Positions 1-50,547 of a stretch of 50,547 nt of DNA are shown piece by piece. The DNA comes from Bdellovibrionales bacterium (lineage in GTDB: Bacteria > Bdellovibrionota > Bdellovibrionia > Bdellovibrionales > UBA1609), in assembly GCA_020435005.1 (NCBI GenBank), contig JAGRAE010000003.1:1-50547 (forward strand), in the 5' to 3' direction. The notes beneath the pieces were generated by a model, which saw only the letters and a program-made list of their open reading frames with translations, searched no databases and was not told the DNA's origin. The position numbers were made by a program, and so were the translations under genes. The first letter of the stretch is position 1. The number at the start of each line of letters is the position of its first letter.

Positions 1-69
1 ACCAATTGGGCTTTTAAATTTAAAATATATGCTCTCTATCCTTAGATGCAAGAGAGTTAATTATCAAAC

Positions 70-456
70 TTATTGTGACTTTTCTATAAGTTTTTTATAT
101 TCGGGAGCTTTCATTAGATTTGCTAACTCTTTTTCAGAGTCCATCTCTATACGAATTAGCCAGCCATTATTCATTGGGTCATCATTCACCACACCTGGCT
201 CATCTAAGACCCCTACGTTGACTTCAATAACAGTTCCCGAAACAGGAGCCACTAAATCACTTACCGCTTTAACGCTTTCAACAACACCAAATGGCTCATT
301 TTGTGTGACTTTCTGCCCTTCTTCGGGAAGCTCTACATATACGACTTCACCTAGGTTTCCTTGAGCATATTCGGTAATTCCTACTGTCACTACATTTTCA
401 TCAACCTGTGCCCACTCATGGTCTTTGGTATAATAATTTTCTTCAGGTACATGCAT
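70..456 (-). CDS. gcvH: Glycine cleavage system H protein (lipoyl carrier)
   Basis: Carries the aminomethyl group between the P, T and L proteins of the glycine cleavage complex in the cytoplasm. The 128-residue length is normal for the family. The lipoyl attachment lysine is K63 in the E-S-V-K-A-V-S-D motif, and the N-terminus (Y-T-K-D-H-E-W) and the region G-N-L-G-E-V-V-Y-V-E-L-P are typical. The ATG has a strong ribosome binding site (GGAGGAG, about 8 bases upstream). It starts 2 bases after the gcvT stop, so the two are one transcript. gcvP, expected next, would lie beyond the left edge of the window. Confidence 0.96.
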   Translation of the reverse strand: MHVPEENYYTKDHEWAQVDENVVTVGITEYAQGNLGEVVYVELPEEGQKVTQNEPFGVVESVKAVSDLVAPVSGTVIEVNVGVLDEPGVVNDDPMNNGWLIRIEMDSEKELANLMKAPEYKKLIEKSQ

Positions 457-458
457 TT

Positions 459-1553
459 TTATGCTCCTCCACTACTAACAAAAGGGGTTTTTATAATTTG
501 TGCACGAAGCTTTCGCTGGCGAATTTGTATTTGAATCTCCGTTCCTTCTTCTGCGAAATCTTTTAACACATATGCGATACCGATGCCCTCATTTAAACAG
601 GGCGACATAGTTCCGCTTGTCACGCGCCCAATCAATTGTTCATCCATTGAAAAGACACTATATTCCTGACGTGGGATGCCTTTGTCCAGCATTTTAAAGC
701 CAATCAATTTATTTTTTAGCCCGTTTTCTTTCACTTTTAAAATCTGGTTTTTACCGATGAAGTCTTTGACTTGTGGTTTTACTACCCAACCGAGGCCTGC
801 TTCATAGGGATTTGTTGTGTCATCAATCTCATGACCATATAAGCTATATTTCATTTCTGTGCGCAAAGTATCTCGTGCACCTAAGCCGACAGGTTGAATA
901 TTGTATTTAGCGCCATCTTTGAGAAGCTGTTGCCACAGCATTAAAGCTTTTTCAGAACTTATAAATATTTCACAGCCATCCTCTCCGGTATAACCCGTGC
1001 GGGCTATGATACATTCCGCTCCTTCCCACTTTATTTGTTCAAAACAAAAACTCGGAATATTTTTTACTGATACATCGAAAAATTCATCAAGAAAAGTTAA
1101 AGCTTTGGGACCCTGAACTGCTATCTGACCCCAAAATGGACTTTCATTTATTATTTTTGCGCCTTTATTATGCTCTTGCATCCAGGCAAAATCTTTGTCG
1201 GTATTGGCGGCATTAACACAAAGAAGATACTCTCGTCCCTTTTCTATGCAATACACAATGAGGTCATCAACTATTCCCCCTTGCTCATTAGTTAACAAAG
1301 AGTATTGAGCTTGCCCTTTTTCTAGACGACCCACATTATTAGAAGTTAACCAATCTACAGTCTCTTCTGCTCGCTCTCCAGAAATTCTAATTTCACCCAT
1401 ATGGGAAACGTCAAAGAGACCGATATTTTCTCTTGTATTTAAATGCTCTTCGCGTAATCCCTTGTACTGTATGGGCATAGACCATCCAGCAAAATCTACC
1501 ATTTTAGCACCTAAATCAACATGGCTTTGGTAAATGGGTGTTTTTTGAATCAC
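459..1553 (-). CDS. gcvT: Aminomethyltransferase (glycine cleavage T protein)
   Basis: Transfers the methylene group from aminomethylated GcvH to tetrahydrofolate, releasing ammonia. At 364 residues it has the usual length. Family landmarks seen: F-A-G-W-S-M-P-I-Q-Y near residue 22, the G-L-F-D-V-S-H-M-G-E segment near residue 47, A-R-T-G-Y-T-G-E-D-G-C-E near residue 185 and G-L-G-A-R-D-T-L-R-T-E near 223. The start is GTG, chosen because TAGGGGGAA lies about 6 bases upstream. It is first of the gcvT-gcvH pair. The 253-base divergent region to the next gene shows no recognisable glycine riboswitch core, only a small hairpin. It supplies the one-carbon pool also used by folD nearby. Confidence 0.96.
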   Translation of the reverse strand: MIQKTPIYQSHVDLGAKMVDFAGWSMPIQYKGLREEHLNTRENIGLFDVSHMGEIRISGERAEETVDWLTSNNVGRLEKGQAQYSLLTNEQGGIVDDLIVYCIEKGREYLLCVNAANTDKDFAWMQEHNKGAKIINESPFWGQIAVQGPKALTFLDEFFDVSVKNIPSFCFEQIKWEGAECIIARTGYTGEDGCEIFISSEKALMLWQQLLKDGAKYNIQPVGLGARDTLRTEMKYSLYGHEIDDTTNPYEAGLGWVVKPQVKDFIGKNQILKVKENGLKNKLIGFKMLDKGIPRQEYSVFSMDEQLIGRVTSGTMSPCLNEGIGIAYVLKDFAEEGTEIQIQIRQRKLRAQIIKTPFVSSGGA

Positions 1554-1639
1554 TCAATTTCCCCCTAAAAATAAACCAATTAGTAGCCCATTCGCTTTAT
1601 CTTTGTCCACTAGAAGGTTCCTGGTTCTTACTGGTAGCA

Positions 1640-1664
1640 ATATTGCGTCACAAAGTGACAATAT
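1640..1664. promoter_or_regulatory. Hairpin in divergent region upstream of gcvT
   Basis: Two nested arms: ATATTG pairs with CAATAT (1640-1645 / 1659-1664) and TCAC pairs with GTGA (1648-1651 / 1655-1658) around AAA. It lies between divergently transcribed gcvT and the 1807 gene, so it could be an operator or a leader hairpin. No T-run follows on either strand. Function is inferred from position only. Confidence 0.25.
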
Positions 1665-1806
1665 AAGGCACTGTCCAAAATATATCTCTCTTAGAACCCA
1701 ATAAAAAGACATTCGGAGTTAATAAATTAGAGCCTCAGTGGCGTAGCATTTGCTTAATTAAGGCATGGATGAGGCTGGGAGTTGAGAGAATTTTGGAGGA
1801 CGTAAA

Positions 1807-4020
1807 TTGAAAAAATCATATCGACTAGTAATATTAGCTACCCTAGTTCCTAGCGTATGGGCTTGTGCACCTTTTGAGACACCTAAGTATGAACCCCCAA
1901 AACAAAGTCACAAACAAAATGATGATAGTATTAAAAAGCCGCCTCAACCACAAACTACGGGTCTCACAGAAGTAGTTCCCTACCGAAATAGCCCAAGTGA
2001 AAAACAAGAGCTTATTTATACTCCCTCTGGAGATGTGGACAAATTTGAAGAGCTATACAAAACAGAAACTTCACAAACTGGTTACTCAAAAGAATTTTCG
2101 AAAAAAATTCGTGCAGCTTCTATTATTCAAAAAATTGAAAATGACTTGAGAAAATTTACTATCAAGCTTGAACTTGAAGATTTAAATGAACTTATTGAGT
2201 TTTCTTATGAAACTACATTGAATGATGTATTTACAGAAAAAACATTAGAAACAAGTTCTCCGTCTAAAGATGGTTTTGAGTACTCTTTAGATGTAACCTG
2301 TGAAGTCAGCGATTGCAGCTCTCTAAGAATGACCTTAAAAAAGTTAAAAGAACAAAAAGTCATCGCTAGAACAAGTATGTTGTATTCTGTAAAAGTTAAA
2401 GATTATAGAATAGAACAACAGTCTGATAAGCAACAAAATTCTACTCCCCCTTTAGCTGAACAACTAAAAAAAGAATCAAAAGTAAGAGAAATTAATTTAT
2501 CAGTTGTAGATGGTGTTTCTAGGTCAGAATTAACTATAAATGACGAAAACTCACAAGCACCGATTTTAAAAATAGAGACTCCCATTGCTGATACTCATTC
2601 AGATGCTGTGCCTGCAGAAAATTTTCAAGCACAAGGTGTTTCTGAAGTTTTGTTACAAGGGAACAATCCAGAAAGTGGAGAAAGAGTTATTGATATTAAA
2701 GACAACCAAGGGAATGTAACTCGTATTCATATTGGAAAAAAAGATGAGATAAATCAAAATATCACAGATGTTCCTTCTGATTTTATAAATAACTACAAAA
2801 GTGCAATAATCCCATTAATATCTAATGGAATTTCAATTGAATCTTTAGAACAAAGCTTAGAAGTGACTTCTCGTTTGGAACTCTATAGGAATTCAGATAA
2901 AACTTTAAAATACATTCAATATTTTCAATCAAATCAACCTACACCAAATAAAATTGGTTCATGTGAGATGAATGTAAAATATAATAAATATCTTGCACAA
3001 AGTTTTTTGACACAAATGAAAACTAAAATACCACAAATTAATCTCACTCTTGGCGAACTCACTTCTCGCATACTTAATAAAGCTGATTCGCCTATTCAAA
3101 CTGCCTATTTGGTTGCTTTAGAAAGCCCCTACATGAACAATGGATTCAATGCCGACATTATTGCCTCTTATCAAAAAGCAGCTGGTTATGCTGATAACCA
3201 GCTCAAAGAGATCGGTAAAAGACGATGGGAATTTTGGTCAGATGCCGCTGGCCCCTATCAATGCCTAACAGATACTTGTCGATACATTATTCGCAAAAAC
3301 AAAAGCTTGTTAGAGCGTGCGGGCTTAAGTCCACAAGTTTTTTATGTCACACCAATGGAAAGAGAATATTTTAACCAAGCTGTTAGTTCCGGCAAAACAG
3401 AAGAAGATATTAAACGAGGAGAAATCCGCCGAACTATTTTTAATTCCGGTCGAGAAGCTGAATACGCTGAGCAGAGAAAAAATGCCAGTTTACACCCTGA
3501 TGATTCTAGAAAATACTTTGCAACTGCTACATTACTTGCTGGTTTAGTAATTAATGAAGATCTCATTGAGAAAAAAGTTTTCAATTCTGGTGAAAACCCA
3601 GCTATTCCTGATAAGCTTGAGTTCAAACGAAAACTACGCAAAGATCCCTCACTCGCTTATTATGCCTATCGTGCTGGTGCTAACGAGATGATCAAGTCTG
3701 CCATTTGTTCACAAATGAGTGATTTGCAAGATAGAGAAGCCTGTCTTGATAAGTTATCTCGGGAACAAGCTCGCAGCAAAAGGCATGAAGGTTTTGATGC
3801 TACCCTAGAACAAATCACAGAAATGGGTATGGCCGATTGTAAATATTTGAATTATACTTGGGCATGGTTGGCTCTTCAATTTATAGGTTCTGACCCTGAC
3901 TCATATGGAATACATTTAGGAACTCCAGATGCAAGAGGTATAAACTTAGAAGATGTCATTTCACAAGACATGCTGGCTTTTATTGAAAGCGAAAACACAG
4001 AAAAAGAACAAACTCTATAA
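1807..4020 (+). CDS. Large lipoprotein with lytic-transglycosylase-like core
   Basis: A 737-residue exported lipoprotein: signal peptide with lipobox V-W-A-C (Cys20). Residues 25-330 are polar and low in complexity with no domain I recognise. Around residues 400-500 there is an SLT-like pattern: L-V-A-L-E-S with candidate catalytic Glu439, then about 40 residues later A-A-G-P-Y-Q (480-485), which matches the G-A-x-G-x-x-Q-F segment of lysozyme-like transglycosylases. This suggests cleavage of peptidoglycan glycan strands at the envelope. The TTG start is supported by GGAGG seven bases upstream; no better start is nearby. Its 3' end overlaps convergent folD by 6 bases. The catalytic assignment is inference from two short motifs. 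Confidence 0.7.
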   Translation: MKKSYRLVILATLVPSVWACAPFETPKYEPPKQSHKQNDDSIKKPPQPQTTGLTEVVPYRNSPSEKQELIYTPSGDVDKFEELYKTETSQTGYSKEFSKKIRAASIIQKIENDLRKFTIKLELEDLNELIEFSYETTLNDVFTEKTLETSSPSKDGFEYSLDVTCEVSDCSSLRMTLKKLKEQKVIARTSMLYSVKVKDYRIEQQSDKQQNSTPPLAEQLKKESKVREINLSVVDGVSRSELTINDENSQAPILKIETPIADTHSDAVPAENFQAQGVSEVLLQGNNPESGERVIDIKDNQGNVTRIHIGKKDEINQNITDVPSDFINNYKSAIIPLISNGISIESLEQSLEVTSRLELYRNSDKTLKYIQYFQSNQPTPNKIGSCEMNVKYNKYLAQSFLTQMKTKIPQINLTLGELTSRILNKADSPIQTAYLVALESPYMNNGFNADIIASYQKAAGYADNQLKEIGKRRWEFWSDAAGPYQCLTDTCRYIIRKNKSLLERAGLSPQVFYVTPMEREYFNQAVSSGKTEEDIKRGEIRRTIFNSGREAEYAEQRKNASLHPDDSRKYFATATLLAGLVINEDLIEKKVFNSGENPAIPDKLEFKRKLRKDPSLAYYAYRAGANEMIKSAICSQMSDLQDREACLDKLSREQARSKRHEGFDATLEQITEMGMADCKYLNYTWAWLALQFIGSDPDSYGIHLGTPDARGINLEDVISQDMLAFIESENTEKEQTL

Positions 4021-4863
4021 ACTAGCTAATTTTAAAGTGTTTTCCAGAAGCATTGTGATGGTCATTGGACCAACCCCTCCTGGTACAGGAGTTGCTGCAT
4101 TGACCCAACCATCAAGCTCATCAAAGCGAACGTCACCACACAATTTTGATTGACCATTGACTTCTATTCTATGAATTCCAACATCCACTACAACAGCTCC
4201 TGATTTAAAATCTTCTCTTCCTAACATTAATGGTTTCCCTGCTGCCACCACTACTATATCAGCTCGTTGGGTATATTCTTGTAAATTGTTAGTGCGTGAG
4301 TGACAAATTGTAACCGTTGCATTGGCTTCTTGCAGTAGATGAGCCATAGGTTTACCTACTATGTTACTACGACCAATAACAACAGCGTATTTCCCTTCTA
4401 CTGAAATTTTATAATGTTCTAAAATTTTCATGACTCCAGATGGTGTGCAAGGAGTTACACGGGCGATTCCTTTCCAGCAAAGCCCCATATTTTCAACAGT
4501 TAGAGCATCGGGGTCTTTACGAGGATTTATCCAACTCAGCACCTCATCACTATTTAAATGCTTTGGTAGAGGTAGTTGTACTAAAATACCATGGACCCGA
4601 TCGTCATTATTTAGCTTCTCAATGAGTAATTTTAAATCATTAGCAGAAGTGTCTGCAGACATTTTATATTCATAAGACTGAATACCTACTTGTTCACAAG
4701 CTTTACCCTTATTTCTAACATAAACTTGTGACGCTGGATCCTCTCCTACAAGTACAACAGCTAATCCAGGGTGGACACCTTTTTTACTCTTAAGTTGTTG
4801 AACTTCTTCGCTTATTTTTTGCCTTCGTACTTTAGAAACTTCATTACCACTTAAGATTTTCAT
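4015..4863 (-). CDS. folD: Bifunctional methylenetetrahydrofolate dehydrogenase / cyclohydrolase
   Basis: Interconverts 5,10-methylene-, methenyl- and 10-formyl-tetrahydrofolate with NADP. All FolD signatures are present in 282 residues: the catalytic-lysine region Y-V-R-N-K-G-K-A-C near 50, H-G-I-L-V-Q-L-P-L-P near 95, the Rossmann-type G-R-S-N-I-V-G-K-P near 165 and the C-terminal signature P-V-P-G-G-V-G-P-M-T. The ATG has no Shine-Dalgarno sequence. A -35/-10 pair ends 6 bases upstream of it, which fits a leaderless transcript. The stop codon overlaps the end of the convergent lipoprotein gene, leaving no room for a terminator. Confidence 0.97.
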   Translation of the reverse strand: MKILSGNEVSKVRRQKISEEVQQLKSKKGVHPGLAVVLVGEDPASQVYVRNKGKACEQVGIQSYEYKMSADTSANDLKLLIEKLNNDDRVHGILVQLPLPKHLNSDEVLSWINPRKDPDALTVENMGLCWKGIARVTPCTPSGVMKILEHYKISVEGKYAVVIGRSNIVGKPMAHLLQEANATVTICHSRTNNLQEYTQRADIVVVAAGKPLMLGREDFKSGAVVVDVGIHRIEVNGQSKLCGDVRFDELDGWVNAATPVPGGVGPMTITMLLENTLKLASL

Positions 4864-4869
4864 AGGTTA

Positions 4870-4898
4870 AATATAAAGACCCCTGCACGCTTGGTCAC
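4870..4898 (-). promoter_or_regulatory. Putative folD promoter giving a leaderless mRNA
   Basis: On the minus strand GTGACC (4898-4893), a 17-base spacer, then TATATT (4875-4870), then 6 bases to the folD ATG. Expected transcription start falls on or next to the A of the ATG, and no ribosome binding site exists in between. Motif match only. Confidence 0.45.
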
Positions 4899-5018
4899 GC
4901 TCTTTGCCAATTGACTACTTGCATGACTTGGATTAGTAATAATACCAATTCCAGAGATTAGTTGTCTAAGACGGTTTCTTAGGGAATGGGTATAAGTAAA
5001 CAAAGTGAGGATGGTCTA

Positions 5019-5234
5019 ATGGCAGGCAAAGTTAAACTTTCAAAAGATGGAACTAATATTGACTTTTCAACGTCTGACACAATCCCCGCTTCTATTAAAA
5101 AGTTTCGCAAAAGCCCGGAGATTGAAGGTTTTTACCGCTTTGTTTATGAAAATGATTTACAAAAAGAAGCCTTTCAAATTTTAGCTAAAATTGTTGCTCG
5201 CAGAAAAACAGAAAGAATTTCAAAAAAGAAATAA
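5019..5234 (+). CDS. Small conserved-looking protein of unknown function
   Basis: A 71-residue, lysine-rich soluble protein with no signal peptide or membrane segment. The C-terminal half (about 33-60) reads as helical, with F-Y-R-F-V-Y-E-N-D-L and E-A-F-Q-I-L-A-K-I. I do not recognise the family. The ATG at 5019 is preferred over the in-frame ATG at 4986 because GAGG lies 8 bases upstream of it, while the upstream ATG has AGGG only one base away. It is monocistronic, between folD and the pilus cluster. Codon use resembles its neighbours, so it is probably real. Confidence 0.65.
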   Translation: MAGKVKLSKDGTNIDFSTSDTIPASIKKFRKSPEIEGFYRFVYENDLQKEAFQILAKIVARRKTERISKKK

Positions 5235-5430
5235 TCTAATTTTCATTTTTTAATTTAGTAATCAACTACATATAAACATTCAAATTACAGGAAAATAAAA
5301 CTGCTTGTGTATTTTACTATTTGTCCGGCACCTGTCCGAATATCAGACAAACAGAATTGTATATCTATTAATTTCTAACTGAGCATCGTGTTCCTTTTTG
5401 CACAATAAAAAACTGTAAAAAGGAGTTTTT

Positions 5431-5691
5431 ATGAAATTAATTAAAAACAAAAGAGGACAAGGTTTAATAGAGTATTTGATCTTAGTGGCATTTATGGCCA
5501 TTGCTTGCATTGGCGTTGTTAGAGCCATTAACCATACTGTTAATTCAAAGTTCCAAGAAGTCGACTATGCATTGAGAGGCACCAGAAAAACCGTAGAAAA
5601 AGAAGAAATTGATTCAAATCTAAGTCGCAAAAGAGATCTCAGTAATTTTATGAATGGTGTAGGTAAAACAAATGGCCAAACAAACAATTAA
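5431..5691 (+). CDS. Flp/Fap-type pilin
   Basis: Major-pilin-type subunit of a Tad (type IVb) pilus. Residues 5-10 are basic, followed by R-G-Q-G-L-I-E-Y and a hydrophobic helix of about 22 residues: the class III prepilin signal cut by a TadV-type peptidase after the Gly, with the conserved Glu and Tyr. The 86-residue length fits, although the charged C-terminal tail (K-E-E-I-D..., N-G-Q-T-N-N) is longer than in many Flp pilins. AGGAG precedes the ATG. About 80 bases upstream, TTTGTC (5320-5325) and GACAAA (5346-5351) form an inverted repeat that could be an operator. It begins the cluster and overlaps the next gene by 20 bases. Confidence 0.85.
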   Translation: MKLIKNKRGQGLIEYLILVAFMAIACIGVVRAINHTVNSKFQEVDYALRGTRKTVEKEEIDSNLSRKRDLSNFMNGVGKTNGQTNN

Positions 5692-5971
5692 TAATCGCGG
5701 ACATGCCACAATTGAAGTTCTGATTAGCTTTATTGGAGCCTTCAAAATTATGACATTTACTATGTTCTTTATTATGATGATTTTTCTTAAAATTTGGGTA
5801 GACCACAACACTTACGAGGCGGCTATTTGCATGAATAGCTATCCCTACCCAATCAATTCCTGCCAAGAGGATTTGAATCATCAATTAACAGCTGTTTGGC
5901 CGCTTGGAAAGTTAACGCTATTTTATGAAAAAAAAAGCAATTACAAGTTTATGGAAATTTTGAGTTTATAA
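5672..5971 (+). CDS. TadE-like minor pseudopilin
   Basis: A 99-residue protein with the prepilin-like N-terminus N-N-R-G-H-A-T-I-E-V (Glu at the +5-type position) followed by a long hydrophobic helix (about 17-42), as in TadE/TadF pseudopilins. The short periplasmic part contains two cysteines (C-M-N-S-Y-P-Y-P-I-N-S-C) that could form a disulfide. It overlaps the pilin gene by 20 bases, so translation is probably coupled. TadE-type proteins are needed for Tad pilus assembly; the exact subunit role here is inferred from order and N-terminal motif. Confidence 0.7.
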   Translation: MAKQTINNRGHATIEVLISFIGAFKIMTFTMFFIMMIFLKIWVDHNTYEAAICMNSYPYPINSCQEDLNHQLTAVWPLGKLTLFYEKKSNYKFMEILSL

Positions 5972-5975
5972 AACC

Positions 5976-6689
5976 ATGGCATATCGAATTTCATCACTCC
6001 CTTCCTTACCACTCAACAAAGCCGGGCAAAGCATGGTTTTATTAGTAATTATTTTGCCCGGCTTTTTCTTACTTTGGACCTTAAGTTTAGAAGTTTACAA
6101 ATTTTTAAGTTTTAAAGAGAGATCCGTGCACGTTTGTCGACAAGAATTGTTAAAATATCAGGAAATAAATTTAAAAGGGCTACAAAGACTCGTTTCAATC
6201 AATCCACAAGCCCAACAATTACGAATAAAAAGAAAAATTGCTGAAGCAGCTTATTCTCTAGCAAAGAAATCAAAACAACCTTATGCGATTGCCGCGGCCT
6301 GGGGAAATTTAAAACTTGTTATCGCTGAACAAAAAACTTTTTCTCTTATACAAAAATCAATAATTTCATCCACAGAAGCTTTAGCATGGAAACAGTTACA
6401 TCAGGCCAGACAAAATATATTCCAGCTTCACTTCATTCACAACTACCCTTTAAGCCACCAACAAAATTTTCTTGCCATTAAAAAAATGCCTAGAAATTCA
6501 CTTACACCTGATTACATACTTAGAAGTAATTTTGAAAAAAAACAAAATGTAACTTTGTTGTGGCCTTTAACTTTCCTAAGAAAAATAGATATGAAAAAAA
6601 CAAATGATATTCAATTACAATGTAGTGCTACTATTGATGCAAAGGAGCAACCATGGCAAGTCGTTCTCAGCCACGCGGACAAGCTATAA
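5976..6689 (+). CDS. TadG/TadE-like Tad pilus assembly protein
   Basis: A 237-residue protein with one N-terminal membrane helix (about 20-45) preceded by N-K-A-G-Q-S-M-V, the pattern of TadG-like pseudopilins. The remainder is periplasmic, basic and helical (K-E-R-S-V-H-V-C-R-Q-E-L...). No von Willebrand A domain is apparent, so it is shorter than classical TadG. It starts 4 bases after the previous stop and overlaps the next gene by 37 bases, within a tightly coupled operon. Assignment rests on the N-terminus and position. Confidence 0.6.
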   Translation: MAYRISSLPSLPLNKAGQSMVLLVIILPGFFLLWTLSLEVYKFLSFKERSVHVCRQELLKYQEINLKGLQRLVSINPQAQQLRIKRKIAEAAYSLAKKSKQPYAIAAAWGNLKLVIAEQKTFSLIQKSIISSTEALAWKQLHQARQNIFQLHFIHNYPLSHQQNFLAIKKMPRNSLTPDYILRSNFEKKQNVTLLWPLTFLRKIDMKKTNDIQLQCSATIDAKEQPWQVVLSHADKL

Positions 6690-6835
6690 TAGAACTTTTA
6701 TTTTTAATATTATTTACCATCGCTTTTTATTTAAAAGCAATAAATATGGCAGACAATTGGATCAATAAAAACTCAAAAAAACATCGATTTACAAGTGAGA
6801 GCAATAATTATGACTCTAAAAGAAATACTAAATAA
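6653..6835 (+). CDS. Small TadE-like pseudopilin
   Basis: A 60-residue protein with N-terminal P-R-G-Q-A-I-I-E-L-L-F and one hydrophobic helix (about 10-30), then a short polar tail. This is the third prepilin-like N-terminus in a row in the cluster. AGGAG sits 5 bases before the ATG, which supports it despite its 37-base overlap with the upstream gene. It ends inside the beginning of the CpaB-like gene. The tail is too short for a globular domain. Confidence 0.6.
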   Translation: MASRSQPRGQAIIELLFLILFTIAFYLKAINMADNWINKNSKKHRFTSESNNYDSKRNTK

Positions 6836-7286
6836 AAATAAGTTTTGGTTAGCCGGTGGTTGCTTTATAGTTCTTTTAGCAATTTTAAATTTTTATCTAA
6901 ACAAACCACAAACCACTGCACAACAACCTGTACAAAAAGAAGAAATCGACATTACAACTTTTATTCCTAAAGGCTTTACTCTTGTTCCAATAATTGTGGA
7001 AAATTATAAGAATTTAGACCAAATTCTTGGAAAATATGGAGTTGTTGATCTCTATTCAAAAAAATACAATGGAAAAAATGTTCAATTAACTCTTGTTGGC
7101 AGAGGAATCCGAGCTTTACGCCCCAAAAAGTCTAGTGAAAGCGTTAGTTTACTCATTCCCTCAAACGAAGTAAAAAACGTACTCAAATCGGATGGACTTT
7201 TTTACTTAACCATTAATAACAAGAACACTGTCGGCACAGTTTTTGAAAAACCAAGCATGAAAAAGAGAATTATTTACACTCAATAG
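6810..7286 (+). CDS. CpaB/RcpC-like Flp pilus assembly protein
   Basis: A 158-residue single-pass protein: membrane helix at about 10-30, then a periplasmic beta-rich domain with F-I-P-K-G-F-T-L-V-P-I and Y-G-V-V-D-L-Y, resembling the SAF/RcpC region of CpaB. It is shorter than typical CpaB (about 250 or more). In Tad systems this protein works with the secretin in the outer part of the machine. The ATG at 6810 is preferred over GTG 6795 because GAGAG lies 8 bases upstream. It follows the pseudopilins with a small overlap. Confidence 0.6.
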   Translation: MTLKEILNKNKFWLAGGCFIVLLAILNFYLNKPQTTAQQPVQKEEIDITTFIPKGFTLVPIIVENYKNLDQILGKYGVVDLYSKKYNGKNVQLTLVGRGIRALRPKKSSESVSLLIPSNEVKNVLKSDGLFYLTINNKNTVGTVFEKPSMKKRIIYTQ

Positions 7287-7294
7287 GAGAGGAA

Positions 7295-8320
7295 ATGTTT
7301 ATTATTTTATTTTTTTTATTTTCAGAAAATTTATTTGCTGATGATTTTTTGATTCGTAGCCCTCAAGTTTACAAAGAAGAATTTACTAACTTTTTAAACA
7401 TCAATCCTCAATACAAATCAATTGAGCAAAATTGGCGCGAACAACTAGATAAAAATTCAAAACAGCTCGAAAAAAAATATATAAAAGCAAAATTTGAATT
7501 ATTAAATGGTTCGGCTAAAACTGCAGAGCAATTTTTTAAACAAATTGTCGAACAAGCCTATAATCAGGACTGGAAAGAAAGTGACAGAAAAATTATTGTA
7601 TTAAGCCATTTAAGATTAGCGCAAATCGATAATATCAATTGGGAAACATGGTTGCAAAAAGCCTTTGAGTTTGAAGCAAATTTCACTCTAGATAACAATA
7701 TTTTCCCTCCACCTTTTCAGCAAAAATGGCTAAAACTTAGAGATACAAAGACCACCACAAAATGGCAGCCACAATTACCTATAAATTTGATAGATAAAGT
7801 AGTAATTAATAGCAAAGTGTTCAATTATCAGCTTTATTCTTCATATTCTCTTAATGACTCTAATAACCGTGTCACCATAATTTCTAATTGCGGTTTTATA
7901 GAAAGTCTTACTGGTTCAGCCTTACAAATAAGAAATCATCAGTGGACTCTTCCACGGTATGCCCAGGGCAGCTGTTCAGATCATCAAATTTTACCAATTC
8001 CCAATATCTCCACATTTAAAGTACTTTACCCTCAACAGTGCGTTATTGTTGCCCCATCACCGATCAGAAACTTACCATTAAAGCTTTCACCAGATATCAC
8101 AGAAAATAATAAAGAAAGAAACTCAGAGCTACAAGAACCCTTTAAAAAAGTAGTTGTAAAGGATCTGCCTCAAACTGAAAGTTCAAGTTTGATAAAAAAT
8201 AAATGGTTATGGATGGGAGTTTCTCTATTGGCAGGTTACTACATTTATAATCACAATAATAAACAACGAGAGACACAAGTCGATGTGCAAGTAAAACCTA
8301 CACATCGAAAGGATGATTAA
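7295..8320 (+). CDS. Secreted or envelope protein of the Tad cluster, unknown function
   Basis: A 341-residue protein with signal peptide (F-F-L-F-S-E-N-L-F-A, cleavage near 15), a helical domain (about 20-150, rich in W, Q and E, possibly repeat-like), a beta-rich middle with two or three cysteines, and a C-terminal membrane helix (about 287-303, W-L-W-M-G-V-S-L-L-A-G-Y-Y) followed by a charged tail. Last gene of the pilin-to-CpaB run, 8 bases after it, with GGAGAGG before the ATG, so a pilus-linked envelope role is likely by context. No family recognised. Its stop overlaps the convergent Gly-rich gene by 4 bases. Confidence 0.7.
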   Translation: MFIILFFLFSENLFADDFLIRSPQVYKEEFTNFLNINPQYKSIEQNWREQLDKNSKQLEKKYIKAKFELLNGSAKTAEQFFKQIVEQAYNQDWKESDRKIIVLSHLRLAQIDNINWETWLQKAFEFEANFTLDNNIFPPPFQQKWLKLRDTKTTTKWQPQLPINLIDKVVINSKVFNYQLYSSYSLNDSNNRVTIISNCGFIESLTGSALQIRNHQWTLPRYAQGSCSDHQILPIPNISTFKVLYPQQCVIVAPSPIRNLPLKLSPDITENNKERNSELQEPFKKVVVKDLPQTESSSLIKNKWLWMGVSLLAGYYIYNHNNKQRETQVDVQVKPTHRKDD

Positions 8321-10146
8321 CGTTGATTTCTAATGATTGAGCCACCGCTATTAGGTGTAGTGGCTACTCCCCCATTATTGTAACCAGGCATTCCCAAATT
8401 TGGACTAACGCTAAAGTTCATTTGACCACCGTAGTACGAACCTGAAGATATTTGCTGAATTTGTAATTGAATTTTATATAGTTCTTGAGTCAAACGACCA
8501 ATAACTTGTTGCTTTTGCATTTGCTCTTGTTGATAAGACATTTGCTGCTGCAACATTTGCATGTATTGCTGCATATATTGCTGTTGCATACCTATACCAC
8601 CCATGGCTCCACCCATAGCTAATCCACCGCCCATGGCTCCACCCATAGCTATTCCACCCATTGGCAGTCCCATGGCATAGCCACCCATCATATTGCTAAA
8701 TGGAGGCATTCCCATAGCTCCACCATAGGGATAACCACCCATGGCTAAACCACCACCTATTGCACCACCAAAAGCTCCACCATACGGATAACCACCCATG
8801 GCTAATCCACCACCGATAGCGCCACCAACAGCAGCCCCACCATAAGGATAGCCAGCTATAGGATAACCTCCAGCATATGGGAACCCACCAGTTGCTAAAC
8901 CAAAGGCACCACCGATAGCACCACCCATAGCAAAACCACCGGGAAAGCCACCATTAATAAATGGTCCACCCATGCCCCAAGGTCCCATGCCAGGCATATA
9001 AGGTCCAGCTCCCCAGGGGCCAGCGCCATACATTCCGCCGGGATAACCAAACGCTCCACCAATTCCACCATATAAACCTGTACCAAATAGTCCACCCGCA
9101 CCGTGCATCCCATATGGACCCATAGCACCACCATAGTATCCACCAGAGCAACCATAACCACCAGCGGCCATACCCCCCATGATTCCACCGTAGAGACCTT
9201 GCATTATAAATGGATATGAAAATCCCGCCGCTATATAAGGAGATGTAGGCCAACCCAAACGCGCATTTTGTTCTGATATATTTTGAGCACCCTTATAACC
9301 TAAGTAAGCGCCAAGAATAGGCATACCAATGCCCGCAACTAAGCGAATGGTATCTGAGTGTTTGGATATCCAACAAGACACACAATTTTTGGCTTCTGTC
9401 TCTTCATCATCATCTTCGTCTACATCTGGCTCCCACTCGCCTTTCTTGACTTGTTTTTTAATCCTCTTTTTTTCATCTGACTTTTGTTTTTCTAAGATTT
9501 CAAGCTCTCTCTTTAACTTGAGAATGTCATAATCAAGTCCACGATATTCACTAGCATCGTTCATGAAACCCAGTAGCCACTCCTTACAAGCTTCAGAATC
9601 TGCACGGTCTATCTTTGCTGTATTCGAACATATATCAGTTGATAAATGCCCATCTATGTAATTATCCTGAAGCATACCATTGGTCCACCCATCACTTACG
9701 CCTTTGGAGCAAAACTCTTTCGGAATATTTCCTGGGTTATTATCACTGCAAGCTGGAGTAGCTGGGGATTCAGGATTGTCGTCAAGCCCCGCCACATAGT
9801 TTTCACGATTTTTACCTTCAACCACATGTTTAACAACAAACTCTCTTACCCATTCTTTCAAAAAAACTTCAGCACTTTTTTTATGGAAATCACCATTGAT
9901 ATCCTCATCTAATGCATCTTTTCGCTCTTCTTTGTTTTTGAGTTCTTCTTTAATTTTATCAATTTTCTCTTGAATTCTTAAATATTTCGAATCTTTCATG
10001 TAGTGAACTTTTGAGGCCTGTGTTCCGTATCCACAGTTTTGAGCTCCCCCCCAAATTCCATGACCATAAAGATCACCAGCATAGGCAAAAGCCAGCTCTC
10101 CCGAAAAAAATAACGTAGTTAAAACTACCAACAATAATGATCGCAT
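8317..10146 (-). CDS. Secreted Gly-rich / Gln-rich repeat protein
   Basis: A 609-residue exported protein. Signal peptide about 1-21; charged coiled-coil-like segments 53-90 and 204-235; five or six cysteines up to 258 including C-V-S-C-W; a hydrophobic stretch 269-284 with glycines; a Gly/Tyr/Met/Ala-rich domain 317-520 with a 19-residue unit containing A-M-G-G-Y-P-Y-G-G-A repeated twice in tandem (DNA period 57, starting about 8729 and 8786); then a Gln-rich coiled coil 521-568. AGGAG precedes the ATG. It lies convergent inside the Tad cluster, splitting it. Such Gly-rich domains form flexible surface or adhesive layers; no specific function can be assigned. Confidence 0.8.
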   Translation of the reverse strand: MRSLLLVVLTTLFFSGELAFAYAGDLYGHGIWGGAQNCGYGTQASKVHYMKDSKYLRIQEKIDKIKEELKNKEERKDALDEDINGDFHKKSAEVFLKEWVREFVVKHVVEGKNRENYVAGLDDNPESPATPACSDNNPGNIPKEFCSKGVSDGWTNGMLQDNYIDGHLSTDICSNTAKIDRADSEACKEWLLGFMNDASEYRGLDYDILKLKRELEILEKQKSDEKKRIKKQVKKGEWEPDVDEDDDEETEAKNCVSCWISKHSDTIRLVAGIGMPILGAYLGYKGAQNISEQNARLGWPTSPYIAAGFSYPFIMQGLYGGIMGGMAAGGYGCSGGYYGGAMGPYGMHGAGGLFGTGLYGGIGGAFGYPGGMYGAGPWGAGPYMPGMGPWGMGGPFINGGFPGGFAMGGAIGGAFGLATGGFPYAGGYPIAGYPYGGAAVGGAIGGGLAMGGYPYGGAFGGAIGGGLAMGGYPYGGAMGMPPFSNMMGGYAMGLPMGGIAMGGAMGGGLAMGGAMGGIGMQQQYMQQYMQMLQQQMSYQQEQMQKQQVIGRLTQELYKIQLQIQQISSGSYYGGQMNFSVSPNLGMPGYNNGGVATTPNSGGSIIRNQR

Positions 10147-10291
10147 GAAAGTTACTCCTAATTATAATAGCTCTTCGCTCATACTTATTTTCGTCAATAA
10201 ACTGCATATTCTTGACTTTTTTGAAACATTCTTGTCTATGGTCGAGTTTGAGGCTAGATGTTTGTCCAAAGAGAATAGAAAGCGAAGGAGT

Positions 10292-10319
10292 TTGAGAATC
10301 AAAAATTCTGTAGTATTCT
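10292..10319 (+). promoter_or_regulatory. Putative promoter for the receiver-kinase gene (leaderless)
   Basis: TTGAGA (10292-10297), 16-base spacer, TATTCT (10314-10319), then 6 bases to the GTG start at 10326. No Shine-Dalgarno sequence precedes the GTG. Another possible promoter, TTGACT at 10212 with TCTATG at 10235 (17-base spacer), would give an 80-base leader; the closer pair explains the missing ribosome binding site better. Confidence 0.4.
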
Positions 10320-10325
10320 AATTTC

Positions 10326-11417
10326 GTGAAACACAAAATTCTGCTCGTAGACGATGAAAAAGACAATGTTGAAGCCTTAGAACGACTTTTTCGCAAAAGT
10401 TATCAGGTTTTCAAAGCTACTTCAGGCCAAGAAGCCTTGAATCTTCTTAAAGATCATTCAGATATAGCTCTTATACTCACTGACCAAAGAATGCCTGAGA
10501 TGACAGGTGTACAGTTGTTAAAAAGATCTATAAAAACTCACCCCGAGACAATTCGAATACTATTAACAGGTTACACAGATGTTGAATCAATTGTAGACTC
10601 CATAAACTCAGGCGAAGTTTACCGATATTTAAACAAACCATGGGACCCCATTGACTTAAAAAATACTATCGACAAAGCTCTTGAAAAATACAGTTTGCGA
10701 CAAGAACTTGTAGTTAAAAACATTCAACTTGAAAAAGCTTTAGAAGAATTAAAAACACTCGATCAAGCAAAAACAAATTTTATGATTTTAATTAATCACG
10801 AATTAAAAACTCCCCTCACAGTAATGAGTAGCTTTTTGGAGCTTTTAAAAGAATCAAATTTAAATGAAGAACAGTTTATGTATGTTGACCGCATATTAAA
10901 AAGTCAAAGCCGATTGCAAACAATGATTGATTCCTCCCTTCGTTTAGTGGCGGCCGAAACTGGGCAAATCAAAATTAACAAAAAAAGTGTTTCCACAAAA
11001 AAATTAAGCGAAGATCTAGCTGAAAAATATAAAATGTTAAATAATTCTGACAAAAGAAAACTGAATATTGTTGCCGAAGATTTAAAAGTCAAAGTAGATG
11101 TTGAATTAATTAATGAAGTCTCGCAGAAGCTTTTGGACAATGCGATTAAGTTCTCACCAGAAAATTCAGAAATCAAATTAGAGCTTAAAGAGTTAGACGG
11201 ACGTGCGTATTTTCAAGTTAAAAATAAAGGTCCAAAAATGGATCAAAAAACAATAGACAAAATTTTAAAGCCTTTTTCACTGGATGAAGACATTATGAAT
11301 CACACACAAGGTTTAGGCTTAGGACTCAGCACTTGCTATGCCCTTGTCAAAGCTCATGGTTCGGAATTGAATATTATTTCGCAAAAAGATGAATTTACTG
11401 TAGAATTCCCCCTCTAA
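10326..11417 (+). CDS. Response regulator receiver fused to histidine kinase
   Basis: Cytoplasmic hybrid of 363 residues. Receiver domain 3-120 with D9/D10 acidic pocket, phospho-acceptor D53 (L-T-D-Q-R-M-P) and K104 in N-K-P-W; short coiled-coil linker 125-150; HisKA dimerisation helix with phospho-His158 (I-N-H-E-L-K-T-P-L); HATPase_c about 240-363 with N-box (L-L-D-N-A-I-K-F) and G-box (G-L-G-L-G-L-S-T). With no sensor or membrane domain, its input must come through phosphorylation of the receiver or a partner. It sits between the two halves of the Tad cluster, so it may control pilus or surface behaviour. GTG start; no ribosome binding site seen. Confidence 0.9.
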   Translation: MKHKILLVDDEKDNVEALERLFRKSYQVFKATSGQEALNLLKDHSDIALILTDQRMPEMTGVQLLKRSIKTHPETIRILLTGYTDVESIVDSINSGEVYRYLNKPWDPIDLKNTIDKALEKYSLRQELVVKNIQLEKALEELKTLDQAKTNFMILINHELKTPLTVMSSFLELLKESNLNEEQFMYVDRILKSQSRLQTMIDSSLRLVAAETGQIKINKKSVSTKKLSEDLAEKYKMLNNSDKRKLNIVAEDLKVKVDVELINEVSQKLLDNAIKFSPENSEIKLELKELDGRAYFQVKNKGPKMDQKTIDKILKPFSLDEDIMNHTQGLGLGLSTCYALVKAHGSELNIISQKDEFTVEFPL

Positions 11418-11558
11418 AAAGTATTTGCTAATTTTTTATGGAAACACCGCTAACACCAATTGTATTCTACGAATAAACCGCCGGTTCTCGGACAATTCAA
11501 TTCCAAAATAGATTAAATAACATCTGAGATTGTTTTTTAAATTGCAAAAAATAAATTT

Positions 11559-12881
11559 ATGAATTTGAAACTACTTTTTATAATATTACTTTTCACAAAA
11601 ACAAGTTTGGCTGAAACCATTACTCTTGTTGTAGGCGAGAGTTTTCAACTGAGGGCACATAAAAATCAAACCATTGAAATTAACCGAAACGATATTCTTC
11701 AAATAAATGATAAAAATACTTATTTTGATATTATAGCTAAAAAATTAGGCACTACATTTGTGAAAATCAATTCAAATGAGGTAGGATTTGAAAAAGCTAT
11801 ACAATTTGATGTTGTACACAAAAATATTTATTCACTTTACAAAAAATTAAATGAAAAAATTAATTCTTCTTTGGGCTTAAATCTCTCTCACAAAAATCAA
11901 AACTGTACTATTGAAGGAGAATTACTAAGTTTAAAAGATTGGCTAGATATTTATGAGATTCAAGATCAACAAAATACAGCCTGTCAATTTAGAGCTTACA
12001 TACATCCACTAATTAAAGATGAGATCACAAGGTTTTGGCAGGATAAAATTAGTCACTCAGATTTTAAAGACATAAAATTTTCTTTAAATGAAAGAGTTCA
12101 ACTCTCAACAAACAAGAAAACCAAAGAAGAGTTGGATCAATTAAAAAAATGGATTTTTCCATGGGGGCTAACAATAAATGAAATGAAAAATTTGAAACCA
12201 CATCCGCCACTCGTACGAGTGAGATTACTTTTAGCTGAAGTTAGCAAATCACAATCTCAAAATTTTGGTTTTGATTGGAGTCAAAATTATCAAGCCAAAC
12301 TTTTGCCAGGTAAAGATATTTTAGGTTCCTGGTTAGTAGAACTAAATGCTTTAGAAACTCAAGGAAAAGGTAACATATTAGCGGCACCAACTCTTGTTGC
12401 TGAAAGTGGCGGACAAGCTGAATTTTTAGCCGGTGGAGAATTTCCAATTCGCGTGAAAGGTTATCGCAGCAGTCAATTATATTGGAAAAAACATGGTTTA
12501 GTACTCAAAATTCAACCAGAAGTTGATGCCAGCCAGAGAATCTTCTTAAAAATAGAAAGTGAAGTGTCTATGCTAGATAGCTCCAGTGCAGTTGAAGGAA
12601 TACCTGGTTTAAAAGTCAGTCGTTTAAATTCTCAATTTAATTTAAAAAATCAGGAAACTGTAGCCCTTTCGGGCTTAATTCAAGAAAGATATGGCTTAAA
12701 TGACAATGGTATAAGTTTTGTTAAAAACATACCTATCTTAGGTGAATTGTTTAAAAGTAAAATGTATCAGAATAATAAATCTGAACTAATAATTTTTGTC
12801 CAACCCATTATTGTCAATTACCGACAAGATACACAATTTCCTGAAAATGAGTTATTAGATGAAAAATATAGAAGCTATTGA
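11559..12881 (+). CDS. cpaC: Tad pilus secretin (CpaC/RcpA family)
   Basis: Outer-membrane secretin through which the Flp pilus exits. Signal peptide 1-18 (T-S-L-A); N-terminal pilus-formation domain about 20-90 (I-T-L-V-V-G-E-S-F-Q-L..., the BON-like start typical of CpaC); secretin core about 215-425 with V-R-V-R-L-L-L-A-E-V, the A-A-P-T-L-V-A-E-S-G-G-Q-A-E-F-L-A-G-G-E-F-P segment, V-A-L-S-G-L-I and I-P-I-L-G-E-L-F. 440 residues is normal. The ATG lacks a clear ribosome binding site. It overlaps the ATPase gene by 23 bases, so the two are co-translated. Confidence 0.9.
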   Translation: MNLKLLFIILLFTKTSLAETITLVVGESFQLRAHKNQTIEINRNDILQINDKNTYFDIIAKKLGTTFVKINSNEVGFEKAIQFDVVHKNIYSLYKKLNEKINSSLGLNLSHKNQNCTIEGELLSLKDWLDIYEIQDQQNTACQFRAYIHPLIKDEITRFWQDKISHSDFKDIKFSLNERVQLSTNKKTKEELDQLKKWIFPWGLTINEMKNLKPHPPLVRVRLLLAEVSKSQSQNFGFDWSQNYQAKLLPGKDILGSWLVELNALETQGKGNILAAPTLVAESGGQAEFLAGGEFPIRVKGYRSSQLYWKKHGLVLKIQPEVDASQRIFLKIESEVSMLDSSSAVEGIPGLKVSRLNSQFNLKNQETVALSGLIQERYGLNDNGISFVKNIPILGELFKSKMYQNNKSELIIFVQPIIVNYRQDTQFPENELLDEKYRSY

Positions 12882-13791
12882 CCCACTATTGCCTCTCATA
12901 AATGATGAAGAAATCACTGAAATACTAATAAATAGCGAAACAGATATTTTTTATGAAAAAAATGGGAAGTTTAAAAAACATGATTTATGTTTTACTAATC
13001 TTCAAAATTATAGATTGTTTTTACAAAAATTTTGTCAAAAAGCTCAAATACAATATGACTTAAATCAACCTTGTGTAGATGGTTACTTAAATCCATTTCG
13101 TATACATCTTATTGCTCCCCCATTAAGCAAAAATGTGCAACTCACATTGCGTAGGCATAAAGATGTACCCTGGACTTTAAACCTCCTCAAACAACGCCAT
13201 TGGGCTTCCGAGGAACAATTAATAGAAATTAGAAAAATTATTGCCACAAAACAAAACTGTTTAATCATAGGATCAACTGGAACTGGCAAGACTTCGTGTT
13301 TGAATGCACTTATTAATGAAATACCGGAATTTGAAAGAGTGATTATTATTGAAGATACACATGAGTTAAAAGTTCCCAATCAAATTAGCACTCGTCTTCT
13401 AACTCGATTTGATCTCCATGGACATTTAAAATCATTTAATCAAGAAGAATTGATACGGCAAGCTTTGAGAATGAGACCCAACCGTTTAGTTATTGGTGAA
13501 ATTCGCGGTCGAGAAGCTAAAGACCTTATGCTCGCACTATCTACTGGTCATGCTGGAAGTTTTGGCAGTCTACATGCTGAGGATGCCAAACAAGCTTTGA
13601 TTCGATTGGAGATGTTAATCAAAATGGGAGCTCCTGAGTGGGAAACCTTAACCATTCGTAAATTAATTTTTCTAACATTGAACTATATTATTTGTTTGGG
13701 AGTAGACGATGAGGGAAACAAGAAGTTAAAACATTTGTTTAAAGTTGCTGGTTTAGAAACCCATGGAGTAACTTTAAGCAAAATTTTTTAA
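12859..13791 (+). CDS. cpaF: Tad pilus assembly ATPase (TadA/CpaF family)
   Basis: Cytoplasmic secretion ATPase powering Flp pilus assembly. Walker A G-S-T-G-T-G-K-T-S (138-146), Asp box E-D-T-H-E-L (165-170), Walker B R-L-V-I-G-E-I-R-G (209-217) and His box S-T-G-H-A-G-S-F-G-S-L-H-A (228-240) are all intact. At 310 residues it is clearly shorter than CpaF (about 450-500): the N-terminal helical domain is reduced to about 100 residues. No tadB, tadC, tadZ or prepilin peptidase gene follows here; they must lie elsewhere. It is followed by a repeat element rather than a standard terminator. Confidence 0.92.
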   Translation: MKNIEAIDPLLPLINDEEITEILINSETDIFYEKNGKFKKHDLCFTNLQNYRLFLQKFCQKAQIQYDLNQPCVDGYLNPFRIHLIAPPLSKNVQLTLRRHKDVPWTLNLLKQRHWASEEQLIEIRKIIATKQNCLIIGSTGTGKTSCLNALINEIPEFERVIIIEDTHELKVPNQISTRLLTRFDLHGHLKSFNQEELIRQALRMRPNRLVIGEIRGREAKDLMLALSTGHAGSFGSLHAEDAKQALIRLEMLIKMGAPEWETLTIRKLIFLTLNYIICLGVDDEGNKKLKHLFKVAGLETHGVTLSKIF

Positions 13792-13801
13792 AGTATTTAA
13801 A

Positions 13802-13831
13802 TAGCACCGCGACGACGAAGCAACGATGAAA
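13802..13831 (+). repeat. 30-base direct repeat, copy 1
   Basis: Begins TAGCACCGCGACGACGAAGC and ends AACGATGAAA. An identical copy occurs at 13895-13924. This first copy stands alone as if it were the 3' half of a truncated repeat element. Confidence 0.85.
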
Positions 13832-13840
13832 CTTATAACT

Positions 13841-13948
13841 TAAAATTCTCTTTAAAACTTATGATTTCAAGGCGCAAGGAGGAAGCTGTGCACTTAGCAC
13901 CGCGACGACGAAGCAACGATGAAAGCATAAGTTTTAAAGAGAATTTTA
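13841..13948. repeat. Palindromic REP-like element downstream of cpaF
   Basis: Perfect 23-base inverted repeat: 13841-13863 and 13926-13948 (right arm starts CATAAGTTTTAAAGAG). Inside it a second pair TTTCA/TGAAA (13865-13869 / 13920-13924) and a central hairpin GCTGTGC/GCACCGC with one mismatch (13885-13891 / 13897-13903). It also contains copy 2 of the 30-base direct repeat. The right arm covers the stop codon of the convergent gene. Its GC-rich core contrasts with the AT-rich surroundings, which looks like a mobile intergenic repeat that may also act as a bidirectional terminator. Confidence 0.75.
13895..13924 (+). repeat. 30-base direct repeat, copy 2
   Basis: Identical to 13802-13831. 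This copy lies within the palindromic element, in its 3' half. Confidence 0.85.
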
Positions 13949-14398
13949 GGCTATGACATCTAAGTACCGGCCAGTCTCTGGCGCATTCAATTCTTCTTCA
14001 GACATTTCCAAAGATGATTTTTGCTTCATAACACTTGGTTCATCTAATGATATCTTTGGAATACTCACCGTGGGAGGTAAATCTTTAGGTTGTCTTGACG
14101 TCATAAAATCGCTCACTAACTGCTTTTCATGAGCCATTTGATTTTTTGATTTAAAAAATGAATCCGCCATATCTTGAATAACTTGTGCTTTATCGTGTTG
14201 CTCTGATCTTTCACTCCAAAGTTCGTTATGTTTTTGAATAGCTTGATGGGCTGATCTCACTACGGAATTTTTAAATAGATTTGATTCCCCTACTGGACGA
14301 CCAAATGTAGGAGCTCCGGGTCTAACAGCTCCAGCGTCCTTGACATCTACAGATGTTAGCCGTGAAGAACTTGGCAGTATTCCACTGATCTTTTGCAC
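13946..14398 (-). CDS. Protein of unknown function, 150 residues
   Basis: Soluble, no signal peptide. The N-terminus (M-Q-K-I-S-G-I-L-P-S-S-S-R-L-T-S-V-D-V) and the A-V-R-P-G-A-P-T-F-G-R-P segment look like conserved motifs, followed by a helical region (about 45-105, charged, coiled-coil-like) and a polar tail. GTG start with GGAGG 7 bases upstream. I do not recognise the family. It is monocistronic, upstream of and separate from cpaF's end, and its stop codon lies in the right arm of the palindromic element. Confidence 0.65.
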   Translation of the reverse strand: MQKISGILPSSSRLTSVDVKDAGAVRPGAPTFGRPVGESNLFKNSVVRSAHQAIQKHNELWSERSEQHDKAQVIQDMADSFFKSKNQMAHEKQLVSDFMTSRQPKDLPPTVSIPKISLDEPSVMKQKSSLEMSEEELNAPETGRYLDVIA

Positions 14399-14488
14399 TA
14401 TACACCTCCATGTGTATAAATAGCTTCTTAAAATACTTTTCGGAAACTTGTCTCAGAACTGTACACGACCAAAGTTGAATTTATTGAA

Positions 14489-16279
14489 TTATTCTTTAGC
14501 TGAATTTGTTAAGCGTATACCAAGTTCTAATAACTGTTCTCGGTCCACGATTCCCGGTGATTCAGCCATTAAATCATAGGCTTTAGTTGTCTTAGGGAAG
14601 GCTATGACATCGCGAATGGCATCAGTCCCACAAAGGATCATAACTAAACGATCTACACCCCAAGCAATTCCACCATGGGGAGGAGTGCCATAAGAAAGTG
14701 CTTCATTAAAGAAACCAAACTTGCGTTGAACTTCCTCTTCATTAAAACCTAAGGCCTGGAATATCGTTTGTTGTACACTTTGTCGGTGGATACGTATACT
14801 TCCACCAGCAATTTCATTGCCATTACAAACTAAATCATAAGCTTTTGCTTTAATTGTTGAATAATTGCTCTCCTCTTTTTTATCGAGAATATGTAAATAT
14901 TCATCTTGCGGAGCTGTAAAAGGATGGTGAACAGCCACCCATCTACCCTCTTCTGGTGAAAAATCTAGTAAAGGAAAATCAGTTACCCACAAAAATTTAT
15001 CGCAACTTGTATCGATAGTATTTAACTCTTGTGCCAACTGACTGCGTAGATGTCCCAAGGCAGAACATGTCACTTGAAATGTATCAGCGACAATTAGTAC
15101 CGCCCCGCCATCTGATCCACCACTAAATTCAAAAAGTCTTTGCAATTTATCTTCAGTAAAAAACTTTGAAACAGGAGACTGAAGAGAACCGTCCTGACCC
15201 TTTTTAATCCATACTAAACCCTTCGCTCCCATTTGTTTCGCCACAGCTGTTAGCTTATCAAATTGAGATCGTGAGTAGTCTCCGATTCCAGGAACTGCTA
15301 AACTTTTAATGCAATCTCCACGGGCTATAACATCATCAAAAACCTTAAATCCGCAATTATTTAGTTCTAGATTTAAATCCTTTAACTCCCAAGGAATTCG
15401 CAAATCTGGACGATCACTGCCAAAGCGATTCATAGCTTCATCATAGGCCATAACTGGAATTTGACCTATATCTACACCTTTAAATTCCTTCCAAATAGTA
15501 CGACATAACTTTTCGTTAAGTGCCATAACGTCATCTTGATCAACAAAACTCATTTCTAGGTCTATTTGAGTGAATTCAGGCTGCCTATCGGCTCTTAAAT
15601 CTTCATCACGAAAACATCTTGCAATTTGAAAGTATTTATCAAATCCACTTATCATTAGAAGCTGCTTGAGAGTCTGAGGGCTTTGCGGAAGAGCATAAAA
15701 ATTTCCTGGATGAACTCTTGATGGTACTAAATAATCTCTAGCTCCCTCAGGTGTGCTTTTATAGAGAATAGGTGTTTCTACTTCCCAAAAACCACTATCT
15801 GATAGCGTTTTACGCACTAATTGCATACATTCATGACGCAGTTTTAAATATTTTTGTTGGCGCAATGACCGAAGATCTAAATAACGATATTTTAATCTTA
15901 AATTTTCTTGAACCTTGGCATCATCTACCTGAAAGGGAGGGGTCTCAGCTTCTGAGAGAATCTCAAAATGAGTAGCTTCAACTTCAATTTCACCGGTTTT
16001 TAAATTTTTATTATGCATGCCTTCTGGACGAGTTCGAACAATTCCTTTTAAAGCAATTACATATTCATTTCTCACATTTTTTGCAGTTTTACAGGTCTCT
16101 AAGTTGGGATCAATTACCACTTGGACTAGACCTTCGCGATCTCTTAAATCAATAAAGACCAATCCTCCATGATCTCTTCTCCCATCTGCCCAACCCATTA
16201 AAATGACTTCTTGGCCACTTTGAGCATTTGTTAATTCTCCACAATAATGTGACCTTTTTACATTTTTTACAAACTGCAT
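14489..16279 (-). CDS. aspS: Aspartyl-tRNA synthetase, probably non-discriminating
   Basis: Class IIb synthetase of bacterial size (596 residues). N-terminal anticodon-binding OB fold 1-110, class II motif 2 in F-R-D-E-D-L-R-A-D-R-Q-P-E-F-T-Q, the bacterial GAD insertion in the middle, and motif 3 in G-G-I-A-W-G-V-D-R-L. The start at 16279 (M-Q-F-V-K-N-V-K-R-S-H) matches the family and has GGGAG 9 bases upstream; an in-frame start at 16324 would add 15 atypical residues. His37 in R-R-D-H-G-G and Gly in R-P-E-G match the His/Gly pair of non-discriminating AspRS, so it may also charge tRNA-Asn for GatCAB. Confidence 0.96.
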   Translation of the reverse strand: MQFVKNVKRSHYCGELTNAQSGQEVILMGWADGRRDHGGLVFIDLRDREGLVQVVIDPNLETCKTAKNVRNEYVIALKGIVRTRPEGMHNKNLKTGEIEVEATHFEILSEAETPPFQVDDAKVQENLRLKYRYLDLRSLRQQKYLKLRHECMQLVRKTLSDSGFWEVETPILYKSTPEGARDYLVPSRVHPGNFYALPQSPQTLKQLLMISGFDKYFQIARCFRDEDLRADRQPEFTQIDLEMSFVDQDDVMALNEKLCRTIWKEFKGVDIGQIPVMAYDEAMNRFGSDRPDLRIPWELKDLNLELNNCGFKVFDDVIARGDCIKSLAVPGIGDYSRSQFDKLTAVAKQMGAKGLVWIKKGQDGSLQSPVSKFFTEDKLQRLFEFSGGSDGGAVLIVADTFQVTCSALGHLRSQLAQELNTIDTSCDKFLWVTDFPLLDFSPEEGRWVAVHHPFTAPQDEYLHILDKKEESNYSTIKAKAYDLVCNGNEIAGGSIRIHRQSVQQTIFQALGFNEEEVQRKFGFFNEALSYGTPPHGGIAWGVDRLVMILCGTDAIRDVIAFPKTTKAYDLMAESPGIVDREQLLELGIRLTNSAKE

Positions 16280-16349
16280 AATATTCACTCCCACAGTTCT
16301 GTTTTGGAACTTACAAATGTCCAAACAACACTAGAATGGGTATAACTCA

Positions 16350-16378
16350 TAGACAATTTAACTGTAAAGGTCTATGTT
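16350..16378 (+). promoter_or_regulatory. Putative promoter for the 16385 gene (leaderless)
   Basis: TAGACA (16350-16355), 17-base spacer, TATGTT (16373-16378), then 6 bases to the ATG at 16385. The only purine-rich stretch (AAAGG) is 14 bases from the ATG, too far for a good ribosome binding site. Motif match only. Confidence 0.4.
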
Positions 16379-16384
16379 TATTAC

Positions 16385-16690
16385 ATGCCTAAAGTAATAG
16401 TTAAAAAAGAAACATCATTGAATACCAAAGACACCTTTGCCAAAGTCTCAAAAATGTTATCTGAAGATAAAGAGCTTCACAAACTGGACCCAAAATACAA
16501 ATGTGAGTTTGATGAATCTAAGTTGACTGGAAAAGCCAAGGGCAGCCAGTTTAAAGCAGAACTTCAGGTAAAAAACTGTGGAAACGGATCCGAAGTAGAA
16601 ATTATTGTAGACCTTCCTTTTCATCTTGCTCTTGTAAAAGGTGTTGTTGAAAAAACTTTAAGCAAAAAAATGGATGAAGCTTTAAGTTAA
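16385..16690 (+). CDS. Polyhydroxyalkanoic acid system family protein (PHA_gran_rgn-like)
   Basis: A 101-residue cytoplasmic protein with the layout of the putative polyhydroxyalkanoate-granule system family: central F-D-E-S-K-L-T-G-K-A-K-G-S-Q-F-K-A-E-L, then V-E-I-I-V-D-L-P-F-H-L-A-L-V-K-G and V-V-E-K-T-L. Family members are small and poorly characterised; no PHA synthase is seen in this window, so a role in polyester storage is not supported by context. It precedes the RpoH-like gene by 38 bases and may be co-transcribed with it. The assignment is from motif recall and moderately sure. Confidence 0.6.
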   Translation: MPKVIVKKETSLNTKDTFAKVSKMLSEDKELHKLDPKYKCEFDESKLTGKAKGSQFKAELQVKNCGNGSEVEIIVDLPFHLALVKGVVEKTLSKKMDEALS

Positions 16691-16728
16691 TTTCATTTTT
16701 TTTAATTACAAAAAATAAAAGTTAAAAA

Positions 16729-17718
16729 ATGCCTAAAGTAAAAAAGAAAGTAGTCACCAAAAAAACAAAAAAAGCCAAGGCAAAGAAGTCTAAAAAAGTT
16801 ACCAAAAAAATTGTTTCTATAAAAAAAGATAAAACAATAAAAAATGCTGAGACTGAAGAAGTTTTTAATGAGACTGAAGATGTAAAAGCGCTAGCCCCTT
16901 CAGATCCAGTAACAAGATATATCGCTGAAATCCGCAAGTATCCTCTCCTCTCAAAAGAGGATGAGCATAATTGGGCTGTTAAATATTTTGAAAATAAAGA
17001 CCCTAAAGCCGCTGAAGTCTTAGTGACTTCAAATTTACGTTTTGTAGTAAAAGTGGCTGCAGAATATTCAAAGTTTGGTGCAAAAATGATCGATCTTGTC
17101 CAGGAAGGAAATGTCGGTCTTATGCATGCTGTTCGCGAATTTAACCCCTATAAAGGAGTTCGTTTAATAACTTATGCCGTTTGGTGGATCAGGGGTTATA
17201 TACAAGACTTCTTAATGAAACAGTATTCATTGGTAAGAATTGGTACTACTCAAAATCAAAGAAAACTATTTTACCAATTACAAAAACAAAAAAGAGAACT
17301 TCAGAATTTAGGTTTTGATACAGGAATAAAACAACTGAGTGGCAAACTTGGCATTCCAGAAGAAGAAGTAAAAACCATGAGTCAAAGAATGAGTGGCCGA
17401 GACGTTAGTCTAGATCAACCCATTGGCGACAACAATTCCTCCACATTAATTGATTTGCAGAAGGATGATTATGAAGTAGCCATTGATGACGAGCTAGGAT
17501 TACAAGAAGAAATTCAATTACTTACAGAAAATATTGAAAAAGTAAGGCCTCAACTTAACGACCGTGAGCTTTATCTACTCGAAAACAGATTATTATCTGA
17601 TTCCCCTTTAACTTTGCAAGATATAGGTGACAAATATGGTATTACACGCGAAGCTGTAAGGCAGATGGAGAATCGTTTGATTAGCAAAATCAAAAAAGAA
17701 ATGTTCCCTGAATCTTAG
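16729..17718 (+). CDS. rpoH: RpoH-like sigma-32 factor with lysine-rich N-terminal tail
   Basis: Heat-shock-type sigma-70 family factor of 329 residues. Region 1.2/2.1 starts near 62 (P-V-T-R-Y-I-A-E-I-R-K-Y-P-L-L); region 2.2-2.4 includes D-L-V-Q-E-G-N-V-G-L-M and Y-A-V-W-W-I-R; the RpoH box Q-R-K-L-F-Y-Q-L follows near 180; region 4 ends in I-T-R-E-A-V-R-Q-M-E. The first 40 or so residues form a strongly basic tail (repeats of K-K-x-x-K-K) that normal RpoH proteins lack. No methionine occurs between the tail and the sigma domain, so the tail is not a mis-called start. It may bind nucleic acid or act in turnover. Confidence 0.9.
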   Translation: MPKVKKKVVTKKTKKAKAKKSKKVTKKIVSIKKDKTIKNAETEEVFNETEDVKALAPSDPVTRYIAEIRKYPLLSKEDEHNWAVKYFENKDPKAAEVLVTSNLRFVVKVAAEYSKFGAKMIDLVQEGNVGLMHAVREFNPYKGVRLITYAVWWIRGYIQDFLMKQYSLVRIGTTQNQRKLFYQLQKQKRELQNLGFDTGIKQLSGKLGIPEEEVKTMSQRMSGRDVSLDQPIGDNNSSTLIDLQKDDYEVAIDDELGLQEEIQLLTENIEKVRPQLNDRELYLLENRLLSDSPLTLQDIGDKYGITREAVRQMENRLISKIKKEMFPES

Positions 17719-17726
17719 GAGTCTAC

Positions 17727-18146
17727 ATGAAAAAATTAAGGAAATTGGCCCAAAAAATAACCGTTGCACATATAGCTACTTATTTAACAATTTTTGGTGT
17801 GCTCATTGGTGGGGTGACTTTCTACAGTTTTTTAAATTTAAAAAATCTAGTAGTACAAAATTTAAGTGAAAATACATTAATTCAAGCGGGAGTCATTGAA
17901 TCTTTAAATATATATGGATTACAGTTTTTATTTTCTTTTTTTGCAGTTATTTTGTTTATTCCTATAAGCTTATTTATGACAGCAAATCATTTTAAATCAC
18001 AAATAATACCTTTAAATCAGCAACTTGATGCAATGTTAGAGGGCAATTACGAGACTCAAAGAAGAATGAGAAAGACTGATGAGTTTCTTCCTGTTATTGA
18101 GAAAATGCATCAACTAAATAATAAAGTAAAAGAAACTTTGCATTAG
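17727..18146 (+). CDS. Two-pass membrane protein with HAMP-like domain
   Basis: A 139-residue protein: membrane helix about 16-38, short periplasmic loop, membrane helix about 62-85, then a cytoplasmic segment (S-Q-I-I-P-L-N-Q-Q-L-D-A-M-L-E-G-N-Y) resembling a HAMP linker, ending without any kinase or output domain. The layout is that of a truncated sensor or a stand-alone HAMP adaptor. AGGAG precedes the ATG; it starts 8 bases after the sigma-factor stop, so it is in the same operon. Its end overlaps convergent fliA by 4 bases. Function unknown. Confidence 0.7.
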   Translation: MKKLRKLAQKITVAHIATYLTIFGVLIGGVTFYSFLNLKNLVVQNLSENTLIQAGVIESLNIYGLQFLFSFFAVILFIPISLFMTANHFKSQIIPLNQQLDAMLEGNYETQRRMRKTDEFLPVIEKMHQLNNKVKETLH

Positions 18147-18910
18147 TTAAAGTGTTGAGTTAATTTTGCTCTCAGCCTTGATATAGCTTGAGCGTGTAGT
18201 TGGGAAACTCGACTTTCAGTAACTCTTAAAATTTTACCTATCTCTTTTAAATTTAAATCTTCGTAATAATATAACGAAAGGACCAACCTTTGCCTTTCAG
18301 GCAAATCTTCAATCGAAGTCGTTACAACTTCTTTTACAGATTTAAGGTTCAATTGATTAAAGGGATTATTAATTTTACAGCCCTCTAATAAATTTAAAAT
18401 AGATTGTTTATCAACAGTACTAAAAGTTGCTTGTTCATCAATTGACAAAACACTTACTGGTTTAACTTGATTTACCAAATCATAAAACTCTTCTAATGAC
18501 ATCTCAAGCTTTTCAGCAATCTCTTCATCGGTAGCAGAACGTCCCAATTCAGCCTCTAATTGAATTAATGTTCTATCTAACATTTTTGCTTTATCTCTAA
18601 CTGACCTTGGGACCCAATCTTGAGCTCTTAATTCATCAAGAATTGAACCGCGAATTCTGAATTCCGCGTATGTCTTGAACTTATTATCGCGAGTAGGATC
18701 ATATTTTTCTATAGCATCCATTAAACCAATGACACCACTTGAAATCAAATCATCCAGTTCTATATTCGAAGGGAGTCGAATTGCAATTTTCTGTGCGATA
18801 AATTTAATCAATGGCGCGTACTCCATGATTAATTTATCTTTTTGCTCAGGAGTGAGTTTGTTAGGCTCCTCCTTGTACTTTCTTAACAGATTGCTTCCAT
18901 TATCTGCCAT
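18143..18910 (-). CDS. fliA: Flagellar sigma-28 factor
   Basis: Directs RNA polymerase to late flagellar and chemotaxis genes. 255 residues; region 2 L-P-S-N-I-E-L-D-D-L-I-S-S-G-V-I-G-L-M and Y-A-E-F-R-I-R-G-S-I-L-D-E-L-R, then region 3 and region 4 (L-P-E-R-Q-R-L-V-L-S-L-Y-Y-Y-E-D-L-N-L-K-E-I-G-K split over 18420-18250) are diagnostic of FliA/WhiG. The ATG at 18910 is preferred over an in-frame GTG at 18922 because AGGTGGAAGG lies just upstream of it. It is the last gene of the flagellar operon, 61 bases after flhG. No anti-sigma FlgM gene is visible here. Confidence 0.95.
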   Translation of the reverse strand: MADNGSNLLRKYKEEPNKLTPEQKDKLIMEYAPLIKFIAQKIAIRLPSNIELDDLISSGVIGLMDAIEKYDPTRDNKFKTYAEFRIRGSILDELRAQDWVPRSVRDKAKMLDRTLIQLEAELGRSATDEEIAEKLEMSLEEFYDLVNQVKPVSVLSIDEQATFSTVDKQSILNLLEGCKINNPFNQLNLKSVKEVVTTSIEDLPERQRLVLSLYYYEDLNLKEIGKILRVTESRVSQLHAQAISRLRAKLTQHFN

Positions 18911-18971
18911 AATTCCTTCCACCTATTTTTTCATTGTATCAAATCGTTATTTTTCCTTAAAGTCCTATTCT

Positions 18972-19793
18972 TTAGCATGCCGTTTTAATCATCTGTTCAA
19001 AGAAGAATTGCATCCCTCCCTTTGGCTGTGCTAAGTGTCCGTGATTATTAATTTTTCCTACAATATTTCGGAATGCAATACTGGACGGAGAGCGAGGATT
19101 TATATCTACTATTAACTGTTGCTGCTTTGTTGCCTCACGCAGTTTCTGGTCTAAAGGTATATAACCTTGGTAGTCTAAACTTACACAAAGAAATTTTGAA
19201 CATACATCACTAAGTCTCTTATATATTTTCAATGCTTCATACTCATCGTGTACTAAATTGCAAACAATTGAAAACTTATTTTCTTTATGTCTTTCGTGTA
19301 AGACCTTAATAAGCGCATATGCATCTGTTAAACTCGAAGGATCAGGTGTTAAAATAACCATAATTTCTTGGACAGCAGTATTTAAATATAAAACATTATC
19401 GGCAATTCCCGGTGCTGTATCTATTAGCATGTAATCATATTTATTCTCTAACTGGCTCACTTGATCTAAAAGTAATTTTTTTTGAAAGTAATTTATATTT
19501 TGCAACTCATAAATTCCACTTCCACCAGGAATCAAATCAATATTTGGTTCAATACTAAAAACAGCTTCTTCCAATAATTTTTCTCCACGCAGAACTTGAT
19601 CTATATAAACATGAGGTCTTACGCCAAAAAATACGTCTACATTGGCCATACCTAAATCTCCATCTAATATTAAAACGTGATGACCTTGACCAGCTAAATA
19701 GGCGGCAACATTGCAAACGAAGCTTGTTTTTCCCACTCCACCTTTTCCAGAAGTTACGCTAATCGTTTTAGTGAACTTATTGCTATAATTCAT
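18972..19793 (-). CDS. flhG: Flagellar number regulator, MinD-like ATPase
   Basis: ParA/MinD ATPase that sets flagellar number and position together with FlhF. Deviant Walker A S-G-K-G-G-V-G-K-T-S (15-24) with both signature lysines, D-G-D-L-G-M-A-N-V-D (switch I) and D-T-A-P-G-I (switch II) are intact. 273 residues. The N-terminus before the P-loop is only 14 residues and lacks the D-Q-A-x-x-L-R activator helix that FlhG uses to stimulate FlhF GTPase. It cannot be extended: the ATG follows the flhF TAA directly and in the same frame. Confidence 0.95.
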   Translation of the reverse strand: MNYSNKFTKTISVTSGKGGVGKTSFVCNVAAYLAGQGHHVLILDGDLGMANVDVFFGVRPHVYIDQVLRGEKLLEEAVFSIEPNIDLIPGGSGIYELQNINYFQKKLLLDQVSQLENKYDYMLIDTAPGIADNVLYLNTAVQEIMVILTPDPSSLTDAYALIKVLHERHKENKFSIVCNLVHDEYEALKIYKRLSDVCSKFLCVSLDYQGYIPLDQKLREATKQQQLIVDINPRSPSSIAFRNIVGKINNHGHLAQPKGGMQFFFEQMIKTAC

Positions 19794-21203
19794 TTAAGAC
19801 CTCTTTCCTTGAAGCTTTGTTAGTTTAAAAATTAAGTCTACAACACGTTCCTTGGTCGCCGCCTCAAAATCCTCTGGTACTTTAGGGCCAATTCCAAATG
19901 AGTGCAGTGGTAATTTAAATTTTTGTTGTAGGCTGAAAATAAGCCCATGTTGGGTAGACTCATCCACACTGGTAAAAATTAAATCTGTTAAACCAATATC
20001 CAAATATCTATTCAACATCTCAGTGGCATCAGTAAAGGTTGTCAGTGCTGAGCAAACGTAATGAACTTGTCTACCTTTTTCACTATTTGGTGAAAGCATT
20101 GATAATAAATAATTTCTTTCAATATCTGTTCTAAGGCCCATGCCAGGATAATCGACTAATATATGATCTACACCGCTGAGAGCTTTATCGACATGCACCC
20201 AATCTTCAGGTTTTCTAACAACGACAAAAGGTACATTTAAAATTCTTGCATATATTTTCAATTGTTCAGAAGCCCCTACTTTATATGTATCACAGGTCAC
20301 TATGGCTATACTCTTATTTTCACAGATAACTAAATGGCTTGCTAACTTAACAAGCGTTGATGTCTTTCCATGACCTGATGGCCCCACAAAAGCGTTATAC
20401 TTTTTAATTTCCTTAGGCAAACAAACTTTTACTTCATCTAAAATATGCTTTGCTATCCACGCATCAACATATGCAGGTTTTTTAAGTTGTTCTTTATTCA
20501 AAGATCTTTGTGCTAATTTTAAAATTTTAATTACATCATCTTCAGTAACACCAGTTTTTCGTAATTTTTCATATGAAGAACTTAATTCATAGGATATACC
20601 TTCACTGGCTCCTGGATGCATTGATATAAAGCTTTGAGGAACTTTTTGAAATTGACTTAGCAATGCTTTCAATTTGTTTATTTCTGCCTGCATAGAAAGA
20701 ATTTTTTGTTGATCCTGTGGATTATGTTTTATCACTTTAGTTGTATTTACTTTTGGCTTTGGCTTTTCATCTATAAAATCTGCCAATCTTGATGCCTCTA
20801 ATACAGCAGACTTTATTCTTTTAGCTGCAGTATTTTCCTCTTGCTTTGCTTCGTCTTCAACATCAGGAATTTCTATATAAGGAACAGTTGTAATTTTAGT
20901 TGGCGGCAAATGCTTTGCTTGATTTTTTTCAAACACCTTTTCAATAAATTGTTTTTGTTGACTCGCAGGTATTTGTGAATATTTAACTTTGTATGATTCA
21001 TTAAGTGTTCTTTCTGCCAGTTGTTTTTTTCTCAATGTCATCTCTGAAACTGCCGCAGTAACCTCAACACTTTTTTGCCCAGCCAAGCCAAACCCTTTGT
21101 TAATATCTTTAGCTGATAATATTATCGCTTCAGGTCCCAACTGGTTTTTGATCATCTTTATCGCTTCCTTCATCGTAGGGGCTTCAAATTTTTTAACTTG
21201 CAT
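19794..21203 (-). CDS. flhF: Flagellar SRP-like GTPase with altered GTPase motifs
   Basis: SRP-GTPase family protein that places the flagellum at the pole. 469 residues: basic N-terminal B domain with the FlhF start (F-E-A-P-T-M-K-E-A-I), low-complexity linker, NG domain from about 215. P-loop G-P-S-G-H-G-K-T-S is usable and the D-T-Y-K-V-G-A-S-E-Q-L motif is close to consensus. But G3 is V-D-Y-P-G-M-G (350-356) in place of D-T-A-G, and G4 is T-S-V-D (411-414) in place of T-K-x-D, losing the guanine-stacking lysine. GTP hydrolysis or specificity may be reduced. It overlaps flhA by 11 bases. Confidence 0.93.
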   Translation of the reverse strand: MQVKKFEAPTMKEAIKMIKNQLGPEAIILSAKDINKGFGLAGQKSVEVTAAVSEMTLRKKQLAERTLNESYKVKYSQIPASQQKQFIEKVFEKNQAKHLPPTKITTVPYIEIPDVEDEAKQEENTAAKRIKSAVLEASRLADFIDEKPKPKVNTTKVIKHNPQDQQKILSMQAEINKLKALLSQFQKVPQSFISMHPGASEGISYELSSSYEKLRKTGVTEDDVIKILKLAQRSLNKEQLKKPAYVDAWIAKHILDEVKVCLPKEIKKYNAFVGPSGHGKTSTLVKLASHLVICENKSIAIVTCDTYKVGASEQLKIYARILNVPFVVVRKPEDWVHVDKALSGVDHILVDYPGMGLRTDIERNYLLSMLSPNSEKGRQVHYVCSALTTFTDATEMLNRYLDIGLTDLIFTSVDESTQHGLIFSLQQKFKLPLHSFGIGPKVPEDFEAATKERVVDLIFKLTKLQGKRS

Positions 21204-23289
21204 GTGCTAACTCCACAATACCTACTGAAGATACATTTGTTGATGGTGTTAATTCATTATGAGATAGCACAATTAACTGAGGTATAAAACGCGATACTAA
21301 TTTATAAACATGTCTGCGTATGGTCGGACTTGTTAATAAAATCGGTTGTCCTGCAATTTCTGGATGACTTTCAATTGTGTTTGCAATTTGCCCTATTAAA
21401 TCTTGAGCTTGATGAGGATCCATAACTAATTGAACACCTTGTTCTGTTTGTAATAGAGAATTGGAAACAAGTTCTTCCAAGTGAGAACTTAAAGTCATTA
21501 CTTGTAGAGTGCCTTCATCATCCAAATACTTTACAGTTATACTTCTTCTTAAAGACTTTCGAACTGACTCCGTGAGTACCTCTGTATCCTTAGTTTTAGT
21601 TGACTCATCAGCTAAAGTCTCAAAAATTGTAAGTAAATCTCTGATGGAGACCTGTTCTTTTAATAAATTTTGTAAAACACTTACTACTTGACCTAAATTC
21701 AGTTGATCTGGAATAAGTTCCTCTATAACTTTGGGATACTGTTTTTTGAAGTTTGAAATTAAATTATCTACTTCTTGACGTCCCAATAGCTCATAAGAAT
21801 GAGTACGAATAATTTCTGTTAAATGAGTTGCCATAACTGTAGGTAAATCAACTACAGTATAACCAGCCATTTCCGCTTCTTCTCTTTGTGCTTTAGATAT
21901 CCAAACTGCATCTAAGCCAAAAGCTGGCTCTTTTGTAGCTATTCCATCAATTACATGAAGGACATTGCCTGGGTCCATAGCTAATAAACTTTCAGGCTTT
22001 AAAACTCCTCCAGCTACCTTGTTACCTTTTATTAAAAGTCGATATTCACCTGGCTCTAATTGTAAATTGTCTCTAATGTGTATGCTTGGAACAATGATTC
22101 CCAAGTCTACCGCAAATTGCTTGCGTATACTCACTATTCTTTCAAGCAAGTCACCTGACTGATCTGATTCAACTATATTAATAAGACCATAGCCAACTTC
22201 TAATTCGATTAAATCAAGTGGAAGTAAACTCTCAACATTATCAACTTTGGGTTTTCTTGCTTCTTCTTCAGCTCTCATCACTTCTTGTTCTTCTTTTTCA
22301 AGATTTAAACGGTGAACAAACCATGAAATTCCTGCAGTTACTAAACCAATTGTAAAAAAAGGAGTTGTAGGAAGGCCGGGTATTAAACCCAATATAAATA
22401 AAATACCAGCTACAATAGCGACGGCTCTCGGTTTAAGAAACAATTGAAAAGTAATGTCATTACTGATATTGGCTTCCGAACTGTTTTTTGTAACTACAAT
22501 ACCAGCAGCTGTTGAAATTATAAGGGCAGGAATTTGCGAAACCAAACCATCACCTATTGTTAACATAGTATAGTTTTGTGCTGCCTGAGCCACATCCAAG
22601 TTCATTTGAAAAACACCAACAACTAACCCACCAACAATGTTTACAAGAGTAATTATAATACCCGCAATTGCATCACCACGAACGAACTTACTAGCACCGT
22701 CCATTGCTCCATAAAAATCAGCTTCACGTTCTATATCTTTTCTTCGTTGTCTAGCTTCTTGCTCTGTAAGTAGACCTGCGTTTAGATCAGCATCGATTGA
22801 CATCTGTTTTCCAGGCATAGCATCTAATGTGAAACGTGCTGCCACTTCAGCCACACGCCCAGAACCTTTTGTGATTACGACGAAGTTTATAACAACCAAA
22901 ATTACGAAAACTATAAGACCAATTACATAATTATTACCAACAACAAAATTTCCGAAAGCGGCTATTACCTCACCTACAGCATCTTGACCTTGGTGGCCTT
23001 TTGTTAATATTAAACGTGTAGATGCTACGTTTAATGAAAGGCGAAAAAGAGTAGTCATTAATAATAAACTCGGAAACACACTAAAATCTAAAGACTTTTG
23101 TGTGTATAAGGCCACTAATAATATTAGAAGAGAAAATGTTAATGATAACGTTAATGAGATATCTAATACAAATGAAGGCAGTGGGATCATCATCACAGCC
23201 AAAACCATGATAAGTCCAATAGCCATTACCAAATCCGTATTCTTTGAATACTTTTCGAATCGTTTTAAAAATTGAAAAAGTCCATCCAT
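21193..23289 (-). CDS. flhA: Flagellar export gate protein FlhA
   Basis: Largest membrane component of the flagellar type III export gate. 698 residues: about eight membrane helices in 20-330, with the FHIPEP region (S-L-N-V-A-S-T-R-L-I-L and D-A-M-P-G-K-Q-M-S-I-D-A-D-L, residues 80-165) intact, then the cytoplasmic ring-forming domain from about 360 with R-K-Q-F-A-V-D-L-G-I-I-V-P. Normal length. AAGAGC lies ahead of the ATG. It starts 3 bases after the flhB stop and overlaps flhF by 11 bases, as expected of this conserved operon order. Confidence 0.97.
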   Translation of the reverse strand: MDGLFQFLKRFEKYSKNTDLVMAIGLIMVLAVMMIPLPSFVLDISLTLSLTFSLLILLVALYTQKSLDFSVFPSLLLMTTLFRLSLNVASTRLILTKGHQGQDAVGEVIAAFGNFVVGNNYVIGLIVFVILVVINFVVITKGSGRVAEVAARFTLDAMPGKQMSIDADLNAGLLTEQEARQRRKDIEREADFYGAMDGASKFVRGDAIAGIIITLVNIVGGLVVGVFQMNLDVAQAAQNYTMLTIGDGLVSQIPALIISTAAGIVVTKNSSEANISNDITFQLFLKPRAVAIVAGILFILGLIPGLPTTPFFTIGLVTAGISWFVHRLNLEKEEQEVMRAEEEARKPKVDNVESLLPLDLIELEVGYGLINIVESDQSGDLLERIVSIRKQFAVDLGIIVPSIHIRDNLQLEPGEYRLLIKGNKVAGGVLKPESLLAMDPGNVLHVIDGIATKEPAFGLDAVWISKAQREEAEMAGYTVVDLPTVMATHLTEIIRTHSYELLGRQEVDNLISNFKKQYPKVIEELIPDQLNLGQVVSVLQNLLKEQVSIRDLLTIFETLADESTKTKDTEVLTESVRKSLRRSITVKYLDDEGTLQVMTLSSHLEELVSNSLLQTEQGVQLVMDPHQAQDLIGQIANTIESHPEIAGQPILLTSPTIRRHVYKLVSRFIPQLIVLSHNELTPSTNVSSVGIVELAHAS

Positions 23290-23292
23290 AGT

Positions 23293-24354
23293 TTAGCTCT
23301 TTCTTTTCTTCCTTAATCTGTAAATATAAGACAATACTTCCGCCACAGCTGTGTACAATTCTTTCGGTATAATCTGTCCTATATCTAGTGTTTTAAACAT
23401 AGTTCTTGCTAATGGTTTATTCTCAATAATTGGAATTCTGTTATTTCTAGCTATCTCTTTAATCTTTTCAGCAATCCTATCCGCACCCTTCGCAATAACA
23501 GTAGGAGCGATCATTTGATCAGAATACTGTAAGGCCACAGCAATATGAGTAGGGTTTGTAATTATCACATCAGCTTTAGGCACATTGTCCATCATTCGTC
23601 TCTGCGCTAATTCTCTTTGGGTCCTTCGTATTCTCGCTTTTATTAAGGGATCCCCTTCTCGTGATTTTAATTCTTCTTTAAGTTCCTGCTTGGTCATTTT
23701 CATTTGTTGTTCCAGATCCCACTTTTGAAACAAGTAATCAATGCCAGCTAAAACAGCCATAAAAAAACCAACACCGCCAAATAATTTGAGTGTTACCTCG
23801 CCGAGATAAATAAATAATTGTCCAACTGAATAACTAACAAGTTTAGGAATCGTAAATATTTCCGCTTCAAGTACTGCATATGAAATGGCTCCAACAATAA
23901 TTAATTTGAATACTGCTTTTATTCCTTCCACAAGAGACTTCATACTAAATATTCTTTTTAGTCCATTTATGGGATTTATTTTATTAATCTCAAACTTCAA
24001 GGCTTCTTCATTAGTTAAAAAGCCTACTTGTAATACTGAAGATGCAAAAGAAACCACCCATACTATCATTGCCACAGGTGCAACTATTAAAAATGTCTTC
24101 TTTAGAGCAAAGCTAAAAGAAGCAGCAATGCTTTCATCTTTTAAAGCTACAAAGTTGCCGAAACTCATAGCAAATACTTCATTTACATTTTTTAGAAAAA
24201 ACTGGCCTAAAAACCAAATGGTAAAAAGGGCCGTAAAAATCATTAAAACAGAAGCTAGCTCCTTAGTTTGAGCTACTTGACCACGTTTGCGAAAATCTTC
24301 TCTTCGCTGTTGTGTTGGTTCTTCGGTTTTTTCACCTTGATCACTTTCTGCCAT
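23293..24354 (-). CDS. flhB: Flagellar export switch protein FlhB
   Basis: Membrane protein that switches export from rod/hook to filament substrates. 353 residues: E-K-T-E-E-P-T near the N-terminus (10-16), four membrane helices, then the cytoplasmic domain with the self-cleavage site N267-P-T-H (I-T-N-P-T-H-I-A-V-A-L) intact. The arginine-rich linker (R-I-R-R-T-Q-R-E-L-A-Q-R-R) before it is typical. AAGGTGATAA precedes the ATG. Next gene flhA is 3 bases downstream. Confidence 0.97.
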   Translation of the reverse strand: MAESDQGEKTEEPTQQRREDFRKRGQVAQTKELASVLMIFTALFTIWFLGQFFLKNVNEVFAMSFGNFVALKDESIAASFSFALKKTFLIVAPVAMIVWVVSFASSVLQVGFLTNEEALKFEINKINPINGLKRIFSMKSLVEGIKAVFKLIIVGAISYAVLEAEIFTIPKLVSYSVGQLFIYLGEVTLKLFGGVGFFMAVLAGIDYLFQKWDLEQQMKMTKQELKEELKSREGDPLIKARIRRTQRELAQRRMMDNVPKADVIITNPTHIAVALQYSDQMIAPTVIAKGADRIAEKIKEIARNNRIPIIENKPLARTMFKTLDIGQIIPKELYTAVAEVLSYIYRLRKKRKS

Positions 24355-24362
24355 TTATCACC

Positions 24363-25148
24363 TTAAAACGTTTTTAAAATTTTAAATAAGTTTACCGCAG
24401 TAACTTCCAATAAGTCGTTCATCTGAGCTAAAATCAGAGGAAGCGCTACAATCATTACAATAAATCCAACTAAAATATTTACTGGCAAACTTGTTATTAA
24501 CACGTTTATTTGAGGAACAGCTCGTCCAATTACAGCCATCACTAAATTCATAAATAATATTGCTACAAGTACAGGTGCAGACATTTTTAAACCAATGACC
24601 ATAACCTGTTGCACGATTACACCAAAATGTTCAAACTCACTGAATGAGATTAAATGATTCGAAACAGGAACTATCTGAAAGCTTTGATTTAATGCCATTA
24701 AAAATAAATGATGCCCCTGAATAGCTAAGAAAAATAAAGTAGCAACACCTATTAGAAACTGATTCGTTACACTTGATTGACCTTCAATACTAGGGTTAAA
24801 TAGTTGAGCGCTTGAAATCCCCATAGAAACACTTATAATTTCACCAGCAATACTTAATGCATAAAAAAAGAGTCTGCCTAGGTAGCCAAGACTTAGACCT
24901 ACGAAAACTTCTTTTACAAACAATAAGACAATTGTCATCGACTGCAAATCAGCACCGATATACTCAGCATTAATGTTCAAAGTCGGAAAAACTAATAGAG
25001 ATAAAATTAATCCAAATAATATTTTTAAAGGTGAAGGGACCAATGGCACTCCAAACACTGGCCAAGAAACAACAAATGCAGTCATTCTTACCATTACTAA
25101 AAAGAAGGCTAAGAATTCAGTTTCAGAAAATTGATAAATCTGCGGCAC
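24363..25148 (-). CDS. fliR: Flagellar export apparatus protein FliR
   Basis: Core membrane subunit of the FliPQR export gate. 261 residues with about six hydrophobic segments, the F-L-V-M-V-R-M-T start pattern and the L-F-N-P-S region; length and order match the family. The start is GTG with GAGGGAATAAA upstream, one base after the fliQ stop. Followed 8 bases later by flhB. Confidence 0.94.
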   Translation of the reverse strand: MPQIYQFSETEFLAFFLVMVRMTAFVVSWPVFGVPLVPSPLKILFGLILSLLVFPTLNINAEYIGADLQSMTIVLLFVKEVFVGLSLGYLGRLFFYALSIAGEIISVSMGISSAQLFNPSIEGQSSVTNQFLIGVATLFFLAIQGHHLFLMALNQSFQIVPVSNHLISFSEFEHFGVIVQQVMVIGLKMSAPVLVAILFMNLVMAVIGRAVPQINVLITSLPVNILVGFIVMIVALPLILAQMNDLLEVTAVNLFKILKTF

Positions 25149-25149
25149 T

Positions 25150-25422
25150 TTATTCCCTCACATACAAAGCAATATTTTCAAACAAACTATGTGTAAAATG
25201 ACTTATGACATCCATCATCCATGGTGCTGCAATAATAAACACAATAGCCACAATTGCCATTTTAGGAATAAAGGTTAATGTGGCTTCATTAATTTGTGTA
25301 ATGGCTTGAAAAATACTAACAATTAAACCCACCACAAGTGCTCCTATTAACATCGGGGAAGCAATCAGCGCTGTTGTTTTCAATGTCTCTTGTCCTAACT
25401 TTAAAATAAGTTCCTCGCCCAT
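25150..25422 (-). CDS. fliQ: Flagellar export apparatus protein FliQ
   Basis: Small two-helix membrane subunit of the export gate. 90 residues, normal length, with G-L-I-V-S-I-F-Q-A-I-T-Q-I-N-E-A-T-L-T-F (about 33-52), the most conserved FliQ segment, and membrane helices about 14-38 and 53-75. Nine bases separate it from fliP and one from fliR. Confidence 0.96.
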   Translation of the reverse strand: MGEELILKLGQETLKTTALIASPMLIGALVVGLIVSIFQAITQINEATLTFIPKMAIVAIVFIIAAPWMMDVISHFTHSLFENIALYVRE

Positions 25423-25431
25423 TATTCACTC

Positions 25432-26193
25432 CTATCCAAAACTTTTTACAAGGGAGCCAACCAATAAATTCCAACCATCTACAAATACAAAAAGCATAAT
25501 TTTAAATGGCAATGAAATAACAACTGGTGGTAACATCATCATACCCATAGCCATTAGTACACTTGCTGCAACCATATCTATTACTAAAAATGGCAAATAA
25601 ATAATAAACCCAATTTGAAATGCAGTTTTAAGTTCTGAAACAATAAAAGCAGGTATCAACACTGAAGTTGGAACATCACCTCTAGTTTTTGGTTTTTCTA
25701 CTTTTGACATTTTTAAAAAAAGAGCTAAATCGTCGTCGCGAGTCTGGTTAAACATAAATTTTCTCAATGGTACCAAAGCCCGGTCCAGAGCTACTTCTTG
25801 TTTTATTTTTCCATCTAAATATGGCTGAACAGCTTCTGTATTAATAGTTTGCAATGCTGGAGACATAATAAACAATGTAATAAAAAGAGCTAACCCAATT
25901 AGTAATTGATTGGGTGGCATTTGCTGTGTACCTAAAGCCTGCCTAACAAATGATAAAACAATGATAATTCGAGTAAAGCTTGTCATCATTATTAAAATCG
26001 CTGGCGCTAATGTTAATACTGTAAGGATAACTAAAATTTTTATTGCACTTACCACTTCTTGAGGATCATCTGTAGATTTAAAACCTAAATTTACATTTGG
26101 CAAAGTCAGCCCTTGTGCTTTCGCAAAAACCAAGCCACCTAAGCTAAAAACAAGAAATATAATGCTAAGTTTTAATGCTTTAGTAAATTTCAC
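25432..26193 (-). CDS. fliP: Flagellar export apparatus protein FliP
   Basis: Core pore-forming subunit of the export gate. About 253 residues: cleavable signal (ends near A-K-A), then I-L-V-I-L-T-V-L-T-L-A-P-A-I-L-I-M-M-T-S-F (split around residue 60), the Q-M-P-P-N-Q-L-L-I-G-L-A-L-F loop, and the C-terminal M-G-M-M-M-L-P-P segment. The GTG at 26193 is preferred because AGGGA lies 9 bases upstream; an in-frame TTG at 26199 overlapping the fliO stop is the alternative and adds two residues. Confidence 0.95.
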   Translation of the reverse strand: MKFTKALKLSIIFLVFSLGGLVFAKAQGLTLPNVNLGFKSTDDPQEVVSAIKILVILTVLTLAPAILIMMTSFTRIIIVLSFVRQALGTQQMPPNQLLIGLALFITLFIMSPALQTINTEAVQPYLDGKIKQEVALDRALVPLRKFMFNQTRDDDLALFLKMSKVEKPKTRGDVPTSVLIPAFIVSELKTAFQIGFIIYLPFLVIDMVAASVLMAMGMMMLPPVVISLPFKIMLFVFVDGWNLLVGSLVKSFG

Positions 26194-26195
26194 TA

Positions 26196-27317
26196 TCAAA
26201 TATCCCTCAGTTGTTTTAATCTTCCAGAAACTTGCTTGTGTAAATCTTCTACAAGATCCTCTTCTGGATCAAAAGTAACCTTTTGCTCAACAATCTCATC
26301 ATCAGGCTTATCACTCTCAGCGGTCATTACTCCATTAAAACTATCCGGCACATCTTCCATGACTTCGTCGTCTATAAAAGATAAAGTTTTAATCATATTT
26401 ATATTTTGTTCTGTAACGCCAATAAGAATTGATTCACCAGCAACACGAATTATAAATAAGCTTTTCTTAGTCCCTAAATGATGTTGAGTTAAAACTTGAA
26501 TTTTTGTGTTTTTATCATTCAATTTATGGTTTTTTTGCCACCATTTAGCAAATACAACTAAACCGGCACCAAATATTACAACAATTAACAAACTATATAT
26601 AAGTCTCGAATAATTAGATTCTTCAATTTTTGTTGAAGTCTCTCGTTTTTGAAACAATGGAATCGTTTTCTCTTCTGACTCTGCACCTTTGGCAATATTT
26701 TTTTTTGCATTTACTTCTTTACTATTTTCTTTAATGTCTTTTATCACCTCATTTGTTTTCTCGGGAAGAACAGATGGTAATGACAATTCTTGTGCAACAA
26801 TTTCCTCTGCTTTTGTTTTTAAAATAACTGGTTGAGTTAATTTTTTGTTAATTTCAGATTCAATATCTGTTGGCGGCACTATTTCAAACTCTGCTGATTC
26901 TAAATCAGTTTTTTTAGCCATGACCGGATCATATATATTAATGAAAATAGAATTATCTTTTCTTTCCAGCTTTACAAAACCTTCATAGTCTTGAGCAACA
27001 ATTGGCTTCTCAAATATAATTCTTGTGCGCATTAAATTTTTATCAAACTGATAACTATAAATACTTTTTACACTTTCTTGTTCAATTCGCTTTAGAAACT
27101 TACCAGTCTTCACAGTTGAATTTGGTAAATTAATCTGTATTGTTTGGTTAATATATTCTATTAAAATATCATTAGTCTTAGGGGCTTGATCAAACTTCAG
27201 CTCAGTAACAAATGTAGAACCCTCAAATTTTGCATCTATCTGATTCAAAATAGATACGGCTTGAGCAGAAGTAAAAATAAACATTACACTAAAAAAAGAA
27301 ACCATCCATAGTTTCAT
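26196..27317 (-). CDS. fliO: FliO-like protein with AMIN-like periplasmic N-terminus
   Basis: 373 residues, much longer than typical FliO (about 100-150). Signal peptide 1-20, then a beta-rich periplasmic domain about 22-125 (G-S-T-F-V-T-E-L-K-F, K-P-I-V-A-Q-D-Y-E-G-F-V-K-L) whose strand pattern recalls AMIN domains; a Lys/Glu-rich linker to about 225; one membrane helix about 237-258 (L-I-Y-S-L-L-I-V-V-I-F-G-A-G); then the FliO cytoplasmic domain with I-Q-V-L-T-Q-H-H-L-G-T-K-K-S-L-F-I. FliO assists FliP gate assembly. ATG at 27317 chosen because GGGGG lies 5 bases upstream. AMIN similarity is inference. Confidence 0.85.
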   Translation of the reverse strand: MKLWMVSFFSVMFIFTSAQAVSILNQIDAKFEGSTFVTELKFDQAPKTNDILIEYINQTIQINLPNSTVKTGKFLKRIEQESVKSIYSYQFDKNLMRTRIIFEKPIVAQDYEGFVKLERKDNSIFINIYDPVMAKKTDLESAEFEIVPPTDIESEINKKLTQPVILKTKAEEIVAQELSLPSVLPEKTNEVIKDIKENSKEVNAKKNIAKGAESEEKTIPLFQKRETSTKIEESNYSRLIYSLLIVVIFGAGLVVFAKWWQKNHKLNDKNTKIQVLTQHHLGTKKSLFIIRVAGESILIGVTEQNINMIKTLSFIDDEVMEDVPDSFNGVMTAESDKPDDEIVEQKVTFDPEEDLVEDLHKQVSGRLKQLRDI

Positions 27318-27332
27318 CAATTCCCCCGGGTG

Positions 27333-27749
27333 TTAAACTAGCTTTTCAACCCTTTCAGATTGAGACAAAATATCTGTTAAACGAATTCCAAATTTTTCAT
27401 TGACAACAACAGCTTCTCCTCGTGCAACTAACTTCTCATTAACAAGTAATTCCATCGGTTCACCTGCTAATTTATTTAACTCAACAACACTTCCTTGACC
27501 TAAATTAAGAAGTTCACTAACAACCATTTTTGTTCTTCCTAGTTCAACTGTAACTCTTAAAGGCACATCTAATATAAGCTCTAAATTCCTATCATGCTCG
27601 TCATTTTTAGGTCTGGAGTGCATACCACTATTATCATCTCCTGAATCATCATTGTTATCACCACCCGAATCATCATCTTTAAGAGCTGTTGCTAAACCTT
27701 CAACAGCATCTAAATCTAGGTTTTCTGCAGCATTTCCATCTTCAGACAT
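27333..27749 (-). CDS. fliN: Flagellar motor switch protein FliN
   Basis: C-ring subunit of the flagellar switch. 138 residues: an acidic, Asp/Gly/Asn-rich N-terminal linker (about 20-50), then the SPOA domain 60-135 with L-D-V-P-L-R-V-T-V-E-L-G-R-T and L-N-L-G-Q-G-S-V-V-E-L-N-K. AAGGAGGG lies ahead of the ATG. Ten bases after fliM and 15 before fliO. Confidence 0.96.
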   Translation of the reverse strand: MSEDGNAAENLDLDAVEGLATALKDDDSGGDNNDDSGDDNSGMHSRPKNDEHDRNLELILDVPLRVTVELGRTKMVVSELLNLGQGSVVELNKLAGEPMELLVNEKLVARGEAVVVNEKFGIRLTDILSQSERVEKLV

Positions 27750-27759
27750 TCTGCCCTCC

Positions 27760-28761
27760 TTACCTTTTTTCGATTTTGCTATTTACTTGAATAGCAACTG
27801 TTCCGTGATAAATTCCATAAAATGCTTTAAATTTTTTAACCCCTTGTACAAATACATCAAACTCACCATTGGAATCTTGGTCTAAAGGCACCACATCACC
27901 AACTTTTAATTTCATCAAATTTTGCAGAGATATTTCTGTATTTCCCAAGTTAACTTTTAAATCGACAGTTGTATCTAGTAGTTGTTCTTGAATAATTGAC
28001 GTCCACAACTTTTTATCTGTTTGATCAGATTCAACTTGAAATCCACTTGATAGTTTTTGTTTTATTGGCTCTATTGTTGAATAGGGGATCACCATTGTAA
28101 TAGTGCCATTTGCATTTTCAAGTTCTACATCAAAGGTAGAAGCAATAACTATATCTGTGGGTGGCACTATACCAACAAACTGTGGATTAATTTCTGTTCT
28201 AACAAAGCTACAGTCAATAACCTCTACCGCGGCCCATGCTTCTTCTAGATCATTAATGGCTAAATCAACCACTTTGCGTACAATCTGTAATTCAATAGGC
28301 GTAAAGTCTTTGCCTTCAATTTTAGTATAAGGTCGATCTGCTCCACCAAAGAAACTATCAACTAAAGCATAGGCCAATTTACTTTCTATGACAAATAATG
28401 CTGATCCTCGAAGAGCATTGAATCTTAGTACGCTCATACATGTTGGCATTGGCAAAGTATTTATAAACTCACCAAACTTTAAAAAGTCAGTACTTGCATG
28501 GTTTATACTCGCAATTTTTCGGAGTGTAGATGATAAAGATACACGAAAAGCTCGCATAAATTTTTCATATATAACATCTAACTGAGGAAGGCGTCCTCTT
28601 ATAATTCTATCTTGTGAAGTTAAGTCATATACAACTACAACTTGTTCATCACCACTACCATCAAATGATGAATCCGAAGAAGAGTCCGAATCTCCTAATT
28701 CTCCTTCAGAAACCGCTGCTAGTAGCGCATCAACTTCACTTTGTGATAAAACCTGACTCAT
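27760..28761 (-). CDS. fliM: Flagellar motor switch protein FliM
   Basis: C-ring protein that receives CheY-P and reverses the motor. 333 residues: N-terminal CheY-binding motif L-S-Q-S-E-V-D-A-L-L (5-14), acidic Ser/Asp linker, CheC-like middle domain 50-240 (with F-F-G-G and the L-P-M-P-T segment) and C-terminal SPOA domain about 250-325. The intact N-terminal motif indicates chemotactic control of rotation. AAGAGG lies ahead of the ATG. Confidence 0.97.
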   Translation of the reverse strand: MSQVLSQSEVDALLAAVSEGELGDSDSSSDSSFDGSGDEQVVVVYDLTSQDRIIRGRLPQLDVIYEKFMRAFRVSLSSTLRKIASINHASTDFLKFGEFINTLPMPTCMSVLRFNALRGSALFVIESKLAYALVDSFFGGADRPYTKIEGKDFTPIELQIVRKVVDLAINDLEEAWAAVEVIDCSFVRTEINPQFVGIVPPTDIVIASTFDVELENANGTITMVIPYSTIEPIKQKLSSGFQVESDQTDKKLWTSIIQEQLLDTTVDLKVNLGNTEISLQNLMKLKVGDVVPLDQDSNGEFDVFVQGVKKFKAFYGIYHGTVAIQVNSKIEKR

Positions 28762-28772
28762 GTCTATGCCTC

Positions 28773-29306
28773 TTAATTATAAATTAACTCTGTGAAATAA
28801 ACTCTCTTAATTTGTCCTTTTGTTAAAAACAAATTTACTTGATCTCTTATCTCTCCACGCAACACATCTTTTCCATCTTTAGTTGAAACTTGTGAATATG
28901 TCTTACCAGAAAGAATAACTATAATAATGTCTCTAATTTTTGGTTTTAACTCTTCAATTTCAGCTTGAACTTCTTCGCCATCAACTTCTAGCTCCATATT
29001 TATCTTGAGGAGCTTTCTTCCACGACTGCCGGATAAGTTTACTAAAAATGTTTCTAGTGGAATCAATTCACCAATAAAGTCTTTACTTTGAGCTTCTTTC
29101 TCTTGCGTCTCTTTTTCACCTTTAATGATGTCATCAATACCTGGTTCTGCATCTTGTTTCTTTTTACCCATCCACAACATACCACCAACACCAATCACAA
29201 AAAGCATATTCACAATGGCTAAAATAATAAATAGAGTTGGCTTTTGCCCTTTACCACCAGATGCATTACTACCTGTGTTTTGTGGGGCTGCATTTTCTTC
29301 TGCCAC
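28773..29306 (-). CDS. fliL: Flagellar basal body-associated protein FliL
   Basis: Single-pass inner-membrane protein that supports stator function. 177 residues: short Asn/Gly-rich cytoplasmic start, membrane helix about 24-45 (L-F-I-I-L-A-I-V-N-M-L), charged linker, periplasmic domain 75-177 with L-E-T-F-L-V-N-L-S-G and E-L-E-V-D-G-E-E-V-Q. GTG start with GGAGGAGG upstream. It is the first gene of the flagellar block, so the operon promoter should lie in 29307-29509. Confidence 0.93.
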   Translation of the reverse strand: MAEENAAPQNTGSNASGGKGQKPTLFIILAIVNMLFVIGVGGMLWMGKKKQDAEPGIDDIIKGEKETQEKEAQSKDFIGELIPLETFLVNLSGSRGRKLLKINMELEVDGEEVQAEIEELKPKIRDIIIVILSGKTYSQVSTKDGKDVLRGEIRDQVNLFLTKGQIKRVYFTELIYN

Positions 29307-29376
29307 ATCCTCCTCCTTAAGGCTGGGTTTTTAAACTCACTAGTTCTTCACTTTTTAAATAAAGCAATCTAAATGC

Positions 29377-29398
29377 CATATCGACTTAGGTCGATATG
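29377..29398. promoter_or_regulatory. Perfect hairpin/operator upstream of the flagellar operon
   Basis: CATATCGAC and GTCGATATG (9-base arms, 4-base loop TTAG) about 70 bases upstream of the fliL start and downstream of suhB. No T-run follows on either strand, so an operator or an mRNA-stabilising stem is as likely as a terminator. Confidence 0.4.
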
Positions 29399-29509
29399 AC
29401 TACAAGGCTTCGCTAGGTTAGAAGTTTTTTCCTAAAGAAAAGTCCCGACAAAACTTTAACTCTTGCCAATGACCAGAGTGCGATTTTGACAGGCCAAAGT
29501 ACTAGACAA

Positions 29510-30322
29510 TCAAATGATTTGTTTAATTTTTTCGTGAATAAATGGATTTGCAGCCAGGATAGAGTTTTGCAAAGGATGATATTTTTCTCCTTTAAAATCT
29601 GTGACAATCCCACCGGCCTCTCTAACTATCAAACTTCCAGCAGCGGTATCCCATGGCATGAGGTTTTGCTCCCAAAATCCTTCAAATACTCCAGATGCAA
29701 CCATACATAAATCATAGGCCGCAGCTCCTGCTCTACGCACACCACGTGTATGATTTATTAATCGACTAAATATGTCCAATTGCTCTGTAAGTAAAGATTT
29801 GTTTTGTGAGAAAAAACCCGTGGCTAAAAGTGAATCTTTTAATTCACTTCTTTTAGAAACATTAATTGGTTTGTCATTTAAGTAAGAGCCTTGATTTTTA
29901 ATTGCACAAAACACTTGTTGCATTATAGGTGCATCGACTACTGCCACTACAATTTCATCATCGACCATTAATCCCAAGCTAATACAAAAAACAGGAAATT
30001 GATGAACATAATTTGTGGTGCCATCCAAAGGATCGAGTATCCAACATGGTTGTTGAGTTATTTTGTCTGGTCTCTTGTTATCTAAATTTTTCTTAGCAAA
30101 TGATTCTTCGCCCAAAATATCTATATTGGGATATTCCTTTAGTAAAAACTCTGTTATTACTTTTTCACTCTCAATATCAGCTTCTGTTACTAAACCAGCT
30201 TGGTCTTTTTCTTGAACCCGAGATAAACGTCCGTAATAGTCTAGCAATACATCTCGACCTTGTCGGCAGGCTTTACGCGCTGAAGTCAAAATTTCTGTAT
30301 AATCTAGCTGGTCCAAAGTCAT
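29510..30322 (-). CDS. suhB: Inositol-1-monophosphatase family protein (SuhB-like)
   Basis: Magnesium-dependent phosphatase of the IMPase family; acts on inositol-1-phosphate and in many bacteria also binds the Nus transcription complex. 270 residues with all metal-binding motifs: G-E-E-S near 71, the W-I-L-D-P-L-D-G-T-T-N-Y signature near 92 and W-D-T-A-A-G-S-L-I-V-R-E-A-G-G near 215. The ATG has no ribosome binding site; a TTGACA promoter sits immediately upstream. Same strand as the flagellar operon but separated from it by 203 bases. Confidence 0.93.
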   Translation of the reverse strand: MTLDQLDYTEILTSARKACRQGRDVLLDYYGRLSRVQEKDQAGLVTEADIESEKVITEFLLKEYPNIDILGEESFAKKNLDNKRPDKITQQPCWILDPLDGTTNYVHQFPVFCISLGLMVDDEIVVAVVDAPIMQQVFCAIKNQGSYLNDKPINVSKRSELKDSLLATGFFSQNKSLLTEQLDIFSRLINHTRGVRRAGAAAYDLCMVASGVFEGFWEQNLMPWDTAAGSLIVREAGGIVTDFKGEKYHPLQNSILAANPFIHEKIKQII

Positions 30323-30329
30323 TAAAGAA

Positions 30330-30358
30330 CTAAAACCCCTGTTTCAAAGGTTTGTCAA
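30330..30358 (-). promoter_or_regulatory. Putative suhB promoter giving a leaderless mRNA
   Basis: On the minus strand a full-consensus TTGACA (30358-30353), 17-base spacer, TTTTAG (30335-30330), then 7 bases to the suhB ATG. No Shine-Dalgarno sequence lies between. Confidence 0.5.
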
Positions 30359-30448
30359 GGCTTTCAAGATTTGACCCTAACCGACTTGAAGGATAAAATA
30401 GTATTAATAAATATATCTTCAGAATTTATTTTTGGGGGAGGAATTAAT

Positions 30449-31309
30449 ATGTTTAACAATTCGGGAAGTTCTAGGATGGATACCCTATTAAAAATCGTCC
30501 TTATATTTGTGATGTCTGTACTTTCTTTTTCTATTGGCGCATTTGTTGGCAAACAAGTTAGCGATACTGAGTATAGACAAGCTATGTTGGAAAGTGAAGA
30601 CTCTCCTACCAGAGCAACTGCATCTGTAGATCCTCATTCAACTGATCATACCCCTGACAAAGCACTTAGTGAAGAAGACATCGCTAGTCTTACCGAGGAG
30701 TTTGTAAAGGTTGAAAAAAAGGCTCTCGAGGATAAACATAAAGACATGCCCCACGCAAAAGGTGAAGAACATGCTGCCGACGCGAATAAAGACATTCACA
30801 AGGTTGCAAAAAATGAAGATGGTTACAAAAAGTTAAACAAGGACAAAGTAGACACACATGCAGGTGTAGATACACATACAGATACACCCTCTTCAGCTTC
30901 ACATAAAGAAGAACATGAGAAAGTAGACACTCATAAAAAAGAACACAAAGCTTCTCATCAGACCTCTGAGGCCGCTGATAGAGTTTCACAAAACTTAGCA
31001 CCCACAAAAGATCTTGCTAAAAAAAGAAAACCAACAAGCGTTTTACCAACAACTCCAGCCTCTTCAGTAGGTAAATACACAGTACAAATTGCTTCTTATG
31101 CAACAGAAAATGAAGCTAAAAATCATGCTTTAAAATTAAAAGCAAAAGGTTATAGTGCATTTTATATCCCTGCAGAAATTAGAGGACAGACTTGGTATCG
31201 CGTCAGTGTTGGTTTGTTTACTAACTACAAAAGCGCAATGGCTTTTCGTAAAGAGTTGCAAACTGAAGCAGATGTGAAATCTTCTATAATACAAAAAATC
31301 GTAAAGTAA
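30449..31309 (+). CDS. SPOR-domain envelope protein
   Basis: 286 residues: short cytoplasmic start, membrane helix about 14-36 (L-L-K-I-V-L-I-F-V-M-S-V-L), a long His/Lys/Asp/Glu-rich periplasmic linker (K-E-H-E-K-V-D-T-H-K and similar), then a C-terminal SPOR domain about 208-283 (Y-T-V-Q-I-A-S-Y-A, W-Y-R-V-S-V-G-L-F). SPOR domains bind denuded glycan strands at division sites, so a septal role similar to FtsN or DedD is likely. The ATG at 30449 is chosen for GGGGGAGG 7 bases upstream; an in-frame TTG at 30371 lacks any signal. The His-rich linker might bind metal. Confidence 0.88.
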   Translation: MFNNSGSSRMDTLLKIVLIFVMSVLSFSIGAFVGKQVSDTEYRQAMLESEDSPTRATASVDPHSTDHTPDKALSEEDIASLTEEFVKVEKKALEDKHKDMPHAKGEEHAADANKDIHKVAKNEDGYKKLNKDKVDTHAGVDTHTDTPSSASHKEEHEKVDTHKKEHKASHQTSEAADRVSQNLAPTKDLAKKRKPTSVLPTTPASSVGKYTVQIASYATENEAKNHALKLKAKGYSAFYIPAEIRGQTWYRVSVGLFTNYKSAMAFRKELQTEADVKSSIIQKIVK

Positions 31310-31858
31310 TTAAAACAGATAACCAACTCTCAAGGTTAATGCTGTTTCATTATCTCTTTCTTCCCTAGCAATGGGAAGAAAGTACTGAAAGGCCAGCTGT
31401 GTAAACATCTTTTGAAAAAAAACACGATGCACCCCACCCTGAACTATACCGCTATATGTGAGATCTGCTGTTTGTTTGTCAGAGCCCACTCCTCTAATGT
31501 TTGATCGGACAGTTTCTTGGCTTAACCCAATTCCTCCCCCTAAAAACCAATGCCAATTTCGATTAGGAGTAAAGTCCCAAAGAACTGAAGGATTAAGTTC
31601 GTATCGAGTATAATCAACACTCAATGATCCTTCACTAGTAACTTTGCTTAAAAAATGAAGTTCTAATTGATAATCTAAGTTAGAAATATGCCCTTCTATT
31701 TGCCCAAATATTGAGCGATCTTTGTAGGAAATTTTCCCAACGTCACCAACTTCGTCTTCAGTACGAGAAGACACTCCAACACCAATAACTTTATTGTATT
31801 CAGCAAAAGCATTAGAAACAAATAAGAGACTTATTAGAAATACAATTTTAAGCTTCAT
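31310..31858 (-). CDS. Small outer-membrane beta-barrel protein
   Basis: 182 residues with signal peptide 1-19 (S-N-A-F-A) and alternating strands ending in aromatic residues, finishing with R-V-G-Y-L-F, a C-terminal Phe typical of BAM substrates. Probably an eight-stranded barrel (G-V-G-V-S-S-R, W-H-W-F-L-G-G-G-I-G-L, L-A-F-Q-Y-F-L-P). AGGAG precedes the ATG. It starts within the last 11 bases of the protease-like lipoprotein gene, so the two are co-translated. No specific function can be assigned. Confidence 0.75.
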   Translation of the reverse strand: MKLKIVFLISLLFVSNAFAEYNKVIGVGVSSRTEDEVGDVGKISYKDRSIFGQIEGHISNLDYQLELHFLSKVTSEGSLSVDYTRYELNPSVLWDFTPNRNWHWFLGGGIGLSQETVRSNIRGVGSDKQTADLTYSGIVQGGVHRVFFQKMFTQLAFQYFLPIAREERDNETALTLRVGYLF

Positions 31859-33302
31859 TTTTATCTCCTGTTAATTCAGTAGCTTCTACTTTTTTTGTAT
31901 CAGCAGAACACATGGGATTTTCTCCATAAAACTCTTCTAGCAAATCACAAACTTCTGGTTCATTTTGAATTCCTAATTTATTTACTAAAAGTTCTATTGG
32001 TTTGAGAGGCGATAAAAATTCTTTTAAATAAGTATTAGCCATATACGAATTAATTTCTGGTAAAATATTTGCCAATGATTTAACTAAATTTTCTTGAGCC
32101 TTATCTCCATATTTTTTACTAAGCACCTCAGATTCACTTAGTTTTTTCAAAAACTTGGCATAATCTGATGCCATTAAATAACTATAAGCATTCTCAGTGG
32201 GGATACCTAAATTCTTTAAGGCTTCAACATTTTTGCGACTACCAGGGTTGCAGCGAAAGTCATTTAATACTTTCACATCCATGACAATATTAGACGCACT
32301 TTTATACGTACCCTTATAACTGCCGTCTATTTTACGGTAGTGAGCTGATTTTATGGAATCTGTAAGGAAATTTGGGTTTTTGTCATAAAGGTAAGCATAG
32401 GTATCTGCATTTCCTTCATCCCAAGCACGACCAATTATGTAATTTACTTGGTGAGTTAATTTTGATAAGTTTTCTTGATCTAAATAAGGGTAAGATTTTA
32501 ATTTTTCTTCTTCAACACCAAAAGATACAAGCTTATCAAATACTTCTTGCGAAAAACTCAATGAGTTTTCTGACTTTTTTAACGAGACAGTTGCTTCTGT
32601 TTCTGGAAAACTGGGACTGCCAACACTTTTTGCAATCAAATTATAAAATTTATCGCCCTCACAAATTTCTATGTAATCACCCTCTAATTGACCGCTTAAT
32701 TTTCCATTCATTTTTGAACGTTGAATTAAAACAGTCCATTTAACAAGCGTATTGTAATGAGCATGAAAGTGTTCATGAGCAAGTACTGCTCCATTAATAT
32801 ATAGAGGCTTTAATTCTTCAGTGTATGGAACAATATTGATTGTGTCGTTAAATGGTTGATAAAAAGCATTGTCAGTCATGAATAGAGGATTTGTTAAAAT
32901 CCCCACTTTTCTGGGCCATGTTAGTCTGTCTTTTATACCAAGTAGCTCATCTAATTTTTTAATTCTATTGAAATGGTAATAAGAGGCCACGGCAGCAATA
33001 CTTTTTGTATCTGTTGGCACTAATACACTGCCCGCTCTTATAAAATTAGGTTTTGCTGGAGATCCGACTGGACCTTCACTATAGCTATAATCTTCAGAAA
33101 CAATAACATTTGCCGAAGCTCCGGACATAATAAAAGGATCCTGGAGATCATCAATTATGACGGTTTCAAACGACATACCCCCATGATTACTTGGTACAGG
33201 TAGTCTGTATTTATTTAGTTTTCCCTCATCCTTACTGACATCGCTACAAGAGGTAAGCAAGGTAACACCTAAAGCTATTAATAATACATTCCATTTTGTC
33301 AT
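31848..33302 (-). CDS. Lipoprotein with gluzincin-type zinc protease motif
   Basis: 484-residue lipoprotein, lipobox L-L-T-S-C (Cys19). A-H-E-H-F-H-A-H gives an HExxH zinc site (H176, E177, H180), and D-E-G-N-A-D-T-Y (295-302) supplies a candidate third ligand E296 in the E-G-x-A-D pattern of gluzincin proteases. A domain I cannot name fills the rest, with cysteines near 213, 353, 455 and 466. The likely role is a cell-surface or periplasmic metalloprotease. AGGA precedes the ATG. It is first in a pair with a barrel protein, which could anchor or export it. Proteolytic activity is inferred from motifs. Confidence 0.75.
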   Translation of the reverse strand: MTKWNVLLIALGVTLLTSCSDVSKDEGKLNKYRLPVPSNHGGMSFETVIIDDLQDPFIMSGASANVIVSEDYSYSEGPVGSPAKPNFIRAGSVLVPTDTKSIAAVASYYHFNRIKKLDELLGIKDRLTWPRKVGILTNPLFMTDNAFYQPFNDTINIVPYTEELKPLYINGAVLAHEHFHAHYNTLVKWTVLIQRSKMNGKLSGQLEGDYIEICEGDKFYNLIAKSVGSPSFPETEATVSLKKSENSLSFSQEVFDKLVSFGVEEEKLKSYPYLDQENLSKLTHQVNYIIGRAWDEGNADTYAYLYDKNPNFLTDSIKSAHYRKIDGSYKGTYKSASNIVMDVKVLNDFRCNPGSRKNVEALKNLGIPTENAYSYLMASDYAKFLKKLSESEVLSKKYGDKAQENLVKSLANILPEINSYMANTYLKEFLSPLKPIELLVNKLGIQNEPEVCDLLEEFYGENPMCSADTKKVEATELTGDKNEA

Positions 33303-33525
33303 AGACGTCCTAATAGCAAATGATGGGCCGACCAGCTAGATAATATTTGAATTCTAGGATAAAGTTTAATGTCAAACTTACAAAAAGTGACAAAAACCGT
33401 CGAATTTCAAACCTTTGTTAGAAACGCAAAGCATTGGAAATATTACCTATCACTTTTTACTTGTCACTCACCGCGTTTCAATTTCAAAATTATAGATCCA
33501 TACAACAAATTTACAGGAGTCATAC

Positions 33526-33735
33526 ATGGCTAAGAAAAAAACAAATACAGAAGAAATGTTACTTGTTGGTACAAAAGTTAAAGCAGCACTTAAGGATTCA
33601 GGTTGCAATGTTGCAAGTGATGCCCTTGAAGGTTTAAATGCTTACGTACATTGGTTAGTAACACAAGCCGCACAAAGAGCCTCTGAAAATGGCCGCAAGA
33701 CAGTTCGCAGTCACGACTTCTTAATTATGCAGTAA
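33526..33735 (+). CDS. Bacterial histone-fold protein (Bd0055/HBb-like)
   Basis: 69-residue basic protein with a single histone fold: short helix 1 (about 10-24, K-V-K-A-A-L-K), long helix 2 (about 29-55, V-A-S-D-A-L-E-G-L-N-A-Y-V...), loop G-R-K-T-V (56-60) and helix 3 from S62-H63-D64-F65, the same order as the G-R-K-T-I-K-A-E-D end of archaeal histones. Bdellovibrio bacteriovorus encodes such a histone (Bd0055), a major chromatin protein that binds DNA as a dimer. AGGAG lies 7 bases before the ATG; a strong terminator follows, so it is monocistronic. Few extra residues lie outside the fold. Confidence 0.88.
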   Translation: MAKKKTNTEEMLLVGTKVKAALKDSGCNVASDALEGLNAYVHWLVTQAAQRASENGRKTVRSHDFLIMQ

Positions 33736-33747
33736 ATTTTATTTATA

Positions 33748-33780
33748 ATTAGGCTATCTAACATAGATGGCCTAATTTTT
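33748..33780 (+). terminator. Terminator after the histone gene
   Basis: Stem ATTAGGCTATCT (33748-33759) with AGATGGCCTAAT (33765-33776), 12 pairs with one G-T, 5-base loop, then TTTTT. It starts 12 bases after the histone stop and runs into the end of the convergent 33779 gene. Confidence 0.85.
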
Positions 33781-34480
33781 AATGAATAAAACCAATCGGC
33801 TTTTTAATTAATGGATCTAAAACTTCCTTCAATGGAAGGAAACTGTAATTAAGCTTTTCATTCTTTACTTCATGAAGTTTAACCGCCACATAATTATTGA
33901 TCTCCATAAAATCATGTTTAAATTTATACAGCTCTTCATGTGTCATGCCCTGCTGCCTCATTGCATTCAACATACCATCAAACTCTTGATCTAAATCAGA
34001 TAATATTTTTTTGAGAATTATCGGAAAGTATTCTTGATTTTGTAGTAAAATCTGTCGGCTCATTTCCATAAGTTGATTCTGCATCTGGCTTTCATTGAAT
34101 AAGTTTACTAATTCCTGATTTGATACTTGTAGTTGACTTGATATTGGTAAAGATGGAATTTTCATAATAACTCCAAAATGAATAAAATCACTCAAAGGAT
34201 CTAAATTAGCTAATATTAACTGTTTAATTTGATCAATATTGGATTTATTTTGATTTATACCAAGTTGCGAAAGAAAGGATTCTACGATTGGCGTTTTTTC
34301 TAGAGCTGAAGATAATATTACTTTAGATGTAATTCGCATTGCGGTAATATTTTTTTCTGCTGTCACTGCTTCTTGCCACAATTGATTGGTTACATCTTTT
34401 ACTAAAACAGATTCACAATCACTAGCAAAAGCTGGAAAACCAATAAATAATAATGTTAATGCTAAAAAAATTAATTTCAT
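33779..34480 (-). CDS. Secreted protein of unknown function
   Basis: 233 residues with signal peptide 1-19 (P-A-F-A-S). The mature part is largely helical (Q-L-I-L-A-N-L, E-S-Q-M-Q-N-Q-L-M-E-M-S-R-Q, H-D-F-M-E-I-N-N-Y-V-A) with a single cysteine near its start. No family recognised. GAGGGG lies 5 bases before the ATG. Monocistronic, convergent with the histone gene. Confidence 0.7.
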   Translation of the reverse strand: MKLIFLALTLLFIGFPAFASDCESVLVKDVTNQLWQEAVTAEKNITAMRITSKVILSSALEKTPIVESFLSQLGINQNKSNIDQIKQLILANLDPLSDFIHFGVIMKIPSLPISSQLQVSNQELVNLFNESQMQNQLMEMSRQILLQNQEYFPIILKKILSDLDQEFDGMLNAMRQQGMTHEELYKFKHDFMEINNYVAVKLHEVKNEKLNYSFLPLKEVLDPLIKKPIGFIH

Positions 34481-34560
34481 GAATACCCCTCACCCCAAGA
34501 CTTGATTATTATTTATAAAAAATTAGAGGAGCTGAAGAACTTCATAAAAACGGAGTTATC

Positions 34561-34629
34561 ATGGTAATATTTTTACTAGTCTTTGCGCATTATTTAGAAT
34601 TATATTCATTTTTTTGCCTTCAAAGCTAA
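34561..34629 (+). CDS. Possible 22-residue hydrophobic peptide
   Basis: ATG preceded by CGGAG at 6 bases; encodes M-V-I-F-L-L-V-F-A-H-Y and then mostly hydrophobic residues to a TAA. It could be a small membrane peptide or a leader for the FMN reductase gene. A chance open frame is equally possible in such AT-rich DNA. Confidence 0.2.
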   Translation: MVIFLLVFAHYLELYSFFCLQS

Positions 34630-34659
34630 ATATAGTTAATTTCAGACATAAGTCATTAT

Positions 34660-34688
34660 TTGAGAATATTAAGAAAAAAAGATAAATA
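34660..34688 (+). promoter_or_regulatory. Putative promoter for the FMN reductase gene (leaderless)
   Basis: TTGAGA (34660-34665), 17-base spacer, TAAATA (34683-34688), 6 bases to the ATG at 34695. No ribosome binding site is present. The -10 match is weak. Confidence 0.3.
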
Positions 34689-34694
34689 ATTGTC

Positions 34695-35279
34695 ATGATC
34701 CAAATTATTTCATCGACAAACAGACCCGGGGCTAGAAGTTTAGAAGTAGCAAATATTTTTCAAGGATATCTCAATAAATGTGGAGAGAATTCTGAAATAA
34801 TTGATCTGCAAAAAATTAACTTTAGTATTTTAGATGGTAGTCAATACAGTGAAAATCAACCTGAGAGTATCACCAATATTAAGGCTAAACTCAATTCTGC
34901 AAGAGGATTTGTTTTTGTAGTTCCAGAGTATAATGGTTCTATGCCGGGAATTTTAAAATATTTTATTGATCATTGGTCTTATCCCGATACTTTTGAGTAC
35001 CGACCCACCTGTTACATTGGCCTAGGTGGTAGATTTGGTGGTTTGCGTCCTATTGAACATTTACAAGGGGTCATGGGCTATCGTAATGCTTTTCAGTTTC
35101 CAGAACGTGTTTTCATTTCAAATGTCTGGACCACACTTAAAAATGGTACAATTGATGACGAAAATGTATGTAATTTAATGTTACGTCAGGCTGAAAATTT
35201 TATTAGATTTATCCATGCTCTTGAAAGCCAAGGATTGGATGCAAATAGTTTTATTAAAAGTAAAATTAAAGGCCACTAA
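34695..35279 (+). CDS. NADPH-dependent FMN reductase family flavoprotein
   Basis: 194-residue flavodoxin-like reductase. The FMN phosphate loop S-S-T-N-R-P-G-A-R-S (6-15) and the flavin-binding V-V-P-E-Y-N-G-S-M-P-G-I-L-K-Y (76-90) define the SsuE/azoreductase-like family. Substrate cannot be read from sequence; relatives reduce quinones, azo compounds or chromate. No Shine-Dalgarno sequence at the ATG. The Nudix gene starts 2 bases after its stop, so both oxidative-stress-type enzymes are in one operon. Confidence 0.88.
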   Translation: MIQIISSTNRPGARSLEVANIFQGYLNKCGENSEIIDLQKINFSILDGSQYSENQPESITNIKAKLNSARGFVFVVPEYNGSMPGILKYFIDHWSYPDTFEYRPTCYIGLGGRFGGLRPIEHLQGVMGYRNAFQFPERVFISNVWTTLKNGTIDDENVCNLMLRQAENFIRFIHALESQGLDANSFIKSKIKGH

Positions 35280-35281
35280 GT

Positions 35282-35686
35282 TTGTTAAAAACCCACAAAG
35301 TTGTAGCTGCAATTATCAAAAATCAAAATCGAGAAATTTTGTTCGCACAAAGGAGGTCCACCGATAAATATTTGCCTTATTTTTGGGAGTTTCCCGGAGG
35401 AAAAATAAATAAAGAGGAGACTCCAATAGAAGCATTAACTCGTGAAATATATGAAGAGCTAGAGCTGAATATTAAAATTGAAAGTAAATTTATGGACAAT
35501 GTCCATATTTATCCATTTGCAAGAATTGAACTAAAATCTTATCTAGCTACTTGTTCGCAAAATGAGTTTAAAAAAAACGAACACGAAAATGTACTCTGGT
35601 TAAAAAAAGAAAAGGCGCAAGATTTAAAACTTGCGCCAGCAGATATTCCGATATTTCAAAAGTTATTAATTACCAACTGGCCTTAG
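35282..35686 (+). CDS. MutT-type Nudix hydrolase
   Basis: 134-residue Nudix enzyme of the size and layout of MutT, which removes 8-oxo-dGTP from the nucleotide pool. Nudix box [13 protein letters not shown] (from residue 40) continuing R-E-I-Y-E-E-L-E-L; the catalytic glutamates are present, with Glu in place of the usual Gly near the end. F-P-G-G precedes the box. TTG start, 2 bases after the previous stop, with AAAGG upstream. The end overlaps convergent rpsN by 17 bases. 8-oxo-dGTP specificity is inferred, not shown. Confidence 0.87.
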
Positions 35687-35975
35687 TCACACCAGGTAAA
35701 CGGCCATGAAGAGCCATTTCTCTGAAAGCAATTCTTGATAGACCAAATTTTCGTAAAGTTCCACGAGGACGTCCCGTTACAAAACAACGGCTCACCACTC
35801 GACAGGGAGAAGAATCACGGGGCATTTTTTGCAATTTTAAATGAGCTTCATAACGCTCTTCTTCAGATAAGTTGGGATTAGACACTTTTTTTCTAAGTTC
35901 TGCACGAACAGGTCCCAATCTCTCAGCCATTTTCATTCTTCTGTTATTTTTCTCAATAGCACTCTTTTTTGCCAT
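35670..35975 (-). CDS. rpsN: 30S ribosomal protein S14 (long, zinc-free form)
   Basis: Binds 16S rRNA in the head of the small subunit. 101 residues, the long form: no C-x-x-C zinc pairs, with P-R-D-S-S-P-C-R near 52, T-G-R-P-R-G near 67, L-R-K-F-G-L-S-R and the C-terminal G-V-T-K-A-S-W. It stands alone, away from the spc operon where rpsN usually lies, so it may be a second, zinc-independent copy. The AAGGAG is 13 bases from the ATG, an unusually long spacing. It overlaps the Nudix gene tail to tail. Confidence 0.96.
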
Positions 35976-36071
35976 AACTTACACTATTCTCCTTAAAATT
36001 TGAGATCTCCTTAGATACCGCATAGCAAAAGCTTTATCAAGGGTTAATATTCCATGACTTAGAGCTTTAGT

Positions 36072-38378
36072 ATGTTACAACTGATGACTATGGATTTGGA
36101 AAACTATATAGAAAAAAGGCTAAATCCCTCACAATTTCAAGCGGTTAAGTCACTTCAAGGTCCTTTGTTGATTCTCGCTGGGGCCGGGTCCGGAAAAACT
36201 CGTGTTCTGACCTATAGAATTGCCAACCTTATAGCCCAAGGCGAAGCCGCACCTGGAGAAATATTGGCCGTTACGTTTACTAATAAGGCCGCTCGTGAGA
36301 TGGCTCAACGAACCTATTCTATTTTAGATGAACTAGGCATTCCCGTTTACCATGATTTGTGGATAAGCACCTTTCATTCTACTTGCGCCCGTATTTTAAG
36401 AGATAAAATCCACTTACTTGAGTACCAACCCTTCTTTGTTATATACGATGATGCCGATCAGTTGAGCATGATTAAAAAAGTGATGAATCAATTGGATATC
36501 AACGATAAAGTTCACCCTGCAAAGGCTTTTAAAAGTCGCATTAACGAAGCCAAGATGATGGGGCTCTCCCCTGATGATTTGCTTAAAAAGCGGCACTTTA
36601 TCCTCGATGAAAGAAGCGTTGACGTCTACAGAGTTTATGAAGAAGAAATGAAACGCGCTAATGCCTTAGACTTTGGCGATTTACTATTAAAAACTCATGA
36701 ATTATTTCAAATGTATCCCGATGTTCTTGAAGAATATCAAGATAAATTCCGCTACATTATGGTCGATGAGTATCAGGATACCAATCACATCCAGTACTTA
36801 TTAGTTCAAATGTTAGCAAAAAAACATCGTAACCTCTGTGTTGTCGGTGATGAAGATCAGTCTATTTATAGCTGGCGTGGGGCTGACATTTCAAATATAT
36901 TAGATTTTGAGAATGATTTCGAAGAATGTGCCGTTATAAAGCTTGAAGAAAACTATCGCTCTACAAAAACTATCGTTAAAGCGGCAAATGAACTCATAAA
37001 AAATAACACGCAAAGGAAATCAAAGGTTCTATTTACTAATAACCATGATGGGTCTTTAATTCATGTTAAAGAAGAGAAAACTGATTACGACGAAGCCAAA
37101 TATGTTGTTCGCACTATTGAATCTTTAATGAATCAAAACATTAATTATCAATACTCTGACTTTGCCGTTTTTTACAGAACCAACGCCCAATCGAGAGTTT
37201 TAGAAGATCAACTGAGATCACAAAGCATACCCTACAAACTTGTAGGAGGTGTTAAGTTCTATGAGCGCATGGAAATAAAAGATATTTTAGCCTACATGAA
37301 GCTCCTAATTAACCCCAATGATGATGTCTCTTTAAAGCGAATTATAAATACACCAGCACGAGGCATTGGTAAAACTACTATCAGTAAATTAGAAGTTGTT
37401 GCCAGTGAACACAAGCAATCTATGTTAAATGCAATTAATTACTTGTGCGACCACCGTTTAATCCACGCCGGTGCAGTAAAAAAAGTGAGACAGTTTAAAA
37501 TTCTCATGGAGAATTTAAGTCAAAATATTGAAAATTTAAAACCCACTGAAATTTACTTAGAAATTTTGCAGGCGACTGAATACGTTTTAAAACTTAAAGG
37601 CGAAAATACACCAGAAGCCCAAGCTCGTATCGAGAACTTAGAAGAATTTAACAATGCCATTGCCCAATTTGAAAAAGAACGAGGTGATGAAGCTACACTT
37701 CTAAGCTTTCTCGAGGAAATGGCTTTAGTTTCAGATGTAGATACAATGGAAGAATCTGACAACTCTGTGACATTAATGACTCTGCATATTTCTAAAGGTC
37801 TTGAGTTTCCAAATGTATTTATTGTCGGTTTAGAAGAAGGATTATTTCCTACGGGTCGAGCTCTTGATGAGACCGACCCTGATGCTATGGAAGAAGAAAG
37901 ACGTCTGGCTTATGTGGGCATGACACGGGCTCGTGAAAATTTATATTTAACTTACGCCAGAACGCGCAGAGTTTGGGGTCAGGAACAACAACACCCACCT
38001 AGTCGTTTTATCAATGAGATACCAAAGGAATATGTTAAGTTTGAATCCAGCTTGGGACAGCCAAAATCACGTTTTATGAGCCGTTACAAAAGTGGTTCTT
38101 ATCAAGACAGCAGAGCTTACGAGAGCAATGGATTTACCCATCAAGAATATTCAAGTAAAACTCAAAGTTTTGATGAGGTTCCCAGTTATGAAGATTTTAG
38201 TGACGTTCCTCTACAAAGTAGCTATAGGAAAGGCATGAAAGTTAGACATACAACATTTGGCGCTGGCACAATTTATGAGGTAGAAGGTAATGGAGATACA
38301 CAAAAGGTCAGTGTCCTCTTTACAAACTCTACATTAAAAAAGTTTGTAATTAAATATGCACGTCTGGAGATAATTTAA
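36072..38378 (+). CDS. pcrA: UvrD/PcrA-type ATP-dependent DNA helicase
   Basis: Superfamily 1A 3'-5' helicase for nucleotide excision and mismatch repair and removal of RecA filaments. 768 residues: Q-motif L-N-P-S-Q-F-Q-A-V near 17, motif I G-A-G-S-G-K-T-R near 38, motif Ia V-T-F-T-N-K-A-A, motif II D-E-Y-Q-D-T-N, motif III V-V-G-D-E-D-Q-S-I-Y-S-W-R-G, motif IV E-N-Y-R-S-T, motif V T-L-H-I-S-K-G-L-E-F, motif VI A-Y-V-G-M-T-R-A-R. The C-terminal Tudor-like tail (V-R-H-T-T-F-G-A-G-T-I) is the RNA-polymerase contact in PcrA. Downstream in-frame ATGs at 36084 and 36090 are possible starts. Confidence 0.96.
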   Translation: MLQLMTMDLENYIEKRLNPSQFQAVKSLQGPLLILAGAGSGKTRVLTYRIANLIAQGEAAPGEILAVTFTNKAAREMAQRTYSILDELGIPVYHDLWISTFHSTCARILRDKIHLLEYQPFFVIYDDADQLSMIKKVMNQLDINDKVHPAKAFKSRINEAKMMGLSPDDLLKKRHFILDERSVDVYRVYEEEMKRANALDFGDLLLKTHELFQMYPDVLEEYQDKFRYIMVDEYQDTNHIQYLLVQMLAKKHRNLCVVGDEDQSIYSWRGADISNILDFENDFEECAVIKLEENYRSTKTIVKAANELIKNNTQRKSKVLFTNNHDGSLIHVKEEKTDYDEAKYVVRTIESLMNQNINYQYSDFAVFYRTNAQSRVLEDQLRSQSIPYKLVGGVKFYERMEIKDILAYMKLLINPNDDVSLKRIINTPARGIGKTTISKLEVVASEHKQSMLNAINYLCDHRLIHAGAVKKVRQFKILMENLSQNIENLKPTEIYLEILQATEYVLKLKGENTPEAQARIENLEEFNNAIAQFEKERGDEATLLSFLEEMALVSDVDTMEESDNSVTLMTLHISKGLEFPNVFIVGLEEGLFPTGRALDETDPDAMEEERRLAYVGMTRARENLYLTYARTRRVWGQEQQHPPSRFINEIPKEYVKFESSLGQPKSRFMSRYKSGSYQDSRAYESNGFTHQEYSSKTQSFDEVPSYEDFSDVPLQSSYRKGMKVRHTTFGAGTIYEVEGNGDTQKVSVLFTNSTLKKFVIKYARLEII

Positions 38379-38391
38379 AAACTTAGAATTC

Positions 38392-38427
38392 TTACAATTT
38401 AAGAATAAATTTCTAAGATAAATCCTA
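38392..38427. other. Nested hairpin after the helicase gene
   Basis: Outer arms CTTAGAA/TTCTAAG and inner arms TTCTTA/TAAGAA (38392-38404 with 38410-38427). No T-run follows, so it is a weak terminator candidate or a 3'-end stabilising structure. Confidence 0.35.
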
Positions 38428-38501
38428 TTACTTATTTCTCCTTGCTGACGTATAGCAACAATGATAGCTACCTCTTTGTCAAAAGATCAAAGAGGTTTCC
38501 C

Positions 38502-39542
38502 ATGAGGTATTCAGTCTTCACTGTTTTCTTATTTTTACACACATTAAATGTTTTTGCGATGAAAGAATGGGATGGAGTCTATGACTCCTATGAATATATT
38601 AATAGTGTTGGCCAAAAAGAACTCCTCACATATAGAGGTGATAAACTCGTTGGGGGGCTTATTAAAGTATATAAGCAAACTTTTCCTAAAGCTATAGAGG
38701 TTGACTATACTTTAATTGAATTTAAAGATAATGGACCTGATACACTCCACTTATTTACCTTTAAAATAGGCTTAAAACCTGATCAGTTAGTTTATTATGG
38801 TTCTGCTTCAGACAATTTAGATTCTACTATTTTGAAAGCTGTAAGAAAATGGTCAAACTCAAAGTACATTAAAGAAGAAGTGAAATTTGCCTTTCCAAAT
38901 CAAAAGCAATTTGTACACTCTGCTATTCTTCCAATAAGTTTTAACCAAAGAGGCATTAATACCTCTTCTTACTATCGTCATGAAGATAGTAAAGTCACTT
39001 ACCCTAAGAGTAATACTTATTCTTATGAAACTTCTGATCGTAACGTATGGGTAACAGGATTAAGTGAAGAGGTGGGACCAGGAGCTTCAAGTGCTATTAA
39101 TGAGTTATGGGCACAACCCGTTATTGAGTCCGATTTAATTCGAGATATTTTGGGCGCTGATTTGAAACTCAAAAAATTTGCCATACAAGTCAACAATATA
39201 CAGTTAAAACCTGGAATGCACCAAACTCATCCACTTTATATTTCTGATAATATTTTGGCATTTATGAAAGACTACCTTAAAACAAGGTTAGAAATCTTTG
39301 CTCGTACCAATGGTGTACCTTATCAAACTCTTATAAAAACTATCAAAAAAGAAAGTTTAAAAGTTGATTTGATAAGTAATGCTACACCAGGTAAATATAA
39401 CCCTGAAGAGTCGCAAAAGTTCATAGAAGCTATAGTTATTAAAGATGTACATTTTTTTAAGGCGAAGCCCTTTGCAGCTTCTAAAAAATGGTTACAACAA
39501 GTGAGTCAAAGGTGTCGAAAGTTATTATCTTCGAATAATTAA
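38502..39542 (+). CDS. Secreted protein of unknown function
   Basis: 346 residues with signal peptide 1-19 (H-T-L-N-V-F-A). The mature region is mixed alpha/beta with no cysteine cluster: W-D-G-V-Y-D-S-Y-E near 23, T-F-K-I-G-L-K-P-D-Q near 105, V-W-V-T-G-L-S-E-E-V near 190. No family recognised. The ATG at 38502 is preferred to an in-frame ATG at 38442 because AGAGG lies 7 bases upstream and the signal peptide then begins correctly. Monocistronic between the helicase and convergent kamA. Confidence 0.72.
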   Translation: MRYSVFTVFLFLHTLNVFAMKEWDGVYDSYEYINSVGQKELLTYRGDKLVGGLIKVYKQTFPKAIEVDYTLIEFKDNGPDTLHLFTFKIGLKPDQLVYYGSASDNLDSTILKAVRKWSNSKYIKEEVKFAFPNQKQFVHSAILPISFNQRGINTSSYYRHEDSKVTYPKSNTYSYETSDRNVWVTGLSEEVGPGASSAINELWAQPVIESDLIRDILGADLKLKKFAIQVNNIQLKPGMHQTHPLYISDNILAFMKDYLKTRLEIFARTNGVPYQTLIKTIKKESLKVDLISNATPGKYNPEESQKFIEAIVIKDVHFFKAKPFAASKKWLQQVSQRCRKLLSSNN

Positions 39543-39566
39543 CTTAATTTTTTTGTAAACTACAAT

Positions 39567-40751
39567 TTAACTATCTCGATACTGATCTACATCTATAGGT
39601 ATCAAAATATTATTTTCAGATGGACTAATGTACTCTCCTTCTATTCCATCCCATCCTCGATAATATCTAGTTCTACCCTCTTGGTGAGTTTCAAAATTTG
39701 GTACAAAACCTACTTTTCCTCCGCCGCCAGGAATATCTAATGATAAATTAGGCATGGCTAAGCCACTCAATTTCCCCCACAATGCCTTTTGAACTTCCAA
39801 AGAATTTTCCACTGAGGTTCGCAAGTGGTCCGTGCCCTCAGAAGGATCACACTGGAACATGTAATAAGGTTTTACACGTAGTTTTAACAATCTCCTTGAA
39901 AGGGCTTTCACAATAACTGGATGATTGTTGACTCCATTTAAAAACACCATTTGATTAAACATGGGAAATCCATTGTCAGCTAGTAGAGTTAAAGCTTCAG
40001 CTGACTGCTGAGTAACTTCACGAGGATGATTAAAATGAAGCATAAAATAAATAGGATGAAATTTTTTAAGTCCCTCAACAAGTTCACGTTCAATTCGCAT
40101 AGGAGCTACCACGGGCATGCGAGTTCCTATGCGAATCAAATCCACGTGTTTAATTTTATAAATGTCCTCGATGACTTGAAACAACTTATTATTACTTAAA
40201 GTTAAAGGATCACCACCAGATAGAATAACTTCTCTAATATTTTTATTGTTCTCTATATATTCTAATGCCGTCTGGTACTCACTTTTTTTAATAAAAACTT
40301 GATCTTTAGCTGTGAAGTGTTTCCGTGTGCAATAGCGGCAATAAACTGAGCAGTAGTCCGTAACCAAAAACAATAGTCTATCCGGGTAACGATGGATAAT
40401 ACGGGGATGAGGACGATTTTGGTTTTCACCTAAAGGATCTAACATTTGTTGAAAGTCTGATTGATATTCTTTGATACTGGGCAAAAGAATTTTTCTGATG
40501 GGGTCTTGGGGATTTTTCTTATCTGCCAACTTGGCATAATAAGGAGTCACTTGAATTTTAAATTGAGGACTGCTAAAGGCACGGATCTCCTCATCACTCA
40601 ACTCAAAGTATTTTGAGAAATCCTCGAGAGTCCGCAAAGAGTTTTTGCTCTGCCAAGCCCAGGAATTCCAATCCTGCAAACCAACATCAGGTGGAGGCTC
40701 TAAAAGGTACACGGTTCTTTTTCCAGTAAACACTGCATCTATATATATCAC
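39567..40751 (-). CDS. kamA: Lysine 2,3-aminomutase (radical SAM)
   Basis: Converts L-lysine to beta-lysine using an iron-sulfur cluster, SAM and PLP. 394 residues: radical SAM motif C134-x-x-x-C138-x-x-C141 (Y-C-S-V-Y-C-R-Y-C), G-G-D-P-L near 178, and the PLP-lysine segment D-I-P-G-G-G-G-K near 340. N-terminal W-N-S-W-A-W-Q-S-K-N matches KamA more than EpmB, but beta-lysylation of EF-P remains a possible role. Start is GTG without a ribosome binding site; a TTGACA promoter ends 7 bases before it. The first 50 bases are repeated in inverted orientation at 40911-40958. Confidence 0.92.
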   Translation of the reverse strand: MIYIDAVFTGKRTVYLLEPPPDVGLQDWNSWAWQSKNSLRTLEDFSKYFELSDEEIRAFSSPQFKIQVTPYYAKLADKKNPQDPIRKILLPSIKEYQSDFQQMLDPLGENQNRPHPRIIHRYPDRLLFLVTDYCSVYCRYCTRKHFTAKDQVFIKKSEYQTALEYIENNKNIREVILSGGDPLTLSNNKLFQVIEDIYKIKHVDLIRIGTRMPVVAPMRIERELVEGLKKFHPIYFMLHFNHPREVTQQSAEALTLLADNGFPMFNQMVFLNGVNNHPVIVKALSRRLLKLRVKPYYMFQCDPSEGTDHLRTSVENSLEVQKALWGKLSGLAMPNLSLDIPGGGGKVGFVPNFETHQEGRTRYYRGWDGIEGEYISPSENNILIPIDVDQYRDS

Positions 40752-40753
40752 TT
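40702..40753 (-). repeat. Inverted repeat, left copy (kamA 5' end)
   Basis: The first codons of kamA. A 32-base block (40702-40733) is identical, in reverse orientation, to 40927-40958; with the flanking AAGTGAT and TAGATGC the similarity spans about 48 bases with one substitution and a short indel. Confidence 0.9.
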
Positions 40754-40758
40754 AATTT

Positions 40759-40787
40759 TGTAAACGGCTCTATTTTACTTTTGTCAA
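40759..40787 (-). promoter_or_regulatory. Putative kamA promoter giving a leaderless mRNA
   Basis: On the minus strand TTGACA (40787-40782), 17-base spacer, TTTACA (40764-40759), 7 bases to the GTG start at 40751. The -35 is consensus and the -10 is weak. It lies inside the segment bounded by the two inverted repeat copies. Confidence 0.42.
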
Positions 40788-40863
40788 AGCATGAATGAAT
40801 CAATTATTTCAACCGCCTCGATAAATTTAATAATTTTAAGAAGCTATACCACTCGTTAGTGAA

Positions 40864-40891
40864 TTCATTTTACTGTACACACTAAAATGAA
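40864..40891. other. Perfect hairpin between the kamA inverted repeats
   Basis: TTCATTTTA (40864-40872) and TAAAATGAA (40883-40891) around a 10-base loop. Could be a regulator site; no gene is adjacent. Confidence 0.35.
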
Positions 40892-40910
40892 ATGCCATAG
40901 GAGCTTTTTG

Positions 40911-40958
40911 AAGTGATTTAGATGCGGTGTTTACTGGAAAAAGAACCGTGTACCTTTT
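40911..40958 (+). repeat. Inverted repeat, right copy (truncated kamA start)
   Basis: Copy of the kamA 5' end on the plus strand. The GTG is followed by ATT TAG, so it cannot start kamA. In the kamA frame it encodes D-A-V-F-T-G-K-R-T-V-Y-L-L and then leaves the kamA sequence, ending at a TGA at 40978-40980. It is a fragment, not a gene. Confidence 0.9.
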
Positions 40959-41057
40959 GTGTACCTTTTTTGTCAGTTGAAGTGTTAGATTTTACACAAT
41001 TGTAACTCCTTAAAATTACACATGTTTTTAGCTGGCTTTGAAAGCCTGTTGAATTCA

Positions 41058-41095
41058 CTGAGTTGTGTAAAAAAATGAGACACTCAGCTTTTTTT
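41058..41095 (+). terminator. Terminator-like hairpin with T-run
   Basis: CTGAGTTGT pairs with ACACTCAG with one bulged T, a loop rich in A, then C followed by seven T. No plus-strand gene lies just upstream, so it may end an unannotated RNA or be left over from a lost gene. Confidence 0.45.
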
Positions 41096-41215
41096 AAAGT
41101 TCTTTAATATTATTAATAACTTATCGAACCTGGCACATCTGGAGTGGCCTTTGAATTGTATTTCTAGTGAAAGAAGTATTTTGCGCTATGGGCGCACAAA
41201 TAAGGAGAGATACAA

Positions 41216-42685
41216 ATGAAAAACTTTAACCCAAGAAAGTTAGCCCTGATGGGACTCTTTACGGTGCTAGCTTTTAATATGTCTTACTGGTGGACCCCCA
41301 CCGAAAGTGGAAGCAGTAGCTTTGCTTCCAATCGTGATAGAAGCGATTCAAGAAGAAGAGTCAGTGAGGGAATTGATCGAGCCAATAGAAACGCCTTTGA
41401 CCGCTGTGTCCGCGACGCCATGGCGACAGCTCCTTCACTAAATAGCCAAATGTTTAATTGTGAAATTAAACACAATGGTAATTTAGTTGAATTTACCGGA
41501 GAATTAAAAAAGGTAAAAAAAGGCACATCAAAGTCTACATCTGGAAATGAAACCTATACAACTAAAGAAGGTCAACTCGTAAGAGAAGGTCAACTTAAAG
41601 CTGAAGACAAGGTAGAAGCTGAAGAATATGCCTTAGTTATCACAGCAGCTGTTAATAAAGACTGCTACAGTGGTGACTGTTTTCAAGACCGGATCGTAGA
41701 AAATATTTGTCCAAATAATGATAATAATTGTAACGAACTTAAAATTGAAATGGGCAAACACGGCAGCATGGCCGATAAAACACTAGGTAAAATTAAAGAT
41801 ATTCTTGATGTCGTTGATGCCGCTGAACAAGAACACCATGAAGATGAAGTTGCCAAAGAAGAAATCGATAGAAATTGGAGAAAGTGTAAAGAAACCAAAA
41901 GTGGTGATGACATCAAAACAGGTTCAGACGAATTCAAAAAGTGTCTTAAGGCCCAACTTCGTGATGATGATAATGACGAAGAAGATCTTGCAAAAATTAT
42001 TAACAAAAGACTTTTCCCATGGTTAATGAACAAAGCCTTCAGCAAAAGCGAAGATGCACAAGAAGAAATAGATGATTTTCTCGATATTATTGCTGACGCG
42101 GCTGGCTGTGAAGAGTCTAGCAATGGTTACTTAAAAGGTTGTGATGATGATCGCAGTCGCTTTCTAGCTGGAACTTATAATAACTTTAAAGATTTCCAAA
42201 ATGATATGAAAAAACGCAACTTAGTTCTTTCAGAATTTTATAGAAGACTTCGATTAAGCAACCCACAAATGTCTCATGAAACAATTGATGCTTATATGAG
42301 TCAGTTTGAACAGTCATATATCGATAGATATGTAACTCCGCGAATGAATAGTGAAATGTCTCGAACTCCAGAAATTCTTCATGAACAGTTTGCTATGATT
42401 GGCAGCACTCTAAAAACTGGCAAAGCTCCTATGAGCACTCGTTATGAAACATTTTCTGGTGGTTACCAATATGGTGATGGTTTCTCACGCGATCAAGCCT
42501 GGCGCGCCCTTGGACTTGATGATCGTGACCCTTCAGATATTTCAAGTATCATCAGCAATCTTTACCCCAACTATGACGTCAACCAAAGATCTGCAGGTAA
42601 CACGAGAATCCGCAATGGTATTGATAATGTAAGTCGCAAGCTTAGTGAATTAGATGCAAAAATGAGAAATTCACGTAGTCGATAA
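41216..42685 (+). CDS. Exported acidic protein of unknown function
   Basis: 489 residues. N-terminal signal-anchor-like helix 8-25 (K-L-A-L-M-G-L-F-T-V-L-A-F), then a charged, mostly helical protein: Asp/Glu/Lys-rich stretches (D-D-D-N-D-E-E-D-L), cysteines near 63, 82, 149, 154, 165, 172 and further on that suggest disulfides, and a Ser/Arg-rich end (M-R-N-S-R-S-R). No family recognised. AAGGAGAG precedes the ATG. A strong hairpin follows, so it is monocistronic and probably well expressed. Confidence 0.75.
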   Translation: MKNFNPRKLALMGLFTVLAFNMSYWWTPTESGSSSFASNRDRSDSRRRVSEGIDRANRNAFDRCVRDAMATAPSLNSQMFNCEIKHNGNLVEFTGELKKVKKGTSKSTSGNETYTTKEGQLVREGQLKAEDKVEAEEYALVITAAVNKDCYSGDCFQDRIVENICPNNDNNCNELKIEMGKHGSMADKTLGKIKDILDVVDAAEQEHHEDEVAKEEIDRNWRKCKETKSGDDIKTGSDEFKKCLKAQLRDDDNDEEDLAKIINKRLFPWLMNKAFSKSEDAQEEIDDFLDIIADAAGCEESSNGYLKGCDDDRSRFLAGTYNNFKDFQNDMKKRNLVLSEFYRRLRLSNPQMSHETIDAYMSQFEQSYIDRYVTPRMNSEMSRTPEILHEQFAMIGSTLKTGKAPMSTRYETFSGGYQYGDGFSRDQAWRALGLDDRDPSDISSIISNLYPNYDVNQRSAGNTRIRNGIDNVSRKLSELDAKMRNSRSR

Positions 42686-42721
42686 TTTAAAATTGTATTA
42701 AGCCCATCATTTGTACTCCCC

Positions 42722-42751
42722 GAAGAGCTGAAACTAAGGTTTCAGCTCTTC
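42722..42751. terminator. Bidirectional terminator hairpin
   Basis: GAAGAGCTGAAAC (42722-42734) pairs perfectly with GTTTCAGCTCTTC (42739-42751), loop TAAG. It ends the 41216 gene and covers the last codons of the convergent 42734 gene. The T-run on the plus strand is short (ACTTTTG). Confidence 0.8.
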
Positions 42752-43579
42752 ACTTTTGGAGTCCTGAGGACTGTCTTTTTCACCACTTGCCTTTTTAGAA
42801 TCATCATTTAATAAATTTCCACCTTCATCGATAACATCTTTTGTGGTTTCCATGGTTTTTTGTATTACTTTACCCGTTGTTTCAACAGTGCCTTTAATTA
42901 CTTTTCCCGTTAATTCAGCTGTACCTTTTACCAAACGCCCGGCCATACCCATTTTTTCTAATTTTTCCGCAAAGTAATCGACAAATTTATCAAACTTCAA
43001 TGAAAAGCCTATAAAGCTTTGTGACCACCACTTATCCCCGTAACCGCCGCGAAACTCAAACTTTAAGTCCAACCTTTTATGAACAGATGTTGTTACACCA
43101 TAACCCATACCATAAGCAAAAACAGTTCTATCTCTTTCTTCATCGCGGTGATTGATTGTACCTAAAATAACTCGCATATGAGGTACAAAACGTTGACTTA
43201 AATCTGTAAACTGCCAACGAACACTACTAAACAAAACACCATTAGTATAACCTGAACGTCCACCGGCTCCACCAATAAAGTCGGCATACTGTTGGCAACT
43301 TTGACTTTTTGAGAACATACATCTTCCGATATGAAAGCCCATGCTCCCACCTAACCAATATAAATTATTAGCCTCCCACATGGAGCCTAACTCAAAGTTG
43401 TATTCCATTTTTTCAGGTATATAAACATAGTAGTTGGACCAGGGTTGTGTTTTTAATTCTGCAATCTTTTTGACTTTCTCAATGGCCATTTGCGTATGTA
43501 CTTGTTCACTTGCTCTATCTGCAAAAGCAGTTTGTAAAAAACTGAACCATAAAATTAAAGTATACAAAAGTAATTTCAT
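42734..43579 (-). CDS. Probable outer-membrane protein with 11-residue repeat tail
   Basis: 281 residues: signal peptide 1-20 (T-A-F-A), a barrel-like region about 40-205 (W-L-G-G-S-M-G-F-H-I, G-Y-G-V-T-T-S, W-W-S-Q-S-F-I-G-F-S-L-K-F) with a C-pair C107/C114-type spacing, then a helical tail of about 45 residues in 11-residue steps (V-K-G-T-A-E-L-T-G-K-V, I-K-G-T-V-E-T-T-G-K-V, I-Q-K-T-M-E-T-T-K-D-V) and a Ser/Asp/Lys-rich end. The repeat resembles LEA or apolipoprotein-like amphipathic helices. The ATG has no clear ribosome binding site. Function unknown. Confidence 0.75.
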   Translation of the reverse strand: MKLLLYTLILWFSFLQTAFADRASEQVHTQMAIEKVKKIAELKTQPWSNYYVYIPEKMEYNFELGSMWEANNLYWLGGSMGFHIGRCMFSKSQSCQQYADFIGGAGGRSGYTNGVLFSSVRWQFTDLSQRFVPHMRVILGTINHRDEERDRTVFAYGMGYGVTTSVHKRLDLKFEFRGGYGDKWWSQSFIGFSLKFDKFVDYFAEKLEKMGMAGRLVKGTAELTGKVIKGTVETTGKVIQKTMETTKDVIDEGGNLLNDDSKKASGEKDSPQDSKSEELKP

Positions 43580-43632
43580 GATAATAATTAAAACATAAAC
43601 TAATAAATATAAAAAGTGAGTTTTCGGAATAT

Positions 43633-43663
43633 AAAAAAACCCAGGGAGTTTACACCCCCTGGG
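43633..43663 (-). terminator. Rho-independent terminator after the porin gene
   Basis: On the minus strand CCCAGGG (43663-43657), a 10-base loop and CCCTGGG (43646-43640), then seven T (43639-43633). Placed about 50 bases after the porin stop at 43715. Confidence 0.85.
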
Positions 43664-43714
43664 CCCTGCCCGCTATTTCAAAGACGCAATCCAAGGTGCA
43701 ATTCAAGATGCCAT

Positions 43715-45172
43715 CTAGAAGCTAATAGCGGCTTTAGTTGCTAAACCATAAGCAAAATTAGTATCAAAATTGTTTACATCTCCAGCCTTAAATGCTGATC
43801 CTGGAGAAAATAATCCAATTTGATTAATCCAAGTTACACGATCATTGGGTTTAAAATTAAAACCAAGATCAAGTTCATAGCCAAGAGCTTTGTCAACATC
43901 GACACCAGCTAAGGGGTCGACCTGCAACCAACCTGTTACAAGAGTCGCTTCTAGGCTCCAGCGATCACTCCATTTGTAGTTTATGCTTGGAGCAAAATAA
44001 ATGACATTTGAAATAGCCTCAATATCTGCATTATTATGTGTAATAGATCCTGCTCCTGGATCTTGAGTTCCAATGAGTTCTGTTCTAAAGAAGTTTTTTT
44101 GACCTAATGTATGATTAAAAAGTAATAATGCAACGTCGTAGTTGCGATCAAATATGAAGCCTTCAAACTTATCATCAGTTTCTGGGTTGTCACCCGTAGC
44201 ATAGCCAGCTTTAAAGCCAAAAGACATTTTTGAGTTTTCAGGTCGATAGTCAATTTCTGTAGCTAGACCATAACCAGAAAATTCAACATCTTTACCTTGT
44301 GAAGTTACAATACCTAAATTACCTTCCTGCCACGAAGCTTCCACGCCAAAGCTAAAATTCTTGGTATTTTTCAAACCATACAAACTAAAATTTCGGGTGC
44401 TCATACGGCCAAGTTTAGCTCCTGTACCACCTATAAAATAATCAGCACCTTTTTGAGGAACATCATTTCCACTGTTGGCAGAGCGTCCTTGATAAAATAA
44501 TCCCATTTCCATTCCAGACTCAGGATTTTCATATTGAAATTGAACCATTATGTCTGTGACGTCATCATTCTTCTGTAAATCAACTGGTGTCGCTCCAGCG
44601 GCTGTTCCCTCTGAGACTTTCCCGTACATGGGTAATATAAATAAATTACCCATGACGATTTTATAACCTACGAGATCACGGTTATCCATCCAGTGATCAA
44701 AGTCACCATTACCCGCATTGTGAACCATACCTAAACCAAATTGTATAGGTACTCGCCCAGCAACTAATGCGCCAAACTCTTGCACAAGTGTTAAATATAA
44801 TTCTGAGACCTGTAATGTATTTGGCTGTTGAGCCTGTGAAACAACACTACTATCAGAAGTACTTGTTGGCGTACCGTCTCCAACACCTGAACCAAATATT
44901 GCTCCCAATTGATTGCTGGGGTAATTATTTACTCCATCATTAAAATTAAATATATCAAATCGCGAGCGAATAGTAATACCATCCGCAGCCTCAATCCTCG
45001 GCCTTAAAATTAAATGATGTAATCCATAGGCTTTTTCTTTTTTGCTATCATCGAGACTAGAGTTTTTAATGCTATTGCCTTCTATGCGATAAAGCCCCGA
45101 CCATTGAAAATCTCCGGCTTGAGCTACCACACTAAAGGCTAGGAAGAAAAATAGTGTCGCATACTTTTTCAT
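43715..45172 (-). CDS. Outer-membrane porin-like protein
   Basis: 485 residues with signal peptide 1-19 (S-V-V-A-Q-A) and a long run of short amphipathic strands ending A-T-K-A-A-I-S-F, with a terminal Phe as in BAM substrates. W-S-G-L-Y-R-I-E-G near the start and L-R-P-R-I-E-A-A-D-G-I resemble alginate-export or phosphate-selective-porin type barrels, but no family is certain. The ATG at 45172 is used, with AAGGTG 6 bases upstream; an in-frame ATG at 45259 would give a non-signal extension. A 17-base palindrome lies 23 bases upstream of the start and a strong terminator follows the gene. Confidence 0.85.
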   Translation of the reverse strand: MKKYATLFFFLAFSVVAQAGDFQWSGLYRIEGNSIKNSSLDDSKKEKAYGLHHLILRPRIEAADGITIRSRFDIFNFNDGVNNYPSNQLGAIFGSGVGDGTPTSTSDSSVVSQAQQPNTLQVSELYLTLVQEFGALVAGRVPIQFGLGMVHNAGNGDFDHWMDNRDLVGYKIVMGNLFILPMYGKVSEGTAAGATPVDLQKNDDVTDIMVQFQYENPESGMEMGLFYQGRSANSGNDVPQKGADYFIGGTGAKLGRMSTRNFSLYGLKNTKNFSFGVEASWQEGNLGIVTSQGKDVEFSGYGLATEIDYRPENSKMSFGFKAGYATGDNPETDDKFEGFIFDRNYDVALLLFNHTLGQKNFFRTELIGTQDPGAGSITHNNADIEAISNVIYFAPSINYKWSDRWSLEATLVTGWLQVDPLAGVDVDKALGYELDLGFNFKPNDRVTWINQIGLFSPGSAFKAGDVNNFDTNFAYGLATKAAISF

Positions 45173-45194
45173 TTTTGCACCTTGTTTGAGCCTC

Positions 45195-45211
45195 CACAGT
45201 GAATCACTGTG
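45195..45211. promoter_or_regulatory. 17-base perfect palindrome in the porin leader
   Basis: CACAGTGA-A-TCACTGTG, symmetric about one base, 23 bases upstream of the porin ATG. It is either an operator for a dimeric regulator or a hairpin in the mRNA leader that shields the ribosome binding site at about 45179. Confidence 0.55.
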
Positions 45212-45296
45212 CGCCCACAAGTCAATTAAAACAGACTGTTGCCATACATTACAATACAATTTATTTTTAATTGAAACCTTGTGTTATTTTTTTTAA

Positions 45297-45890
45297 TTAT
45301 TCCACAATACCTAATACATCCTGTTCTCTAAGAATAAGAACAGCTTCATCAAATAAGATCATTTGTGAACCAGCAAATTCACTGAATAATATTTCATCTC
45401 CAACTTTAACATCCATAGGCCTTAGATGACCTTTAGAACTTTTGTGTCCTTGCCCAACAGCAACAACAGTACCTTTATTAGGTGCGGCTTCCACCACTGA
45501 ATCTGGTATATAAATTCCACCAGCTGTTTTATTTGTCTTTTCAACGACTTTAACCACTAAACGGTCATCTAAGGGAGTAAAAAACTCTGACCATACAACT
45601 TTTTTAAAAGATGTAACTGTTTTGACTTTTTTTGTTTGAGTATTCGATTTTTTATTTGAATATTTTTTTGCTAAAGCTTTTTTAATAACTTTTTTTGTTA
45701 CTCTCTTTTTCTTTGGTGAAGTTTTTTTCGCTACTTTCTTTTTAGATTTTTTTAGAATTGTCTTCTTTTTTGATTTCTTTGTAGAACTATTTTTTTTTAC
45801 AGGTTTTTTATTAACTGATTTTTTATTGGAAACTTTTTTAGTTGCTTTCTTTACAACCTTTTTTTTCTTAGCTTTCTTTTTAGTTGCCAC
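45297..45890 (-). CDS. GroES-type co-chaperonin with histone-H1-like lysine tail
   Basis: 197 residues. Residues 1-95 or so are almost only Lys, Ser, Thr, Val and Ala, in K-K-x-x-K-K-x-x repeats like histone H1 tails. Residues 104-197 are a complete GroES fold: P-L-D-D-R-L-V-V-K-V, the mobile-loop region T-A-G-G-I-Y-I-P-D-S, P-N-K-G-T-V-V-A-V-G-Q-G, V-G-D-E-I-L-F-S-E-F-A-G and the C-terminal I-L-R-E-Q-D-V-L-G-I-V. GTG start with GAGGAG about 10 bases upstream; no in-frame start separates tail from fold. No groEL is adjacent. The tail suggests nucleic-acid binding; the mechanism is unknown. Confidence 0.9.
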   Translation of the reverse strand: MATKKKAKKKKVVKKATKKVSNKKSVNKKPVKKNSSTKKSKKKTILKKSKKKVAKKTSPKKKRVTKKVIKKALAKKYSNKKSNTQTKKVKTVTSFKKVVWSEFFTPLDDRLVVKVVEKTNKTAGGIYIPDSVVEAAPNKGTVVAVGQGHKSSKGHLRPMDVKVGDEILFSEFAGSQMILFDEAVLILREQDVLGIVE

Positions 45891-46149
45891 GACGTTGCAT
45901 CTCCTCTTCGTAGTATTTATGGTACATTACATCCCATTCAGGACTCCCTTCTACTACATTTCTTTTTAGTGAGGCAACCATAGAACGTGCTTTGCGGTCT
46001 ACATCTTTCATTTCTTCACCAAATTTTGCGGCCGCTCGTTTTGCAATTCTAACTGCCATATCGTCATCTGTGAAATCAACCAGATCGTCTTTCCAAATAC
46101 CATCTATAATAATTGAAGCTAAGTGACTTAATCTTTCATCTGAAATCAT
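45880..46149 (-). CDS. DUF507 family protein (second of a pair)
   Basis: 89-residue helical protein matching the DUF507 pattern: M-I-S-D-E-R-L-S-H-L-A-S-I-I-I-D-G at the start and the signature E-G-S-P-E-W-D-V-M-Y-H-K-Y-Y-E-E-E near the end. Family function is unknown. Overlaps the other DUF507 gene by 4 bases (ATGA) and the GroES gene by 11, so the three are translated as one operon. Confidence 0.85.
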   Translation of the reverse strand: MISDERLSHLASIIIDGIWKDDLVDFTDDDMAVRIAKRAAAKFGEEMKDVDRKARSMVASLKRNVVEGSPEWDVMYHKYYEEEMQRRGN

Positions 46150-46424
46150 AAAACAATCCCTTTTTCTTGGGCCAGTTTCTTTTTTAACAATGGAAACATT
46201 TTGTAGCGTTGAAAACTGCCCGGATTTTGCCGTTCTAAATCGTCCATCATGCGATTCACCTCTTCATCTAATTTTTGCTCACGTGCAAAATCAGATTTAA
46301 CAACGTCCATGCCTTTTTTAAAAACTTGGTCTTCCTTGACTTTAAATTGAATTATATTTTGCTCTTTCAATTCGTGTAAAATCGTATTAACTAATCTATG
46401 CATTGTTTTTTCTGAAATCTTCAT
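46146..46424 (-). CDS. DUF507 family protein (first of a pair)
   Basis: 92 residues, helical: M-K-I-S-E-K-T-M-H-R-L-V-N-T-I-L, then D-E-E-V-N-R-M-M-D-D and the end Y-K-M-F-P-L-L-K-K-K-L-A-Q-E-K-G-I-V-L, all typical of DUF507. The ATG at 46424 matches where family members begin; an in-frame TTG at 46460 is less likely. It is the first gene of an operon with the second DUF507 and the GroES-like protein. Only 45 bases separate it from the divergent PBP gene, so their promoters must overlap. Confidence 0.83.
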   Translation of the reverse strand: MKISEKTMHRLVNTILHELKEQNIIQFKVKEDQVFKKGMDVVKSDFAREQKLDEEVNRMMDDLERQNPGSFQRYKMFPLLKKKLAQEKGIVL

Positions 46425-46469
46425 ACTTATGACTAAACGGAAGGGACTATCAAAAGTCAAGAGAACCTT

Positions 46470-48749
46470 ATGTTAACACTACGAAATCTCAAAATCATTA
46501 TTGGACTCATTTTAGGATTCGTGACGCTTGTTATCATAAGCTTATATATTTGGTCTCTACAGATTGAAAAAAGTATTTCTGAAAGATTAAAAAAGGGGTG
46601 GTTTAAAGCTCCTATAGAATTTTATTCTCAACAGGATGTTTTTAGTAAAAATAAAATCATTAAACCTTCCCAAGTTGAAAAATCTTTTTTGTTAAGAGGA
46701 TACAAAAAGGCTAATAAGAATTACTTAAAATCCAGTGAATATTTGTGGTGGACTGCGCCAGATTGTCAAATGAGCTTATCTGAAAAGTTACCTGAAGAGA
46801 CTCAGAAATGTTTTATCTTTCGCGACAAAACATCTCAAGAACTCAAACTCATGGCCTTTTCCAAAAGCAATAAAATTTTGTCCAATTATCAAGGTGAGCC
46901 ACTTGAAGCTATAGATGAAACTTCACTTCCCCCACATTTATTCGCTCAGTATTATGGCGACCAACCCATTCTCCGTCAGGTGTTAAGCCTTCCAGATATA
47001 CCTTTGTATTGTTCCCAAGCTGTCACCGCCATTGAAGATAAAAACTTCTTAATACATAAAGGTTTTAGTCCTTTGGGCTTTGTTAGAGCAGCCATTAAAA
47101 ATTTAACTTCTGGTTATTATGCACAGGGTGGAAGTACCATCACGCAGCAACTTGTAAAAAATTACTTTTTATCATCAGAAAAAACCATAAAGAGAAAAAT
47201 TTCCGAAATTGTAATGTCACTAGTTTTAGAAACTAAATTCAGCAAAGAACAAATTTTAGAGAATTATTTAAATGTTATCTACATGGGACAAAATGGACCC
47301 TTTCAAGTGCGTGGTTTCGGAGCCGCTTCCATTCATTATTTAAATAAAAATATTAATGATCTTAATTTGTCAGAATGTGCGCTGCTCGCTGCTGTTTTAA
47401 ATAACCCTGGAAGATACAACCCCTTTAGAAATCCTGATAAAGCGAAAGAAAGGAGAGCAAAAGTTCTCAAGCATATGTTGGAACAAAACATGATCGATCA
47501 AAACCAATACGAAACAGCTCATGAATACTCACTGCCCAACGCTGAAAACCGTATGGTTATTGAGTCTGCACCCTATTATGTTGATGCTGTTTTTAAGAAA
47601 TTAAAAGAAATGAACTTTCTGCCTCACTATTCAGAAGAAGGACTTAAAGTCTATACCTACTTACAGTTAGACATGCAAAAGAACGCCCGCTTAGCTATCA
47701 AAAATGGTATTGAAAATTTAGAACAGCATAATAAAAAAATTAATGCGTTAAAAAAGCAAGGCGAAGTTTTGCAAGGGTTGCTCATACATATTGATCTAGA
47801 AAGTGGTGGGATTGTTTCTCTCGTAGGTGGAAAGGATTTTCGCGTTAGTCAATTTAATAGAGCCGTCGACAGTCGACGACAAGTGGGTTCTATTTTTAAG
47901 CCATTAGTTTATCTCTCGGCACTAGAGAGTCAAACTCCTTCAGGAAAACCCTACTCTCCATTGACTATGATTTCAGATGAGCCATTTATTTATAAATATG
48001 AAGGTCAGACATGGCAGCCTCAAAACTATGAGAAAAAGTTTAATGGTATTATTCCAATGTATTACGCTCTTAAAAACAGCATAAATGTGGCCACCGCGCG
48101 ATTAGGAGTTAACATTGGTTTAGAACATATAATAGATGTTGCTCGTCGGATGGGAATGCACTCTGAAATTCTACCTGTTCCCGCCTTAACTTTAGGAGCA
48201 TTTGAGATGCAGCCTTTTGAAGTTGCAAAAATTTATTCGGGTATAGCGCGCATGGGTTCTGTGCCCGATTTAAATATTATTAATAAAATAAAAAGTCATA
48301 GCGGTGACCTACTTTACGAAAGTGAACTGAATGATAAACTACAAGTTTCTCCAGAAAAAGTAGCTCAACTCGTAGGAATGTTGAAGCAAACCTTAAATTC
48401 AGGAACTGCCCGTCTTGCAAAACGATTAGGTTTCAATAAAGTCGCCGCTGGAAAAACAGGAACAACATCAGACACAAAAGATGCATGGTTCGTTGGCTTT
48501 ACACCCAAAGACCTAACAATTACTTGGGTGGGATACGATAACAACATTTCAAGTGAATTAACTGGAGCTAGTGGCGCCTTACCTATTTGGGTAGATTATA
48601 TGAAAAAGTCCACCTCTTTTTACGAAGATCAAGATTTTAATTGGCCACCTGGTGTTCAAAAGAAGGTTATTACACTTGAGGAGAATCTGGATTGGTTAAA
48701 AGACCCCAATGCAGATGAAAAGTTGCCTTTTGAATTGATTGTTGAATAA
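46470..48749 (+). CDS. mrcB: Bifunctional class A penicillin-binding protein (PBP1B-like)
   Basis: Polymerises and cross-links peptidoglycan. 759 residues: membrane helix about 9-30; a 50-180 region comparable to the UB2H-containing segment of PBP1B; GT51 transglycosylase from about 180 with catalytic E189-D190 (T-A-I-E-D-K-N-F) and G-G-S-T-I-T-Q-Q-L-V-K-N; transpeptidase with S474-x-x-K (G-S-I-F-K), S-I-N and K662-T-G (G-K-T-G-T). All catalytic motifs are intact. The ribosome binding site is weak (AAGAG). Divergent from the DUF507-GroES operon, convergent and abutting the next lipoprotein gene. Confidence 0.95.
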   Translation: MLTLRNLKIIIGLILGFVTLVIISLYIWSLQIEKSISERLKKGWFKAPIEFYSQQDVFSKNKIIKPSQVEKSFLLRGYKKANKNYLKSSEYLWWTAPDCQMSLSEKLPEETQKCFIFRDKTSQELKLMAFSKSNKILSNYQGEPLEAIDETSLPPHLFAQYYGDQPILRQVLSLPDIPLYCSQAVTAIEDKNFLIHKGFSPLGFVRAAIKNLTSGYYAQGGSTITQQLVKNYFLSSEKTIKRKISEIVMSLVLETKFSKEQILENYLNVIYMGQNGPFQVRGFGAASIHYLNKNINDLNLSECALLAAVLNNPGRYNPFRNPDKAKERRAKVLKHMLEQNMIDQNQYETAHEYSLPNAENRMVIESAPYYVDAVFKKLKEMNFLPHYSEEGLKVYTYLQLDMQKNARLAIKNGIENLEQHNKKINALKKQGEVLQGLLIHIDLESGGIVSLVGGKDFRVSQFNRAVDSRRQVGSIFKPLVYLSALESQTPSGKPYSPLTMISDEPFIYKYEGQTWQPQNYEKKFNGIIPMYYALKNSINVATARLGVNIGLEHIIDVARRMGMHSEILPVPALTLGAFEMQPFEVAKIYSGIARMGSVPDLNIINKIKSHSGDLLYESELNDKLQVSPEKVAQLVGMLKQTLNSGTARLAKRLGFNKVAAGKTGTTSDTKDAWFVGFTPKDLTITWVGYDNNISSELTGASGALPIWVDYMKKSTSFYEDQDFNWPPGVQKKVITLEENLDWLKDPNADEKLPFELIVE

Positions 48750-49760
48750 TTATCTTCGCCGTATAACAAATGTATCACCACCATTCAATCCCTGCACTTG
48801 AGCCAAAACTCTATTGCCGATTCTCAGCACGGCAGCTCTTTCAAACGAATGGCTAATTTCGTTATCATCAGACTGTTCCTCTTGCAAATAATAGGATGTT
48901 CCCAGAATGGGAGCACTATCATTGCTATCTATGTCAAATAATCTAATATCATAAGGAACACTTGTGCCATCGAGTTGTGTAATATTTGAAATAATCGAAG
49001 AGTTTGTTTCTGGGTAATGAATAGCTAAATAACTCACAACCTCTTGTGTATGACCATCAATATAATTTTCTTGCTCTCTTAAGCTAGCTTTAAAGCTCTT
49101 TGCACCAATATCTGATAGCCTTACAGTTACAGGAGTTTTACCATTTTCAGAGACGACGGAAGCAAATATGATGGGAGCTATACTACTGACTGTGTGTTGA
49201 AAATTAAATTCTTTAAAATCAAAATATTTAGGGTTATTGGTTTCAATATTTTCTGCTTTTAAATCAATATTTTTTGCTTCCCAAACGCTTCCATCTGTTT
49301 GTTGGTAGACACCTTCTTCAATTGCTAATATGTCAACTAACTCTTCTGAATGTTCTTTGTTGTTTATATAACCCCATTCTTGGAAGTAAATCTCAAATCC
49401 CTCTGGCGTTAAGTTTCTAATTCTAACTACTCCAGATTCAATATCTTTTGACGTAGTAGGACCTACTAAAACAACTGGATTGTTGAATTTATTTTTAAAA
49501 CTTATCGCTTTTGCTTCATGAGTAATTTTCAGTTGTCTAAACTCATAATTAAAACTATGAGAACTCTTTGGTTCTTCAGTGGATCCAGGAATAAATTCAT
49601 TTTGGTTAGTATTTTCCGGTTCAGTAGACTCCACTTGTTCTAGTTCAGAATTGCTAAATAAGCTTCCGTCTTTTTTTGCACAATTCTGAAAAGCAAAACC
49701 AATAGAAAATAAGAAAATAAAAACATATAAAAATTTTCTGATTTTTAGATAGAAATTCAT
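48750..49760 (-). CDS. Lipoprotein with repeated lectin-like modules
   Basis: 336 residues; signal peptide with lipobox A-F-Q-N-C (Cys27), a variant common in Bdellovibrio. Two beta-sandwich-like modules follow (about 68-160 and 170-260), each with P-V/I-V/I-x-x-A/V, V-R-I/L-x-N/D, G-F/S-x-x-x-x-x-Q-E-x-x-Y-I and E-x-V-x-x-L-A-I, a pattern seen in many bacterial surface proteins and sometimes labelled H-type lectin-like. It probably binds surface carbohydrate or protein, by inference. AAGGG precedes the ATG. The gene ends exactly where the PBP gene ends. Confidence 0.75.
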   Translation of the reverse strand: MNFYLKIRKFLYVFIFLFSIGFAFQNCAKKDGSLFSNSELEQVESTEPENTNQNEFIPGSTEEPKSSHSFNYEFRQLKITHEAKAISFKNKFNNPVVLVGPTTSKDIESGVVRIRNLTPEGFEIYFQEWGYINNKEHSEELVDILAIEEGVYQQTDGSVWEAKNIDLKAENIETNNPKYFDFKEFNFQHTVSSIAPIIFASVVSENGKTPVTVRLSDIGAKSFKASLREQENYIDGHTQEVVSYLAIHYPETNSSIISNITQLDGTSVPYDIRLFDIDSNDSAPILGTSYYLQEEQSDDNEISHSFERAAVLRIGNRVLAQVQGLNGGDTFVIRRR

Positions 49761-50079
49761 TTCCCTTACCCCTTAAGTCTGTCTATTGCAGACATCATTC
49801 CATTTAAAACCCCAATATATTTCATCTGGAAAGAAAAAATATTTAAAATTCTGTGAGTTGTAAATAATGTTAGCATCTCAATTTGAGTCAATAAACCCAA
49901 TTCTAACTGCTCCCGTTAATTGCGGATTTATCTTGTTATTACGCTCTCTAAATTCTTTTTTTATTTTATAATTTGATAAATCGAGCGTTACTTCTCGAGT
50001 CTTTGTTTTGAGAAGTCTACAACGAGCACAAAATCTACTTTGTATGACAGGTTTTAATGAGGCGTGAGAATTCCCAACT

Positions 50080-50134
50080 CACAAACCTTTAATTCACAAA
50101 CCTTTAATTCACAAACCTTTAATTCACAAACCTT
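50080..50134 (+). repeat. 15-base tandem repeat, 3.7 copies
   Basis: Unit CACAAACCTTTAATT at 50080-50094, 50095-50109 and 50110-50124, then a partial copy of 10 bases to 50134. The copies are identical, which points to recent slippage expansion. Confidence 0.92.
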
Positions 50135-50280
50135 GAGTCTCTACCGCAAATTTATTACGGCCATATGTTTTGTAGTTCTTTGAATGATACTAGATGGCTC
50201 ATCAAACAAATATTGCAATTTTTTAACCTACTGTTGCATTTGTAATTGAATCCATATGTTTATACATTGAATAAAGGGGC

Positions 50281-50307
50281 TTGACTTTTAAGCCTGTATT
50301 GTATACC
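50281..50307 (+). promoter_or_regulatory. Putative promoter for the transposase-like gene
   Basis: TTGACT (50281-50286), 15-base spacer, TATACC (50302-50307), ATG at 50317. The spacer is shorter than ideal. If used, the mRNA leader is three bases or less, and no ribosome binding site is present. Confidence 0.3.
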
Positions 50308-50316
50308 TTCGCACTA

Positions 50317-50547
50317 ATGAATAAATCGAAACAATTACAGTTTGATCAAGCTGGATTTAAGAAAGAAAAATCCGACCATGGGGGAAGTCATAAACATCCT
50401 CAAAAACGCAAAAGACCGCTTGGCTTTCGTTCAACTAATCACTTGGTTCTGCGTTCCACTAAAGCTGTAAAAAAATGGTCATTCAGAAATTTTGACCAAG
50501 AAATTCAAACCATTCTTAATGCTTTTAGCAAAAAGCATCACATTCAA
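50317..50547 (+). CDS. RAYT/IS200-type (Y1) transposase, N-terminal part, cut by window edge
   Basis: 77 codons remain open to the right edge. M-N-K-S-K-Q-L-Q-F-D at the start, then a basic stretch (H-P-Q-K-R-K-R-P-L-G) and T-N-H-L-V-L-R-S-T-K-A (40-50) with W-S-F after it, the N-terminal pattern of REP-associated tyrosine transposases, in which the H-x-V/L-x-R-S strand precedes the HUH site. The HUH and catalytic Tyr would lie beyond the edge. Such enzymes mobilise palindromic REP elements like the one at 13841-13948. Confidence 0.7.
   Translation, partial: MNKSKQLQFDQAGFKKEKSDHGGSHKHPQKRKRPLGFRSTNHLVLRSTKAVKKWSFRNFDQEIQTILNAFSKKHHIQ

Follow-up and report, generated by a model that had tools for sequence, protein, structure and literature searches.

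A histone of the face-to-face type beside two other kinds of histone in a genome from the order of Bdellovibrio

Introduction

A gene within the window (by which I mean the whole stretch of 50,547 nucleotides analyzed) encodes a histone of 69 residues, and the question it raises is which kind. Histones with a short third helix (alpha3) have been divided into face-to-face (FtF) histones, bacterial dimers (HBb), ZZ histones and others (Schwab et al. 2024, PMC11390915). The first-pass annotation of this DNA named Bd0055, the HBb of Bdellovibrio bacteriovorus, as the known bacterial example. The comparisons below place the protein instead with the FtF histones, next to HLp of Leptospira perolatii, so that the Bd0055-like label is probably a misfiling, here corrected to FtF. 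The protein is an added member of a family described in 2024–2025, and it is of modest interest because three types of histone are found in one genome.

The Gene and Its Surroundings

The open reading frame (33526-33735, plus strand) runs exactly from ATG to TAA and specifies the product MAKKKTNTEEMLLVGTKVKAALKDSGCNVASDALEGLNAYVHWLVTQAAQRASENGRKTVRSHDFLIMQ. A Shine-Dalgarno sequence, AGGAG (33515-33519, plus strand), is separated from the ATG by 6 nt, and similar sites also precede most FtF genes of relatives. Beyond the stop codon lies an intrinsic-terminator-like hairpin (33747-33780, plus strand), consisting of a 14-pair stem (33747-33777) and a T run. RNA folding gives it −20.7 kcal/mol, surroundings included, and a z score of −5.6 relative to shuffled sequences; it is absent from the listing of a simple consensus terminator scanner. 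Lying between convergent genes, the hairpin could serve both of them. The promoter would be expected in the 223-bp divergent intergenic region upstream (33303-33525, plus strand), where a scan found only weak sigma-70-like matches (four, as compared to 1.7 expected from shuffles). The histone gene stands alone, since both flanking genes (31848-33302 and 33779-34480) are on the minus strand. A stand-alone gene with a ribosome binding site and terminator of its own is what had been claimed for this locus, and in these respects the claim holds.

The adjoining gene at 33779-34480 (minus strand) encodes a secreted-looking protein of 233 amino acids, with no homolog in the 58 related genomes searched and no Pfam match above the cut-off. 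A comparison of neighborhoods with those of relatives brought to light no conserved partner gene beside the FtF histone. Some 1 kb downstream of the FtF gene, a gene for an FMN reductase is found both in the window (34695-35279, plus strand) and in a single relative from the same family (genome G015, locus L104), although the genes in between are unrelated. Nothing else hints at a shared locus, and where FMN reductase loci were read in other relatives, no histone accompanied them. Virus contigs searched for relatives of the window histone yielded none.

Sequence Matches and Predicted Fold

The best match to the protein amongst sequences in PDB is HLp (9qt0; E = 2.4e-8), ungapped across residues 9-65, followed by HBb/Bd0055 (E = 1e-4) and then by HTkC, an archaeal FtF histone (E = 0.024). 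The protein is a histone, an identity far beyond chance. A search with histone profiles, proposed by the first-pass annotation as a check, did find matches, but the general models score below their cut-offs: 14.2 bits with CBFD_NFYB_HMF of Pfam (cut-off 21.4) and 17.2 bits with archaea_histone of NCBIfam (cut-off 50). Short-alpha3 histones are poorly covered by the histone models of both collections.

An AlphaFold2 model of the monomer, built from 32 aligned sequences (pLDDT 88.7), predicts a tail (residues 1-9), helix 1 (15-23), loop 1 with Cys27, a long central helix 2 (33-54) as the first-pass annotation had expected, loop 2 with R57-K58-T59, and a helix 3 of three residues (62-64). This is a single histone fold with a shortened alpha2 and an alpha3 within the 3–4 residues of the class, as in 9qt0 and 9f2c. 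The model superposes on HLp with an rmsd of 0.6 Å over 56 residues (TM 0.97 by target), on HTkC with 0.9 Å, and on HBb with 1.1–1.4 Å. A nucleosomal histone of the archaeal HMf type was considered and rejected, in view of an alpha3 of 3 residues rather than about 10 and an rmsd of 2.3–2.6 Å to HMfA and HMfB. Judged by the Z score of the fold search, the superposition on HBb is about as good as that on HLp (8.8 vs. 8.5), and the fold of the monomer by itself does not discriminate between dimer and tetramer.

The Class of Histone

The classes can be told apart by particular residues. FtF histones possess, and bacterial dimers lack, the residues numbered R48 and N52 in the FtF profile (PMC11390915), which correspond to R51 and N55 of the window protein. 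These two, together with R57, T59, and D64, are invariant across 26 aligned FtF proteins, taken from records whose labels include Bdellovibrionota, Myxococcota, Planctomycetota, and Elusimicrobia. All seven of the aligned HBb-type proteins have other residues at positions 51 and 55. The RxTxxxxD motif (the RD clamp) is present as R57-K58-T59-V60-R61-S62-H63-D64, with R57 and D64 as the clamp pair. Profiles for the two classes, built separately and with the window protein left out, score it at 117.9 bits (FtF) vs. 36.4 bits (HBb), and they sort HLp in the same way (73.8 vs. 30.7 bits). In a phylogenetic tree, the HBb-type and ZZ histones group together, apart from the FtF proteins (support 96/96), and the window protein lies outside the HBb clade; within the FtF group the tree, based on 61 columns, consists mostly of unresolved branches. 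The protein thus neither clusters with HBb nor lacks the two residues that bacterial dimers lack, and by every testable feature of the sequence and of the predicted model it is an FtF histone. As a category, FtF histones were defined by a homotetramer in the form of a torus, and the window protein has the interface residues for such an assembly.

The closest of the characterized proteins, HLp (PDB 9qt0-9qt2), forms tetramers by SEC-MALS, held together in the crystal by R49, S52, N53, R55, T61, and F63. It contacts DNA through K15, K17, K21, and loop residues including T57, wraps about 60 bp, and protects 35–72 bp from MNase (Hu et al. 2025, PMC12701072). The window protein resembles it in its single fold with short alpha3 and in its sequence (about 40% identity). 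The gap-free alignment (HLp numbering + 2) places the tetramer residues R49, N53, and R55 and the clamp partner D62 at R51, N55, R57, and D64, the DNA contacts K15, K17, K21, and T57 at K17, K19, K23, and T59, and F63 at F65. The contact positions S52, T61, and T56 of HLp differ, however, being occupied here by E54, H63, and K58, and Cys27 takes the place of a Phe. The genomic settings differ as well: HU and a second histone are absent from L. perolatii (PMC12701072), whereas both occur in the genome of the window.

HBb/Bd0055 (PDB 8cmp, 8fvx, 9ezz, 9f0e) shares with the window protein the short-alpha3 fold, the RKT....D motif, and the lysines of helix 1, but it lacks R51 and N55 and has one extra residue in loop 1. 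HTkC of Thermococcus kodakarensis (PDB 9f2c) belongs to the FtF tetramer class, but it is archaeal and distant in sequence.

Other Histones in the Genome and in the Order

The genome from which the window is taken (G000; 3.39 Mb in 351 contigs) also possesses an HBb-type histone of 65 amino acids, the true counterpart of Bd0055 (L002:1492-1686), on a contig (C310) separate from that of the FtF gene. The minus-strand gene adjoining it resembles, by eye, one for an NAD-dependent DNA ligase. On another separate contig (C83) is a ZZ-type zinc-finger histone of 156 amino acids (L003:1213-1680), whose N-terminal zinc-finger pattern reads C-x2-C, C-x4-C, C-x3-C, H-x5-H. The ZZ histone D0LYE7 (PMC11390915) has the same C-x2-C, C-x4-C, and H-x5-H spacings but C-x-C in place of C-x3-C. 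The genome also encodes three proteins of the HU/IHF family and two of the ferritin/Dps family.

There are genomes of the same order with an HBb 97–100% identical to that of B. bacteriovorus, which assigns the window to the order of Bdellovibrio, though to another family (the relatives within the family are labelled Bdellovibrionaceae or Bdellovibrionales). Histones had been called rare in bacteria, but in this lineage they are not: of 59 genomes from the family and the order, counting that of the window, 54 have some histone. The HBb-type gene is near-universal, and an FtF-like score (E below 1e-12) appears, in patchy fashion, in 17 of the 59. Open-frame lengths suggest that five genomes (G000, G004, G015, G051, and G058) contain every one of the three kinds of histone; of these, G000 alone was read in detail. 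FtF histones of Bdellovibrionota have been reported mainly from the class Bacteriovoracia (PMC11390915); the present case brings them closer to Bdellovibrio than that account implies.

Probable Mode of Action

By analogy with HLp and to judge from the sequence and the model, the protein very probably assembles into a homotetramer and wraps DNA with no preference for sequence, beside an HBb-type protein that bends it. The fold suggests that monomers would pair head-to-tail through helix 2, and the HLp crystal suggests that two dimers would then join at two interfaces, with R51, N55, and R57 holding them together, to give a tetramer in the shape of a ring. The basic residues of helix 1 (K17, K19, and K23) and K58 and T59 of loop 2 would line the rim of the ring, around which DNA would wrap, about 60 bp per tetramer if it behaves as HLp does. 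The histone would share the nucleoid with the HBb-type bending histone, the ZZ histone, and the three HU/IHF proteins.

That the protein is instead the ortholog of Bd0055, or functions in the same way as a dimer bending or coating DNA, is highly improbable. HBb does have the same short-alpha3 fold and is the second-best match, but R51 and N55, both absent from HBb-type proteins (PMC11390915), are present here, the HBb profile gives 36 bits against 118 for FtF, and orthology in particular is excluded by the separate HBb-type gene at L002. I give slightly more credence, though still very little, to a role that is minor or not global, such as that of a growth-phase variant, perhaps in mixed dimers with the HBb-type histone. 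Such a role would accord with the patchy occurrence of the FtF gene beside a near-universal HBb-type gene, with its ordinary codon usage, and with the lack of conserved neighbors save for the FMN reductase in one relative. Against it stand the retention of the DNA-contact lysines and of the RxTxxxxD motif, and the precedent of Leptospira interrogans, in which the FtF histone is both essential and expressed at a high level (PMC11390915, PMC12701072).

The precedent from Leptospira also makes high expression of the window histone plausible. The first-pass annotation had suggested as much, but codon usage lends no support: with the ribosomal-protein genes of the genome as the reference, the FtF gene has a CAI of 0.689, about the median for window-gene fragments of equal length, 51% of which score as high. 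The HBb-type gene has 0.602, the ZZ gene 0.655, and the ribosomal genes themselves 0.62–0.76, so CAI separates genes poorly in this genome and neither supports nor excludes high expression.

If the wrapping tetramer is accepted, one may ask how two histones, one that wraps DNA and one that bends it, coexist in a single nucleoid. Genomes of this order with the two types side by side make a division of labor testable, and the histone literature cited here contains no experimentally studied bacterium in which wrapping and bending histones are used together. A more elaborate picture, which I regard as rather unlikely, is a layered histone chromatin composed of the wrapping FtF tetramer, the bending HBb-type dimer, and the zinc-finger histone, possibly with growth-phase exchange or mixed dimers, alongside the three HU/IHF proteins.

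Variation Within the FtF Family

Two peculiarities had been ascribed to the protein, a cysteine near helix 2 and a few residues beyond the minimal fold. In the model, Cys27 sits in loop 1, between helices 15-23 and 33-54. Cys occupies this position in 13 of the 26 FtF proteins (V, L, M, or Y in the others) and also in aligned HBb-type proteins of the group (Met in HBb of B. bacteriovorus). It is no special feature, since it is common in both types. The extra residues are real and constitute the N-terminal tail, but they are not unusual. Across the FtF family, tails are 3 to 38 residues long and carry charges from 0 to +18, and that of the window protein is short (9 residues, +2). Archaeal FtF histones generally have no basic tail (PMC11390915).

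Haloarchaeal FtF relatives borne on plasmids reach 50% identity over about 48 residues. A record from Guaymas labelled Euryarchaeota (L049:4995-5366) encodes a tandem FtF histone, with two FtF-like folds in one chain of 124 amino acids, both with R-x3-N-G-R-K-T. Four histones from genomes of a single family (L015, L017, L018, and L019, from G057, G050, G045, and G054) form a distinct FtF subgroup whose proteins end straight after NGRKTVRGYDF, and so have almost no alpha3; they make up a long, well-supported branch.
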